This document shows positions 1 to 56,386 of a stretch of DNA of 56,386 nucleotides, in pieces. A program made the position numbers and the translations under genes. Where the stretch lies: positions 13,500 to 69,885 of the forward strand of contig NZ_MKSM01000003.1 of assembly GCF_001897285.1 (NCBI RefSeq), given 5' to 3'. The notes beneath the pieces were generated by a model that was given only the letters and a program-made list of their open reading frames with translations, had not been told where the DNA came from and did no database searches. This DNA is from Nitrobacter sp. 62-23 (GTDB lineage: Bacteria > Pseudomonadota > Alphaproteobacteria > Rhizobiales > Xanthobacteraceae). Numbering within the stretch: position 1 is the stretch's first letter; each line of letters begins with the position of its first letter.

Positions 1-1196
1 TCGTGAATATAGCGCGACGACAGCTGCACAGCCGCCTCGATCGCATCATTGGTGTACTTCAGCTTGTGATAGTCCTCGAAGTACGGCTTCAGTCCCTTCA
101 GGATGGCGATGGCATCCTCGACCGACGGTTCGTTGACGTCGATCTTCTGGAAACGGCGAACCAGCGCGCGATCCTTCTCGAAGTGCTGCCGGTATTCCTT
201 GTAGGTGGTCGAACCCATGCAGCGGATCGTTCCCGACGCCAGCGCGGGCTTGAGCAGGTTGGACGCGTCCATCGCGCCGCCGGAGGTCGCGCCAGCGCCG
301 ATCACCGTATGGATCTCATCGATGAACAGAACCGCGCTCGGATGCGCCTCGAGTTCCTTGAGCACCTGCTTCAGGCGCTCCTCGAAATCGCCGCGATAAC
401 GTGTGCCGGCCAGCAGCGTCCCCATGTCGAGCGAGAACACGGTCGAGGCCGCCAGCACCTCGGGAACCTCGCTGTCGACGATGCGCTTCGCGAGGCCTTC
501 AGCGATCGCGGTCTTGCCGACGCCGGCGTCGCCGACAAAGAGCGGATTGTTCTTCTGGCGGCGGCACAGCACCTGAATCGCCCGGTTGATCTCGGCGTTG
601 CGCCCGATCACCGGATCGATCTTGCCGTCCCTCGCCTTCTTGTTGAGGTTGACGCAGTAGGTTTCGAGCGCGTCGCCCTTCTTCTTGGCGTCGTCGCCGC
701 TCTTGGTTTCGGTCTCTTCGTCGACGCCGCGCACCGGACGCGCTTCGGACACGCCGGGACGTTTGGCAATGCCGTGGCTGATGTAATTCACCGCGTCGTA
801 GCGCGTCATATCCTGCTCTTGCAGGAAATAGGCGGCATGGCTTTCACGCTCCGCGAAGATCGCGATCAGCACATTGGCGCCCGTCACCTCCTCGCGGCCG
901 GATGACTGCACATGGATCACCGCGCGCTGGATGACGCGCTGGAAGCCGGCCGTTGGCTTGGCGTCGTCGGCGCCATCCACCACCAGATTCTCGAATTCGG
1001 TTTCGAGATAGTTCACAAGGCTGCCGCGTAGTTTGTCGAGATCGACGCTGCAAGCCCGCATTACGGCTGCGGCGTCCGAATCGTCGACCAGCGACAGCAG
1101 AAGGTGTTCGAGCGTGGCATATTGATGATGCCGCTCGTTTGCGATCGCGAGCGCCCTATGAAGGGATTGTTCCAGGCTTTGAGAAAAAGTTGGCAT
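1..1196 (-). CDS. clpA: ATP-dependent Clp protease ATP-binding subunit ClpA (partial, N-terminal part)
   Basis: This is the Hsp100 unfoldase that feeds substrates to ClpP, with ClpS as its N-domain adaptor. The reading frame starts at the ATG at 1196 ([16 protein letters not shown]) and stays open for 398 codons until it leaves the window, so the second ATPase domain is missing here. The Clp N-domain covers about residues 1-140. The first AAA+ module follows, with Walker A GDAGVGKT near residue 220 and Walker [15 protein letters not shown] near 287. A purine-rich stretch (GAGGACGCGGA) sits just before the ATG. clpS lies upstream on the same strand, the usual alphaproteobacterial arrangement. 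The family assignment is certain. Confidence 0.97.
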
Positions 1197-1351
1197 TCCG
1201 CGTCCTCTGGAGTCTCTTGGCCATCATGATCGCCATCGCCCCATCAGGCAACAACAACCTTCGTCAATGATATAGTAATACACTATCCGAGGGGAAGTGC
1301 CGGTGCAGCGCAGAAATTGTGCCTGGCTTGTTCCGAATTCGGCAAGCCGCC

Positions 1352-1400
1352 TACAAGTGACTTGTCCTGCAAGTTACTTATGTCCTGCGGGTCACTTGTA
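1352..1400. promoter_or_regulatory. Inverted/direct repeat cluster upstream of clpA (possible operator)
   Basis: TACAAGTGAC (1352-1361) and GTCACTTGTA (1391-1400) form a perfect 10-bp inverted repeat. AAGTGACTT (1355-1363) and AAGTTACTT (1371-1379) are two palindromic cores 16 bp apart, followed by a weaker third half. The site lies 156-204 bp before the clpA start, in the clpS-clpA gap. The spacing suggests a dimeric DNA-binding regulator. The regulator is not identified. Confidence 0.4.
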
Positions 1401-1480
1401 ATGGATCGCGCGCGCGGGCTGGTCTCGAACCCACCCGGCCAGATTCGAAAACCCGTTTCGATTTCGCGGAACGGGAACGG

Positions 1481-1813
1481 CTACTTTTTTTCCATCACGC
1501 ATTGCAGCGGATGCTGGTGCTTGCGCGCGAAATCCATCACTTGAGTCACCTTGGTCTCGGCAATCTCGTAGGTGAACACGCCGCATTCGCCTATGCCGTG
1601 ATGGTGGACGTGCAGCATGATCTGGGTGGCGGCCTCCACGTCCTTCTGAAAGAATTTCTCAAGAACGTGAACGACGAACTCCATCGGAGTGTAATCGTCG
1701 TTCAATATCAACACGCGGTAGAGATTGGGCCGTTTGGTCTTCGGTTTGACCTTGGTGATGACTGAACCGGCCGGATCGCCCCGATCATCGGCGCGGCCTT
1801 CGTCATCACTCAT
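1481..1813 (-). CDS. clpS: ATP-dependent Clp protease adaptor protein ClpS
   Basis: ClpS binds the ClpA N-domain and delivers N-degron substrates to ClpAP. The chosen start, ATG at 1813 ([10 protein letters not shown]), gives 110 residues: a charged, disordered N-terminus of about 30 residues, then the ClpS core. The core shows the signature [18 protein letters not shown] and the HVHHHG segment, and ends PLQCVMEKK. The frame is open to an upstream ATG at 1894, but the extra 27 residues look non-conserved. The gene lies just upstream of clpA on the same strand, so co-function is expected. The 284-bp gap between them suggests clpA may have its own promoter. Confidence 0.95.
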
Positions 1814-2309
1814 CCGCGGCGCAGAGGAAGAATGGATATCCGCCGCAAGCAGCGTGGACGTCTCAGGTGTCGGAATGGCGGACAGCTTCAACATGGCTCA
1901 GGCGTTCGATATCTCCGCCGGATCAACAACAACCGGCGGCCAAAGCCGCCCGGCGGTCATCAATCCGGGCAAATGTTACGGTCTCCAGCACCCCCGGGGG
2001 GTCGGCGGCCGGCTGGGTGTCCGGCCCCTCAAGTCCGGATTTCTCAAGTATGGGTCCGTATTCGCCCAACCGCAAGATCGCAAATCAAGGCAGAAACACG
2101 TCGACATCGCGGGGCACGGTTAACGGGGTCCTGCCGGCATGCGGAAATATCCGATATGGCGCTTTGAACTCCGTTGACGACGACGGCGATCTTCCAGCCT
2201 GTCCGCGCAATTTGTGCGGCTATTTACCTGCTTTCTCAGGACAACTTTACCACCCGTTTAGCCCTCCGGCCCGAAATGCCGGCTGGAACCAACGGGATCG
2301 GTGACAGCC
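1814..2309. other. Intergenic region between clpS and the TadG-like gene
   Basis: This 496-bp divergent gap must hold the promoters of clpS (minus) and the TadG-like gene (plus). Short open frames exist here, but they have biased, low-complexity translations, no recognisable family and no convincing ribosome binding site. I see no RNA gene or repeat. Confidence 0.5.
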
Positions 2310-3713
2310 ATGTCTGGTACGTCAATTCGCAAGCGGATTAGCAGTTCGGCCGTCTCTTTCAGTCGGGACCGTCGAGGTAATATCGCACCAATTTTTGCGA
2401 TCGCCCTCCTGCCGATCCTCGGCTTCGTCGGCGTCGCCGTCGATTATTCGCGGGCGAATGCGGCCCGCTCATCGATGCAATCAGCAATGGATTCGGCGGC
2501 CTTGATGGTCGCCAAGGACGCCAACGCAGCGACCCCGCCCCTGACAGCGGAGCAGGTCACCGCAGCAGCTCGAAAATATTTCAATGCCCTTTACCACAGC
2601 AAGGAGGCACGGGGCATCACGGTCGACGCCGTGTACACGCCCTACTCGAACAACGTGCCGGCGACCGTTGTTCTGACCGGATCGGGAAACGTGCAGACCG
2701 ATTTCATGAAGGTCCTGGGCTACAATCAACTCAACTTCGGCACCAGTTCCACCTCGACCTGGGGCAACACCAAACTCCGCGTGGCCATGGCGCTGGACGT
2801 CACGGGGTCGATGGACAGCGCCGGCAAACTCGACGCCATGAAGGCGGCGGCCATCGGATTGATCAAGACTCTCAAGGCGTCGGCTACGGCCGAAGACGAC
2901 GTGTATATCTCGATCATTCCGTTCAACCAGATGATCAATGTCGGCACCGCTAACAAGGCCGAGGCATGGCTGGATTGGAACAACGATTACGGCAGCTGCA
3001 GCAAATCATCCAAACGCACAAAAAGCGCATGTTTGGCGGCCGGCAAGACGTGGACTCCCAGCGGCGTCAACAAATGGAAAGGCTGCGTAACCGACCGCGG
3101 CCCTTCATCGACCCCCCGTAGCAGCGATGTCTATGACACGACCAAGGCCGTGCCGGATGCAAGCGCGCCCACCTCGCTTTATCTCGCCCAGAACTACAGC
3201 TCCTGTCCGTCGTCGATCCTTCAGATGACGTCCGCCTTCAAAGCCACGGAAGCGGACGATTCATCCGATGACACAACACTAAAAGGCAAGATCAACAATC
3301 TCACAGCGAACGGCGCTACAAACCAGGCCATCGCCATGCAGATGGCTTGGATGATGCTGCAACCGACCGTTCCCTTCCCTGCGCCGGCCAAGGATCCAAA
3401 ATACAAGTATACGGATGCGATAATTTTACTCTCGGACGGCATGAATACGAAGGATCGCTGGTATGGTGACGGTAGCCATTGGTCTTCCGACGTTGACGAC
3501 CGGCAGGCAACGCTTTGCCAAAACATCAAGAACGATCCAAACACCACGACAAAGATATTCACCATCCAGGTCAATACTGACGGCGACCCTGAATCGACCG
3601 TTCTGAAGAACTGCGCCACCGACGGCTTCTTTCCGACGACCTCGGCAAGCGGAATCGCCGGCGCATTCGGACAGATCGGCGCGTCGCTCTCGCAACTCCG
3701 CATCGCAAGGTAG
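2310..3713 (+). CDS. TadE/TadG-like pilus assembly protein with von Willebrand A domain
   Basis: This is a 467-residue protein of the TadG type, associated with Flp/Tad pili or export of pilin-like proteins. One N-terminal membrane segment of the Tad type follows a basic leader (RRGNIAPIFAIALLPILGF). A vWA domain begins near residue 150, with a MIDAS-like DVTGSM and later LLSDGMNTKDRW. A Ser/Lys/Cys-rich stretch lies inside the vWA domain. The start may be ATG 2310 or GTG 2301; I chose the ATG, with GGTGA five bases before it. No other tad genes are nearby, so it is an orphan copy. It is probably anchored in the inner membrane with the vWA domain in the periplasm. Confidence 0.85.
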   Translation: MSGTSIRKRISSSAVSFSRDRRGNIAPIFAIALLPILGFVGVAVDYSRANAARSSMQSAMDSAALMVAKDANAATPPLTAEQVTAAARKYFNALYHSKEARGITVDAVYTPYSNNVPATVVLTGSGNVQTDFMKVLGYNQLNFGTSSTSTWGNTKLRVAMALDVTGSMDSAGKLDAMKAAAIGLIKTLKASATAEDDVYISIIPFNQMINVGTANKAEAWLDWNNDYGSCSKSSKRTKSACLAAGKTWTPSGVNKWKGCVTDRGPSSTPRSSDVYDTTKAVPDASAPTSLYLAQNYSSCPSSILQMTSAFKATEADDSSDDTTLKGKINNLTANGATNQAIAMQMAWMMLQPTVPFPAPAKDPKYKYTDAIILLSDGMNTKDRWYGDGSHWSSDVDDRQATLCQNIKNDPNTTTKIFTIQVNTDGDPESTVLKNCATDGFFPTTSASGIAGAFGQIGASLSQLRIAR

Positions 3714-3730
3714 CGCACACGCCACGATTC

Positions 3731-3766
3731 AAAAAAAGCCCGGCCAATGTGGCCGGGCTTTTTCTT
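3731..3766. terminator. Bidirectional Rho-independent terminator
   Basis: A-tract, then GCCCGGCC, loop AATGT, GGCCGGGC and a T-tract. The hairpin lies between the convergent TadG-like and phasin genes and has A/T runs on both sides, so it can serve both strands. Confidence 0.9.
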
Positions 3767-3786
3767 TTGAGGGTAGTCCTGCGATT

Positions 3787-4125
3787 TCAGCGAGCCGCCG
3801 GAACGAACTTCGCTGCGAAGTCCTCGAACGGCTTGTAGGTCTGCTTGGCGAGATCGGCATAGAGCTCACCGATCTTTTGCGACTCCGCGACGAACGTCTC
3901 GTAGGTCTTCTTGGCATATTCGGTCTGCGCCTCGACGACCTTGTCCAGCGATCTGACGCCGGCGAGTTTCTCGGTAAATGCGTTGCCGTCTTCAAACGAC
4001 TTCCGCGTGTAGTCGCCGAACGCTAGCGCAATCGCCTGGACGCCTTTCTGGAAACTGCCAGCCGCCGCGACAACCGCGTCGAGTTGCTCTTTTCCGTGCT
4101 GCTGAACTTCTTCGATCTTCATCAT
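3787..4125 (-). CDS. Phasin family protein
   Basis: This is a 112-residue, highly charged, almost wholly helical protein of the phasin family, which coats polyhydroxyalkanoate granules. Visible family features are the amphipathic repeats (SFQKGVQAIALAFGDYTRKS), a central EKLAGVRSLDKVVEAQTEYAKK segment (17-20 residue match to family wording in parts) and a C-terminal FEDFAAKFVP motif. There is no signal peptide or membrane segment. Two palindromes of the TGCNNNGCA type lie 63-104 bp upstream, consistent with control by the PHA-sensing repressor PhaR. No PHA synthase or depolymerase is in the window. Confidence 0.9.
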   Translation of the reverse strand: MMKIEEVQQHGKEQLDAVVAAAGSFQKGVQAIALAFGDYTRKSFEDGNAFTEKLAGVRSLDKVVEAQTEYAKKTYETFVAESQKIGELYADLAKQTYKPFEDFAAKFVPAAR

Positions 4126-4500
4126 AATAGTTCCTCACCGGGTTGGTATTCGGAGCCGGTCATCCGGCCTCTCGGCACGAGATATAATGCACTGCACAAT
4201 AAAAGCAACTGTTTTTGTGCGACGCACAATCACAATTCGAAGCAAATCCGACAGAGGCCATCAAGGGTTGCTTAACCTTTTGGAAACTCCACCCCCCTAG
4301 GCTGAATTCCGGTATTCCTGGGCGTTCCGGTGGACGATCAAAAAAACACCGTTGAACCAGGCTCTTAGCCAGAACGGCAACCTGATCTGCCACCTCGCCT
4401 TTGAGACCGGTTCGTGCTGAACGTTCAGATCAGACCGTCGGGCACAATTTTGCCTCACGAACCAGTGACTAAAGTCGAAAAAATGGGGACGGGGACGTTC
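4126..4500. other. Intergenic region between phasin and carboxypeptidase genes
   Basis: A divergent promoter region of 375 bp. It contains the two TGC-N3-GCA palindromes near 4188-4229. Nothing else recognisable was seen apart from a possible longer 5-prime extension (from 4414) of the downstream gene. Confidence 0.5.
4188..4229. promoter_or_regulatory. Putative PhaR operator pair upstream of phasin gene
   Basis: TTGTGCGACGCACAA (4215-4229) is a perfect 15-bp palindrome. TGCACTGCA (4188-4196) carries the same TGC-N3-GCA core and overlaps an AT-rich ATAAT-like segment. PhaR proteins are known to bind TGC-rich palindromes in front of phasin genes, so this assignment is an inference from motif plus context. 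Confidence 0.6.
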
Positions 4501-6285
4501 ATGCTTCGCACAACCTTGGCTTCCGCACGCGTCATGCGAGCTGGCGCAGTCGGACTGGCATCGATCGCCGCCGTCGTCTTATTTACAATCGATCACGCCG
4601 ACGCACGCCGCGCCCGTCACCATCGCCATCATGCTCAACATGAGGCAAGGCAGAGCTACAATCCGCGTTTCGCTTCCATCATCGTTGATGCCAATTCCGG
4701 CGAGACGCTCTCATCCACAAATCCCGACAGCCTTCGCCATCCGGCATCGCTGACAAAAATGATGACGCTCTATCTGCTGTTCGAGCGCCTGGATTCGGGG
4801 AAGATGAGTCTCGATACCGAGATGCCGGTCTCCGCTCACGCGGCAGCACAGGATCCAACGAAGCTCGGTTTGCGGCCGGGCCAGACCATCCGCGCCGAAG
4901 ACGCGATCAAGGGGCTGGTGACGAAATCCGCCAACGATGCGGCGGTCGTCATCGCCGAGGCGATCGGCGGCGACGAGGGTGACTTCGCCAGGATGATGAC
5001 GCGGAAGGCGCGCGCGCTCGGCATGACCCGAACGGTATATCGCAACGCCTCCGGCCTTCCCGACGACGATCAAGTCACCACCGCGCGTGATCAGGCAACG
5101 CTCGGCCGGGCGCTGCAGGACCGCTTCCCGCGCTATTATCGCTACTTCGCGACGACCTCGTTCACTTTCCGCGGCCGCACCATTCGCGGCCACAACCATC
5201 TGCTCGGCAGCGTCGATGGCGTCGACGGCATCAAAACGGGATATATCCGGGCGTCCGGCTTCAACCTCGTCACCAACCTCAAGCGCGGCAACCGCCATCT
5301 AGTCGGCGTCGTCCTGGGAGGTCGCAGCAGCGGCGCGCGCGATGCGACAATGCGCAGCCTGCTGGCCGAAAATCTCGACAAGGCGGCAACGCGGCGGACA
5401 GTCGCCGCCATTACCGAGAGCAACACCGCCGACGCCAATGCGCGGGTGGCCGAGGACCAGGCGCGCTCGCGGCCCACCGACATGGCTCAGGTCGATGGCG
5501 CCATTCAGGCCGCGTCGGCTCAGCCCGAAGCGGTCGCACTGCCGCCCGAACGCCCCGCCCATCTGGCCCGCTCGCTGATAGCAGCCTCGACCGCCGCGCT
5601 GCCGCCGAAACGCGCCAGGCCCGAGCCGGCTCCCCTGACAAGCGGCGTCATCGCGACCCAGCAGATCGACGCCGTTCCCGGCTCTACCGAACCGATGAAA
5701 CCGGTGCGGGTGAAGACGGTCCAGGTCAGGGCCGGATCGGTCAGGCTGGCCTCAGCCGAACCGGCATCATCGGTGCCGCCGGTCGCCAGCAACGCCGCAG
5801 CCGCTCGCGACAGGGCGCCGGAAACCTCGGGCTCTGTGGTGGCGCGGGCCAACATGCCGCCGCAGCCCGCCAACTTCGGCACCGGACAAGGCATCCTGGG
5901 CGTGCTCCCAGCCTCAAGTCTTCCCGCCTCGACATCGCAGGCGATGGCGTATGCGGATACTGCGCCCAAGGTTCAGTCGTGGACCGCCCAACCGCAGGCG
6001 GTTCAGCAGAATGGCGCGATCAAGCCTGTGGCGGCGCCGCACTCAGGCTGGATTATACAGGTCGGTGCGCTGGAAACCGAGGGCGAGGCGCGTGACCGTC
6101 TCGACGCAGCGCGAGGCCGCGCCCGCGGTATGCTCGGCAAGGCCGATCCTTTCACCGAGCCTGTCGGCAAGGGCAACAAGAAGCTGTACCGCGCCCGCTT
6201 CGCCGGCCTCGACCGCGATCAGGCCGAAGCCGTATGCCGCACCCTGAAGCGTTCGGAACTGCCCTGCATCACGATCAAAAACTGA
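4501..6285 (+). CDS. D-alanyl-D-alanine carboxypeptidase (S11 family) with C-terminal SPOR domain
   Basis: This is a penicillin-binding protein of the DacA/S11 family, 594 residues, that trims the terminal D-Ala of peptidoglycan stem peptides. After a signal-anchor (residues about 13-30) comes the transpeptidase fold: SLTK with catalytic Ser83 and Lys86, SAN at 143-145 and KTG at 245-247. A long Ala/Pro-rich linker (about 300-510) precedes a SPOR domain (SGWIIQVGALETEGEARDRL, about 515-594), which binds denuded glycan at the septum. ATG 4501 was chosen because it places the signal peptide at the N-terminus and follows a GGGGACGGGGACG stretch; in-frame starts at 4414 and 4483 are alternatives. 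Confidence 0.93.
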   Translation: MLRTTLASARVMRAGAVGLASIAAVVLFTIDHADARRARHHRHHAQHEARQSYNPRFASIIVDANSGETLSSTNPDSLRHPASLTKMMTLYLLFERLDSGKMSLDTEMPVSAHAAAQDPTKLGLRPGQTIRAEDAIKGLVTKSANDAAVVIAEAIGGDEGDFARMMTRKARALGMTRTVYRNASGLPDDDQVTTARDQATLGRALQDRFPRYYRYFATTSFTFRGRTIRGHNHLLGSVDGVDGIKTGYIRASGFNLVTNLKRGNRHLVGVVLGGRSSGARDATMRSLLAENLDKAATRRTVAAITESNTADANARVAEDQARSRPTDMAQVDGAIQAASAQPEAVALPPERPAHLARSLIAASTAALPPKRARPEPAPLTSGVIATQQIDAVPGSTEPMKPVRVKTVQVRAGSVRLASAEPASSVPPVASNAAAARDRAPETSGSVVARANMPPQPANFGTGQGILGVLPASSLPASTSQAMAYADTAPKVQSWTAQPQAVQQNGAIKPVAAPHSGWIIQVGALETEGEARDRLDAARGRARGMLGKADPFTEPVGKGNKKLYRARFAGLDRDQAEAVCRTLKRSELPCITIKN

Positions 6286-6619
6286 TCGCGGCCATCCGTA
6301 TCGACGATCCTCCCGCGTTTTGAGCAAGCGTGGCCGGGCTTTGCCCGGCCATTTCGCTGAAAGACGCCAAAATCCTGCGTGCGTGATGCTCCGTTCGTGT
6401 TCCGTCTCCGCATGAACCGGTGCGATAAGGGGATAGGCTCGCGGAGGTGCTTCGTTCGAAAATGCGACTGAACCCAGGCCACGCAAACCACTCGTCAAGA
6501 ATTCGCGGATAGAGTGACCGCAACAATCAACGACGCCGGACAACGGCGGATGACACGGGACGTCAAGCGGAGACAGGCAGAAGCAGCTCGCAGTTGTGTA
6601 GCGTTTGGTGGCGTTGGAG
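6286..6619. other. Intergenic region, convergent
   Basis: 334 bp between two convergent genes. It holds the terminator hairpin at 6331-6351. No gene, tRNA or repeat could be supported in the rest. Confidence 0.5.
6331..6351 (+). terminator. Hairpin after the carboxypeptidase gene
   Basis: TGGCCGGGC / GCCCGGCCA with a TTT loop, 46 bp after the stop codon, followed by TTTCGC. It is a short perfect GC hairpin, a likely terminator. Confidence 0.65.
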
Positions 6620-7339
6620 TTAGCTGCGATGAGTGCGAAGCAAGGTATCCTTGGCCTCGTTTACACGGGCCGCCAGGTACGTCGACCCCCCCTGGTCGGG
6701 ATGCAGTTTCTTCATGAGCCCTCGATGCGCGCGCCGGATGTCGTCCCCGCTCGCTCCCGGCTCCAAGCCAAGGATCTGGTAGGCCTCCTCGTCCGTCATT
6801 TTACCGCCCGCCGGCGCATGACGTCGCCCCCCTGCCGGATCGCCCTGCGCGTTCTGACGCCAGGCGGGAAACCGGCGGTCCAGATAACTTTCAAGTAACG
6901 CACAGCTCTCGGCATCGAAGCTCGTCATCATTGCGACGAGTTGCGGCAGGTCGAAATCATCGAGCGAGCGGCCCGCGTCGGGGCCGACAAGGATCCATCC
7001 GCCGAGACGGCCGCTGTCGTGATCCAGGACCATGTCGAGAAACTGCGAGCGCACCTGGGACGTTTGCCCCTTTGCGCTCTGTGTCCCCGGGCCGAAAAGC
7101 CTGCCGAAAAACGACGCGAGGGACGGCGACCAGCCCAGAAGCGTGGCGCCGAAAATCCCGAGCGGCAGCGCGATCACCACCTCTCCCTTGGCGCCGACGA
7201 AGGCAGCCACCGCGAGCGCGATGATGCCGCCCGCAAGCCTGATTCCCCGCGCAAGCACGGCCGGGTTCGCCGCCCGAAGTATTTGAAGCAGCAAATATAG
7301 GAAAAGAAAGGCGACGAGGCCCAAGATCAGAGTCGGCAT
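6620..7339 (-). CDS. Membrane-anchored J-domain (DnaJ-like) protein
   Basis: This 239-residue protein has two or three N-terminal membrane segments (residues about 1-75), a soluble middle region, and a C-terminal J-domain (about 180-239) with the intact HPD motif in KKLHPDQGG and the typical QILGLEPGASGDDIRRAHR helix. The C-terminal position of a short J-domain after a membrane anchor resembles the mitochondrial Pam18/TIM14 type more than classic DnaJ, so it probably recruits DnaK to the inner membrane. There is no Gly/Phe or zinc region. It lies beside a same-strand vWA gene, with an 81-bp gap. The substrate is unknown. Confidence 0.85.
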   Translation of the reverse strand: MPTLILGLVAFLFLYLLLQILRAANPAVLARGIRLAGGIIALAVAAFVGAKGEVVIALPLGIFGATLLGWSPSLASFFGRLFGPGTQSAKGQTSQVRSQFLDMVLDHDSGRLGGWILVGPDAGRSLDDFDLPQLVAMMTSFDAESCALLESYLDRRFPAWRQNAQGDPAGGRRHAPAGGKMTDEEAYQILGLEPGASGDDIRRAHRGLMKKLHPDQGGSTYLAARVNEAKDTLLRTHRS

Positions 7340-7420
7340 GGCGGATAGATAGTATGTTGGAGCAATCGGCGAAAGCGATTGTTCGCAGCGGTTACGGCGG
7401 CGTGCAAACCGCCGGAGGCA

Positions 7421-8194
7421 TCATGGCGCAAGCTTCATCTGCCCCAGAAGCAGCGTCGCGCTGGTGGTCGACAGCCGCCGCAGCGCGTCCCGACCGCCCG
7501 CGGCATAGGCCGCGGCCGCCCGAAGCAATTCACGCAACTGGGCTGCGGCGCCAGGATCGAACCGGCACCAGGCGCCGCCGGTCAGCCGCGCGATATCGCG
7601 AAACGCCTTCTCGGCGGTCGCATCATGTCCTTCCTGGAACATGAACACGGGAATCTTCAGCAACCCCAACTGGCCGGCCGTCGCGCAGAGATCGTCGGCC
7701 GATTCCTCCATCGCGTCACCGACGAACACGACAGCCTTGATGCCCGACGCCACCGCTTCGCTGCGCGCATGCGAAAGAACTTTGCCGATTTGAGTGTCGC
7801 CGCTTCGACAATCGATGGCGCTCATCAACCTTGCCAGCTTCTTGCTGTCTGATATCCAGCCGCTGGAACGACATTCGTCGAGCCCGCGATAGTAGATCAG
7901 GCGGATGTCGAGGCTGCCGATCGCGGCGGCTTCGCGAAACATATCGGCCTGGAGGGCGCAGGCCATGTCCCACGTCGGCTGCCGGCTCATTGTCGCATCG
8001 AGGGCGAACATCAGCCTGCCGCGACTGTCGGCCGCATAAGGCGACATCTCGCGCGCCTTGGCAACAAATGCCGCGATATCGGACGCGGTCGACGGCTTGA
8101 CGTCAGGCAGCGGTGCATTACCGCCGAGCGGCGTACTACTCCGGCTCGTGGAGGGGGCAGCAGGATATTTCGGCGGCAGCGGATCGCGGGACAT
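7421..8194 (-). CDS. von Willebrand factor A domain-containing protein
   Basis: This is a 257-residue cytoplasmic protein with a vWA-like fold: GRLMFALDATMSRQPTWDMA has the DxTxS form of the MIDAS, and DTQIGKVLSHA and VVFVGDAMEES follow in the expected order. A Pro/Ser-rich head (about 35 residues) precedes the domain. I chose ATG 8194 because the residues encoded further upstream (to 8509) would run into the panC promoter and look random. Its role is unknown. The family is commonly found next to J-domain or metal-insertion proteins, and here it is followed by the J-domain gene. Confidence 0.8.
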   Translation of the reverse strand: MSRDPLPPKYPAAPSTSRSSTPLGGNAPLPDVKPSTASDIAAFVAKAREMSPYAADSRGRLMFALDATMSRQPTWDMACALQADMFREAAAIGSLDIRLIYYRGLDECRSSGWISDSKKLARLMSAIDCRSGDTQIGKVLSHARSEAVASGIKAVVFVGDAMEESADDLCATAGQLGLLKIPVFMFQEGHDATAEKAFRDIARLTGGAWCRFDPGAAAQLRELLRAAAAYAAGGRDALRRLSTTSATLLLGQMKLAP

Positions 8195-8408
8195 CGAGAC
8201 TCGCAAGAAATTAAACACACAATGTGGCGCAAACCACGGATGATTCAATACACGCCGGCGGAGTGAATAAATCGATGCGGCTTCGGTTTCTTTTGCAACG
8301 TTTCCAACGGGAGTGACGATGTCAGACTTGCCGAAAGTCTTCCCACCATTGTCGAGATATATGCCATATAGGTATGACGTATAAGGCAAAAAATCGCACA
8401 GAACAGCA

Positions 8409-9260
8409 ATGCCCCGCCCCCCCGCTGTTGTCCGCACCCTGCCCTCGTTGCGCCGCGCCATGGAGACTCTGCGAGTGCGCCGGGCAACCGTCGCTTTGGT
8501 GCCGACCATGGGCGCGCTTCACGACGGCCACCTGGCGCTGGTGCATCAGGCAAAACGGCACGCGTCAAAGGTGGTGGTCTCGATTTTCGTCAACCCAACC
8601 CAGTTCGCGCCACACGAGGATTTCGGATCGTACCCCCGGACCTGGAAAGCCGACCTCGCCAAGCTCACGGAGGCGCGTGTCGATCTGGTCTGGAATCCGG
8701 GCGTCAGCACGATGTATCCGCCGGGATTCTCAAGCCGGATACTGACCGAAGGACCGGCACAGGCAGGTCTCGAAGACCGTTTCAGGCCGCATTTTTTCGG
8801 CGGCGTCGCGACCGTGGTCGGCAAGCTGTTCGCGCAATGCCGGCCGGATGTCGCCCTGTTCGGCCAGAAGGACTATCAGCAACTCAAGGTCGTGACGCGA
8901 ATGGCCGCCGATCTCGATCTCGGCGTGAAGGTGATCGGGGTTCCGATCGTGCGCGAACGCGACGGGCTCGCGATGTCGTCGCGCAACGTCTATCTGTCGG
9001 TCGAACAGCGCGCCGACGCGCCGACGCTCTATCGCACCATGAAGGATGCCGCCAGGCGTTTGCGGAACGGCGACGATCTCGGCGCCGTCATGGCCGACGG
9101 GGCAAGAACGATCGGTGATGCAGGCTTCGATCTGGATTATTTCGAGGCGCGTCATGCTGAGACGCTGGCTCCGATCCGCTCGACAAAGGACGGCCCGGTC
9201 CGCCTCCTGGTCGCGGCAAAAATCGGGACAACGCGCCTGATCGACAATATCGGCGTTTAG
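8409..9260 (+). CDS. panC: Pantothenate synthetase
   Basis: PanC condenses pantoate with beta-alanine using ATP, the last step of pantothenate synthesis on the way to coenzyme A. The 283-residue length is normal. The nucleotidyltransferase motifs are present: [14 protein letters not shown] (HxGH), the FVNPTQF segment, [10 protein letters not shown] and the KMSKS-like GLAMSSRN. It is transcribed divergently from the vWA gene with about 210 bp between starts. The ribosome binding site is weak. coaD, a later CoA pathway gene, is at 46.1 kb and is not linked in an operon. Confidence 0.97.
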
Positions 9261-9261
9261 A

Positions 9262-9393
9262 GCACGATCCTGAAAAGTGGAAGCCTGTTTTGATTCAACA
9301 CTGTTGAAGCAGACTCTGGAGCATGATCCGCCCCGAAGGGGCGCGCCACAATCTTAAAGCCTCTTCTGACTCCATCAGAGACGAAAAGGCTCC
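9262..9393. repeat. Dispersed intergenic repeat fragment (RIME-like)
   Basis: Contains AGCACGATCCTGAAAAGTGG, GAGCATGATCCGC and a CTGACTCCATCAGAGACGAA hairpin. These are variants of the pieces seen near 14.0, 35.0, 39.4, 52.4 and 53.7 kb. It fills the gap between convergent panC and DUF2155. Confidence 0.55.
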
Positions 9394-9397
9394 AAGG

Positions 9398-10306
9398 CTA
9401 TCGCCCGAAGGGCGGGAAGAACGGATTGCTTGATGGTTGCTGCTGGGGCGGCGGAGATGGCGCCGGTTGCGGCGGCGGCTGGCGCGGCTGGCGCGTGGAT
9501 TGTCGGGGCGTTCGCTTGGCGGGCGGCGGCGGTTTCGGCGGATCCGGCTGCGCGTTGACAACCGTCGTTTCGGGATCCTTGCAGTCGGTCAGCCAGACGT
9601 CATAGACCGGGTGCTCGACGCCATGCAGGCCGGGGCTTGCCGCGAACATCCAGCCGGAGAAGATCCGCTTCACCTCGCCCTGAAGCGTGATCTCGTCGAC
9701 CTCCACGAAGGCGTCGATGTTTGCGGCTTCGGTCGCCGGGCGCGTGTAGCAGGCATCGGTCTTCACCCGCAACGCGCCGAATTGCACGGTCTCTCCGACC
9801 TCCTCGTCGAAGTGGATAATGCGGCCCGTGATCTTGTCGAGGCCGGAAAAGACCGCCTTCTTGTTGATGACCTTTTGGGCCGGCGGTTCGGTGACGACCT
9901 CGTCGCCCGGTTGCAGCGTGGCGGGCGCGGGCGGAGCCGAGCGCGGCGGGGGCTGGGCTGGCGTCGGATTGGACGAAGGCGGCGCGACCGCGACTCCAGC
10001 GGGCGCGTTTTGAGGAACCACGGTGGTGCCGGGCGGCGGCAGCGGCTGACTCTGCACCGGTCCCGGCGGCGCAACTCCTTGCCCCGGATTCAGCGGCGCC
10101 GGCAGCACGCGGCCCTGCCGCGGCAGGTCCGGCACGTCTTCCTCATCGTCATCGGGTGCCCCCTGCCCGCGCGGAATGGAGGCTGGCGGACGCGGCACGG
10201 GATCCGAAAAAATATTTCCGATCTGCGCTTGCACGGGCGACGCTGCCGCGCTCAGGACGGCGACAACGAAAGCCGCACAACCGGCTATGACAATGGTTCG
10301 GAACAT
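9398..10306 (-). CDS. DUF2155 domain-containing exported protein
   Basis: This 302-residue protein has a signal peptide (cleavage after SPVQAQ), a Pro-rich disordered region (about 35-135) and the DUF2155 domain (about 150-250: NKKAVFSGLDKITGRIIHFD, ACYTRPATEAANIDAFVEVD, KRIFSGWMFAASPGL, VYDVWLTDC). The domain has two cysteines (ACYTRP, LTDCKD) that could form a disulphide. A Pro/Gln-rich tail follows. In many alphaproteobacteria the family sits directly beside NDUFA12, and here NDUFA12 is 2.2 kb upstream with a FecR-type gene between. The function is unknown; a link to respiratory complex I is only contextual. Confidence 0.88.
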   Translation of the reverse strand: MFRTIVIAGCAAFVVAVLSAAASPVQAQIGNIFSDPVPRPPASIPRGQGAPDDDEEDVPDLPRQGRVLPAPLNPGQGVAPPGPVQSQPLPPPGTTVVPQNAPAGVAVAPPSSNPTPAQPPPRSAPPAPATLQPGDEVVTEPPAQKVINKKAVFSGLDKITGRIIHFDEEVGETVQFGALRVKTDACYTRPATEAANIDAFVEVDEITLQGEVKRIFSGWMFAASPGLHGVEHPVYDVWLTDCKDPETTVVNAQPDPPKPPPPAKRTPRQSTRQPRQPPPQPAPSPPPQQQPSSNPFFPPFGR

Positions 10307-10624
10307 CTTGCGCGGCTTCGTCTGGCTCGAATCAGGGCCGGAACATTGTACAGAAATTTAAAGGCTCCAAGCCGCTCGCAGGCGGTCCGGTTAACACGGC
10401 GATTGCGGCGGGGGAAGGGCGGCGGGCGCGCCGACAAGTCGATCAGCGAGCGCCCTCGCCATTTACGCGGATCATCCCGAATGGGAGTGGATTTGGAGCA
10501 ACAGACTGCATCATTCGACCGGCAGGGGTATTTCGGTAAACCAGCGGGGTTGGCGCATTCGAGGTGTTCAAGGCTATATTCGAGGCTATACTCGCCTTAC
10601 AGTGTTGCGTGTCGGGGAATTGCC
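10307..10624. other. Divergent intergenic region DUF2155 / FecR gene
   Basis: 318 bp holding both promoters. A 13-mer is nearly repeated at 10570-10597 (AGGCTATATTCG and AGGCTATACTCG) shortly before the FecR-type start, which could be a regulator site. No gene was recognised. Confidence 0.45.
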
Positions 10625-12382
10625 ATGAGCCGGACGGGGGCGCTTCAGTTTGCGATAACGACGGCTGTGCTGGCGCTTTGCGGCGCGACGGCGCAGGCCC
10701 AACAGGTCGGCACGGCGTCGGCGGTCAATCCGGCCGCAACCGCAAATCTGAAAACGATCACCATCGGCCAGTCGATCGCCCACAAGGAACGTATCCAGAC
10801 CAAGTCCAGCGGCTCGGTGCAATTGCTGTTTCTCGACAAGACATCGATGACCATCGGTCCGAACAGCGACCTTACGATCGATGAATACGTCTATGACCCC
10901 AGCGCCAACACCGGCAAACTGGCGGCGACGCTCAGCAAGGGAGCGCTGCGTTTCGTCGGTGGCCAGATCAGCCACAATGGTGACGCCGAGATCAAGACCG
11001 CGTCGGCGTTGATCGGCATTCGCGGCGGCGTGATGATAACCGACGGCAAGGGCGGCATCTATGCTGGCTACGGCCGGATGACCGTGCAATCCGGAGGCCA
11101 GACCGTGACGCTGGGCGCGGGCGAATTCACCCAAACCCAATCGGGCGGTCCGCCGACTCCGCCCGGCCTGCCGCCGCCGGGATTCGTTCAGCGGCAGATC
11201 GCGCTCTTTCAGAGTGCAACCGGTCAATCCGGCGGCGCGCGTCCGGGCGCGGCATCGGCGGCGAACATCGCGGCCGCAGAGCACAGGGCAACCGGATCGC
11301 CCGATGGGCTGGTGGCAGGATCGGGTGCTCCGCCTACGCCCACTCCGCCCACCATCATTGGACAGATCAACGCAATCGCAACAGCCTTCACGCAATCGAT
11401 CCAGACATCCAGCCAGGCGACCGCGCTGCAGGAGATCGCACAGGATCGACCGACGGGCGGCAACAACAATCCACCAACGGACAACAACGGCCAACCCCCG
11501 CCAATCGATAACAACCCGCGACCTTCAACAACGCTGACCGGGTACGTTGGGGGACTGGACGTCGTTAACCTGAACCCGAACCGTCCGATCACCGGCACGG
11601 CGGCGATCAACCTCGATGCGGCCAACAATCGCGTTCAGGGCAATCTGGACATATACGCCTATGACCCGGCGAATCCGTTCACGCAGCTCGCACATAGTAT
11701 TCACGCGCTGCTCCAGTTCGGATCGACAGGATCGACCGGCCCAGCCAACAGCGGCTATTCCGATTACAACAATTTTTATGCGAACATCCCCGACAACTCC
11801 ACCGTCAACAACAAAGCGGTCACCGGCGTGCTCGTATCCGCCAACGGCGTCGCAGCGAACCAGGTCGTCACCAGAGCGATTCCAAATCTGACGGCGTGTC
11901 AGTGCGATTATACGCGCTGGGGATTCTGGGCGGTCAGTGCAGCCAACGGCAATGCGACGCCGGACGAAGCGCTCATTGGCACCTGGGTCGCCGGCCGGCC
12001 GGTTGGCAGCGTCAGTGACGTGCCCACGACGGGCACCGCAACCTACACCGGTCACGTCGTCGCCAACGTGAACAGCGCGGGCTTCGTCGCCGGCGGCTTC
12101 TCCAACGCAGTCGATTTCGGTCGACGCACGGGAGCCGTCAGTGTGACCAATCTCGACAGCACCAATTATTCCGGCATCGTGAACTTCAACACCGACCCGC
12201 GCAATTTCGGCGGCACGATCGACAGCACCAATATCAATAGTGACGGCCGCACCATGGCGCTGCAAGGCAGCTTTTTCCAGGGCCCGAACAGTCCGGTCGG
12301 CGAGATGGGCGGAAGCGTCGCAATTTCCAGCACCAAGGACAATTATCTCGGCAGCGGCATTTTCGCGGCGAGCAGGCGCTGA
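10625..12382 (+). CDS. FecR domain-containing exported protein with transferrin-binding-like beta-barrel C-terminus
   Basis: This is a 585-residue exported protein. A signal peptide (cleavage near TAQAQQ) precedes a FecR-type domain (about 45-170: IAHKERIQTKSSGSVQLLFL, MTIGPNSDLTIDEYVYDP, SALIGIRGGVMI). A Pro/Gln/Asn-rich linker (about 185-295) follows. The C-terminal 280 residues are Gly/Asn/Thr-rich beta repeats ending GSFFQGPNSPVGEMGG and GSGIFAASRR. That ending resembles the C-terminal barrel of TbpB/Slam-dependent surface lipoproteins, although no lipobox is seen here. ATG 10625 was chosen for the signal peptide; the open frame continues upstream without support. No sigma factor or TonB receptor is adjacent, unlike classic fecIR operons. 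Confidence 0.82.
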   Translation: MSRTGALQFAITTAVLALCGATAQAQQVGTASAVNPAATANLKTITIGQSIAHKERIQTKSSGSVQLLFLDKTSMTIGPNSDLTIDEYVYDPSANTGKLAATLSKGALRFVGGQISHNGDAEIKTASALIGIRGGVMITDGKGGIYAGYGRMTVQSGGQTVTLGAGEFTQTQSGGPPTPPGLPPPGFVQRQIALFQSATGQSGGARPGAASAANIAAAEHRATGSPDGLVAGSGAPPTPTPPTIIGQINAIATAFTQSIQTSSQATALQEIAQDRPTGGNNNPPTDNNGQPPPIDNNPRPSTTLTGYVGGLDVVNLNPNRPITGTAAINLDAANNRVQGNLDIYAYDPANPFTQLAHSIHALLQFGSTGSTGPANSGYSDYNNFYANIPDNSTVNNKAVTGVLVSANGVAANQVVTRAIPNLTACQCDYTRWGFWAVSAANGNATPDEALIGTWVAGRPVGSVSDVPTTGTATYTGHVVANVNSAGFVAGGFSNAVDFGRRTGAVSVTNLDSTNYSGIVNFNTDPRNFGGTIDSTNINSDGRTMALQGSFFQGPNSPVGEMGGSVAISSTKDNYLGSGIFAASRR

Positions 12383-12546
12383 GGTTTCCAGAGCTTTTTT
12401 GCTTCTGATATCTGCCCCGTGCGCGCGACGTTCAGCAAAAGCCGTTATAGCCGCGACAGCCGCATGCGTAGCGCGCGGCGTTCATCACCCACGACGCGCG
12501 GGCTGCGATTGTTACAGGCAGGCGTTGACGTCGCCGAGCAGCGCCT

Positions 12547-12957
12547 CTACTGCCCCGGCGTCCAAGGCTGGTAATCACCCGTCGCCTTGGGGCGGCGGCC
12601 GCTCACAAGCGTCGAGCCGGACGGGCGATAGGCTGCGGGCGTCCCGGTCATGTTCGGCACATGCGGCTTCTGCCATTCGCGCGGCCGATAGTCCTCTTTG
12701 GTCGGCGGAACATCCACGATGTGATGAATCCAGCCGTGCCACTCGGGCGGAATGCGGCTGGCTTCCGTATAGCCATTGTAGACTACCCAGCGCCGCTCGA
12801 AGCCGAGCGTCGGATCAATCTTCCCGCCGCGTGTCCGGTAATAGCAGTTGCCCTGGCTGTCTTCGCCGACCAGTTCGCCGAAGCGCCACGTCCAGAGTTG
12901 CGTGCCGAAGGTCTGGCTGTTCCACCAGGTAAAGAGTTTGAGAAAAAACTGCTTCAT
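12547..12957 (-). CDS. NADH:ubiquinone oxidoreductase subunit NDUFA12 family protein
   Basis: This 136-residue homologue of the mitochondrial complex I accessory subunit NDUFA12 (B17.2) is typical of alphaproteobacteria. Visible family features are TWWNSQTFGTQLWTWRFGE, the DSQGNCYYRTR strand, RRWVVYNGYTEASRIPPEWH and the WIHHIVDVPP segment. ATG 12957 (MKQFFLKLFTWW) is the family-like start. No nuo genes are in the window. DUF2155, its usual neighbour, lies downstream beyond the oppositely oriented FecR-type gene. Confidence 0.94.
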   Translation of the reverse strand: MKQFFLKLFTWWNSQTFGTQLWTWRFGELVGEDSQGNCYYRTRGGKIDPTLGFERRWVVYNGYTEASRIPPEWHGWIHHIVDVPPTKEDYRPREWQKPHVPNMTGTPAAYRPSGSTLVSGRRPKATGDYQPWTPGQ

Positions 12958-13252
12958 GGCAGGGTCCGTCGCGAAAAAGGGCATCAACACCCTGATTTGA
13001 TGGCATCCCGCCGCCCTCTTGTCCAGCGCAACCACGGCGGAATGGCGCGGCCCGGCCTGCCGCCAACAGGGCCGATCGGCGCGAATTGGCGGGTTGCGCC
13101 CTCGGCTAACCTGCCCTACAGAGCCTTTCCCGCTCCGTCCGGCAACATCCGCAGCTCACACCCTGCGATCCGTGATCTAGCTGCGGACTGTTGACGGACA
13201 CGGTCGAACCCTGAATGTTGCCGTTCAGGCATGAAAATATAAAGGCTGCGAA

Positions 13253-13534
13253 ATGTCCGAAGTCGTCAACAACATGGAAAAACATCGCTACGAACTCGAA
13301 GTGGACGGGCATATCGCCGCGGTCTACTACCGGTTCCTGGACGGCATCATCGTGTTCACCCACACTCAGGTTCCGCCCGAACTGAGAGACAAGGGCGTAG
13401 CTTCGGAACTCGTGCAGGGCGCACTGGATCAGGTGCGCGCCGATCGCTTCCGGGCCAGCGCTCAGTGCCCCTTCGTGAAGGACTGGATCGAGAAGCATCC
13501 GGATTACGCCGACCTGCTGAGAGCGAATTTGTGA
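13253..13534 (+). CDS. GNAT-type N-acetyltransferase, small (NATD1/YjdJ-like), copy 1
   Basis: A 93-residue mini-GNAT protein. VYYRFLDGIIVFTHTQVPPE and LRDKGVASELVQGALDQVR carry the acetyl-CoA binding pattern (R-x-x-G-V/I-A), and a CPFVKDWIEKHPDY ending is typical of the NATD1 group. It lacks the N-terminal half of a full GNAT fold. The acceptor is unknown. It is followed 115 bp later by a paralogue in the same orientation. Confidence 0.85.
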   Translation: MSEVVNNMEKHRYELEVDGHIAAVYYRFLDGIIVFTHTQVPPELRDKGVASELVQGALDQVRADRFRASAQCPFVKDWIEKHPDYADLLRANL

Positions 13535-13649
13535 GGATGCGCGCGGCATCGTCTCAACGAGACTCGCGCGATTGAAGGGGCTGCCACAAGCTGTCACCGC
13601 CATGCGCGATCGGAACACCCATTGCGGGTACTGATCCGCCCGGAGGGAT

Positions 13650-13940
13650 TTGAGCGCAACACGCAACATGGCTGCGGTCTACGACAACAAAGTCCTGAGC
13701 CGCTTTGAACTGGAAGTCGAGGGTGGCGTTGCTTTCGCGAACTACCGCCTCGCGCCGGGTATCGTCGTCATCACCCATACCGAAACGCCGCACGAGTTGC
13801 GCGGACGCGGCATCGCCTCGGCGCTGGTGAAGGGCGCGCTGGCGCTGATCCGGACCGAGGGCCTGAAGGTGGTCGCCGGCTGCGGATTCGTGGCCGACTA
13901 TCTCGACAAGCATCCGGAAGAAGCCGACCGCATGGCTTGA
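13650..13940 (+). CDS. GNAT-type N-acetyltransferase, small (NATD1/YjdJ-like), copy 2
   Basis: A 96-residue paralogue of the preceding gene, aligned over nearly its whole length: ANYRLAPGIVVITHTETPHE, LRGRGIASALVKGALALIR, CGFVADYLDKHPE. The start is uncertain. TTG at 13650 has GGAGG four bases away, while the ATG at 13668 lacks a well-placed Shine-Dalgarno sequence. The two copies look like an old tandem duplication, since identity is moderate and both keep the R-G-x-x-A motif. The acceptor is unknown. Confidence 0.83.
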   Translation: MSATRNMAAVYDNKVLSRFELEVEGGVAFANYRLAPGIVVITHTETPHELRGRGIASALVKGALALIRTEGLKVVAGCGFVADYLDKHPEEADRMA

Positions 13941-13964
13941 CGCCTGCGGGTCGATTCAATCAGA

Positions 13965-14050
13965 AGTGAAGTTCCAGACTATTATTTGACGCGTTTTCTT
14001 CACGCGAACCGGTATCCATCCTCGGGTCAGGCCCGAGGACATGCTTCGCT
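13965..14050. repeat. Dispersed intergenic repeat fragment (RIME-like), inverted
   Basis: TTTGACGCGTTTTCTTCACG and CGAACCGGTATCC are the reverse complement of the repeat core found at 39.4 and 52.4 kb. A GGGTCAGGCCCGAGG hairpin-like end follows. It lies between the convergent GNAT and DUF3597 genes. Confidence 0.6.
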
Positions 14051-14092
14051 CGGCGACACTAAAAAACCGCGTCGGTGAATGCCGCTACAGGA

Positions 14093-14470
14093 TCAGTGCT
14101 TTCCGAGGTCCGGCGGCAGCTTGCCGCCGTTGGCCGCGAGTTGAGCCATCATCTGCTTGTGCAGCCAGATGTTCATCGCCGCTGAATCGTTGGTGTCGCC
14201 AGGATATTTCAGATCCTTCGCCAGTTCCTTGCGGGCACTCAGGCTGGAATCGACATTGAGCGCCTTCATGAGGTCCACGATCGACGTCCGCCACTCCAGC
14301 TTTTCCTTTTTGGCCGCGACAGCCTTGTCGAGGATGGCCGCGACATCCACGCTGCCGCCCGCGGGGGCGGCAGCTGAGGGTGCAACGCCACCGCCTGCTT
14401 CAGGCGCCGGCGTTGCCGCTTCCGCGTGCGTGCCAAAGATGGCGCCCATGATCTTTCCGAATATGCTCAT
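14093..14470 (-). CDS. DUF3597 domain-containing protein
   Basis: This 125-residue protein begins MSIFGKIMGAIFG. An Ala/Pro/Gly-rich linker (about 18-45) follows, then the DUF3597 domain (about 48-125), with VDVAAILDKAVAAKKEKLEW, RTSIVDLMKALNVDSS, ARKELAKDLKYPGD and AAMNIWLHKQMMAQLAANGG. The C-terminal half resembles the family's LysM-associated or stand-alone fold. The function is unknown. The start was chosen by family likeness and a GGAGC sequence shortly upstream. A perfect 31-bp tandem repeat lies 12 bp upstream of the start. Confidence 0.88.
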   Translation of the reverse strand: MSIFGKIMGAIFGTHAEAATPAPEAGGGVAPSAAAPAGGSVDVAAILDKAVAAKKEKLEWRTSIVDLMKALNVDSSLSARKELAKDLKYPGDTNDSAAMNIWLHKQMMAQLAANGGKLPPDLGKH

Positions 14471-14939
14471 TGTGCCGCTCCCAATAGCTTCATGCCTTGT
14501 GCAGATCTCGTACAATAGCTTCATGCCTTGTGCAGATCTCGTACGCAGATCGATCCGATACGGAACTCGCGTCCAGTCTCGAAAAGAGTAACCGCCTGAC
14601 TGGGGCTTGCCAATGCGGCAATGCCCGGCCTCCGGCGCAGTGTTCCTCCGCGCCACACGCAGACGACATGACTACAAGCTGCAACGTCGCATTTTGTCCC
14701 CGAGCATCCGTTTCCAGGCGGCCCAAAGCAGCGGCCGGCCGTGATGCGGCGCTGGCCCGCGACATTAAATTCACTGAACCATGAGCAACGAAAATCAATG
14801 ATCGGAATTAGAGTTGCAGAAGAGGTCGCGGCAAGACCCGGTTCCTTGCTCCCGCGTCCGGGCTTGATCGTGATCGTTTCCGAAGGGCGAACTCGCGCCT
14901 TCCGGCTCGAGGATCGGCCCGCAATGGGAGACAACGAAT
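14471..14939. other. Divergent intergenic region DUF3597 / DUF2189
   Basis: 469 bp. Apart from the 31-bp tandem repeat at its left end I see no gene, RNA or terminator that can be supported. Both flanking promoters must lie here. Confidence 0.45.
14482..14543. repeat. Perfect 31-bp tandem duplication
   Basis: Two identical head-to-tail 31-bp units, 14482-14512 and 14513-14543, each beginning CAATAGCTTCATGCC and ending GCAGATCTCGTA. They occupy the 5-prime leader or promoter region of the DUF3597 gene. Confidence 0.97.
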
Positions 14940-15875
14940 ATGGCCACCTCTTACCCTGTAGACGGCATGTCACCTGTGCGATCGGGAACCACAGGTGCCG
15001 ACAGACCCATAATCCGTCACATCAATTTTTCCGATCTTATCGACGCGTTGCGGCTGGGCTGGGAAGACTTCAAGGCGGTCCCGAGCCACGCCATCGTTCT
15101 TTGCGTGATCTATCCCGTGCTCGGAATCGTGCTGGCCCGAATGGTGCTCGGCTACTCGGTCCTGCCGCTGCTGTTTCCCCTCGCCGCCGGCTTCGCCCTG
15201 ATCGGGCCGTTTGCGGCGCTCGGGCTTTATGAACTGAGCTACCGGCGCGAACTCGGCATGGAGGCGTCCGCCTGGCACGCGTTCCGCGTGCTGCGCGCGC
15301 CTTCGCTCGGCTCGATGCTCGGACTGGGCGGGCTGCTGCTTGTCATTTTCTTCGTCTGGGTGGCAACGGCACACGCAATTTACGTGTCCACCTTCGGCAA
15401 CGCCCCGGCTTCGGTCATTCCCGATTTTCTCACGCAGGTCTTCACCACCTCTGAAGGCTGGCGCCTGATCGTGGTCGGCTGCGGCGTCGGATTCCTGTTC
15501 GCGGCGGTCGCCCTGTGCATCAGCATCGTGTCGTTTCCGCTGATGCTTCATCAACACGCCGACATGGCCGACGCCATGCTGACGTCGATGCGCGTGGTCG
15601 CGAAGAATCCGCTTGCAGCCGCCGAATGGGGCTTGATCGTCGCGGTCCTGCTGGTGATCGGGTCGATCCCCTTCTTCCTCGGCCTTACCATCGTAATGCC
15701 GTTGCTCGGTCATGCGACTTGGCACCTCTATCGCAAGGCGATCGAGAGCCCTTTGACATCGTCAGCACACGAAGTTCCGGAAACGGAAAGGGAAAAGCGC
15801 TACGCGGCGGACTTCCCGTCTGTCCTGTTCCCGCCTTACGGGCGCAAGCACCGATATTACGATAGTGCCGATTGA
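14940..15875 (+). CDS. DUF2189 domain-containing integral membrane protein
   Basis: A 311-residue inner-membrane protein. The cytoplasmic N-terminus contains the family hallmark INFSDLIDALRLGWEDFKAV. About six transmembrane segments follow (e.g. IVLCVIYPVLGIVLARMVLG, LGLGGLLLVIFFVWVATAHA, LIVVGCGVGFLFAAVALCIS, LIVAVLLVIGSIPFFLGLTI), with LYELSYRREL between and a conserved MPLLGHATWHLYRKAI near the end. The function of the family is unknown. It is monocistronic: a divergent gene lies upstream and a terminator follows. Confidence 0.9.
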   Translation: MATSYPVDGMSPVRSGTTGADRPIIRHINFSDLIDALRLGWEDFKAVPSHAIVLCVIYPVLGIVLARMVLGYSVLPLLFPLAAGFALIGPFAALGLYELSYRRELGMEASAWHAFRVLRAPSLGSMLGLGGLLLVIFFVWVATAHAIYVSTFGNAPASVIPDFLTQVFTTSEGWRLIVVGCGVGFLFAAVALCISIVSFPLMLHQHADMADAMLTSMRVVAKNPLAAAEWGLIVAVLLVIGSIPFFLGLTIVMPLLGHATWHLYRKAIESPLTSSAHEVPETEREKRYAADFPSVLFPPYGRKHRYYDSAD

Positions 15876-15891
15876 AGAAAAACCCTCGCTC

Positions 15892-15926
15892 AAGGCTGCC
15901 TCGATGCGATCGAGGCAGCCTTTGCA
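15892..15926 (+). terminator. Rho-independent terminator after DUF2189 gene
   Basis: AAGGCTGCCTCGAT, loop GCG, ATCGAGGCAGCCTT, then TTG: a perfect 14-bp stem starting 17 bp after the stop codon. Confidence 0.85.
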
Positions 15927-16077
15927 CGCAACGGAGTGCTCACCGGAGCTTATACTACCGCTAATTGTAAGACCAGCATTGCACACAGCTTGAAAAGCGT
16001 GGGATGCCGCCATCGCCGCGGCCGTCGCAGGCAAACGCAGATTTCCCTTGCTCGAAAAAGGCGCTACCTCTTCGCCC

Positions 16078-17511
16078 ATGACACAAATCGACCCGACCCG
16101 CGCCGCCGTCCACGTTGTCGGCGCTGGCCTCGCCGGCTCCGAGGCCGCTTGGCAAATTGCAAGATATGGCGTTCGGGTCGTGCTGCACGAAATGCGGCCG
16201 CAGCGCATGACCGCCGCGCACCGGACCGGCGGCCTGGCGGAACTGGTCTGCTCCAATTCGTTCCGCTCCGATGATGCAGCGAACAACGCGGTCGGACTGC
16301 TTCATGCCGAGATGCGCCGGCTGGGATCGCTGATCATGCGCTGCGCCGATGCCAATCAGGTGCCGGCCGGTGGCGCGCTCGCGGTGGACCGTGACGGCTT
16401 TTCGTCCGCCGTGACCAAAGCCCTCGACGATCACCCGCTGATCGAAATCGACCGCGGCGAAGTCGGCGGCCTTCCGCCTGCGGACTGGCGCAACGTCATC
16501 ATCGCCACCGGTCCCCTCACCTCGGCTCCCCTCGCCGACGCAATCCGCGCGCTGACGGACGAATCCGCGCTCGCGTTTTTCGACGCAATCGCGCCGATCG
16601 TTCATCGCGACTCCATCGATATGTCGAAGGCCTGGTTCCAGTCGCGCTATGACAAGGCTGGTCCGGGCGGCAGCGGCGCCGATTACATCAATTGCCCGAT
16701 GACTGAGGCGCAGTACCACGCCTTCGTGGACGCGCTGATCGAGGGCGAGAAGGTCGACTTCAAGGAGTGGGAGTCTGACACGCCCTATTTCGACGGCTGC
16801 CTGCCGATCGAGGTGATGGCGGCGCGCGGCCGCGAGACCCTGCGGCACGGGCCGATGAAGCCGGTCGGACTGACCAATCCGCACGATCCCACGGTGAAGC
16901 CCTATGCCATTGTGCAGTTGCGGCAGGACAACAAGCTCGGCACGCTTTACAACATCGTCGGCTTCCAGACCAAGCTGAAGCACGGCGCGCAGACGCGCAT
17001 CTTCCGCACCATTCCAGGTCTTGAAAGCGCGGAGTTCGCCCGCCTCGGCGGCTTGCACCGCAACACCTTCCTGAACTCGCCAAAACTGCTCGACCCTCAG
17101 TTGCGCCTGCGCGCCGAGCCGCGGCTACGCTTCGCCGGGCAAATGACGGGGTGCGAAGGCTACGTCGAATCCGCGGCCATCGGCCTGATCGCCGGCCTCC
17201 ATGCGGCGTCCGACTCGCACGAGCGGGCTCTCACCGCCCCGCCGCCCACAACGGCGCTCGGCGCGCTGCTCGGCCATATCACCGGGGGCCACATCGAAAC
17301 CATCGACGCCGGACCGCGCTCGTTCCAGCCGATGAACATCAACTTCGGATTGTTTCCGCCACTCGCCAGTCCGCCGACCAAGAAGCTGGACGGCGCGCGG
17401 CTGCGCGGCAATGAAAAGACGATAGCGAAAAAACAGGCGATCTGTGCCCGCGCGCTGTCGGACCTCGACCGCTGGATTACAGATGCGCTTCATCCGGCAG
17501 CGGCGGCATAG
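16078..17511 (+). CDS. trmFO: Methylenetetrahydrofolate-tRNA-(uracil-54-C5)-methyltransferase TrmFO
   Basis: TrmFO is a FAD- and folate-dependent enzyme that makes ribothymidine-54 in tRNA. The 477-residue length fits. The FAD-binding [16 protein letters not shown] is at the N-terminus. [18 protein letters not shown] and, near the C-terminus, [20 protein letters not shown] are family signatures that separate TrmFO from MnmG. ATG 16078 places the dinucleotide motif at the usual distance; the frame is open to 16048. It is followed 27 bp later by the kinase-like fusion on the same strand. Confidence 0.97.
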
Positions 17512-17538
17512 TGCAACGCCGCTTTTTTAGGATCATTC

Positions 17539-18639
17539 ATGTCCCTTCCGAAACAGGACGCCGCATTGCTGTCCACGACCTGGACCGAAGGAGTCCTGCT
17601 GAAACGCGACGTGTTCTCGACCGTGGAGCGCGGGCGTTTCCGGACGGACTCCGGCGAGGTCGACGCCGTGCTGCGACGACTCGATGAGGTGCCGTGGTGG
17701 TCTTATGTTGTCGCGCGGCATCTGTTCGAGCGCGAACGCAAGGCATTGACGCTTGCGCGCGATCTCGGCGTCGGACCAAAGCTGTTGTGGAGTGGCCGCC
17801 GCTCGCTGGTGCGCGGCTTCATCGACGGCGTTGCGCTGCATCTTGCCAGACCCAATGGCGATGTCGCCTACTTCCGCTCCGCCAAGGCGGCGCTGCGCAA
17901 GCTGCATCGCGCCGGCATCTGCCACAACGATCTCGCCAAGGAACAGAACTGGCTGCGCGGCAGCGACGGCCGCGCCTACCTCACCGACTTCCAGCTAGCC
18001 GCCTGCTTCATGCGCCGCTCGCCGCTGTTTCGCCTCGCCGCTTACGAAGACCTGCGGCATCTCCTGAAGCACAAGCGCACTTATGCGCCGGAGGCCCTGA
18101 CGCCGCGTGAGCGCAGGATACTTGCACGCAAGTCAGTTATCGCGCGCACCTGGCTGATGACCGGCAAGAAGGTGTATCAGGCCATCACGCGCGGGCTGTT
18201 CAGCTTCACCGACCGCGAGGGCGGCGGCCGTCGTCTCGTCAACGACGCCCCTGTGCTGATCGCGCGCATCCGCGAAAACAGCGAGGTGCGCGACGCGGCC
18301 ATCGTCGCCTTCGCGGATCGCCGCAGCGGCGTCGGGCTTTATGCCTTTGTGGAAGCCGATCTGCCCGGACTGGAAACGCAATTGCGCTCGGCGCTCGCCT
18401 CGGCGCGCGACCCCAAACCGCCGGAGCACATCCAGATCGTTCCCCGTTTGCCGCGTGATGCAAGTGGTCAAGTGCGCACGGAAATCCTCCAGCTCATTGC
18501 GATGAACCAGATCGATCTGATCGAGCCGCTGATCGCGAGCCCCGCGGACCGTGAATTCTTCCGCGGTATTCTGGAGAGCCGGAAAAACCTGCGCGACCGC
18601 TTCAACTTTGCTTCGACCGACCAGGCGCTACCGTCCTGA
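17539..18639 (+). CDS. Protein kinase-like domain fused to AMP-binding-enzyme C-terminal-like domain
   Basis: A 366-residue protein. Residues about 20-230 resemble a compact RIO/LPS-kinase-like fold: catalytic-loop-like HNDLAKEQNWL (His129, Asp131, Asn137) and LTDFQLA in the DFG position (Asp150). A glycine-rich loop is not obvious. Residues about 233-335 resemble the mobile C-terminal domain of acyl-CoA synthetases (VRDAAIVAFADRRSGVGLYA, then LPRDASGQVRTEIL); the usual SGK lysine is Gln here. There is no adenylation N-domain. The substrate is unknown, and phosphorylation, if any, could target lipid, sugar or protein. The gene lies 27 bp after trmFO and converges with the squalene-synthase-like gene. 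Confidence 0.75.
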   Translation: MSLPKQDAALLSTTWTEGVLLKRDVFSTVERGRFRTDSGEVDAVLRRLDEVPWWSYVVARHLFERERKALTLARDLGVGPKLLWSGRRSLVRGFIDGVALHLARPNGDVAYFRSAKAALRKLHRAGICHNDLAKEQNWLRGSDGRAYLTDFQLAACFMRRSPLFRLAAYEDLRHLLKHKRTYAPEALTPRERRILARKSVIARTWLMTGKKVYQAITRGLFSFTDREGGGRRLVNDAPVLIARIRENSEVRDAAIVAFADRRSGVGLYAFVEADLPGLETQLRSALASARDPKPPEHIQIVPRLPRDASGQVRTEILQLIAMNQIDLIEPLIASPADREFFRGILESRKNLRDRFNFASTDQALPS

Positions 18640-18643
18640 TCCA

Positions 18644-19507
18644 TCAGCCGCGAAATGGTCTCGCATGCGAGGCTCGCCACAACGTCCACAGAATGCGCAG
18701 CGGCGATGCAGGCTGCGGCACGAAGGGATTGTTACTTGCGCGCGCCAGATCGTTCAACGCACGGCGCACCATTGCGAGCGGGAGATAGACAGTGCGCGGT
18801 TCCGGCGACAATTCCGGCAGCGTGGCCATCGCCTTGTCCAGATGCGACCGCGCACCGTCCGCCAGTTCGCGGAGAGCTGCGCGAAGCGCCAGCGTGTCCT
18901 GGCCCGCAAACATCTTTTCCGGATCGGCGCCGTGCCGTTCCAGCAATTGCAGCGGCACGAACGACTGCCGTCGCGATGCGTCAAAACCTAGCCGCGCGAT
19001 CACCTGCGCGATGCCGTGCGCAAGGCCGGCGTCGCGCGCCAGATGATCCATCGCATCGGTCTCGTGTCCGACGACGCGTGCGGCGAGCGAAAATACCGCG
19101 CATGACGTATCGTCGAGATATTGTTCCAGCACCGCCATGTCCGGCATCGGATCGTTGTAGAGGTCGAACTGATGCGCCTCGATCAGCCGGGACAGACGTT
19201 CGACCGGCAGGCCATGGTCGCGGATCGCGAGCAACAGTTCGGCCGCGACCGGATTGCCTTCGACGCCGCCGTGGCCCTCGCCTGAAAGGACGTCCGTCCA
19301 CCATTGCAAACGGACTTCACCGGCCAGCGGCTGGGTGATCTGCTGCCTGACCTTGGCGATCTCGACGTTGAAAGCATAAAGGGCCAGCAGCGCACGGCGG
19401 CAACGCAGCGGCGCGAACAGCGTTGCCGCATAGCTTTCGAAATCCTGGTTGCGCACAAGCTCCGCGCAGAACGCAGCGGACGAATTTTCAGATGCCCCGC
19501 CGCTCAT
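18644..19507 (-). CDS. Squalene/phytoene synthase family protein, NDUFAF6-like
   Basis: A 287-residue protein with the trans-isoprenyl synthase fold: ESYAATLFAPLRCRRALLAL, YAFNVEIAKVRQQI, LRLQWW-like VRLQWWTDVL, and DLYNDPMPDMAVLEQYLDDT. The first Asp-rich motif of real squalene/phytoene synthases (DDxxD after YAF) is replaced by NVEIAKVR, so catalysis is doubtful. This pattern matches the NDUFAF6 type, a complex I assembly factor. ATG 19507 is preferred to a TTG at 19567. The next upstream gene on this strand is the Mth938-like gene, the mitochondrial homologue of which (NDUFAF3) is also a complex I assembly factor, so the pairing is meaningful. Confidence 0.85.
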   Translation of the reverse strand: MSGGASENSSAAFCAELVRNQDFESYAATLFAPLRCRRALLALYAFNVEIAKVRQQITQPLAGEVRLQWWTDVLSGEGHGGVEGNPVAAELLLAIRDHGLPVERLSRLIEAHQFDLYNDPMPDMAVLEQYLDDTSCAVFSLAARVVGHETDAMDHLARDAGLAHGIAQVIARLGFDASRRQSFVPLQLLERHGADPEKMFAGQDTLALRAALRELADGARSHLDKAMATLPELSPEPRTVYLPLAMVRRALNDLARASNNPFVPQPASPLRILWTLWRASHARPFRG

Positions 19508-19603
19508 GACGTCACGCGCAGGACCGTCGGGTGCCGCCTCGCCATCGTTTTTGTCACGGAACGGCAACGAGCGCCATCAGGCGCTGCCAATGCGGTGAGG
19601 TTC

Positions 19604-19990
19604 TCATGGAACAGCTATCAGCGCCGCCGCGACCCGGCGCCGCTCGCCCAGCATGATGTTGTAGGTCCGGATCGCCGCTCCGGTCAGCATGGTGTCCACT
19701 CCGACGCTCACGCGGCGCAGAGCCTGGCGCAGCTCGTCAGGGGCAAGCCAGACTTCTGTGCCCGTGCCGATCAGCAACGTATCGATCGCGGCCGAGCCTG
19801 CGAAGACACGCGCCAGCGCATGGCGGTCGATGTCGTCCGGCCGGGTTATGGGCCATGCCCAGATCCCGTCCGGCAGGCACAGCAGGGAGCCGCGATGCGA
19901 CATGGTGTCAAAGCGGAATCCGCCGCTGCCGTAGGCCTCGATCGCCGCAGGCCGCGGAAGGTGCGGCACCTCCGGCAGGTCGGCACTCAC
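19604..19990 (-). CDS. Mth938-like domain protein (NDUFAF3-like)
   Basis: A 128-residue single-domain Mth938/DUF498 protein: GGFRFDTMSHRGSLLCLPDG, DTLLIGTGTEVWLAP and MLTGAAIRTYNIMLGERRRV are typical. The mitochondrial relative NDUFAF3 helps assemble complex I. It starts with GTG at 19990, overlapping the secF stop by 4 bp (GTGA), so it is translationally coupled to secF. The NDUFAF6-like gene follows 96 bp downstream. Confidence 0.93.
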   Translation of the reverse strand: MSADLPEVPHLPRPAAIEAYGSGGFRFDTMSHRGSLLCLPDGIWAWPITRPDDIDRHALARVFAGSAAIDTLLIGTGTEVWLAPDELRQALRRVSVGVDTMLTGAAIRTYNIMLGERRRVAAALIAVP

Positions 19991-21132
19991 GACTTCGATG
20001 GCTTCCGAGCTTTGGCCGGCTTTTCGGACTTGATCTTCTTTTCCGGTTTAGCCGCCTTTTCGGGTTTGGCCAGTTCCTCAGGCTTGGCGGTCTCAGGCTG
20101 CTTGGCCGCCTTGTCGGAACTTGTCACCTGAGTCTTGGCCGGCCTCTCCTCGACATCGGCACGATGATCACCGACCCCGAGATAGATCAGGATCGGCGCC
20201 GCGATGAAGATCGAGGTGTAGGTGCCGACCAGCACCACGCCGAACATCATCACGGCAGTGAAGCTGTGGATGGCCGGTCCGCCGAACAGCAGCAACGCAA
20301 GCAAGGCGAGCGTCACCGTGACGTGAGTAATGATCGAGCGCGACAGCGTCGAGTTGATCGACTCGTTGAGCAACTCAGGCATCGGCATTTTCTTGTAACG
20401 CCGCAGCATCTCGCGGATCCGGTCGTAAATGACGACGGTATCGTTCAGCGAGTAACCCAGAATGGTCAGAAGCGCGGCGATGCTGGTGAGATCGAAATCG
20501 ACCTGCGAGATCGACATGAAGCCGATGGTCAGCACGATGTCATGCACGTTGGCGATCATCGCCCCGAGCGCGAACTGCCACTCGAACCGGAACCAGAGAT
20601 AGATCAGGATGCCGAGGATCGCGAGCATCAGGCCGATCATGCCGTAGGCAAGCAGTTCGCCGGATACGCGCGGCCCGACCACTTCGACGCGGCGATAGTT
20701 GACGGTCTCGCCCAGCGCGCCGCGCACTTTCTGCACGGCCGCCTGCTGTGCGGCGTCGCCGCCCGGCTGCTCGGCAACGCGAATCAGCACTTCAGTCGGG
20801 CCGCCGAATTGTTGTAGCTGGACCTCGCCGAGACCGAGACCGTTCAGCTTCGTGCGCATCGTCCCGATATCGACGTCGCCGGACTTTGCCTGGATTTCCA
20901 GCAGCGTGCCGCCCTTGAAATCGATGCCGAAATTCAGACCGTGCGTGAAGAACAGCGTGATGGCGACGATCGACAGTACGGCCGATATCGGAAAGCTGAT
21001 GCGGCGGAAGCGGGTGAAATCGAAATGCGTGTCGTCCGGGACGATCCGCAGCGACGGCAGCAGGTTGAAGCAACTGACGATGGTCAGCACGACAATGAGG
21101 GCACCGAGCCCGAGCAAAATCCAGTGAGTCAC
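19987..21132 (-). CDS. secF: Protein translocase subunit SecF
   Basis: SecF works with SecD and YajC to complete proton-driven export through SecYEG. The 381-residue protein has six membrane segments, the FGIDFKGGTLLEIQ periplasmic start, LGYSLNDTVVIYDRIRE and the TLSRSIITHVTVTLALLALL segment. The last 60 residues are an unusual Lys/Ala/Pro/Glu-rich low-complexity tail (e.g. KPEELAKPEKAAKPEKK). It is 16 bp downstream of secD and overlaps the Mth938-like gene. Confidence 0.97.
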   Translation of the reverse strand: MTHWILLGLGALIVVLTIVSCFNLLPSLRIVPDDTHFDFTRFRRISFPISAVLSIVAITLFFTHGLNFGIDFKGGTLLEIQAKSGDVDIGTMRTKLNGLGLGEVQLQQFGGPTEVLIRVAEQPGGDAAQQAAVQKVRGALGETVNYRRVEVVGPRVSGELLAYGMIGLMLAILGILIYLWFRFEWQFALGAMIANVHDIVLTIGFMSISQVDFDLTSIAALLTILGYSLNDTVVIYDRIREMLRRYKKMPMPELLNESINSTLSRSIITHVTVTLALLALLLFGGPAIHSFTAVMMFGVVLVGTYTSIFIAAPILIYLGVGDHRADVEERPAKTQVTSSDKAAKQPETAKPEELAKPEKAAKPEKKIKSEKPAKARKPSKS

Positions 21133-21148
21133 AGCCGGCTCCGCGTCA

Positions 21149-22750
21149 TCAGATCGGCACGCTTTGCGGCCGCTTCCAGCGCACCCATGTTGCGACGATC
21201 AGCCGGGTCACCTCGAATGCGGTGAACACCGTGGTGATGATGCCGATGCCGAGCGTCACGGCGAAGCCGCGCACCGGGCCGGTGCCGATATAGAACAGCA
21301 CCGCTGCGGCGATGAACGTCGTGATGTTGGAATCCAGGATCGTCGCCAGCGCGCGTTTGAAGCCGGCGTCGATCGCCGAAATCGCGGTGCGGCCGCCGCG
21401 AAGTTCCTCTCGGATGCGCTCATAGATCAGCACGTTGGAATCGACGGCGATGCCAACCGTGAGCACGATGCCGGCGATGCCGGGCAGCGTCAGCGTCGCG
21501 TTCAATAACGACAGCACGCCGAAAATCATGGCGACGTTGATGGCGACGGCGATATTCGCAAACACCCCGAACAGCCGGTAGGTCAGCAACATGAACAGGA
21601 TGACCATGATCGAACCGACATAGGCGGCAAGCTCGCCTTTTTCGATCGAATCTTGTCCGAGGCCGGGACCGACGGTGCGTTCCTCGATGATGGTCAGCGG
21701 CGCCGGCAGCGCGCCGGCGCGCAGCAGGATCGCAAGGTCGTTGGCCTCCTGCACCGTGAAATTCCCCGAAATCTGGCCGGAGCCGCCGGTGATCGGTTCG
21801 CGGATGACGGGTGCGGAGATCACCTCGTTGTCGAGGATGATGGCGAATGGCTGTCCGACGTTTTCCGACGTCGCCTGCGCGAACTTGCGCGCGCCGTTGC
21901 TGTTGAACCGGAAGGTCACGATCGGCTCGCTGGTGCGCGAATCGAATCCGGGCTGCGCGTCGATCAGGTCGCCGCCGGAGACGAGCACCTGCTTCTTGAC
22001 GACGTAAGGCGTCTTGGGCGCCTGCGAACTCATCAGCACTTCGGAATCGGCGGGCACCCGGCCTTGCAGGGCCTGTTCGGGCGACACGCTCGAATCGACC
22101 ATGCGGAAGTCCATCTTGGCGGTCTTGCCGAGAATTTCCTTCAGCCGCGTCGGGTCCTGCAGTCCCGGCACCTGCACCAGAATGCGATCGGCGCCCTGGC
22201 GCTGGATCAGCGGTTCGACCGTGCCGAGTTCGTTGACGCGCTTCTCGATGATCTGGATCGACTGCTCGACCGACTGGCGGATGCGGTCGGTGATCGCAGC
22301 CTGCGGGACCGTGAGGCGGATCACCCCGCCTTCAGCACTACTGATTTCAAGGCTGCGCTGACCGCTGGAGCCGAGCAGGCCACCTAGCGGTTGCGACAGC
22401 TCGCGCAACTTGCCAAGCGCGGTCTGGAATTCATCCTCCTTGCTGATGCGCACCTCGACAGCGCCGTTCTTCACGGCAAGGCCGGTATAGGCGATCCGCG
22501 CGTCCCGCAGCGCCTTGCGTGCGTCGTCGCGGACCTGATCGAGTTTCTCTTTCTTGACGTAGTTGGAATCGACCTCGAGCAGCAGATAGGAGCCGCCCTG
22601 AAGATCGAGCCCGAGCACGAGGTGGCGCTGCGCCCATTTCGGCCAGGTCTTGACCTGCGCCTCCGGAAAGAAATTCGGCACGGCGCATAGGCAGACCAGG
22701 AGGGCGGTCAAGACGATCGCCAGCGCTTTCCACCGCGTGAAGTACAGCAT
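21149..22750 (-). CDS. secD: Protein translocase subunit SecD
   Basis: A 533-residue RND-like export component. An N-terminal membrane segment is followed by the LVLGLDLQGGSYLLLEVD signature, a large periplasmic P1 region (about 50-345) and five C-terminal membrane segments carrying GIVLTVGIAVDSNVLIYERI and ITTFIAAAVLFYIGTGPVRG. The length is normal for alphaproteobacteria. It is directly downstream of yajC (12 bp) and upstream of secF (16 bp), forming a yajC-secD-secF operon. Confidence 0.98.
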   Translation of the reverse strand: MLYFTRWKALAIVLTALLVCLCAVPNFFPEAQVKTWPKWAQRHLVLGLDLQGGSYLLLEVDSNYVKKEKLDQVRDDARKALRDARIAYTGLAVKNGAVEVRISKEDEFQTALGKLRELSQPLGGLLGSSGQRSLEISSAEGGVIRLTVPQAAITDRIRQSVEQSIQIIEKRVNELGTVEPLIQRQGADRILVQVPGLQDPTRLKEILGKTAKMDFRMVDSSVSPEQALQGRVPADSEVLMSSQAPKTPYVVKKQVLVSGGDLIDAQPGFDSRTSEPIVTFRFNSNGARKFAQATSENVGQPFAIILDNEVISAPVIREPITGGSGQISGNFTVQEANDLAILLRAGALPAPLTIIEERTVGPGLGQDSIEKGELAAYVGSIMVILFMLLTYRLFGVFANIAVAINVAMIFGVLSLLNATLTLPGIAGIVLTVGIAVDSNVLIYERIREELRGGRTAISAIDAGFKRALATILDSNITTFIAAAVLFYIGTGPVRGFAVTLGIGIITTVFTAFEVTRLIVATWVRWKRPQSVPI

Positions 22751-22762
22751 CGAGATAACCCG

Positions 22763-23164
22763 TCAGCGCGCGGCGTTGTCATCCTTGGCGTCCTCGCCCT
22801 TGGCGCGCGCCTTTGCCGATTCACCTTTGGTCGGCTCGCCCTTGGCCGGCTCGCCCTTGGCGCGGACGATCGAGATCATCTGCCGCATCTGCCGCACCCG
22901 GACGCCGTCCGCGATTTCGAACTCGATCTGCTCGTCGTCCACAACCTTGGTGACCTTTCCGACCAGACCGCTCGAGGTGATGACGGTGTCGCCGCGGCGA
23001 ATATTCTTCACGAGCTCGTTATGCTCTTTCGCCTTCTTCTGCTGCGGCCGGATGATCAGGAAATACATGATGATGAAGATCAGCGCGAACGGCAGCAACG
23101 ACATCAGCAGGCTGTTGGTATCGCCGGCACCGGCAGCCTGAGCAAACGCAGGGGTTATGAACAT
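22763..23164 (-). CDS. yajC: Preprotein translocase subunit YajC
   Basis: A 133-residue single-pass protein. The chosen start ATG 23164 gives MFITPAFAQAAG, a family-typical leader, then the membrane segment LPFALIFIIMYFLIIRPQQK and the cytoplasmic NIRRGDTVITSSGLVGKV, a KOW-like fold. The C-terminal 30 residues are KGEPAKGEPT-type repeats, echoing the low-complexity tail of SecF. Longer in-frame starts (to 23290) would place an odd sequence before the leader. It is the first gene of the secDF operon. Confidence 0.95.
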   Translation of the reverse strand: MFITPAFAQAAGAGDTNSLLMSLLPFALIFIIMYFLIIRPQQKKAKEHNELVKNIRRGDTVITSSGLVGKVTKVVDDEQIEFEIADGVRVRQMRQMISIVRAKGEPAKGEPTKGESAKARAKGEDAKDDNAAR

Positions 23165-23352
23165 TCGGACGTTTCCTTGAAACGGAGCAGCCAGGACGAC
23201 GCAGAGTCGTCCGGTGGAGATCAAATTCGCGCGGACTATAGCGGCAGCAGTCCCAATTGCAACGCTGCCAGCCCCTTGATAGGGCCTCATTATTCCGCGG
23301 CTTGCGGGCAGCGGGGCACCCCGTTAAGGGTGCGCGGTCAGGAAAGGACAAG

Positions 23353-24312
23353 ATGGCAAAAAAGTCACGAAAACCCGGCTCCCGCAAAACACCGGGGGCT
23401 CGACCCGGAAAAACGATCGGCGGCGCGACAAAAGGTCCGGAATCGACGGCCCTGGCTGCTGCGGAACGCATCGCCAGCGCGCTTGAGGCGATCGCCGCAG
23501 CCATGTCCTCGGCGGCGGCAAAACCCGACAACGGCCGTACGCTTGCGAGCGCCGACGCCTTCATCTGGCATCCGGACGGACGACTGGCGCCGGTGCCGCG
23601 CGTCAGCCGCGTTGATCTCGATCTCCTCAGGGGTATCGACCGGCTGCGGGACATCCTGATCGAGAATACCGAGCGCTTCGCCAAGGGCCTGCCCGCGAAT
23701 AACGCCCTGCTCTGGGGCGCGCGCGGCATGGGCAAATCGTCGCTGGTCAAGGCGGCGCATGCCAGCGTCAACGCTGCGGTCAACGGGCAACTCAAGCTGA
23801 TCGAAATTCACCGCGAGGATATCGAGAGTCTGCCGGGACTGATGGAGCAGCTTCGCTTGTCGGAGTTTCGTTTCATCGTATTCTGCGACGACCTCTCGTT
23901 CGACGGCAATGACGCCTCCTACAAATCGCTGAAGGCGGTGTTGGAGGGTGGCATCGAGGGACGCCCCGACAACGTCATCCTGTACGCGACGTCGAACCGC
24001 CGCCACCTGCTGGCGCGCGACATGATCGAAAACGAACGATCGACAGCGATCAATCCCGGCGAGGCCGTCGAGGAAAAGGTTTCGCTGTCCGACCGGTTCG
24101 GCCTCTGGCTCGGCTTTCATCGCTGCAGCCAGGACGAATATCTCGCGATGGTGCGCGGCTATTGCGCCCACTTCGGCATCAAGCTCGACGACACCAAACT
24201 TGAACGGGAGGCGCTGGAATGGTCGACCACGCGCGGCTCGCGATCAGGACGCGTCGCCTGGCAGTTCACGCAGGAACTGGCGGGCCGGCTTGGCGTGCGG
24301 CTGGCGAGGTAA
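23353..24312 (+). CDS. DUF815 family ATP-binding (AAA-like) protein
   Basis: A 319-residue P-loop ATPase. A Lys/Arg-rich, disordered N-terminus (about 35 residues) precedes the DUF815 domain: Walker A LLWGARGMGKSSLV, Walker B IVFCDDLSFD, sensor-like NVILYATSNRRHLL and SLSDRFGLWLGFHRCSQDEY. The ATG at 23353 follows AGGAAAGGACAAG. The family is often adjacent to yajC/secDF in alphaproteobacteria. It is oriented divergently from yajC and converges with nlpD. The last 17 codons are repeated in the following 298-bp duplication. Confidence 0.92.
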   Translation: MAKKSRKPGSRKTPGARPGKTIGGATKGPESTALAAAERIASALEAIAAAMSSAAAKPDNGRTLASADAFIWHPDGRLAPVPRVSRVDLDLLRGIDRLRDILIENTERFAKGLPANNALLWGARGMGKSSLVKAAHASVNAAVNGQLKLIEIHREDIESLPGLMEQLRLSEFRFIVFCDDLSFDGNDASYKSLKAVLEGGIEGRPDNVILYATSNRRHLLARDMIENERSTAINPGEAVEEKVSLSDRFGLWLGFHRCSQDEYLAMVRGYCAHFGIKLDDTKLEREALEWSTTRGSRSGRVAWQFTQELAGRLGVRLAR

Positions 24313-24474
24313 GCGCTTCATCTTATCGCAAGCGTGCAATTAGAGGCGCCGTCAGGAGTTCGACGCCATCAGCGCAAAGTGGCCACGGCGAGTCCGGAGC
24401 CTTTCCTGGAGCGCGACCTGCAGCCGACCCGGCTCAGGGATGAGGAGTGGAACTGCAGGTTTGGCCCAAGGCTG

Positions 24475-24557
24475 TCACGCCCCGTTGAGGAAATGAAGCG
24501 GGTCAACCGGTGAAGATCCTTTTCGGATCTCGAAGTGGAGCTGCGGCGACGCCGCTT
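24475..24557 (-). pseudogene. Duplicated 3-prime end of nlpD-like gene (fragment)
   Basis: The last 83 bp of the nlpD-like gene in the first copy of the tandem repeat, without any upstream coding part. It lacks a start and should be non-functional. Confidence 0.9.
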
Positions 24558-24610
24558 GGCAGTTCACGCAGGAACTGGCGGGCCGGCTTGGCGTGCGGCT
24601 GGCGAGGTAA
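24558..24610 (+). pseudogene. Duplicated 3-prime end of DUF815 gene (fragment)
   Basis: 53 bp identical to the last codons of the DUF815 gene (FTQELAGRLGVRLAR), detached from the rest by the tandem duplication. Confidence 0.88.
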
Positions 24611-24772
24611 GCGCTTCATCTTATCGCAAGCGTGCAATTAGAGGCGCCGTCAGGAGTTCGACGCCATCAGCGCAAAGTGGCCACGGCGAGTCCGGAGCCT
24701 TTCCTGGAGCGCGACCTGCAGCCGACCCGGCTCAGGGATGAGGAGTGGAACTGCAGGTTTGGCCCAAGGCTG

Positions 24773-26116
24773 TCACGCCCCGTTGAGGAAATGAAGCGGG
24801 TCAACCGGTGAAGATCCTTTTCGGATCTCGAAGTGGAGCTGCGGCGACGCCGCTTCGCCCGACTGACCCGACTTGGCAATGACCTGGCCGCGCTTGATGG
24901 TATCTCCACGCTTCACCAACAACTCACTCGCATGGGCATATGCGGTCACGTAACCGTTGGGATGCCGAACCAGGATCAGGTTGCCGTAACCTTTGAGCTC
25001 GTTGCCGGAATAGGCAACGACGCCATCCTCAGCCGCCTTGACGGGCGTGCCCTCGGGCACGGCGACGTTGATGCCGTCATTCGACTTGCCGTTGGTCCTG
25101 GCGCCATAGGCTGCGATCACGCGGCCGCGCACCGGCCAGCGGAAGGTCGGCAGCGCACCGGTTGCTTCGGCTGTCTTCGTCGCCGGCTTGACCACGGCCT
25201 CTTCGGGCGTCGTCGCCGCAACCGCGAGATTGACCTTCTGCACCGGACCTTCCGGCGCCGCCGCCGCAGTGTGAACCACAGGCGCAGCCGCAGCGGGAGG
25301 AGCAGCCGCCGCAGCGGCAACAGGCTGCGCGGCGACCGCGGCGGCCTTCGTCGGCACCGCAATCTTCATGCCGACCTTTAATGTCGCACCCGGCTGCAGG
25401 CCGTTGGCGCGGGCAAGCTCGCCGACTGCGATATGATTGCGGCGCGCGATGCTCATCAGCGTGTCGCCGCGATTGACGTAGTGGACGGCGGAGCCGGCCT
25501 CGGCGACCGCGACGGGTTTCGCAGCCGGACCGGCGTGAGTTTCCGCCGCCGCCGCGCGCTTCGGAATGATCAGTTGCTGGCCGGGCTGCAACCGGCGGGG
25601 GCCGCGGTAACCGTTGGCCTTGAGGATTTCGGCGGTGGAGACGCCATAGCGGTGCGAGAGCCCCTCTAGCGTATCGCTGGTGCCGACGATGATCGGGGTG
25701 CCGCCGTTGTGATTCCACCCGTCCCGCGATGCGACAGGACCGGTGGACTCGATCGGACGCGCCGGCGGCGCAGACGGGTGGACGTTTCGCCCGCTGTCAG
25801 AGACGCTCGACGCCACCGGATAGGTTTTCGGCGTCGAGATCGGCGGCGGCAGCGGCCGGGATTGATACGATGATTGATATTGCGGCCGAGAATACTGCGG
25901 CAACTCGCGGTGTTGAACAGGAGCCGCGGGCGCTGCCGCCACCGAGCCGGTGGACTCGCGCTGCCACCCGAAATTTGACTGCTGCGGCCCACTGTCGATC
26001 TGCGCGAGGCGCGAAGACATGTCGGCGCTGCATCCGGCAAAACCGATCGACACCAGCGCCAGCACCGCGACCTGCGGTACCCGACGCGAGCAAAGCACCT
26101 CGACGATACGGGACAT
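24773..26116 (-). CDS. nlpD: NlpD-like lipoprotein: LysM domains and degenerate LytM/M23 domain
   Basis: A 447-residue lipoprotein. Lipobox LVSIGFAGC puts the acylated Cys near residue 29, followed by a Ser/Pro/Gln-rich region. Two LysM domains lie at about 140-185 (SDTLEGLSHRYGVSTAEILK) and 215-255 (RGDTLMSIARRNHIAVGELA), then a Lys/Ala-rich linker. The M23/LytM domain (about 325-447) has NDGINVAVPEGTPVKAAEDG and QLHFEIRKG. The zinc ligands are incomplete: N replaces H in the first motif and Q replaces the first H of HxH. That is typical of NlpD, which activates amidases rather than cutting peptidoglycan itself. It is 290 bp downstream of pcm on the same strand. Confidence 0.93.
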   Translation of the reverse strand: MSRIVEVLCSRRVPQVAVLALVSIGFAGCSADMSSRLAQIDSGPQQSNFGWQRESTGSVAAAPAAPVQHRELPQYSRPQYQSSYQSRPLPPPISTPKTYPVASSVSDSGRNVHPSAPPARPIESTGPVASRDGWNHNGGTPIIVGTSDTLEGLSHRYGVSTAEILKANGYRGPRRLQPGQQLIIPKRAAAAETHAGPAAKPVAVAEAGSAVHYVNRGDTLMSIARRNHIAVGELARANGLQPGATLKVGMKIAVPTKAAAVAAQPVAAAAAAPPAAAAPVVHTAAAAPEGPVQKVNLAVAATTPEEAVVKPATKTAEATGALPTFRWPVRGRVIAAYGARTNGKSNDGINVAVPEGTPVKAAEDGVVAYSGNELKGYGNLILVRHPNGYVTAYAHASELLVKRGDTIKRGQVIAKSGQSGEAASPQLHFEIRKGSSPVDPLHFLNGA

Positions 26117-26406
26117 GGTTACTCACTCGACGCAACTTAACTACAAAATTGACTAAACACGCCCTGAGTAAACAAGCCTTTAACCGTGACACGCCGCCGC
26201 CTTGAAAATTAATGTCGCTGGAACAATGTGTTGCGGCGGTGAATGAATCAGCACCCGATCGGTGGGCCAGTACCACCTTCCGAAGTTCGTGGGGGCACAA
26301 CACCCGCCTTCAATGAACTTCAGGAAACGACGGGTGCTCGCAACTTTATGCTTGTAGCCCCGCTCTCGATTGAAATTCCTGAAGACAAACCCGCTGCAAT
26401 AATATC

Positions 26407-27060
26407 CTAAAGCTCGCGGGCGATGCCGGGCAGCGCCGGCACGAAGCGCACGTCGATCAGCTCCTTGCGAGCGAGTCCGGCGGTGGTGCGCCGGAGAAGT
26501 ATCAGCGTCTGCCGTCCGTTGTGCGGTCCGACCGGCGCGATCAGAAGCCCGCCGGGCTCGATCCGGGCTATCAGCCCGTCGGGAATCCGCTCCATCGCCG
26601 CCGTCACCAGAATGCGGTCGAACTGTCCCGCTTCGGCAGGAATGTCGAAGCCGTCGCCCAGCATGACCTCGACGTTGTCGCAACCGAGTTGCTCCAGTCG
26701 GGCGCGAGCGCGATCGGCAAGCTCGCGAAATCGCTCGATGGTCACGACCTCGCGACATAGGCGCGACAGGATCGCGGCCTGATAGCCCGAGCCCGTGCCG
26801 ATCTCCAGCACGCGGCTGTCGTCGCGCAATTCCAGCCGCTCCGTCATATAGGCAACCACGAAGGGCTGGCTGATGGTCTGGCCGCAGGCGATGCCGAGCG
26901 CGGTGTCGCACCAAGCGTCGCCGCGATCGCTCTCCTCCACGAAGACATCGCGCGGAACGCTGTCCATCGCGCGCAGCACACGCTGGTCGCTGATGCCGCG
27001 TCGCCGCAAGGTGAGCTGAAACATCATCTTTTCAGGCGGCAGGCGATTGTCGGGGGGCAT
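26407..27060 (-). CDS. pcm: Protein-L-isoaspartate O-methyltransferase
   Basis: A 217-residue SAM-dependent repair enzyme for isoaspartyl residues. [28 protein letters not shown], the SAM motif [15 protein letters not shown] and [13 protein letters not shown] are characteristic. It belongs to the surE-pcm-nlpD core block. The receiver gene interrupts it on the opposite strand. A second, more diverged family member is at 33.9 kb. Confidence 0.96.
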
Positions 27061-27358
27061 GGGCGGGATCTCGAGCGCTGGCGTCTGGTCACAGCGGATA
27101 TCAAGATATGTTGATGCAATCTGCCCGGATCATCCGCCGGGTCAATCCGGACTTTCAAAATTTTTGTTCCCCGTCCGGAACGGGGCGGCTCTGCCCGTCC
27201 CTCCGGAGATGCCGGGAGCCTCAAAATTACGCCCAAAGTAGCTGCAATTCGACCCCGCAATACCTTATCATGCGCTCGCCGCGGCAGCGGCACGCATTGC
27301 CTTGGTCGGCGTAATTTGCGACCCTGTATTGGAAATGGGCAAGGGATCAGTCTCCTCC

Positions 27359-27748
27359 ATGGCGCCAATCAAACCGCCCGGTGGCTCGGTATTCCTCGTC
27401 GAGGACGAGGTCATGATCCGCATGATGGTTGCGGACATGCTGGAAGAGCTTGGCTACAGCATCGCCGCGGAATCCGGCGATATCGACCAAGCGCTCATGC
27501 TCGCGCAGACCACTGACTTCGACATCGCAATCCTCGACGTCAACGTCAACGGCAAGCTGATTTCCCCTGTGGCCGACGCGATCGAAGAACGCAACCGACC
27601 TTTCATTTTCGCAACCGGCTACGGGACACAGGGCCTGCCGCCGGAATATCGCGACCGCCCGGCGTTGCAGAAACCATTCCAGATGGAAAACCTCGCCGTC
27701 ATGATCGAGAGCACACTCAACCGCAGCGCCACGGCCGAGCGCAGCTAG
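27359..27748 (+). CDS. Single-domain response regulator (receiver) protein
   Basis: A 129-residue CheY-like receiver with no output domain. VFLVEDEVMIRMMVADMLEE holds the acidic pocket, AILDVNVNGK the phospho-acceptor Asp and FATGYGTQGL the conserved Thr region; the KPF motif is also present. The chosen ATG 27359 lies close to the domain start, but upstream in-frame codons at 27335 and 27302 are possible. No cognate histidine kinase is adjacent. It sits between pcm and surE on the opposite strand. Confidence 0.85.
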   Translation: MAPIKPPGGSVFLVEDEVMIRMMVADMLEELGYSIAAESGDIDQALMLAQTTDFDIAILDVNVNGKLISPVADAIEERNRPFIFATGYGTQGLPPEYRDRPALQKPFQMENLAVMIESTLNRSATAERS

Positions 27749-27786
27749 GCAGCGCGGTCACCCGCTCCCCAGCGTGACAGCGCGTC

Positions 27787-28554
27787 CTACTTCAAGGCCG
27801 TCGTCAGAACCTTGAGGAACACATCGTCGGTGCGATCCAGCCGCAACGGCGTCACCGAGACACATCGCGACGCGATCGCCGCGAGATCGGTCCCTGCCGC
27901 CGGGGTATCCGCGGCGTCGGCCTTCTCGAATCCGATCCAGAAATACGGGTTGCCGCGGCCGTCGCGGCGTTCAACGATCTTGAGAAAGCCGAGATTGCGC
28001 TTGCCCATCCGCGTCACCAGCACCCCCGCCACATCCTGCGGCGCGCAGGCCGGAAAATTGACATTGACCACCGTGTTTTTGGGAATGCCGGCGTCGATCA
28101 CCTTGCGCAGAATCTGCGGCCCGAACGTGAGCGCGGTTTCCCATACCGGCCTGTCGCCGGTCTCCATGCTGAATTCCTGCGACAGCGCGAACGACGGCAG
28201 TCCAAGCATCGTGCCCTCAAGCGCGCCCGCGATGGTGCCGGAATAAACCACGTCCTCAGCGACGTTGCGGCCCCGATTGACACCGGACAGCACGAGATCG
28301 GGCCCCTTTTTACCGAGAATGTGCCGCGATCCCATGATCACGCAATCGGTCGGCGTGCCCTTCACCGCGAAATGGCGCGGTCCGATTTCGCGCAGCCGCA
28401 GCGGATCGTTGAGCGACAGCGAATGCGAGACGCCGGACTGATCGTGCTCCGGCGCGACTACCCAGACATCGTCCGACAGCTCATTTGCGATCTGCTCGAT
28501 GATCTCAAGGCCCGGCGCGTTGATGCCGTCGTCGTTAGTACAGAGGATTCGCAT
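27787..28554 (-). CDS. surE: 5'/3'-nucleotidase SurE
   Basis: A 255-residue metal-dependent nucleoside monophosphatase. It starts [20 protein letters not shown] (metal-binding Asp8/Asp9) and contains [37 protein letters not shown] and VVNVNFPA. It belongs to the surE-pcm-nlpD block of the stress and stationary phase. A chloride channel gene lies between it and serS upstream, with the divergent short peptide gene in the gap. Confidence 0.97.
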
Positions 28555-28777
28555 TCGTGAGGTTGCCTTTTCCGGCCTTTGATCCCCGAGTTGGTATCAA
28601 AGTTGCCGCACCGGGTGAGGAGCTTCGGAATCCGGACGCGAGCGCCGTTCGGACACCTCTTATCCGGCCCGGCCAAACCTTGCAAACCTGACTTTCCACC
28701 CTGGCCTGCGGACTTTTACGACGAGCGTGATGCATCTCACATCATCCTCAAACCGGAGCGTGTACCCCTGATGCGAC

Positions 28778-28795
28778 GCCGGGACTCCTCCCGGC
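28778..28795 (+). promoter_or_regulatory. Hairpin in the leader of the short-peptide gene
   Basis: GCCGGGA, loop CTCC, TCCCGGC: a 7-bp stem ending 20 bases before the ATG. The CTCC loop can pair with the GGAG of the Shine-Dalgarno sequence (28805-28808). A regulatory role is inference. Confidence 0.35.
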
Positions 28796-28814
28796 TCGAC
28801 GACAGGAGTGAGAC

Positions 28815-29015
28815 ATGCATAGCGACATAAGAGAGCTGACCGCAGGCGAACTCAAGGAAGTCGGCGGCGGCGAGATCACCGTCGTCGCCGACAAGGATTA
28901 TTTCGGGATCGAGGTGTCCTTCGGCAAATACGGCGTCGCAGTCTGGGTCACCGGCGGCTCGGTCTGTGGTCAGATCAAAACGCCATCTCATATCGGCGGA
29001 ACGTGCATTCCCTGA
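28815..29015 (+). CDS. Small peptide with double-glycine-type leader
   Basis: A 66-residue peptide preceded by a good Shine-Dalgarno sequence (AGGAG, 6 bases before the ATG). The N-terminus MHSDIRELTAGELKEVGGGE matches the pattern of bacteriocin or bacteriocin-like leaders cleaved after GG by C39 peptidase ABC exporters: hydrophobic residues spaced before, then EVGGG. The core (about 45 residues) has two Cys (SVCGQI, GTCIP) that could form a disulphide, and is Val/Gly-rich. No transporter, immunity gene or C39 protease is nearby, so it is an orphan. It could instead be a normal small hypothetical protein. It lies between surE and a CLC gene. Confidence 0.7.
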   Translation: MHSDIRELTAGELKEVGGGEITVVADKDYFGIEVSFGKYGVAVWVTGGSVCGQIKTPSHIGGTCIP

Positions 29016-29022
29016 TCTCCGA

Positions 29023-29045
29023 GGGCGGCGTCACACGCGCCGCCC
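29023..29045. terminator. GC hairpin between convergent peptide gene and clc
   Basis: GGGCGGCG, loop TCACACG, CGCCGCCC, just after the peptide stop. There is no T-tract, so it is a weak terminator candidate. Confidence 0.4.
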
Positions 29046-29059
29046 GCACCAGTCTGCCC

Positions 29060-30391
29060 TCACTGCGCGTTTCCGGACGCACAAGCGTTGTCCGCGCGGG
29101 CGCGTTGCAAGAACCCCTTGGCCAGCGCGTGGTAGACGCCTTCCTTGCAGACCAGCCGCGAGCTGCCATAGGCAATCAGCGCTGCCGCCATCAGCGGCAC
29201 CACCATGGCGTGATTATCGGTCATTTCCGTCACGATCACGAAGGCGGTGATCGGCGCCTGCACGACGCCCGCGAAATACGACACCATGCCGAGCAGCAGG
29301 ATTGCACCCATCGGCGTGCCCGGGAAAAAATGAGCCACGTTGGATCCGAGGCCCGCGCCCGCCGCGAGCGAGGGCGAAAAGATCCCGCCGGGAATGCCGC
29401 TCACAGTGGAAAACAGGGTTGCAAGCAGTTTCAGCACCCCGAAACTCTCGGGCAGCGGCGCTTCGCTCTCCAGCGCGTGTTTCACCTGCGCATAGCCTGT
29501 GCCGTAGATCGTGTCGCCGGACAGGTATCCGCACACGGCGACGCCAAGCCCGCACGCAAAAGCAAATGCAAGCGGATGGCGCTTGATGAGCAAGCCGAGC
29601 CGCCCCGGAAGCCCGAACGCCACCAGGATCACAAGACGGCTAAACAATCCGCCAGCAAGGCCGCCGACGACGCCGCAGATCGGCACCGCCAGCCAGTCGA
29701 CGCCGTTGCCGAGCGTGGTCGCGGTGTGGCCGAAGTAGGCGTAATTTCCGACCAGCGCCAGCGATGTCAGCCCGGCAGCGATTACGGTGCCGATGATCAG
29801 GCCGCTGGTGCGCACCTCGAAGGCGCGGCTCATTTCCTCGATGCCGAAGACGATCCCCGCAAGCGGCGTGTTGAAGGCCGCAGCGACGCCTGCGGCCGCT
29901 CCCGCAAGGATCAATCCGGGCTGGCGGCGCGGCGACATCCGCCCGATCGCGAACATGATGGACGCGCCGATCTGCACCGTAGGCCCCTCGCGCCCCACCG
30001 ATGCACCGCAGAGCAGCCCCAGTACGGTGAGAAGGATTTTCCCGACGCCGATACGAAACGAGACCAGCCGGCCGCGCGCCTCATGGTCGCCGAGCTGACG
30101 CGCCGCGATGGCCTGCGGAATGCCGCTGCCTTGCGAGTTCGGAAAGAACCGCAAGGTGAGAAACACCGACAGCACAAATCCGAGCGGGGTGACGACGAAG
30201 GACGCGTAGCGCCATTTTTCGAGCAGGCGCGCGAACAGAAACTGGGCGAGGTCGGAGGCCTGCGTCAGTCCCACCGCCGCCGCGCCGACGGCAACACCGC
30301 CCGCGACGAAAATGACCCGCCGCTGCCACCGGGTCGAGATGACCCGGACCGATCGCAATTGCCGTTCGGTGAGGTGCGGCCTCTGCATCAT
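29060..30391 (-). CDS. CLC family chloride channel / transporter
   Basis: A 443-residue protein with the CLC filter signatures: [26 protein letters not shown] and [16 protein letters not shown], and about ten helices. In the [10 protein letters not shown] motif the gating Glu is present, suggesting H+/Cl- exchange in the ClcA manner. It overlaps the serS stop by 4 bp (ATGA at 30388-30391), so translation is coupled. No CBS domain is present. It is an unusual guest in the serS-surE block. Confidence 0.95.
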
Positions 30392-31845
30392 CCCTCGCGG
30401 CCGATCGCCTTGCGGCCGCCCATGTAAGGCTGCAGCACGTCAGGCACGGCGATGGAGCCGTCGGCCTGCTGGTAGGTCTCCATCACCGCGATCAGCGCGC
30501 GGCCGACCGCGGTGCCGGAGCCGTTCAGCGTATGCACGAAGCGCGGCTTGCCGTCGCTTGCCCGATAGCGGGCGTCCATGCGTCGCGCCTGGAAATCGCC
30601 GCATACCGAGCAGGACGAAATCTCGCGATAGGCGCCCCCCTCACCTTGCCCCGGCATCCAGACCTCGATGTCGTAGGTCTTCTGCGAGGCAAAGCCCATG
30701 TCGCCGGTGCACAGCGTCATCACGCGGTAATGCAGGCCGAGCCGGCGCAGCACCTCCTCGGCACAGGACAACATGCGCTCGTGTTCGTCTTTTGATGCTT
30801 CCGGCGTCGTGATCGACACCAGTTCGACTTTGCTGAACTGATGCTGACGGATCATGCCGCGGGTATCGCGCCCCGCAGCGCCAGCTTCGGCGCGGAAACA
30901 CGGCGTCAGCGCGGTGAAGCGTAGCGGCAGTTCTTTTTCGTCGAGAATGGAGTCGCGGACGAGATTTGTGAGCGGGACTTCGGCGGTGGGGATGAGCCAT
31001 TTACGGGAACTTAGCTCAAGCCGCCTCTGAGCTATAACGCCCGCAAAACGAAGCGCTTTTGCTACTACTCGTGTAGTCGGGCTTTTAGAGTTTGGTGAGA
31101 ATTTTTCCTGATGACCGATCAGTCTTTCTCTGAATTTTCGATACTCAGCCAAAGCCATTTTGGTTGGTTCGGCTCCAAGAACTGAAAACTGATCCTCCCG
31201 AAACTTCGGCAATTGCGCCGTGCCGAACATCGCATCGTTGCGCACCAGGAGCGGCGGATTGACTTCGGTGTAGCCGTGCTCGCCGGTGTGGACGTCGAGA
31301 AAGAACTGACCGATGGCGCGTTCGAGCCGCGCCAGCCCCCGCTTCAGCACGACGAAGCGCGCGCCTGACAGTTTCGCCGCCGCCTCGAAATCCATGTCGC
31401 CGAGCGCGCCGCCGAGATCGTCATGCGGCTTCGGCGCAAAGGCATAGTCGCGCTTCTTGCCGAAGATATGATGCTGCACGTTGCCATGCTCGTCGGCACC
31501 CTCGGGCACGTCGTCGAGTGGCAGGTTTGGAATCTCGGCCAGCGCCTTTTTCAACTCCTCGTCCGCCGTCTTCGCCGCCGCTTCCATGTCGGGCATGGTG
31601 GTCTTGAGTTCGGCGACCTCGGCCATCAGCTTCGCGGCGCGCGCCTCGTCTTTCGCCTTCTTGGCCTCGCCGATCTCTTTCGATGCCGCATTGCGCCGCG
31701 CCTGCGCCTGTTCGGACGCGAGAATGGCCGCGCGGCGCTTCTCGTCGATCGCGAGCAGCGACGCTGCCAAGGGCTCAAGTCCCCGCCGTTTCAGCGCGGC
31801 ATCGAATGCTTGCGGGTTATCGCGGATCGCCTTGATGTCGTGCAT
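30388..31845 (-). CDS. serS: Serine-tRNA ligase with ~60-residue in-frame insertion
   Basis: A 485-residue class II synthetase. The N-terminal coiled coil covers about 30-100 ([20 protein letters not shown]). Motif 1 region is TEVNPPLL near 193, the serine-binding TAEVPLTN about 288-295, motif 2 [20 protein letters not shown] and motif 3 [16 protein letters not shown]. Residues about 221-282, between KFREDQF and WLIPTAEV, have no counterpart in the family, where only a few residues are usual. The inserted DNA (31000-31185) is less GC-rich. Catalytic motifs are all retained, so the enzyme is probably active. The ordinary family length would be about 425-430. Confidence 0.95.
31000..31185 (-). 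other. Low-GC in-frame insertion inside serS
   Basis: This encodes residues about 221-282 of SerS (from [10 protein letters not shown] to ELSSRK), rich in Arg, Lys and Ala. A hand count of 31081-31140 gives 23 G/C of 60 (38 %), against a higher GC in the flanks. No clear terminal inverted repeats or target duplication was seen; AGCTCA/TGAGCT inverted elements lie near one end. It may be a coding selfish element or a captured fragment. Confidence 0.7.
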
Positions 31846-32003
31846 GAAAGTCAGTCCAAAAGAGAATAAGCGGCGAGAGCAGCGGCATCATGTCCGCGAA
31901 AGCGGGCATCCAGTAACCCGAATGGCCGGAATTGGAAACCGTTGGCAAACGATGACGACGGGAATCGGGGAGATGATAGCAGATGAGTCCGGCTGGGCGG
32001 CCC

Positions 32004-32813
32004 CTACTCCGCCGGGTTTCCCGCCGGCGGCGAGGTGGCCGTCGCGCCGGCCGCCTTGGCGGCTTTTTTCTCGACCATGCCGACGGCGATGATCGAGCCC
32101 TCGTAGAGCAGGAGCAGCGGCAGCGCCAGCGAGGTCTGGCTCAGCACGTCGGGCGGCGTCAGCACCGCCGCGATGACGAAGGCGGCGACGATGAAATAGC
32201 GGCGCTTGTCGCGCAGCATCTTCGAGGTGACGACGCCGATCCGCCCGAGCAGCGTCAGGATCACTGGCAGCTGGAAGGCGATGCCGAAGGCGAAGATCAG
32301 CGACATCGTCAGCGACAGGAATTCGCCGACCTTGGGCAGCAGCTGGATTTGCGCGGTTTCGGGGCCCGACACCTGCTGCATGCCGAGCGAGAAGCGCACG
32401 ATCATCGGCAGCACCACGAAATAGACCACCAGTGCGCCGAGCACGAAGAAAACCGGCGTGGCGATCAGGTACGGCAGGAACGCCTTACGCTCATGTTTGT
32501 AGAGACCCGGCGCCACGAATTTGTAGATCTGCGTCGCCACGATCGGAAACGAGATAAAGCCCGCGCCGAACAGCGCGAGCTTTAACTGGGTGATGAAGTA
32601 TTCGAGCAGCGCGGTGTAGATGAATTTCGAATTCTCCGGCCCCGCGACCCAGACGAACGGCCATATCAGGATGTTGTAGATCTGCTTGGCGAAGAAGAAA
32701 CAGAAAATGAAAGCGATGCCGAAGCCGACCAGCGCCTTGATCAGCCGCGAGCGCAGCTCGATCAGGTGATCCATCAGCGGGGCCTTGCTGGCCTCGATGT
32801 CTTCGGCGCTCAT
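32004..32813 (-). CDS. tatC: Sec-independent protein translocase TatC
   Basis: A 269-residue multi-spanning core of the twin-arginine translocase that binds RR signal peptides. [20 protein letters not shown] is the conserved N-terminal motif, with [31 protein letters not shown] and [20 protein letters not shown]. Six membrane segments are visible and an Ala/Gly/Pro-rich tail ends the protein. It overlaps tatB by 4 bp (32810-32813). serS is 158 bp downstream. Confidence 0.98.
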
Positions 32814-33331
32814 GACGCTTTGACGTCCTTGACCGCTTCGTCGTTACCGGCCTCATGCGGCGTCTCATGCCGGACCGGCTCTGGCCTGGCAGGAACGCTC
32901 TGAAAATTGCGCGTGATCGCCAACGGCTCGGATGGAGGCGCCACGGCATCGGCTGTCGTAGAAGGCTCAGGCGTCGCAGCCTCCGGCATTGCCGCTGCGC
33001 TTGCGGAAGCGCCATCGACGGATGGGGCAGGCTTATCAAAATCCTCAAGCCTCGGCGGCTCGCCGAGCGTTTCCGTCAGCCTGGTCATCAGCTTGCCGCT
33101 GGTTAGTCCGCTGGTGGCGTCCCGCACCTCGTCGAAGGATTTTTTCAGGTCGGCCATTTCGGCCTCGCGCATCGCTTCGTTGAACTGGCCCTGGAATTCG
33201 GCGGCCATCCTGCGCGCCTTGCCCATCCACTGTCCGATCGTGCGCAACACCCCGGGCAGTTCCTTCGGGCCGATGGCGATCAGCGCGACGACCGCGATGA
33301 CGACCAGTTCACTCCACCCGATGTCGAACAT
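32810..33331 (-). CDS. tatB: Sec-independent protein translocase TatB
   Basis: A 173-residue Tat receptor-complex component. The single-pass start [20 protein letters not shown] is followed by [20 protein letters not shown] and an amphipathic helix ([20 protein letters not shown]). The Pro/Ala/Ser-rich C-terminus is variable. It lies between tatA and tatC in the same direction, with a 4-bp overlap with tatC. Confidence 0.97.
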
Positions 33332-33434
33332 GAAATTTTCCGCTCACGCGAGGGATTAACGCGCGTTGACAGCCCGGCCGCCTCGCAGTCCTCGCATTAT
33401 TGTCGCGGATTCGCGACCTTTCAGCCGTGGCGCG

Positions 33435-33671
33435 TCAGACCGTCTTGCTGCCGACGTCGGACCGGTTCGTGCCGGACGCCTCCGCGTTATGGTCGATCGA
33501 CTTCACGGGCTCGGGCTTTTCCGCAGTGGTCTCATCGTCCTTCATGCCCTTCTTGAAGGCCTTGATGCCCTGCGCGACGTCGCCCATCAGGTCTGAAATC
33601 TTCCCGCGGCCGAACAGCAGCAGGACGATCGCGATCACCACGATCCAGTGCCAGATGCTCAGTGAACCCAT
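33435..33671 (-). CDS. tatA: Sec-independent protein translocase TatA
   Basis: A 78-residue pore-forming Tat subunit. [20 protein letters not shown], then [20 protein letters not shown] is textbook TatA. The ATG at 33671 was chosen for the family start; five upstream residues are possible. It begins the tatABC operon, with tatB 103 bp downstream. Confidence 0.97.
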
Positions 33672-33869
33672 CCTGCAATCCTCCAAAAATCGGCGGCCGG
33701 AGTCCGGCCGAAGTTTATACGGAAGGTAGGCTCAGGGGTCGGCGAAAACAAGGATTTAGGCCCCGGCAGGTTTAAAAGGAGCCCGGTAACGTTATGACTT
33801 TAGTCGATGATGAACGCGGCGGAACATGCAGCGGATTTCGAACAGCCGCGCTCGCTGTGAACCATTCCG

Positions 33870-34532
33870 CTAGAAAACGAAGGCCGGCGGGCGTTCGAGA
33901 CCCGGCAGCACCGGAACGGACGCATCGAACAGAGGTCGGTCGCCGAAATCGGAGTGCGAATGCGTAATGAGCATCGCCCGCGGCGTACTCATGGCGAACA
34001 CCCCGACCAGGCGTCCCTCCTCGCCGAGCTGCCGGTAGAGCAGCTCCGGCGTCACCTCGGTTGCACCCTCCAGGATGATCGCGTCATAAGGTGCGTTGGC
34101 CGGCGCGCCTTCAGGCGCTGCGGCGTTCACGACGCTTACCTGCCCAAAGCCGAGCGTTGCGAGAATGCCGGCCGCTTTCGCCGCCAGGACCTTGTCGCCT
34201 TCGGTCGCCGTCACCCGGCCCGCAAGCTGCGCAACCAGCGCCGCGGTGTAGCCGGTCGCGCAGCCGACCACGAGAATGTTGTCGGTGCTCTTGATGTCGG
34301 CGGCCTGGATCATCTTTGCGACCACCATGGGCTTGATCAAAAACCGCTTCGGCGCACCCTTTTCGCTGACGTCCAGATCGAGATCCATATAAGCCAGCGC
34401 GCGGCGATCCTCCGGAACGAAGACCTCGCGCGGCAGCGCCAGCATCGCGTCGATGATCCTGGAATCGGTGACGTCGGCGGGGCGCACCTGCCCATCAACC
34501 ATATTTCTGCGAGCGGTCGAAAAGTCAGACAT
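33870..34532 (-). CDS. Protein-L-isoaspartate methyltransferase family protein, second copy
   Basis: A 220-residue SAM-dependent methyltransferase of the Pcm superfamily. NMVDGQVRPADVTDSRIIDA is the N-terminal pattern of this subgroup, with LPREVFVPEDRRALAYMDLD, the SAM motif ILVVGCATGYTAALVAQLA and ILEGATEVTPELL in place of VTAA. The last differs from true Pcm, so the acceptor may not be isoaspartate. In related bacteria the gene is close to tolC-type genes. It is monocistronic here. Confidence 0.88.
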   Translation of the reverse strand: MSDFSTARRNMVDGQVRPADVTDSRIIDAMLALPREVFVPEDRRALAYMDLDLDVSEKGAPKRFLIKPMVVAKMIQAADIKSTDNILVVGCATGYTAALVAQLAGRVTATEGDKVLAAKAAGILATLGFGQVSVVNAAAPEGAPANAPYDAIILEGATEVTPELLYRQLGEEGRLVGVFAMSTPRAMLITHSHSDFGDRPLFDASVPVLPGLERPPAFVF

Positions 34533-34790
34533 CGGCGATCCTTGACCCCTGCAAAAGTTCCCCGAGGACTAAGGCACCCCCACGATCGATGCAAGCATTT
34601 GGTGGAACGGACATTGCCCGCCGTAGCATTTTGTCGCAGCGTTTTCCGTCGGTTGCAGATCGTCCGGCGGGTGAAAATTTAGCCCCGCCGCTCTCCCTTT
34701 GGGTAGCGACCCCGGATTGCCCATTTCCCGCTTTGCAAGCGTGGGAGGCTTTGTTATAGGCTGCCCTGCCTGCGATGATGTTTCGCATGT

Positions 34791-34865
34791 TCCCTGGTAG
34801 CTCAGCGGTAGAGCATTCGACTGTTAATCGAATGGTCGCTGGTTCGAATCCAGCCCGGGGAGCCA
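34791..34865 (+). tRNA. tRNA-Asn (GUU)
   Basis: Cloverleaf: acceptor TCCCTGG/CCGGGGA (T-G wobble), D arm GCTC/GAGC, anticodon loop CTGTTAA with anticodon GTT, T arm GCTGG-TTCGAAT-CCAGC, discriminator G and encoded CCA. Confidence 0.97.
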
Positions 34866-34960
34866 TTTAAAGTCAGATGGTTACTTTGTGTGAGCGCCCA
34901 TGAGGCGCTTTTTCGTTGGCGCCTCCATCGAAGGCCCCAATGGGCGCTGCCCCGCTTTAT

Positions 34961-35061
34961 GGCGTTTTCGAGCGAAGCGGACACCGGTTCGTGAGAAAAA
35001 AACGCGTCAAATCAAAATCATAGAGCGCCGTCTCTGATTCCATCAGAAGCGAAAAACTCTA
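34961..35061. repeat. Dispersed intergenic mosaic repeat (RIME-like)
   Basis: Begins GGCGTTTTCGAGCGAAGCGG and ends with CTGATTCCATCAGAAGCGAA, a small hairpin. It shares the CGAGCGAAG..ACCGGTTCG..AAACGCGTCAAATC order with the units at 39.4 and 52.4 kb. Confidence 0.7.
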
Positions 35062-35147
35062 CGCCCCCCGGGTTAGTCTTTCACACCCGCCCGACGACGC
35101 TTTTCTTCCTAACTGCAAGTCCTCACCTGCCTCGACAGAGACCCTTC

Positions 35148-35179
35148 TGTGGATAATCCTGTACACAGCCTGTGGAAAA
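35148..35179. promoter_or_regulatory. Pair of DnaA-box-like sites
   Basis: TGTGGATAA (35148-35156) is the exact complement of the consensus box TTATCCACA. TGTGGAAAA (35171-35179) matches TTTTCCACA, in the same orientation and 23 bp away. An AT-rich segment follows. DnaA binding is inferred. Confidence 0.5.
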
Positions 35180-35274
35180 CTGCTAAAATTACGGCCAATT
35201 TAGCTAACTAAGCTCCTGCAATTAGAACTTTTATTTTTCCTTTGTTGTGTGGTGTCCAGTTGCGTGGTGTCCAA

Positions 35275-35736
35275 ATGAAAAGATTTCATTTGCTTATTCT
35301 TGCGGCTTCCATTGCCGGAGTTTCGTCGCCTGCGTTCTTCGTTTCGGTGATACCTGCACAGGCGAGCCAATGCAGCACAGAACGGCCGGCCCACGCGCGA
35401 TCGTATTGGTCCTATCGTCTCATAGACGGTCGGAAATGCTGGTATGCAGGCAAGCCGATGCTGCCGAAATCAATGTTGCACTGGTCATCGACTCAAACGA
35501 CGCGAGCACACAAAGCGAAACATGATAACGATGTGGATACGTCCGAGGCCCGTCGTCTCAAGGTTCTGATCGATGAGAATGCAAAGCTGAAGAAACGGCT
35601 GGCCGATCTGGATGCCTACCGCAAACTAAACGGCCTTCCAGCGAATTACAGTCTCTTGGATGCGCAGGCTTCGATTCAGGACGACTCTTTCGAAGCGCGT
35701 TGGCGCACGCGATTCCTCGAAGCAATCGAAAAATAG
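35275..35736 (+). CDS. Hypothetical exported protein
   Basis: A 153-residue protein with a signal peptide (MKRFHLLILAASIAGVSSPA). It has a small Cys-containing domain (residues about 32-70, CSTERPA..SYRLIDGRKCWYAGKP, two Cys likely bridged) of a type I associate with Bradyrhizobium exported proteins. A C-terminal coiled-coil-like stretch SEARRLKVLIDENAKLKKRL follows. The latter resembles the leucine-zipper end of IS3-family OrfA, which may be chance. It has a modest ribosome binding site and lies in a somewhat AT-richer region. The function is unknown. Confidence 0.7.
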   Translation: MKRFHLLILAASIAGVSSPAFFVSVIPAQASQCSTERPAHARSYWSYRLIDGRKCWYAGKPMLPKSMLHWSSTQTTRAHKAKHDNDVDTSEARRLKVLIDENAKLKKRLADLDAYRKLNGLPANYSLLDAQASIQDDSFEARWRTRFLEAIEK

Positions 35737-35809
35737 CACCCGTAAGCCGAAGGGAGATTACAAGGACGTAGCCGAGTTCGCTCGGCGCGTGATTTCCCCA
35801 GCGCCTTTT

Positions 35810-35832
35810 CGCTTCTGATGAAATCAGAAGCG
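35810..35832. repeat. Small hairpin, RIME-like fragment
   Basis: CGCTTCTGAT, loop GAA, ATCAGAAGCG: a perfect 10-bp stem, the same palindrome type as that in the repeat ending near 35060. It lies 74 bp after the exported-protein stop. Confidence 0.6.
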
Positions 35833-36021
35833 GGCTCTCGGATTCTTATTTGTGGCAACCAGCCCCGGGAGCCCATTAGGCGACGGCCTTTCGCCCCGGC
35901 CTAATCCTGATCCGCTCCTACCGCCGTGCGACCGGATGACCAACCGTTCGACTTTGCCCCGCAACTTTAACCGGCGCGCAACTTTTTTGCCCAAGGCTTG
36001 CATGAAAGGAGGTCATGGACG

Positions 36022-36255
36022 GTGAACCATACGCGCGATCCCAAACGCGGCAGTCTCAGTCAGTTTTCCGCGATGCGAAAGTCCTCGCTCGGACAAGGGT
36101 CATCGCGGCTCGCGCACTGGCCGCCTCCGTTCCGCAGCACCGTCGCGAAGCCGAAAATCATCCGGCATAAACCGGACGAGAAGCCGCAACGGGCGAAGCC
36201 ACGCGGCTGGCGCCTAACACGGGCGATGTTCTCCGAATTCGAGGAAGAGGGATAG
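36022..36255 (+). CDS. Small hypothetical basic protein
   Basis: A possible 77-residue protein starting GTG at 36022. AGGAGG at 36008-36013 is ideally spaced (8 bases). The sequence is basic and Ser/Pro-rich (KRGSLSQFSAMRKSSLGQGS), has no recognisable domain and ends FSEFEEEG. A second frame from ATG 36015 gives 51 residues but would put the Shine-Dalgarno sequence almost on the start codon. It has no homologue known to me and lies between a hypothetical gene and glmU. Coding status is uncertain. Confidence 0.4.
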   Translation: MNHTRDPKRGSLSQFSAMRKSSLGQGSSRLAHWPPPFRSTVAKPKIIRHKPDEKPQRAKPRGWRLTRAMFSEFEEEG

Positions 36256-36304
36256 CCACCAATACCTGGCTCGTCCCTGCCCGATTTTTCAACCGGTCGG
36301 TCTC

Positions 36305-37663
36305 TCACCCGGTCTTTGGCTTTTTGGCGAGCGCCTTCATCTCGCGAAACCGCTTCGCCCAACCCTCGCGCACGGCCTGTTGCCCGCGCCCGACCGCGAG
36401 CGCGTCATCCGGCACGTTGCGCGTGACCACCGAACCCGATCCCACATAGGCGCCGGCGCCGACCTTCACCGGCGCGACCAGCGACGAATTGGAGCCGATG
36501 AAGGCGCCTTCGCCGATCTCGGTGCGGTACTTGTTGAAGCCGTCATAGTTGCAGGTGATGGTGCCCGCGCCGATGTTGGCGTTCGCGCCGACATGGGCAT
36601 CGCCGACATAAGTCAGGTGGTTGACCTTGGCCCCGGCCTCGAGGGTGGCGGCCTTGGTCTCGACGAAGTTTCCGATCTTCGCGCCCGCGCCGAGCGAGGT
36701 TCCCGGCCGCAGCCGCGCATAGGGACCGACCGACGCGTTGCTGCCGATCGATGCCTGCATGATATGGGAGAACGCGTGGATCACGGCGCCGTCGGCGATG
36801 GTCACGCCCGGCCCGATAACCACGAAAGGCTCGATGGTGACGTCCTTGCCGAACGAGGTGTCGGCGGCCAGAAAAACCGTCTCGGGGGCGGTCATGGTCA
36901 CGCCGGAATCGAGCGCCGCCTTGCGCAGCCGCGCCTGCATGACCTGTTCGGCCTCCGCCAGTTGAGCCTTGGTATTGATGCCGCGCACCTCGTCCTCGCC
37001 GGTTTCGATCACTGTCGCCCTCAGGCCGGAGTCGCGGATGATGCCGACCGCATCGGTGAGATAGTATTCGCCCTTGCTGTTGGCGTTGCCGATTTTGTCG
37101 ATGACCTTCAGAACGGTCTTGCCGTCGAATGCCATGACGCCGGCGTTGCACAGCGTGATGCGGCGTTCATCCGCACTGGCGTCGGCCTGCTCGCGGATCG
37201 CCGTCAGCCGGCCATCCTCCACGATCAGCCGGCCGTAGCCGGTCGGATCGGCGGCATCAAAGCCGAGGACGGCGAGCGCCGCGCCAGCCTGCAACGGCGC
37301 CCGCATCCGGGCGAAGGTGTCGGCCGAGATCAGCGGCGTGTCGCCGAACGCGATCACCAGGTCGTCGGCGCCGCGTGCGATGGCTTCGCGCGCGGCCAGC
37401 ACGGCATGCGCGGTCCCGAGGCGCTCGTGCTGGATGAACGTCATGGCGTCCGGCCGCACGCGTTTTGCTTCGCTCGCAACCGCCTCATGGCCCGGACCCA
37501 CGACGACGGCGAGCGACGTTCCCGGACCGCGCGGCGCTGCAGCCAGCACATGCGCCAGCAGCGTCTTGCCCGCCACCGGATGCAACACTTTCGGCAGCGA
37601 GGAACGCATTCGCGTCCCCTCGCCCGCGGCCAGCACGATGGTCAGACAGTTCCGGCCGGTCAT
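36305..37663 (-). CDS. glmU: Bifunctional N-acetylglucosamine-1-P uridyltransferase / glucosamine-1-P acetyltransferase
   Basis: GlmU makes UDP-GlcNAc for peptidoglycan and LPS. The 452-residue protein has the pyrophosphorylase domain ([20 protein letters not shown] near the start, then DTPLI, IITLCNAG-like [13 protein letters not shown]) and the left-handed beta-helix acetyltransferase domain with hexapeptide repeats ([60 protein letters not shown]). The ATG at 37663 fits the family start; two upstream ATGs are in frame. It is divergent from the SPOR-like gene. Confidence 0.97.
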
Positions 37664-37818
37664 CCAAGCCCTCATTATTCCCAGGCGCGTCATGCGCCGC
37701 CGCCGTCATAAAGTGTTTTTGCCCGCAGGGGAATCCGCCACCGGTTTCCTGAGACGGGACGGATTTCCTGTTAGCATCTGGCCATGATTCGGAAGTGCGG
37801 GGTCCGGCGTCATCAATT

Positions 37819-39297
37819 ATGGCGAAGAATCAAAAGGATTTGATCGGGAGTTCGCCCGCGGATGGAAGCGGCGGGCGACAAAGAAGCTTTCTGGCCAGTG
37901 AGACCGAATTCGATCGGCGGACTCTCTTGCGGCTCGGATCTTGGGGACTGGGCTCGATCACCGCCGTGATCATCGCGGTTCTGGCGCACCGCGCCGGAGG
38001 CCGGCAAGCACAGGTTTCCGCAGCCGATCTGGCCAGTCAATCGCAGCAGATTCAATCGATCGCGAGGGGCAGCGAAAACGAAGTAAGACGCCTGTCCTCC
38101 GCCATCGACACGTTGAACAATGATCGCGACCGTTTGTTTGCACGCGTCACCGTACTCGAACAGGGACTCGATTCGGTCACTGGGTCCATCAGCCGAAACA
38201 CCGCCGCAACGCCAAGCCTCTCCGCGCTGCAGGCGATCCCCCCTGGCCCACCATGGACGCCCGACGAGCCAAACCCCGATGCCTCGAGGGCAACCGCGTC
38301 GGTCACGAACGCGCACCCGCCTCCGGCGCTCGCACCCGTTGCTACCGCCGCTCAGGCCGAAACAGTCGAACCGCCGGCCGCAAAGACACCGGCTGTAAAG
38401 ATATCGGCCGTAAAGACGCCGGCCGCGATGCCGCCACCTGCCAGCCCATCGCCCGTGGAATCCTCACCCGCAAACCCGCCGTCCACGATCTCTCCCTCGG
38501 CAAATCCGGCGGCCGCGGCGAAGCCCCCGGCAATGGCCGCGCCGGCGATGCCGGTGACATCACGGGCCGCATCGAAACCTGCGGCGATCGCGCACGATCC
38601 TTCCGCAACAGGACCCGGCAAGCCGGATGAAACAGCGGCCACGACGCCCGCAAAGCCTGGGCCGCAGAAAGACGGCGAGCCTCATAAAAGCGGCGATACC
38701 AAGAACGACGCCAAGAGCAAGGGGCCGCCGATCGTCATATCCGGTCCCGCAACCGCCGTACCACCCTTACCTCCCGCCCCGATTCCAGCGGCGCATACCG
38801 ATTTCGGCATCGACCTCGGCAGCGCCAATTCGATCAAGGGTTTGCGGTTATTATGGCGAAGTATCCTGAAATCGGAGGCGAAAGAGCTGACTTCGCTGCG
38901 TCCGATCATCGCGCTGAAGGAACGTAGCAACGGCGCGCGGGGCATGCAGTTGCGGCTTGTGGCCGGACCGCTGTCCGACGCAGCGGAGGCGGCGAAGATC
39001 TGCGCCGTCCTGTCTGAGAACGGCCGAACGTGCGAAACTGCCATATTCAATGGCCAGCGCCTCGACATGGAAGAAGGCAAGGAGAACACAGCCGTCTCCG
39101 CGATAAAAAAGCCGGCGACATGGGCGCATGCGCCATCGCGACATCGGCACAACCGAAGAGCGGCGCACACCGAAGAACCATTGTCCCAGCCTCCGCCGAC
39201 GCCGCAAGCGGCCCCGGCGCCACCGCCACCGCCACCGCCACCGCCGCCGTCCCAGGAATCACAGCCGTCGCCACTCAATTCTTTCTTTTCACGCTGA
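37819..39297 (+). CDS. Pro/Ala-rich membrane protein with SPOR-like C-terminal domain
   Basis: A 492-residue single-pass protein. The cytoplasmic head is about 45 residues, the membrane segment (LGLGSITAVIIAVLAH-type) is near residues 48-64, and a coiled coil follows (about 75-125, NEVRRLSSAIDTLNNDRDRL). A very long Pro/Ala/Lys-rich spacer (about 140-330) leads to a domain at about 335-425 with DLGSANSIKGLRLLWRSIL and RLVAGPLSDAAEAAKICAVL, similar to a SPOR fold. The tail is Pro/Gln-rich. A role at the septum or cell envelope is plausible. It is divergent from glmU. Confidence 0.75.
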   Translation: MAKNQKDLIGSSPADGSGGRQRSFLASETEFDRRTLLRLGSWGLGSITAVIIAVLAHRAGGRQAQVSAADLASQSQQIQSIARGSENEVRRLSSAIDTLNNDRDRLFARVTVLEQGLDSVTGSISRNTAATPSLSALQAIPPGPPWTPDEPNPDASRATASVTNAHPPPALAPVATAAQAETVEPPAAKTPAVKISAVKTPAAMPPPASPSPVESSPANPPSTISPSANPAAAAKPPAMAAPAMPVTSRAASKPAAIAHDPSATGPGKPDETAATTPAKPGPQKDGEPHKSGDTKNDAKSKGPPIVISGPATAVPPLPPAPIPAAHTDFGIDLGSANSIKGLRLLWRSILKSEAKELTSLRPIIALKERSNGARGMQLRLVAGPLSDAAEAAKICAVLSENGRTCETAIFNGQRLDMEEGKENTAVSAIKKPATWAHAPSRHRHNRRAAHTEEPLSQPPPTPQAAPAPPPPPPPPPPSQESQPSPLNSFFSR

Positions 39298-39663
39298 ATA
39301 CGCGACCGCGCGCGTTCGGCTAGAGCAACCGGTTTTCGAAAAAAATCATGTTCAAGCAAAAAGATAAGCGACGAGTCTGATGCATCGCAGTTGCACCGGA
39401 CACTCGTGTGAAGCCCAAATTCAAAACTCCATTAGAGCGGTTTCGAGCAAAGTGGAATCCGGTTCGCGTGAAGAAAACGCGTCAGATCAAGAACCGAGAG
39501 TCTTTCACCGTTTCCGTGAAATGGTGAAAAGCTCTAGAAACCTGATAGTTGCTGGCGATCCTTCGATTCCAATATTTGCAGGAACTTCTGCCGCAATGGG
39601 CAAATGTTGAAATCCGACCACCAGCGGATTGCCGGGCCGATCGTTCCGGATCATATTGGCCTC
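39298..39663. repeat. Intergenic mosaic of dispersed repeats
   Basis: 366 bp composed of an inverted classic piece (39320-39365, CAACCGGTTTTCGAAAAAAA), a RIME-like unit (39433-39536, bounded by TAGAGC and GCTCTA with a TTTCACC..GGTGAAA hairpin) and a 20-bp half-element (39534-39553) that is the reverse complement of the linker in the array at 48.2-48.5 kb. Confidence 0.75.
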
Positions 39664-40044
39664 ATGAAAAAAGATCCGTTCCGGCTGACACCTTACCAGG
39701 TGCAATGGCTGCTGATCATCGGGTTCCTGAGCGTCGGTTACGCGCTCTATCTGCGCTACCTCGCGGTCGAACTGTCCACGGTTTCGCTGGCATGCGACGG
39801 CGGCCTGCAAACCATGCTGTGCCGGAGCCGCAGCGTCGCGACCTACCTGTTTCGCAACCACGTCTTCGGCATCGCCGCGCTGGTCATTGCCGTGCTGCAC
39901 GTGATCCGACCGTCGATCGTGCTGTTGACTGCGGGGCTCGCCGCCGCCGGGTTCGGAATCGTTCTCTACAATGTCGGCCTGTCCGGTCTCGCGATCGGCC
40001 TGCTTATCCTGGGATTTGCGCGGCCCGCGCCCGCCACAGCGTGA
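39664..40044 (+). CDS. Small integral membrane protein of unknown function
   Basis: A 126-residue protein with about four membrane segments: WLLIIGFLSVGYALYLRYLA, YLFRNHVFGIAALVIAVLHV, IVLLTAGLAAAGFGIVLYNV and LSGLAIGLLILGFA. One Cys pair (ACDGGLQTMLC) is at the end of the first segment. The start ATG 39664 follows a weak Shine-Dalgarno sequence. It overlaps the convergent GH17 gene by 41 bp at its 3-prime end. No family name is known to me; similar short genes may occur in Bradyrhizobiaceae. Confidence 0.7.
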   Translation: MKKDPFRLTPYQVQWLLIIGFLSVGYALYLRYLAVELSTVSLACDGGLQTMLCRSRSVATYLFRNHVFGIAALVIAVLHVIRPSIVLLTAGLAAAGFGIVLYNVGLSGLAIGLLILGFARPAPATA

Positions 40045-41629
40045 TGCCGAGCATGGCGTAAACCACGCAGGTCCACAGCGATTGCCAGTTTTTCGGGCCT
40101 TCGTTGAACCCGATATAGATGGCTGAGATCACCAGCAGTCCGGCGAAAACCTGTTCCGCGATCGGACGGCTACCGGTAAGCGGGCGATTGAGCCAGGCCA
40201 GCGCCCAGTATGGCGCCACCGCCATCGTCAGCGCGGCGAATGGAAAGTCGCGATAGCGGGGGTCGAAGACGAAGCCGAGCGCCGTCTCGGCCGCGATCAG
40301 GGTCGTCACCAACAGCGTGATTCCCAGCATGACCGATAGCGCCGAGCCGGTACGGCCGGGGCGCGGCCCCATTAATTCGACGAATGTCGGCAGCGCGCGT
40401 CCGGACATCAGCGCGTTTGCGCCCAGCAGCGGCGAGAGGATTCCGGCCGCCAGCAGCAAGCCCCAGCGCAGGGAGTTGCCGAAACCATAGCTTTCGTAAC
40501 ACAGCTTGTCCGCGGCCACCCCGAGCAGGATTCCCGCGGAAGTCGCCGACACCGCAACCGCAATCCAGGACGTCCACCGCGGTTTCCAGGGCTTCCGCCG
40601 CAACGTCAGCATGGCGACCATGAAAACAAGAACGCATAAGCCCATCCCCGCGCCCATCTGGATTTTCCAGAGCGGATAATTGCTGACGGGCTCGCCGGGT
40701 GGATATTTCAGCTTCCGCCCAACCGCGTCGATCAAACCCCAGTTGCCGCCAACCGTCCCCTCGAGCTCACGCTTCCAGGGCTGGTCGTAGGCCTCGATCA
40801 GGTTGACGCGAAATTTCTCGCGCTTGGCCATGGCGAGAATTTCGGACACTACGCGCGCCTGGTTGGCGCGCGACGGCAACGCGCCCTCCCGCATCCGGCC
40901 CGCGCTTGGCCACCCGGTCTCGCCGATCAGGATTTCCTTGGCAGGGAACGCCACAGCGACCTGCTTGCGGATGGCGTCGACATGCGCGGCCGCGTTGCGC
41001 GCGCGGATCGGAAAGTCCTCCCAATACGGCAGGATATGGATGGTGACGAAATCGACCGCGTCATAGACCTCGCGGTTGCGCAGCCAGTATTCCCAGACGT
41101 CCGCGTAGGTCACCGGCACGCTCACCTGCGACTTCACCATGCGAATGTTGGCGGCGAGATCGGCGGCGGTCATTTCCCCACGCAGCAGGACCTCGTTGCC
41201 GACAACGAGCGCGATGATGGTGTCGGGATTTTCCTTCGCCAGCCCGACCGCGACGTTGATCTGGGCGAGGTTCTTCAGGCGGTCGTTGCCGAGCCAGATG
41301 CCCTGGATCACCTTGAGACCGACCTTTGCCGCCAGGGCCGGCAGCCGATCGAGGCCGTTCTCGATCGAATAGGTCCTGACGCATTTCGAGATCGTGGCCA
41401 GTTGGGCAAGGTCCTCGGCGATCTGCTCAGGTGGAATTTCGGTGGTTGCGACCAGCGGGGTCTGTTCGCCCCGGAAAGGAGCGTAAGACACGCATTCCAG
41501 TTTCGCGGCCGGATCGATCGGCGCGCGCGCAAGCCGGATCGGCGCGCCGAGCCACCACCATACCGCCGCAATCAGGCTGAGCGAAATGACGAGAAGCGCC
41601 AGTGGCGTACGAAACGAAATCGGCCCCAT
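40004..41629 (-). CDS. ndvC: GH17 family beta-glucan synthase-like membrane protein (NdvC-like)
   Basis: A 541-residue protein. An N-terminal membrane segment precedes a GH17-type domain (about 45-320): CVSYAPFRGEQTP, acid-base-like VVGNEVLLRGE and nucleophile-like IGETGWPSAG. About seven membrane segments follow (about 335-540). In Bradyrhizobium japonicum, NdvC is a GH17-like protein needed for the beta-(1,6) linkages of cyclic beta-(1,3),(1,6)-glucan. The assignment rests on this domain pattern and on the adjacent ndvD-like and ndvB-like genes, which are divergent from it. It is likely a transglycosylating enzyme rather than a plain glucanase. Confidence 0.82.
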   Translation of the reverse strand: MGPISFRTPLALLVISLSLIAAVWWWLGAPIRLARAPIDPAAKLECVSYAPFRGEQTPLVATTEIPPEQIAEDLAQLATISKCVRTYSIENGLDRLPALAAKVGLKVIQGIWLGNDRLKNLAQINVAVGLAKENPDTIIALVVGNEVLLRGEMTAADLAANIRMVKSQVSVPVTYADVWEYWLRNREVYDAVDFVTIHILPYWEDFPIRARNAAAHVDAIRKQVAVAFPAKEILIGETGWPSAGRMREGALPSRANQARVVSEILAMAKREKFRVNLIEAYDQPWKRELEGTVGGNWGLIDAVGRKLKYPPGEPVSNYPLWKIQMGAGMGLCVLVFMVAMLTLRRKPWKPRWTSWIAVAVSATSAGILLGVAADKLCYESYGFGNSLRWGLLLAAGILSPLLGANALMSGRALPTFVELMGPRPGRTGSALSVMLGITLLVTTLIAAETALGFVFDPRYRDFPFAALTMAVAPYWALAWLNRPLTGSRPIAEQVFAGLLVISAIYIGFNEGPKNWQSLWTCVVYAMLGITLWRARAAQIPG

Positions 41630-41889
41630 CCTCCGCGAGACGAGTCGTCGATTAGCCGGTCAAGACGCGTCTGCCAAGAGCGGCGGCCGGACAGCCACAA
41701 CCTTATCAGGCTACGGCTTCACCACGGTCAATTAAACCAGCCGGCTTGCTGGACAAAATCCAGAATTTCCGCCATGGAAACCGGTGATACCTCCGCCGTA
41801 TTGGGGACCAATTTAAGCGGCATCTGACACCTGGATACAAGGTGGCGGTTGCCGCCATGCGGTCGCGGCAGCGAGAGTCGGGGGACTTC

Positions 41890-42462
41890 ATGCGTCGAGT
41901 GCTGTTCAGATTCCACAACGCGTTCCTGCGCGGCCTTGCCGTTCCTGGCTTCGCTCTGCTGTTCAGCATCGGCGGCGCGATCGCTCAAAGCGGCGATCTG
42001 CGCGCGCAGGATCAGAACAAGCCGCCTGCGGCCAACTCGACCAATGCGGCTGATACCGCCAAGGACAGCCAGCGCAAAACCGACGAATTTGCCGAAGCCG
42101 CGCGCGTCATCAATGGACCGGCGGGAAACCCGGAATGCGTCTGGCTCGGCCGTCGCGTGGTCGTTCTGATGTGGCGCGACGATCTGGACACGGCCTTTCG
42201 CCATCTCGACCTCTATGACCGCTTCGGCTGCCCCGGCGGCCACGTTCAGGCGGCATTCCGCTGCCTGGTCCGGTTCGGACCGATCGACCCCAAGGCGCCC
42301 GATGCGCTGAGCGGCCGCGTTCATGCCTGCTGGATCAATCCGGACGCGCAGCCGGCCGAGCCCGCCGCCGCAGCACCCGCGCCGGCCGCAGGCACAGCAC
42401 CGGCCCCCGCGTCTCCGCCGCCGGCACAGCCGGCGCCCGCCCCCGCCCCGCCGAAAAAATAG
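41890..42462 (+). CDS. ndvD: Small exported protein of the cyclic glucan locus (NdvD-like)
   Basis: A 190-residue protein with a signal peptide (MRRVLFRFHNAFLRGLAVPG, ending near GGAIAQ). A domain with Cys residues follows (RVINGPAGNPECVWLGRRVV, DLYDRFGCPGGHVQAAFRCL, HACWINPD), then a Pro/Ala tail. GGGGAC at 41881-41886 precedes the chosen ATG. Its place between the divergent GH17 gene and the ndvB-like gene suggests the third gene of cyclic beta-glucan synthesis, ndvD. I did not compare it to the real sequence, so the symbol is tentative. Confidence 0.65.
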   Translation: MRRVLFRFHNAFLRGLAVPGFALLFSIGGAIAQSGDLRAQDQNKPPAANSTNAADTAKDSQRKTDEFAEAARVINGPAGNPECVWLGRRVVVLMWRDDLDTAFRHLDLYDRFGCPGGHVQAAFRCLVRFGPIDPKAPDALSGRVHACWINPDAQPAEPAAAAPAPAAGTAPAPASPPPAQPAPAPAPPKK

Positions 42463-42642
42463 CTGTCGGGGCTGCGAAGGAACGATATCCGAATTTCGAG
42501 GTTAAGGCGGTTGACCGCCCTCAAAACGCCACGGCGTCATACGAGTTGTTAAATCGCTTGGCGGAATTATCTTTGCCGATAGGTCGGGCCTAGGGGACGG
42601 GTCCGCGGTCCTGTTTTGCTCGCTCCTTATGGTTTAGTCGCG

Positions 42643-45315
42643 ATGCGCGCTGTCGTCGCCGTTCTTTTGTTCGTGACCGCTGCACACGCCGCTCTCTGGG
42701 GGCTTCTTCAGGACAGGCAACAGGCCCCCGACTTCAAGGGTGTTCTGAACAGCCTGTCCTACGCGCCCTTCGAAGGGACGGCGCATCCGGATATCGACAA
42801 TATTCCCACCGTCGAGAAAATCCGGTCCGACCTGAAAGCGCTGGCGCCCCTGACCCGCGGGATCCGCCTGTATTCGTCGACCGGAGGCGTCGAACTTGTC
42901 CCCCCGATCGCTCATGAATTCGGCCTCAAGGTCATGGTCGGCGCGTGGATCGACAAGCATGTCGAGCGCAACGAGCGCGAGATGCTGGCCGCCATCGACC
43001 TCGCCAAACACAACAGCAACGTCAACGGAATCGTCGTCGGCAACGAAACGATCTATCGCGGCGATCAAAAAGTCGCGGATCTGATCAAGCTTATTCAGCG
43101 CGTGAAAGGTTCCGTGAATGTACCTGTGACAACAGGCGAAATCTGGAACATCTGGCTGGAGCACCCTGAGCTTGCATCGTCGGTCGATTTCATCGCCGCG
43201 CACATCCTGCCTTATTGGGAAGGCTTTCCGAGCAAGCAGGCCGTCGATCAAGCCCTCATCATCTATCAGAAACTGCGCGATGCATTTCCCGGCAAACGGA
43301 TCGTGATCGCTGAATTCGGCTGGCCCAGCGCCGGGTACAATCTCCGCAACGCCGATCCCGGTCCGTTCCAGCAGGCGGTCACGCTTCGCAACTTCGTCAC
43401 CAAGGCCGAATCGATCGGCATGGAATACAACATCGTCGAAGCCATCGATCAGCCGTGGAAGTTCTTCGAGGGCGGCGTCGGTCCCTACTGGGGCATTCTC
43501 AACGCGGATCGCGAGCCCAAATTTTCCTGGACCGGCCCCGTTGTCAATGAAGCCTACTGGAAGCTCGCCGGCATTGCGCTTCTGATCGGAATCCTGCTGT
43601 CCCTTCCCATCCTGCGGCTGGCCACCCCCACGGTGATGCAGGTCATGGTGCTTGCGGCGACCGCCAACGGCGTCGGGGCCTGGGTCGCAACGGTCTTCGC
43701 CTATTGGACGAACCATTACTTCGTTTTCGGTTCGGCTTTCGCGCTGACGCTCGGCCTGACCCTGCTGGTGCCGCTGATCCTGATCGCCATGGCGCGCATC
43801 GAGGAGATCGCGGCGGTGGCGTTCGGACGACGCCCGCAGCGGCTGATCACGCGGGAGATGGCGGCGATGCAGGCGGCGGCCGGCGCGCCGCTGCCCAAGG
43901 TCTCGATCCACGTCCCGGCGTATTTCGAGCCACCCGAGATGCTCAAGCAGACGCTCGATGCGCTCGCGCGCCTCGACTACCCGAATTTCGAATGCGTGGT
44001 GATCATCAACAACACCCCCGACCCGGCATTCTGGCAGCCGATCCAGGACCACTGCCGCGCGCTCGGCGAGCGTTTCAAGTTCATCAATGCTGAAAAGGTC
44101 GAAGGCTTCAAGGCTGGCGCGCTGCGCATCGCCATGGATCGCACCGCCGCCGACGCCGAGATCATCGGCGTCATCGATGCCGACTATGTGGTGCAGCCGG
44201 ACTGGCTCAGGGACCTGGTGCCGGCTTTCAACGATCCGCGCGTCGGCCTCGTTCAGGCCCCGCAGGATCACCGCGACGGCGACCGCTCGCTGATGCACTA
44301 CATCATGAACGGCGAATATGCAGGCTTCTTCGACATCGGCATGGTCCAGCGCAACGAAGCCAACGCCATCATCGTCCATGGCACGATGTGCCTGATCCGC
44401 CGCGCCGCGATGGATATGGCGGGAGGCTGGGCTGGCGACACCATTTGCGAGGATACCGATCTGGGCCTCGCGATGGCCGAGCACGGCTGGCTCACGCACT
44501 ATACCAACACCCGCTACGGTCACGGTCTGCTGCCCGACACCTACGAAGCGTTCAAGAAACAGCGTCACCGCTGGGCCTATGGTGGTTTCCAGATCGTCAA
44601 GAAGCACTGGCGCCGTTTTCTGCCGGGCGCGAGCCGGCTTTCGCCGGACCAGAAGCGCGAATTCACGCTCGGCTGGCTCAACTGGCTCGGTGCCGAAAGT
44701 CTGGGTGTCGTCGTTGCGATCCTCAACCTGATCTGGGTGCCGATCGTGGCGTTCGCTGATATCGCTATCCCGGACAAGATCCTGACCCTGCCCATCATCG
44801 CGGCGTTCGTGGTGTCGCTGGTCCATTTCGTGGCGCTGTACCGCCTGCGCGTGCCGGTCAAGACCGCGCAGATGCTGGGCGCCATGGTGGCCGCCATGTC
44901 GGTGCAATGGACGGTGTCCCGGGCGGTCGCGCAGGGACTGATCACGGAGCACCTTGCCTTCGCGCGCACATCAAAAGGCGGCCTGTCGCGGATGTCGATC
45001 GAGTTTCAGGCGTTCTGGGAAGCGGTGATCGGCGTCCTTCTGCTGGCCGGAGCGGCCGTGCTGATCGCGTCCAACCAGTACAAGGGAGTCCACGAGATCT
45101 ACATCTTCGCGGGCGTGCTGGTGCTACAAAGCCTGCCCTTCCTGGCTGCCGTCGCGATCGCCTCCCTCGAGATCTCGCGCATCAACGAATTCTCGTTCTG
45201 GCGCAATGCCCGCATCCGCAGCGCCGAATTGATCGGGCTGCGGCGCGCGCCGATACCGATTCAGACGAACACGTCCGGGTCGGCCAGCCCTGAGATCCAG
45301 CGCGAAACAAGCTGA
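42643..45315 (+). CDS. ndvB: Cyclic beta-(1,3),(1,6)-glucan synthase (GH17-GT2 fusion, NdvB-like)
   Basis: An 890-residue membrane protein. A signal-anchor precedes a GH17-like domain (about 35-300, VVGNETIYRGD and AEFGWPSAGYN). Two or three membrane segments follow (about 310-400), then a family 2 glycosyltransferase (about 425-645) with IGVIDADYVVQPDW (DAD), CEDTDLGLAMAEHGW and QRHRWAYGG. Four to five more membrane segments (about 690-860) follow. This architecture is that of NdvB of Bradyrhizobium, which builds the periplasmic cyclic glucan that matters for osmoadaptation and symbiosis. It is 180 bp after the ndvD-like gene. In-frame TTG at 42616 is an alternative start. Confidence 0.87.
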   Translation: MRAVVAVLLFVTAAHAALWGLLQDRQQAPDFKGVLNSLSYAPFEGTAHPDIDNIPTVEKIRSDLKALAPLTRGIRLYSSTGGVELVPPIAHEFGLKVMVGAWIDKHVERNEREMLAAIDLAKHNSNVNGIVVGNETIYRGDQKVADLIKLIQRVKGSVNVPVTTGEIWNIWLEHPELASSVDFIAAHILPYWEGFPSKQAVDQALIIYQKLRDAFPGKRIVIAEFGWPSAGYNLRNADPGPFQQAVTLRNFVTKAESIGMEYNIVEAIDQPWKFFEGGVGPYWGILNADREPKFSWTGPVVNEAYWKLAGIALLIGILLSLPILRLATPTVMQVMVLAATANGVGAWVATVFAYWTNHYFVFGSAFALTLGLTLLVPLILIAMARIEEIAAVAFGRRPQRLITREMAAMQAAAGAPLPKVSIHVPAYFEPPEMLKQTLDALARLDYPNFECVVIINNTPDPAFWQPIQDHCRALGERFKFINAEKVEGFKAGALRIAMDRTAADAEIIGVIDADYVVQPDWLRDLVPAFNDPRVGLVQAPQDHRDGDRSLMHYIMNGEYAGFFDIGMVQRNEANAIIVHGTMCLIRRAAMDMAGGWAGDTICEDTDLGLAMAEHGWLTHYTNTRYGHGLLPDTYEAFKKQRHRWAYGGFQIVKKHWRRFLPGASRLSPDQKREFTLGWLNWLGAESLGVVVAILNLIWVPIVAFADIAIPDKILTLPIIAAFVVSLVHFVALYRLRVPVKTAQMLGAMVAAMSVQWTVSRAVAQGLITEHLAFARTSKGGLSRMSIEFQAFWEAVIGVLLLAGAAVLIASNQYKGVHEIYIFAGVLVLQSLPFLAAVAIASLEISRINEFSFWRNARIRSAELIGLRRAPIPIQTNTSGSASPEIQRETS

Positions 45316-45490
45316 CCCGGCCAACATCCGCCGTTTGGTGACTGCTGGAAATCCCGCCTGTAAGTCATGGATCCGATGAACTGTTTTAACAGTCCGGACC
45401 TCAAGCCGATCGGGCAGGTTTTTCGTCAAGCTCAAGCACTTCCATGCGAAATGCACAGTCGCGGCATGTTCCGCGCCGCGTTTGTGCTGC

Positions 45491-45525
45491 AAAAACAAAA
45501 ACCGCCCGTGGGCATACGGGCGGCT
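45491..45525 (-). terminator. Rho-independent terminator (minus strand) of small exported gene
   Basis: On the minus strand CCGCCCGT, loop ATGCCC, ACGGGCGG, then a T-rich run (TTTTTGTTTTT). It lies 43 bp after the stop of the gene at 45568-45822. Confidence 0.88.
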
Positions 45526-45567
45526 TTGCCTTGGAGGCTCGACGATCCGGAGTTTCGAAAATCCGGA

Positions 45568-45822
45568 TCAGCGATTGTTTGCCGTCACCAGACGGGCTTC
45601 ACGAACGGTGGTCCTGGAATCGGCGGTACGAAGGCAAGACGCTGCGAAATTCGGCCATGTCTGCTGCGAGCAGGCAGTCGGCGCCGGACGGATGTCGAGA
45701 CGGTCGCCCTTGGCGAGCGGGACCGGCGTGCTGGCCGAAACCTGCGGAGCGAAACCCGGGAGAATGGTGAGGGCGGCTGCAATGAACGCTGCAACCGCGA
45801 CGGCGGAAAGAGCCTTGATCAT
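45568..45822 (-). CDS. Small exported protein, conserved in Bradyrhizobiaceae
   Basis: An 84-residue protein with a signal peptide (MIKALSAVAVAAFIAAALTI). The mature part contains PLAKGDRLDIRPAPTACSQQ and WPNFAASCLRTADSRT, with two Cys likely bridged. I recall similar short genes in Bradyrhizobium, but the function is unknown. A clear terminator follows and the gene has its own promoter region, which supports its reality. Confidence 0.8.
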   Translation of the reverse strand: MIKALSAVAVAAFIAAALTILPGFAPQVSASTPVPLAKGDRLDIRPAPTACSQQTWPNFAASCLRTADSRTTVREARLVTANNR

Positions 45823-46147
45823 GACGGTCCCCTGTTTTGAGCCTTGCCGTTTGCGGCTTGCCGGCCCGATTGGTTGGGCGGATTGATAGCCGGCTCCGGT
45901 TTCGCGATGTCTTCGCTGCCTCCGGAAAGTGGTTTCATTGGCCGGCGAATTGTTTCGCCTTCGCTTGCCCGACGAAACAAAACCCTGAAAACTTCAGTGA
46001 TTTCAGTGATCTTGCTGCCACCCTGATAAGACGCGTTAAGCCCTGAAACGGTTCGGTCGAGGGAGGAAAATAAAAATCGGCTTCGTCCGCCATGACGGCG
46101 GAACCCGGCTCGCTTGCGGCCTCAAAGCGGCCGCGCTAGAGGGGGAT
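45823..46147. other. Intergenic region between small exported gene and coaD
   Basis: 325 bp, a divergent promoter region. It holds a short direct repeat (TTCAGTGAT twice, near 45994-46011). No gene, tRNA or terminator can be supported. Confidence 0.45.
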
Positions 46148-46645
46148 ATGTCACGCGTCGCGCTCTATCCCGGATCGTTCGACCCCGTTACCAACGGCCA
46201 TCTCGATGTCGTCAGGCACGCGGTCGTCCTGTGCGACCGGCTGATCGTCGCCATCGGTGTCCATCCGGGCAAGACGCCGCTATTCTCGGCGCAAGAGCGT
46301 CTGGCGATGGTGCGGGCGGCGTTCGCGCCGGTCGCCGCCGAAGCTGGCTGCGCTTTCGATTGCACCACCTATGACGGTCTCACGGTCGTCGCCGCGCAAA
46401 AGGCCGGTGCCGCGATCCTGATCCGCGGCCTGCGCGACGGCACCGACCTCGACTATGAAATGCAGATCGCCGGCATGAACGAGGCCATGGCGGGCGACGT
46501 GCATACAGTGTTCGTCCCGGCTTCGCCCGCCATCCGCCCGATCAGCGCCACACTGGTGCGTCAGATCGCGGCCATGGGCGGAGACGTGTCGGCCTTCGTC
46601 CCGCAAGCGGTGGTATCGCTCCTCAAGACCAAATTCGCCGGCTGA
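46148..46645 (+). CDS. coaD: Phosphopantetheine adenylyltransferase
   Basis: CoaD performs the penultimate step of coenzyme A synthesis, transferring AMP to 4-phosphopantetheine. The 165 residues have the normal length and motifs: [19 protein letters not shown] with the TNGH nucleotidyl motif, [20 protein letters not shown] and [20 protein letters not shown]. It starts a plus-strand run coaD-cyclophilin-hypothetical-cyclophilin-queA-tgt, which is conserved in alphaproteobacteria. Confidence 0.97.
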
Positions 46646-46677
46646 ATGAACCAGCCTTCCTCTGATCCGGAGTTGTC

Positions 46678-47238
46678 ATGATTAGAATCCTTGGCCTCGT
46701 CGCCGCGCTGATGTTCGCGATCCCCGCTTTCGCTCAACCCCTGCCCGCCAACATCGACAAGCAGAATGCGATCGTGATCGACACCACGAAGGGTCGCATC
46801 GTCATCGAGTTGCGGACCGACATCGCGCCAAAGCACGCCGAGCGCATCAAGCAACTCGCCCGTGACGGCTTCTATAACAACGTTCCGTTCCATCGCGTCA
46901 TGGACGGCTTCATGGCGCAGACCGGGGACGGCCAGAATTTCAACGGCACCGGCGGCTCAAAATATCCGAACCTCAAGGCCGAGTTCTCCAATGTGCCGTT
47001 CAAGCGCGGCGTGGTCGGAATGGCGCGCGCGGCAAGTCCGGACTCGGCGAACTCGCAGTTCTTCATCGCCTTTGCCGACGCCTCCTTCCTCAACGGCAAA
47101 TACACCGTGGTCGGCAATGTGGTGTCCGGCATGGACGTGGTCGACCAGTTGAAGAAGGCACCGGCCGGTTCGGCCAGCGGCACCGTCACCGATCCGGACA
47201 AGATGCTGAAGGTTCAGGTCGCCTCCGACATCAAGTGA
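46678..47238 (+). CDS. Peptidyl-prolyl cis-trans isomerase, cyclophilin type, exported
   Basis: A 186-residue cyclophilin with a signal peptide (MIRILGLVAALMFAIPAFAQ), so it is periplasmic. VPFHRVMDGFMAQTGDGQNF and PDSANSQFFIAFADASFLNG are typical active-site regions (catalytic Arg in FHRV, and QFFI). It probably assists folding of exported proteins. It is 32 bp after coaD and 9 bp before the next small gene. Confidence 0.96.
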   Translation: MIRILGLVAALMFAIPAFAQPLPANIDKQNAIVIDTTKGRIVIELRTDIAPKHAERIKQLARDGFYNNVPFHRVMDGFMAQTGDGQNFNGTGGSKYPNLKAEFSNVPFKRGVVGMARAASPDSANSQFFIAFADASFLNGKYTVVGNVVSGMDVVDQLKKAPAGSASGTVTDPDKMLKVQVASDIK

Positions 47239-47247
47239 CGGCGTAAC

Positions 47248-47685
47248 GTGCGGCTGCGCTCCATCCCGGTTGCGATCCTGCTTATCCTCGCCGGAATCTT
47301 CGGAGGGGGACAAGCGCTCGCGCAGGAAGACGGAGTTTCCAACCTGGCCGCCATGTCCGAGCGATTGAAGGGATGCTGGCAACCGCCGGACTTGCCGCGC
47401 GGAAATCCCGGCATGGAGATCACCGTGCAGTTCACCTTCAAGCGCGACGGCAATCTTCTGGGTCGTCCCCGGATCACCTATGAGACGCACGAGGCGACGG
47501 ACGACGAGCGCATCATCTACCGGACGGCCGTGATGCAGGCGTTGCAGCGCTGCGTTCCGATGCCATTTACCGCGGGCATGGGTGCCGCAATTGCGGGCCG
47601 TCCCCTGACCATCCGATTTGACGATCGACGAACCCATCCCAAACCGAAAGAGAAGAGAGCATGGCTGACAACGACAACACTTTGA
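47248..47685 (+). CDS. Small exported hypothetical protein
   Basis: A 145-residue protein with a GTG start, a signal peptide (MRLRSIPVAILLILAGIFGG, cleaved near ALAQ) and a single beta-rich domain. Two Cys (KGCWQPP, QRCVPMPF) frame the domain, and ITVQFTFKRDGNLLGRP resembles the TonB/TolA C-terminal pattern of similar proteins, without certainty. The 3-prime end overlaps the following cyclophilin by 25 bp. The function is unknown. Its location between two cyclophilins is common in this group. Confidence 0.75.
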   Translation: MRLRSIPVAILLILAGIFGGGQALAQEDGVSNLAAMSERLKGCWQPPDLPRGNPGMEITVQFTFKRDGNLLGRPRITYETHEATDDERIIYRTAVMQALQRCVPMPFTAGMGAAIAGRPLTIRFDDRRTHPKPKEKRAWLTTTTL

Positions 47686-48125
47686 TTCTCGAAACCACGC
47701 AGGGACCCGTGACGATCCAAATGCGTCCCGATCTCGCACCCGGTCATGTTGCGCGGATCAAGGAGCTGGTTCGTGAAGGGTTCTATGACGGCATCGTCTT
47801 TCATCGCGTCATCGACGGCTTCATGGCGCAAACCGGATGCCCTCAAGGAACCGGAATGGGCGGCTCCGGCCAGAAGTTGAAAGCCGAATTCAACCGGGAA
47901 CCCCACGTACGCGGCACGGCATCCATGGCGCGGGCGCAGAGCCCGGATTCAGGCGACAGCCAGTTCTTCATCTGCTTCGATGACGCCACGTTCCTTGACG
48001 GACAATACACCGTCTGGGGCAAGGTGATCGAAGGCATGGAGAACGTCGACAAGATCAAGCGCGGCGAGCCGGTGCAAAATCCCGACAAGATCGTCAAGGC
48101 CAGGATTGCCGCGGACGCGGCCTGA
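47661..48125 (+). CDS. Peptidyl-prolyl cis-trans isomerase, cyclophilin type, cytoplasmic
   Basis: A 154-residue cyclophilin without signal peptide. IVFHRVIDGFMAQTGCPQGT and PDSGDSQFFICFDDATFLDG are the active-site regions. It differs from the upstream cyclophilin by the lack of a leader, so the pair serves cytoplasm and periplasm. ATG 47661 lies inside the end of the preceding gene. A possible terminator hairpin is at 48156-48180. Confidence 0.95.
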   Translation: MADNDNTLILETTQGPVTIQMRPDLAPGHVARIKELVREGFYDGIVFHRVIDGFMAQTGCPQGTGMGGSGQKLKAEFNREPHVRGTASMARAQSPDSGDSQFFICFDDATFLDGQYTVWGKVIEGMENVDKIKRGEPVQNPDKIVKARIAADAA

Positions 48126-48155
48126 TCGTCGATTCCAACATTCCAAGACCGAAGC

Positions 48156-48180
48156 AATGGCCGGATGTATTCCGGCCATT
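48156..48180 (+). terminator. Hairpin after the cytoplasmic cyclophilin gene
   Basis: AATGGCCGGA, loop TGTAT, TCCGGCCATT: a perfect 10-bp stem, 31 bp after the stop, without a T-tract on this strand. Confidence 0.5.
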
Positions 48181-48211
48181 GACGTTTCGGGCATGCAGGT
48201 TCAGGGACGGG

Positions 48212-48549
48212 CTAGTGGTCCGATTCTAACATTTGCATCCCGTTGCGGCAGGGAGTTCTTGCAAATGTTAGAATTAAAGGACCACTAGCAACTATCAGGT
48301 TTCTAGTGGAGTTTTGAATTTGACATTCGCCTGATGGGTTTGCTGCAAAGTGGGTGGCGAATGTCAAATTCACTCCACTAGTGGTCCGATTCTAACATTT
48401 GCATCCCGTTGCGGCAGGGAGTTCTTGCAAATGTTAGAATTAAAGGACCACTAGCAACTATCAGGTTTCTAGTGAAGTTTTGAAATTTTGACATTCGCCT
48501 GACACGTTCGCTGCAAAGTGGGTAGCGAATGTCAAATTCACTCCACTAG
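48212..48549. repeat. Array of paired imperfect palindromes (two 166-bp direct copies)
   Basis: Each copy has two long palindromes bounded by CTAG. The first is 48212-48288 (again 48378-48454), CTAGTGGTCC..GGACCACTAG with inner TCTAACATTTGCA. The second is 48303-48381 (again 48469-48549), CTAGTGGAG..CTCCACTAG with inner TTTGACATTCGC and GCGAATGTCAAA. A linker CAACTATCAGGTTT separates them. A BIME-like structure, it fills the ppi-queA gap (445 bp), which has no gene. Confidence 0.93.
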
Positions 48550-48570
48550 AACCGTCAGCTTGATCATCCG

Positions 48571-49653
48571 ATGCGAACCGATCTCTTCGATTTTGAACTG
48601 CCCTCCGGGAGCATCGCGTTGCGCCCTGCGAGCCCGCGTGATTCCGCCCGGATGCTCGTCGTGCAGCCGGCAGCCGGTTTGCACGACCAACACGTGGGCG
48701 ACCTGGCGAACTGGCTGCGACCCGGCGATCAGCTCGTGGTGAACGACACAAGGGTGATTGCCGCGCAATTGCATGGCCGCCGCATCGGCCGGGGAGCCGA
48801 GCCGAGAATCGATGCAACGCTGATCAAGCGCCTCGACGGCTCGCGGTGGAAGGCGCTGGTGAAACCAGCCAAGAAACTCGACGCGGGAGATATCGTCCGC
48901 TTCGGCAACGAGGGACGGGTGTGTTTTCTCGGACATCTGGATGCGAAGGTCGAAAGCAAGGGCGAGGAAGGTGAGGTCACCCTCGCCTTCTCATTCCATG
49001 GCCCGACGCTGGATCAGGCCATCGCCGATCTTGGCTCGCCGCCGCTGCCACCGTACATCGCCTCACGACGCGCGCCGGACGATCGCGATGCAGCGGACTA
49101 TCAGACCATGTTCGCCGCTCATGAAGGCGCAGTCGCAGCACCAACCGCTGGGTTGCACTTCACGCCAGCGATGGAAGCGGCGCTGCGCGACCGCGGCGTT
49201 GGCATCAACCGTCTCACCCTGCATGTCGGCGCGGGAACCTTTCTGCCCGTCAAAGCCGAGGACACCGGTGGGCATCGCATGCATCCGGAATGGGGCACGA
49301 TCTCCGCGGAGACCGCCGAGGCGCTGAACGCAGCGCGCGCGAATGGCGGCCGGATCGTCGCGGTCGGAACGACATCGCTGCGGCTCCTGGAAAGCGCGGC
49401 GACGGAGGACGGCCGGGTCACCCCGTTCACCGGCGAGACCTCGATCTTCATCACGCCGGGCTATCGCTTCCGCGCCGTCGATATCCTGATGACGAATTTT
49501 CATCTGCCGCGCTCGACGCTGTTCATGTTGGTGTCGGCCTTCAGCGGTCTGGACACCATGAAACAGGCTTATGCCCACGCGATCGCCGGCGGCTACCGAT
49601 TCTATTCCTATGGCGACGCCTGCCTGCTGTTCCCGGCAGCGCCTGCCGCATGA
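48571..49653 (+). CDS. queA: S-adenosylmethionine:tRNA ribosyltransferase-isomerase
   Basis: QueA forms epoxyqueuosine in tRNA from the 7-aminomethyl-7-deazaguanine inserted by Tgt. The 360 residues have the length and signatures of the family: [54 protein letters not shown] and [13 protein letters not shown]. It overlaps tgt by 4 bp (ATGA), so the two are coupled. The upstream gap is occupied by the palindrome array. Confidence 0.97.
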
Positions 49654-50783
49654 GCCTCGCCAATCATTTCGAGCTGCTCGGCCGCGACGGCGAGGCTCGC
49701 ACCGGCCTTCTCACCACGCCGCATGGCGCGGTGCGAACGCCGGCGTTCATGCCCGTCGGGACGCAGGGCGCCATGAAGGGCCTGCAATGGCGCGAGGTGC
49801 GCGACGCCGGGACCGATATCGTCCTCGGCAACACCTATCACCTGATGCTGCGTCCCGGCGCCGGGCGGGTCGCAGACCTCGGCGGCCTGCAGAAATTCAC
49901 CACCTGGAATGGTCCGATGCTGACGGATTCCGGCGGCTTTCAGGTGATGTCGCTGGCGCAGTTGCGAAAAGTGAAGGAACACGGAGTCACCTTCCGATCC
50001 CACATCGACGGCGCAGCGATCGAATTGACGCCGGAGCGCGCGATCGACGTACAGCGGCTGCTCGGCTCCGACATCGCGATGCAACTCGACGAATGCGTTC
50101 GTCTGCCGGCCGGGCGCGACGACATCGAGCGCGCCATGCAGCTCTCGCTGCGCTGGGCCGAGCGCAGCAGGCGCGCCTTCGAGGGAACACCCGAGGGACG
50201 CATGCTGTTCGGAATCGTTCAGGGCGGCGACAATCCGGAACTGCGGCACGCAAGCGCGCGCGAATTGACCAAGATCGGTTTCCACGGCTACGCCATTGGC
50301 GGTCTTGCGGTCGGCGAACCGCAAACCGTCATGCTCGCGATGATCGAGGAGACAGTTCCGTGGATGCCCGCGGACCGGCCACGCTATCTGATGGGCGTCG
50401 GCACGCCTGACGATCTGGTGGAAGCTGTCGCGCGCGGCATCGACATGTTCGATTGCGTCATGCCAACGCGGAACGGACGTCACGGCATGGCCTTTACCCG
50501 CTTTGGCCAGATCAACCTGCGCAACGCGCGTCACGCTGACGATCCGCGACCGCTTGACGAGGAGAATTCCTGGCCGGCATCGCGGACCTATTCGCGAGCG
50601 TATCTGCACCATCTGGTGCGATCGGGCGAAACGCTGGGCGCGATGCTGCTATCCGGGATCAACATCGCATATTACCAGAACCTGATGCAGGCCATGCGAA
50701 CGGCGATCGCCGAAGGAACCTTTCAGCAATTCCGCGAACGGACGCGAGAAGATTGGGCGCGCGGCGATATTGCCGCGCACTGA
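49650..50783 (+). CDS. tgt: tRNA-guanine transglycosylase (queuosine), zinc site altered
   Basis: A 377-residue TIM-barrel enzyme that swaps G34 for preQ1 in Asp, Asn, His and Tyr tRNAs. [14 protein letters not shown] (catalytic Asp), [17 protein letters not shown] and [12 protein letters not shown] are present. The zinc site is abnormal. The family pattern C-x-C-x-x-C then His, normally just before the YSRAYLHHL helix, reads [20 protein letters not shown] here, so all three Cys are absent and only the His is left. Catalytic residues are intact, so activity without zinc is plausible. Overlaps queA by 4 bp and abuts the convergent zinc-ribbon gene. Confidence 0.94.
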
Positions 50784-51023
50784 TCACGGGTGACCGCGGA
50801 CGATATCCTGTTTGCAGGAAATGCGCTGGACGACATGTTTGGTCACGAAACCATAACCGCAGGTGTCGCAGGTCCACAGGTGGCCAATGACATTATCCGG
50901 CATGTATGCGGATGCTTCCGCCGCGATCATCGTATCCGCACACACCGGGCAGGCCGGACGATCGGTTCCGCGCCGCGCGGAATGCGTCAGGGCGGTCGAC
51001 GGGATTTCAGCAATTGCTGGCAT
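50784..51023 (-). CDS. Small zinc-ribbon-like protein
   Basis: A 79-residue protein with CPVCADT and WTCDTCGYGFVTKH, two CxxC pairs that could bind one zinc. The N-terminus is basic and probably disordered. The stop codon abuts the tgt stop with no gap, so the two genes converge exactly. The function is unknown. Confidence 0.72.
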   Translation of the reverse strand: MPAIAEIPSTALTHSARRGTDRPACPVCADTMIAAEASAYMPDNVIGHLWTCDTCGYGFVTKHVVQRISCKQDIVRGHP

Positions 51024-51351
51024 CGTGACCTCCTCTTTGCTCTTTGATTTGATCAGCCCGGGCTTTTCATACTCTCATTGTTTGACGATGTCGCAACACA
51101 AATGCGTTTCTTTTACGATTCTAGAAATCCCGTTCTGATATTGGCCTCCGGTTTTTCGAGCCTCCTTCCGAATGTGAGAATCGAAGGACCCCTACCAAAT
51201 ACAAGTTGCTAGTGGACACTCCATTTGGAGCCCTTCCGTTTTTTCGCGGTGCAACGGATTGCTGTCGCGAGCGCGGCGCTTGCCGCCGGGCGCCGGCTGA
51301 CCTTATGGAAAGGGTGGGCGTTGTTTCAGCGCAAAATTCAAGGAGGCTGAC
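51024..51351. other. Intergenic region before cysK
   Basis: 328 bp. It holds a degenerate copy of the palindrome-array element at 51171-51219. A divergent promoter region for the zinc-ribbon gene and cysK is expected. Confidence 0.5.
51171..51219. repeat. Degenerate copy of the palindrome-array element
   Basis: AATGTGAGAATCGAAGGACC, then AAGTTGCTAGTGGACACT, resembles AATGTTAGAATTAAAGGACC plus the linker and CTAGTGGAG of the array at 48.2-48.5 kb. It has diverged. Confidence 0.65.
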
Positions 51352-52329
51352 ATGGATACGAAGTCGAATACCGATACGTCGCGCCGTGCCGGCCGGGGCC
51401 GCGTGTTCGACAGCATTGTCGATGCGGTCGGCGACACTCCGATTGTCCGGTTGTGCAGATTGCCGCAGCAGCACGGCGTGAACGCGACAATTCTGGCCAA
51501 ACTGGAATATTTCAACCCGGCCGCGAGCGTGAAGGACCGCATCGGCGCCGCGATGGTCATCGCGATGGAAAAGGCCGGCAAGATTCACGCCGACACCGTC
51601 CTGATCGAACCGACGTCGGGCAACACGGGCATCGCCCTGGCCTTTGTCGCAGCCTCGCGCGGCTACCGCCTGAAACTGGTAATGCCGGAATCGGTCTCGA
51701 CCGAGCGTTGCAAGATGCTGTCGTATCTCGGTGCGGAAATCGTTCTGACGCCAGCGGCGGAGGGCATGAGGGGATCCATCGCCATGGCCGAGGAACTGGT
51801 GCGCACCACGCCACACGCCGTGATGCCGCAACAGTTCAAGAACCTCGCCAATCCGGAGGTTCACCGGCGCACCACGGCGGAGGAGATCTGGAACGATACG
51901 GGGGGAAACGTCGATTATATTGTGGCAGGCGTCGGCACCGGCGGCACCATCACGGGGGTCGGACAGGCCCTGAAGCCGCGCAAGCCGACGCTGCGCGTGG
52001 TCGCGGTGGAGCCCGAAGAGAGCGCGGTGCTGTCGGGCGGCCGGCATTCGCCGCACAAGATTCAAGGAATCGGCGCGGGTTTCGTGCCGGAAATTCTGGA
52101 TCGTTCCGTCATCGACGAAATCATCAAGATCGACAGCGCCACGGCGCTTGAGACCGCACGCGCGCTGGCGCGCAGCGAAGGCATCCCCGGCGGAATTTCG
52201 TCGGGCGCGGCGATCGCGGCCGCGCTTGCCATCGGCGGACGCCCGGAAAGCGCGGGCCAAACGATCCTTGCCATCGTCCCGTCGTTCTCGGAGCGCTATC
52301 TCTCGACCGCGCTGTTTGAGGGGATTTGA
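51352..52329 (+). CDS. cysK: Cysteine synthase A
   Basis: A 325-residue PLP enzyme, O-acetylserine sulfhydrylase. FNPAASVKDRIGAAM carries the PLP lysine, PTSGNTGIALAFVAASRGY the substrate loop and GVGTGGTITGVGQALK the phosphate-binding loop. The length is normal. It starts with ATG at 51352 after AAGGAGG (CAAGGAGGCTGAC), a strong ribosome binding site. It has no operon partner and is followed by dispersed repeats. Confidence 0.97.
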   Translation: MDTKSNTDTSRRAGRGRVFDSIVDAVGDTPIVRLCRLPQQHGVNATILAKLEYFNPAASVKDRIGAAMVIAMEKAGKIHADTVLIEPTSGNTGIALAFVAASRGYRLKLVMPESVSTERCKMLSYLGAEIVLTPAAEGMRGSIAMAEELVRTTPHAVMPQQFKNLANPEVHRRTTAEEIWNDTGGNVDYIVAGVGTGGTITGVGQALKPRKPTLRVVAVEPEESAVLSGGRHSPHKIQGIGAGFVPEILDRSVIDEIIKIDSATALETARALARSEGIPGGISSGAAIAAALAIGGRPESAGQTILAIVPSFSERYLSTALFEGI

Positions 52330-52394
52330 TTGCGAGCGAACTCTTTGAGAGTTTGTTTCAACTGCGTCGAATCAGACTCGTCGCTCATCTTTTT

Positions 52395-52547
52395 GTTGGA
52401 GCATGATCTTTTTCGCAAACCGGTGCCTTCGGGATCAAGCTGTATAGCGTTTTCGAGCGAAGTGGATACCGGTTCGCGTGAAGAAAACGCGTCAAATCAG
52501 GAATCTAGAGTTTCACCGTTTCCGTGAAATGGTGAAAACTCTAGACA
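52395..52547. repeat. Dispersed intergenic mosaic repeat (RIME-like)
   Basis: The first part is GGAGCATGATCTTTTTCGCA and ACCGGTGCCTTCGGG. A second unit (52444-52545) has GCGTTTTCGAGCGAAGTGG, CCGGTTCGCG, AAACGCGTCAAATC and the TTTCACC..GGTGAAA hairpin, bounded by TATAGC and CTCTAGA. It matches the unit at 39.4 kb closely. Confidence 0.75.
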
Positions 52548-52560
52548 GAGAGCAGGAAGA

Positions 52561-53031
52561 TCAGGAACGCGACAGCGAGATATTGGCGCCCCTGAACTGT
52601 CCGTCTGAGCGGATGACGACGTCCTGCCGGTTGCCATTCGTGGTCAGCTTCAGCTTCGCCGTAAACGCGGGAGCGCTGACGTCGACGTTGAACTGGCCGT
52701 TCCCCGCGCGTCCTTCAAGCGTTCCGCCGACATTGCGGCTGGTCTCGCGCCAGTCGCCAGACAGAATTCCGCCGCGCGCAAGCACGTTGCTCTTGAGTTC
52801 GAACTTGTAGCTGTCGCTGGCGCACAGCAGCGTCTGATTGAGGCCCTGCGCGTCGCCGCTCACCGCGTAGGTGGCTTTGCAGCGGATTTTTTCGCTGGAG
52901 CCGTCCTCGAGCTGTATGGTACCGCGTCCAGTCCAGACGCCGCCCAGGCCCTCAAACGGGCCGGCGTCCGCGGAAGCCGCGGACACCGACAACAGCACCG
53001 CAGCGCCGATGGCCGTTAATCCCCGTGACAT
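52561..53031 (-). CDS. Small exported protein of unknown function
   Basis: A 156-residue protein with a signal peptide (MSRGLTAIGAAVLLSVSAAS, cleaved after ADA). The mature part is beta-rich: GVWTGRGTIQLEDGSSEKIR, CKATYAVSGDAQGLNQTLLC (two Cys, probably bridged), FELKSNVLARGGILSGDWRE and QDVVIRSDGQFRGANISLS. I do not recognise a named family. ATG 53031 was chosen because it begins a clean signal peptide. It may be co-transcribed with the next minus-strand gene upstream (36-bp gap). Confidence 0.8.
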   Translation of the reverse strand: MSRGLTAIGAAVLLSVSAASADAGPFEGLGGVWTGRGTIQLEDGSSEKIRCKATYAVSGDAQGLNQTLLCASDSYKFELKSNVLARGGILSGDWRETSRNVGGTLEGRAGNGQFNVDVSAPAFTAKLKLTTNGNRQDVVIRSDGQFRGANISLSRS

Positions 53032-53066
53032 AGCAATCCCCAGTCCCATTGCCGCCAATCCCGAAT

Positions 53067-53417
53067 CTACTGACGTGACGCTTCCCAGCGACCGCTGCAC
53101 GGCACTCCGGCGGATGCGCTGTTCCACTTGCCGGACCCCGTATTGCCGCTGAGCTGGCCATTGGCGAACGCGCCACGGATCGACACTTTCACATAACCCT
53201 GGTTTCCAACGCTACCGGTAACGTCAGCACCAGCCGCCGAAACCTTACCGTGACTGACGGTGAGAGGGTATTGCGCGACCGGGTCACAGCTTCCCGTCTT
53301 GGTGACAACCCTGACATTCCAAAGGCCGTCATAATCCGTTCCGGCAAGAGCCGGAATCGCGAAGCCCGCAGTCAGGGCACATGAAAACAAAACAGTTCGA
53401 ACGCAAGCAACGCGCAT
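53067..53417 (-). CDS. Small exported protein of unknown function
   Basis: A 116-residue protein with a signal peptide (MRVACVRTVLFSCALTAGFA, cleaved near PALA). The mature part contains DYDGLWNVRVVTKTGSCDPV, YPLTVSHGKVSAAGADVTGS, VKVSIRGAFANGQLSGNTGS and a final CSGRWEASRQ. Gly-rich short strands recall small beta-barrel proteins. It lies 35 bp upstream of the preceding gene on the same strand. The function is unknown. Confidence 0.8.
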   Translation of the reverse strand: MRVACVRTVLFSCALTAGFAIPALAGTDYDGLWNVRVVTKTGSCDPVAQYPLTVSHGKVSAAGADVTGSVGNQGYVKVSIRGAFANGQLSGNTGSGKWNSASAGVPCSGRWEASRQ

Positions 53418-53730
53418 GGATCAGATCCTCGATTTTGTGATTCCCGCGTTATTCCGGTCGATTGTGTTCAAAATGAGCGGCGATGCAAATCCCGTCGGCA
53501 GTGCTTCACTGCCAAGGTTAATTTGCACGCCATTTGGATTTCCATTCTGATTCTAATAATCAACAATAAATCCAATACATTATGATTGTTTCTTAAAAGT
53601 ATGAGGTAGCTGGTCTGTCGCCGGATGCGGGGACGAAATGACCGGATGAAGAAAACGCGTCGAATCAAGAGGTCAGAGTCTGATGCAACAAAGTTGGATT
53701 AGACTCTGGAACCCCGGCCTGTGCAAGGAT
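53418..53730. other. Intergenic region with AT-rich stretch and repeat remnant
   Basis: 313 bp. 53515-53600 is unusually AT-rich (TCTGATTCTAATAATCAACA, then an ATTATGATTG region) and could hold the promoter of the two exported genes. 53637-53709 is a RIME-like remnant (GAAGAAAACGCGTCGAATCA, GACTCTGG). Confidence 0.5.
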
Positions 53731-53806
53731 TGGTGAGCGCGGAGGGACTCGAACCCTCGACCCCATGATTAAAAGTCACGTGCTCTACCACCTGAGCTAC
53801 GCGCTC
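53731..53806 (-). tRNA. tRNA-Lys (UUU)
   Basis: On the minus strand: acceptor GAGCGCG/CGCGCTC, D arm GCTC/GAGC, anticodon stem CGTGA/TCATG with loop CTTTTAA (anticodon TTT), T arm GAGGG-TTCGAGT-CCCTC, discriminator A and encoded CCA. 76 nt. Confidence 0.97.
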
Positions 53807-53969
53807 ACTTGCTGCGCTGTGTAGGGGTCCCCCCCGCACGGGTCAATAGTTGCAGGGTCCGGCGCGTAATTGAGGGATGGAGATAAAAGTGGAGCGGCTC
53901 CCGGCTCGCATCCCGCTCCAAGATGTTGCAACCATGATTTTAGATCGATTCGATCCAAATCATCGTGAT

Positions 53970-56386
53970 TTATCCGCCGTTGCCGTTCTCGTTTTCCTCG
54001 CGGATGTGCTCGACCGACACCACGTGCTCGTCATCGGCCGTATTGAAGACGCGAACGCCCTTGGATGCGCGGCTGGTGATGCGAATGCCCTCCACCGGCA
54101 CGCGAATCAACTGGCCGCCGTCGCTGACCAGCATGATCTGGTCCGACATCTCGACCGGGAACCCGGCCACGAGGTGACCGATCTCGCCGATCTTGGTCGG
54201 ATCGGAGGCGCGGATGCCCTTGCCGCCGCGACCTGACACCCTGAACTCGAACGACGACGACCGCTTGCCATAGCCCTGCGCGGTGACGGTGAGCACGAAC
54301 TGCTCAGCCGCGCCCATCTCCACGTAACGGCCCTCGGGCAGCGATAGATCAGTGTGCGCGGCCTCGTCGGCCTCCGGCGTTGCTTCTTCGGGCTCGATAT
54401 CCTCGCCGGTCGCGGCGCGACGGATCGCGCCGGACTGCTTGAGGTAGGCGGCGCGCTCGGCCGGCGTCGCCTCGAAGTGGTGCAGGATCGAGAGCGAAAT
54501 CACCCGGTCGCCGCCGGCCAGCGCGATACCCCGCACGCCCATCGATGTCCGGCCCGAAAACACGCGCACGTCGGTCACCGGGAAACGGATGCACTGGCCG
54601 CCGGCGGCGGTCAGCAGCACATCGTCACGCTCGGTGCAGATCTGTACGTCGACGATCGCCTCGCCCTCGCCGAGCTTCATCGCGATGATGCCGGAGCGGC
54701 GGACGTCGACGAAATCGGACAGCTTGTTGCGCCGGACCGTGCCGCTGGTGGTGGCGAACATCACATCCAGATTGGCCCAGGACGACTCGTCTTCCGGCAA
54801 CGGCATGATGGTGGTGATGCGCTCGCCCTGCTCGAGCGGCAGGATGTTGATCAGCGCCTTGCCGCGCGCGTTCGGCGCGGCCATTGGCAGACGCCACACC
54901 TTTTCCTTGTAGACTTGGCCGCGCGAAGAGAAGAACAGCACCGGCGTGTGCGTGGACGCCACGAACAGGCGGCTGACGAAATCCTCCTCGCGGGTCTGCA
55001 TTCCGGAGCGGCCCTTGCCGCCACGCTTCTGCGCGCGGTAGGTCGACAATGGCACCCGCTTGACGTAGCCGGCGTGCGAGACGGTCACGACCATGTCCTC
55101 GCGCTGGATCAGGTCCTCGTCCTCGACCTCGCCTTCCTGCTCGACGATGACGGTCTTGCGCGGAGTGGCGAATTCGGCTTTCACCGCCAAGAGTTCGGTC
55201 TTGACGATCGCCTGCACGCGCGCGCGCGAGCGCAGGATATCCAGATAATCGGCAATCTCGACAGCAAGTTTGTCGAGTTCCTCGGAGATTTCCTCGCGGC
55301 CGAGCGCGGTCAGGCGCTGCAGGCGCAGATCGAGAATGGCCCTCGCCTGCTCCATCGACAGCCGCGCCGTGCCGTCCGGCGACATGCGGTGGCGCGGATC
55401 GTCGATCAGCGTGATCATCGCCGCCACGTCCTTCGCCGGCCAGTCGCGCGACATCAAGGTCTCGCGCGCACTGTTGGGATCCGGCGACTCCCTAATCACG
55501 CGAATGATCTCGTCGATGTTGGCGACGGCGATGGCGAGACCGACCAGGATGTGGGCGCGGTCGCGCGCCTTGTTGAGCAGGAACTTGGTGCGACGCGTGA
55601 CCACCTGCTCGCGGAACGCGACGAACAGCGTCAGCAGGTCTTTCAGGTTCATGAGCTGCGGCCGCCCCGCATCCAGCGCCACCATGTTGGCGCCGAAATT
55701 GGTTTGCAGCGGTGTGAACCTGTAGAGCTGGTTGAGCACGACCTCGGGGACGGCGTCGCGCTTCAGTTCGACCACAACGCGGAAACCCTCGCGGTCGGAC
55801 TCGTCGCGCAGGTCAGAGATGCCGTCGATCTTCTTCTCGCGCACCAGGTCGGCGATGCGTTCGACCATGCTGGCCTTGTTGACCTGATATGGGATCTCCG
55901 AGACGATGATCGCCTCGCGGTCCTTGCGGATGGTGTCGATCGAGACCTTGCCGCGCATCACGATCGAGCCGCGGCCGAGATGGTAGGCCGAACGGATGCC
56001 CTGCCGTCCCAGGATAATGCCGCCGGTGGGAAAATCCGGCCCCGGAATGATTTTGATGAGATCGTCGATCGGAAGCGCGGGATCGTCGATCAGCGCCACA
56101 CAGGCGTCGACGACTTCGCCGAGATTGTGCGGCGGAATGTTGGTGGCCATGCCCACGGCAATGCCGCCAGCGCCGTTGACCAGAAGATTCGGAAACTTCG
56201 CCGGAAGAACCGACGGTTCCTTCTCGCTGCTGTCGTAGTTCGGCTGAAAATCGACGGTGTCCTTGTCGATGTCGTCGAGCAGCGATTGCGCAATCTTGGT
56301 GAGGCGGGATTCGGTGTAGCGCATGGCCGCCGCCATATCGCCGTCGACCGAGCCGAAATTGCCCTGCCCGTCGATCAGCGGCACGC
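53970..56386 (-). CDS. gyrA: DNA gyrase subunit A (partial, lacks N-terminus)
   Basis: The last 804 or so codons of the type II topoisomerase A subunit. The gene runs off the right edge and the fragment begins [15 protein letters not shown]. The catalytic tyrosine is in MRYTESRL (fragment residue 23, about 56316-56318). [20 protein letters not shown] and the long coiled-coil tower follow. The C-terminal beta-pinwheel carries the GyrA box [10 protein letters not shown] and later [11 protein letters not shown]. An acidic/Ala-rich interblade extension ([16 protein letters not shown]) is normal for this group. The quinolone-resistance region, further N-terminal, is not in view. Confidence 0.98.

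Follow-up and report, generated by a model that had tools for sequence, protein, structure and literature searches.

The serine-tRNA ligase of a Nitrobacter-like genome (gene product SerS, enzyme SerRS) contains a 62-residue insert which occupies a fixed site of the enzyme and is not an element. The sequence, the length and, according to structure predictions of moderate confidence, the fold of the insert vary among species, the insert types are reassorted among species, and purifying selection acts within types wherever it can be measured. The explanation favoured here, tentatively and at somewhat less than an even chance, is an exchangeable accessory domain of SerRS that would be kept diverse by negative frequency-dependent selection, most likely against a putative intracellular antagonist.

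In the window, by which the whole analysed stretch of 56,386 nucleotides is meant, serS lies on the minus strand at 30388..31845 and encodes a bacterial-type serine-tRNA ligase of 485 aa in which the N-terminal arm and the class II core are present. Both Pfam SerRS domains score far over their cut-offs. An earlier sequence-only reading was right about the presence, length and frame of an insert. The in-frame insert (residues 221-282, 31000..31185, minus strand) had been placed by that reading with exact coordinates. It separates a conserved left shoulder, LPKFREDQF (residues 212-220, 31186..31212), from a right shoulder, WLIPTAEV (residues 283-290, 30976..30999), both on the minus strand and defined by the congener alignment; the right shoulder is the serine-binding TxE motif. 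The same reading held that only few residues are usual at this position, and 6-11 are indeed found in the 27 parsable loci of 30 from a class-wide sample, so that about 50-56 residues of the window's insert are extra. It was also right about the odd base composition, the GC content being 0.46 in the insert and 0.65 in the rest of serS, and 0.34 against 0.81 at third codon positions. By itself this composition is weak evidence, as 1.2% of the 186-nt windows across the 56-kb stretch have a GC content equal to or below that of the insert, in 8 places; the evidence becomes strong through the comparison with relatives. A putative ClC-like chloride channel gene, named by reading, lies beside serS at 29060-30391 with its start overlapping the serS stop, and is matched in 4 of 7 congener stretches (not in L320, L321 and L323). 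Directly upstream of serS, at 31890-31930, stands a REP-like hairpin core, GCGAAAGCGGGCATCCAGTA, with one more core match at 46723.

All seven complete serS genes of congeners (L010-L016) have an in-frame insert of 52-76 residues at the same place; an eighth gene (L017) is cut and is not among the seven. Most of these inserts have unrelated sequences, those of L010 and L013 being alike, and the remaining protein is conserved. The inserts of the window and of L010, for instance, have 7% in common, with flanks of 92% DNA identity. The congener L010 (G002) agrees in insert and SerS length with Nitrobacter sp. 62-13 (L041), which makes a Nitrobacter the most likely organism. An assembly artefact, which had been raised as a possibility from the window alone, is unlikely, since inserts that keep the frame occupy the same codon position in seven further members of the genus, in two of these on contigs longer than 3 Mb. 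The other possibility raised, that close relatives share the same loop at normal base composition, holds in part: the congeners do all carry a loop there, but its sequence is unrelated and it is likewise low in GC.

Among 173 distinct SerS proteins (185 parsed genes, from the family and from named genomes) the site is shorter than 15 residues in 19, 15-29 residues long in 30 and at least 30 residues long in 124; 100 of the 173 were chosen for matching the window protein best over its full length, which is why all of them have at least 30 residues, and the other 73, from named genomes, divide into 19, 30 and 24. The class of 15-29 residues consists mostly of the WAIKGELL..RL form of Bradyrhizobium. 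SerS was matched in 132 of the 134 genomes of the class-wide sample, where long inserts (44-74 residues) occur in six genomes beyond the own one (G491, G453, G393, G510, G494 and G442). A family of another order of the class (f5) gave a SerS match in 89 of the 96 genomes searched; its best-matching genes have 6-10 residues at the site (29 parsable of 30), and inserts of 32-98 residues are found in its genus g51, in 19 genes parsed out of 20 that were fetched on purpose for their split matches. Unparsed loci were left out of the counts (L017, L051, L055, L058, L063, L128 and L186 of L009-L200; further L204, L212, L223, L238 and L239, and L314 and L328). As many lineages live with 6-24 residues at this position, the insert is unnecessary for survival.

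Clustering at E < 1e-3 resolves 123 distinct inserts of at least 30 residues into 75 clusters, with the window's insert as a singleton. When other families are included, 148 distinct inserts of this size fall into 97 types, 79 of them seen once (Chao1 about 405), and the pool, with 97 types observed, may comprise hundreds of interchangeable domains. Counted from 30 aa upwards, the 148 inserts are 31-98 aa long with a median of 56. Insert identity is below 0.35 in 17 of the 19 pairs with a flank DNA identity of at least 0.90 (the other 2 lie above 0.5), in 62 of 63 pairs at 0.87-0.90 and in 84 of 91 pairs at 0.84-0.87; the mean for random insert pairs is 0.22. The 15-29-residue form provides the control, with a median insert identity of 0.81 and a minimum of 0.50 in 239 pairs at a flank identity above 0.84.

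On a FastTree phylogeny of the flanks, the 15 multi-member types (63 genes) show 37 changes, compared with a possible minimum of 14 and with 41-51 in 100 shuffles. As 37 lies under all 100 shuffles, types retain some tie to descent, though little, and a gene has its type in common with its nearest flank neighbour in only 15 of 123 cases. L010 and L147, from different genera, belong to one type (74%), while L010 and its congener L013 reach 44%. Five insert pairs connect f5 with the main set at E < 1e-3 and 26-38% identity (L121-L234, L118-L336, L121-L333, L155-L333 and L088-L233), and the flanks compared between f5 and the main set group by family (0.71-0.72 inside a family, 0.60-0.62 between the two).

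The DNA beside the insert bears on how types move. The 17 close pairs that differ in type have a synonymous difference of 0.25 within 25 codons of the insert versus 0.13 beyond 150 codons and a near/far ratio of 1.65, compared with 1.03 in 300 pairs at 0.80-0.85 and 1.13 in the two close same-type pairs. Near divergence exceeds far divergence in 17 of 21 disjoint pairs versus 172 of 300 distant pairs. In the window, the insert plus 75 codons per side, where closely related genes, among them the window gene L009 when paired with L010, show raised synonymous divergence, corresponds to 30775..31410 on the minus strand. Such a rise toward the insert in close relatives is as expected for import by homologous recombination via the conserved serS flanks; linked selection would give the same gradient. 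The two marks of balancing selection, types across species boundaries and raised neutral divergence beside the site, were found between species, each represented by one genome, and not within one population, and recombination in the absence of selection would produce such a gradient too. Four-fold sites flanking the insert show no extra conservation, so that no enzyme recognition site is suggested there.

Of 18 pairs within types, 10 allowed dN/dS to be computed, with values from 0 to 0.29; synonymous sites are saturated in the other 8, whose nonsynonymous differences do not exceed 0.31 per site. A 51-residue insert is even identical in L098 and L100, at a dS of 0.76. Since none of the dN/dS values computed within types is above 1, the inserts diversify by replacement and not by point change. 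GC at the three codon positions is 0.62, 0.40 and 0.54 in the inserts versus 0.66, 0.42 and 0.82 in the main-set flanks, which means that it is mainly the third positions that are low in GC and that the amino-acid level is normal. Total GC is under the flank value in 139 of 148 inserts and third-position GC in 118 of 123. The inserts are poor in Cys (0.1% vs 1.3%) and in Gly/Pro (8% vs 12%). The base of the hairpin is carefully packed, as the Trp before LIPTAE is replaced by Gly only together with Trp- or Phe-initial inserts: this is the start of the hairpin segment in 40 of the 40 proteins with Gly, many of which are related Bradyrhizobium, and Gly is found in none of the 174 proteins with another hairpin start.

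For the window's insert, AlphaFold2 with 39 SerRS sequences predicts a short beta base (residues 221-223 and 281-284) and two helices, residues 229-248 (31102..31161, minus strand) and 256-280 (31006..31080, minus strand), at a pLDDT of about 75. The insert of L118, a type with a distant relative in f5, is predicted with strands at 234-241, 247-251 and 258-262 and a helix at 267-273 (pLDDT about 60-79). More than one fold thus seems to be represented in the pool, a helical hairpin here and an alpha/beta arrangement in L118, both models being of moderate confidence. Residue 281 of the window SerS aligns with residue 265 of human SerRS, and the insert site adjoins vertebrate insertion II.

A hypervariable internal window is present in 4 of 108 non-overlapping conserved ORFs (about 420 kb, two congeners), one of which is serS; the other three look like low-complexity, antisense or surface-protein frames, which would make serS the sole housekeeping gene among them. 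In the 20 kb around serS, the lowest 40-residue identity of SerS with the seven congeners is 0.05-0.17. The long neighbouring ORFs, in a comparison where antisense and alternative frames stand among genes, are far more even (21152-22762, 0.78-0.88; 27790-28596, 0.70-0.90; 32007-32843, 0.72-0.93), and the small ORF 32813-33343 is less even, with a lowest-window identity of 0.23-0.45.

The median lowest window in the genus is 0.12 for SerRS (28 pairs), 0.11 for HisRS (10 pairs) and 0.17 for AspRS (21 pairs). Evenness is seen in ThrRS (36 pairs, 0.72), ProRS (21 pairs, 0.85) and LeuRS (21 pairs, 0.78, some of the frames being cut). ValRS (28 pairs, 0.42) varies only at the N-terminus among the stretches listed, and in IleRS (21 pairs, 0.30) 3 of 7 genes contain inserts at scattered places, with REP-like DNA in two. 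The control ORFs are open frames, in which untranslated N-terminal stretches depress some windows (ThrRS minimum 0.23, ValRS 0.20). Names were given by NCBIfam to one member per group (L435 ValRS, L444 IleRS, L456 LeuRS, L258 ThrRS, L276 ProRS, L283 HisRS, L417 and L422 AspRS, L425 EpmA), and in the EpmA control 10 of 28 pairs were left out on account of a wrong frame in two loci. REP-like DNA is read in frame as HLPLEGGGRRAAAGGG in the IleRS of congeners L449 and L451, and it is also present inside the SerS insert of L158 (HSRESGNP..SPLARGRAEAG); some coding inserts of this group do derive from elements, which the insert of the window does not.

In HisRS, the segment after GDFTKGAGL differs between species as much as the SerRS insert does, with 2 of 5 sharing a type; it lies in the insertion domain, which adjoins the acceptor stem. 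The 57 HisRS segments from two families form 29 clusters, of which one has 24 members and looks like the ancestral form, and 24 are single. They stem from loci L283-L287, L346-L375 and L465-L494, with the unparsed L347, L467, L469, L478 and L479 left out and with L285 and L363, which are the same gene, both within the 57. The AspRS of the own genome (L417, G000:C100) has a one-off 57-residue insert with a GC3 of 0.56 vs 0.84 in the flanks, where six congeners have 6-10 residues, and the AspRS of G005 (L422) has a different insert of 43 aa at a second site, with flanks that are also low in GC3 (0.58). The insert pools of SerRS and HisRS do not mix: insert types common to SerRS and HisRS/AspRS were sought with 48 queries, and the best match (E 0.007 over 14 residues) was taken as chance.

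In the model preferred here, the SerRS of the Nitrobacter-like genome and of many relatives would bear an accessory domain that can be exchanged, placed on a surface hairpin which lies between motif 1 and the TxE loop. New types would enter by homologous recombination via the conserved serS flanks, and negative frequency-dependent selection would then maintain their diversity. The domain may reach close to the active-site mouth and serve there as a shield or decoy that can be changed, blocking the docking of an intracellular protein antagonist on SerRS; this is the best guess because the site is near the active site and yet human insertion II is described as dispensable for catalysis. An antagonist borne by phages, plasmids or competitors would adapt to common types, from which rare types would gain, and HisRS and sporadically AspRS would be parallel targets. 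With less confidence, a wider claim is possible, namely that a hypothetical class of intracellular antagonists has SerRS, HisRS and occasionally AspRS as its front-line targets in many Alphaproteobacteria and that recombined shield domains protect these enzymes, which would amount to an MHC-like polymorphism in the translation machinery.

Searches for the insert sequences elsewhere lead back to SerS. Profiles of two types (A2 and A4), run against 178 genomes, gave 13 matches at E < 1e-7, all in SerS by their positions; 10 of these are genes used to build the profiles and 3 are new (G039, G019 and G022). The same profiles gave 4 weak matches outside SerS (E 0.002-0.006) that were taken as chance, two of which (L245 and L246) lie in the same small helical ORF of two genomes of one genus. 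The window's insert has no match in PDB sequences, Pfam, PHROGs, PADLOC, NCBIfam or phage records. No antagonist came to light either: three single inserts have no match in 50,697 phage records, and one nucleotide search of plasmids returned only chance-like matches. Known domains were sought in 82 insert representatives by hmmscan in Pfam, PHROGs, PADLOC and NCBIfam, and the isolated matches (best E 0.0004, PADLOC) were taken as chance.

SerRS itself is matched by 30 phage records, with a coverage of at least 80% in 21, and by one IMG/VR contig; the two enzymes inspected, L257 and L496, have a short hairpin at the site. Seven records of Brevundimonas phages (H11-H13 and H18-H21) encode a seryl-tRNA synthetase, in L496 with a GcrA-like gene nearby, and alphaproteobacterial phages carrying this enzyme have a stake in SerRS. 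An E. coli plasmid record (L495, NZ_CP148399.1) holds ftsK-lolA-rarA-serS-dmsABC; it was rejected as a case of plasmid-borne serS, the gene order being read as chromosomal DNA filed as plasmid.

Two main rivals have to be weighed. In the first, each type binds a type-specific host partner, such as an enzyme, a regulator or an antitoxin-like protein, and changes together with it. This would agree with the purifying selection within types and with the domain-like composition, and in human SerRS a non-canonical role in DNA binding is reported to depend partly on insertion II, which adjoins the site of the bacterial insert (PMC10817482). But 97 types in 148 inserts would need many partners, which fits this reading least, and the raised divergence is gone within about 75-125 codons, so that neighbouring genes are not carried along as a rule; we consider a partner domain unlikely. 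In the second, the hairpin is a surface loop that takes almost any folded stretch, with gain, drift and replacement near-neutral and recombination merely frequent. Lineages with 6-24 residues exist, and the negligible role of human insertion II in aminoacylation, as far as described in PMC10817482, points the same way. What mere tolerance accounts for worst are the dN/dS values of 0 to 0.29 within types and the 15-29-residue Bradyrhizobium form, which shows no turnover. Moreover, a median length of 56 is maintained and not shrinking, Cys is very low and Gly/Pro low, and such turnover is rare among the 108 ORFs yet recurs in HisRS, all of which makes this explanation improbable.

A co-evolution with tRNA-Ser, in which the insert would read the variable part of this tRNA, is very improbable. 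The HisRS segment lies in an insertion domain adjoining the acceptor stem, and a role of this kind has been proposed for the variable segments of synthetases as a class (PMC387263), but SerS inserts are wholly different at 94% serS DNA identity, where the tRNAs should barely differ; the two tRNA-Ser genes located are different isoacceptors. Hardly credible at all is a selfish protein-coding mobile element, similar to rickettsial palindromic elements or inteins, to which the sequence-only reading had likened the insert: it is in-frame, low in GC and missing from many relatives, and element-derived coding inserts occur in the genus (IleRS of L449 and L451, SerS insert of L158), but there is one genomic copy, the next best match in the own genome being only 16 nt, neither a palindrome nor a terminal repeat rises above chance level (the longest inverted repeat has 10 nt, at 90%), that reading too having seen no clear terminal repeats, the RNA fold z is -1.34, no insertion-site DNA is conserved, 97 unrelated sequences share the site, and the 13 strong matches of the two profiled types lie inside SerS only. 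An RNA element was rejected on the same fold z and on the lack of an Rfam match up to E 1. An intein was rejected because the insert has 62 aa and no intein model is among the families listed at E <= 0.05 for the 82 insert representatives in Pfam and NCBIfam.

One site in an essential synthetase that has no common sequence in sister species implies a strong selective agent, none being described in the open-access literature searched, where no description of a hypervariable SerRS or HisRS segment in bacteria was found either. Types cross genus boundaries and, by the five weaker matches, order boundaries too. If the preferred shield model is right, an antagonist should bind in a type-dependent way when SerRS is used as bait. 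The acceptance of 97 natural domains at one site (Chao1 about 400) is useful for protein engineering, and phylogenies built on serS or hisS call for caution.

Aminoacyl-tRNA synthetases are regarded as among the most conserved enzymes and are used as phylogenetic markers. The type I restriction specificity subunits have a conserved frame with many unrelated, interchangeable recognition domains that spread by recombination. SerS is similar in its conserved frame with unrelated, exchangeable domains probably spread by recombination, but it is an essential cytoplasmic synthetase without a known recognition task. Rickettsial palindromic elements also sit in-frame in housekeeping genes; they occur in many copies per genome and contain a palindrome with a stable hairpin, whereas the SerS insert has no palindrome, no other genomic copy and one fixed site. 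Inteins have a Hint domain and are longer than about 120 aa. Vertebrate SerRS insertion II (G254-N261), a lineage feature of higher eukaryotes, is described as lying near the active site and as contributing negligibly to aminoacylation (PMC10817482). It lies directly before the same conserved strand as the bacterial insert, but it has only 8 residues, and the likeness is one of position, with no sequence relation claimed. A further parallel is formed by segmentally variable genes (Zheng et al. 2004, PMC387263), in which, by definition, a stretch of 70 aa or more varies between well-conserved regions; the window's insert has 62 aa and the 148 inserts have 31-98 aa, between conserved flanks. Synthetases are discussed there, the word seryl being absent from the main text, and in both cases a conserved housekeeping enzyme has an internal segment which is unalignable between species. 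SerS differs in that its piece turns over between sister species, reassorts among species and is under purifying selection inside its types.
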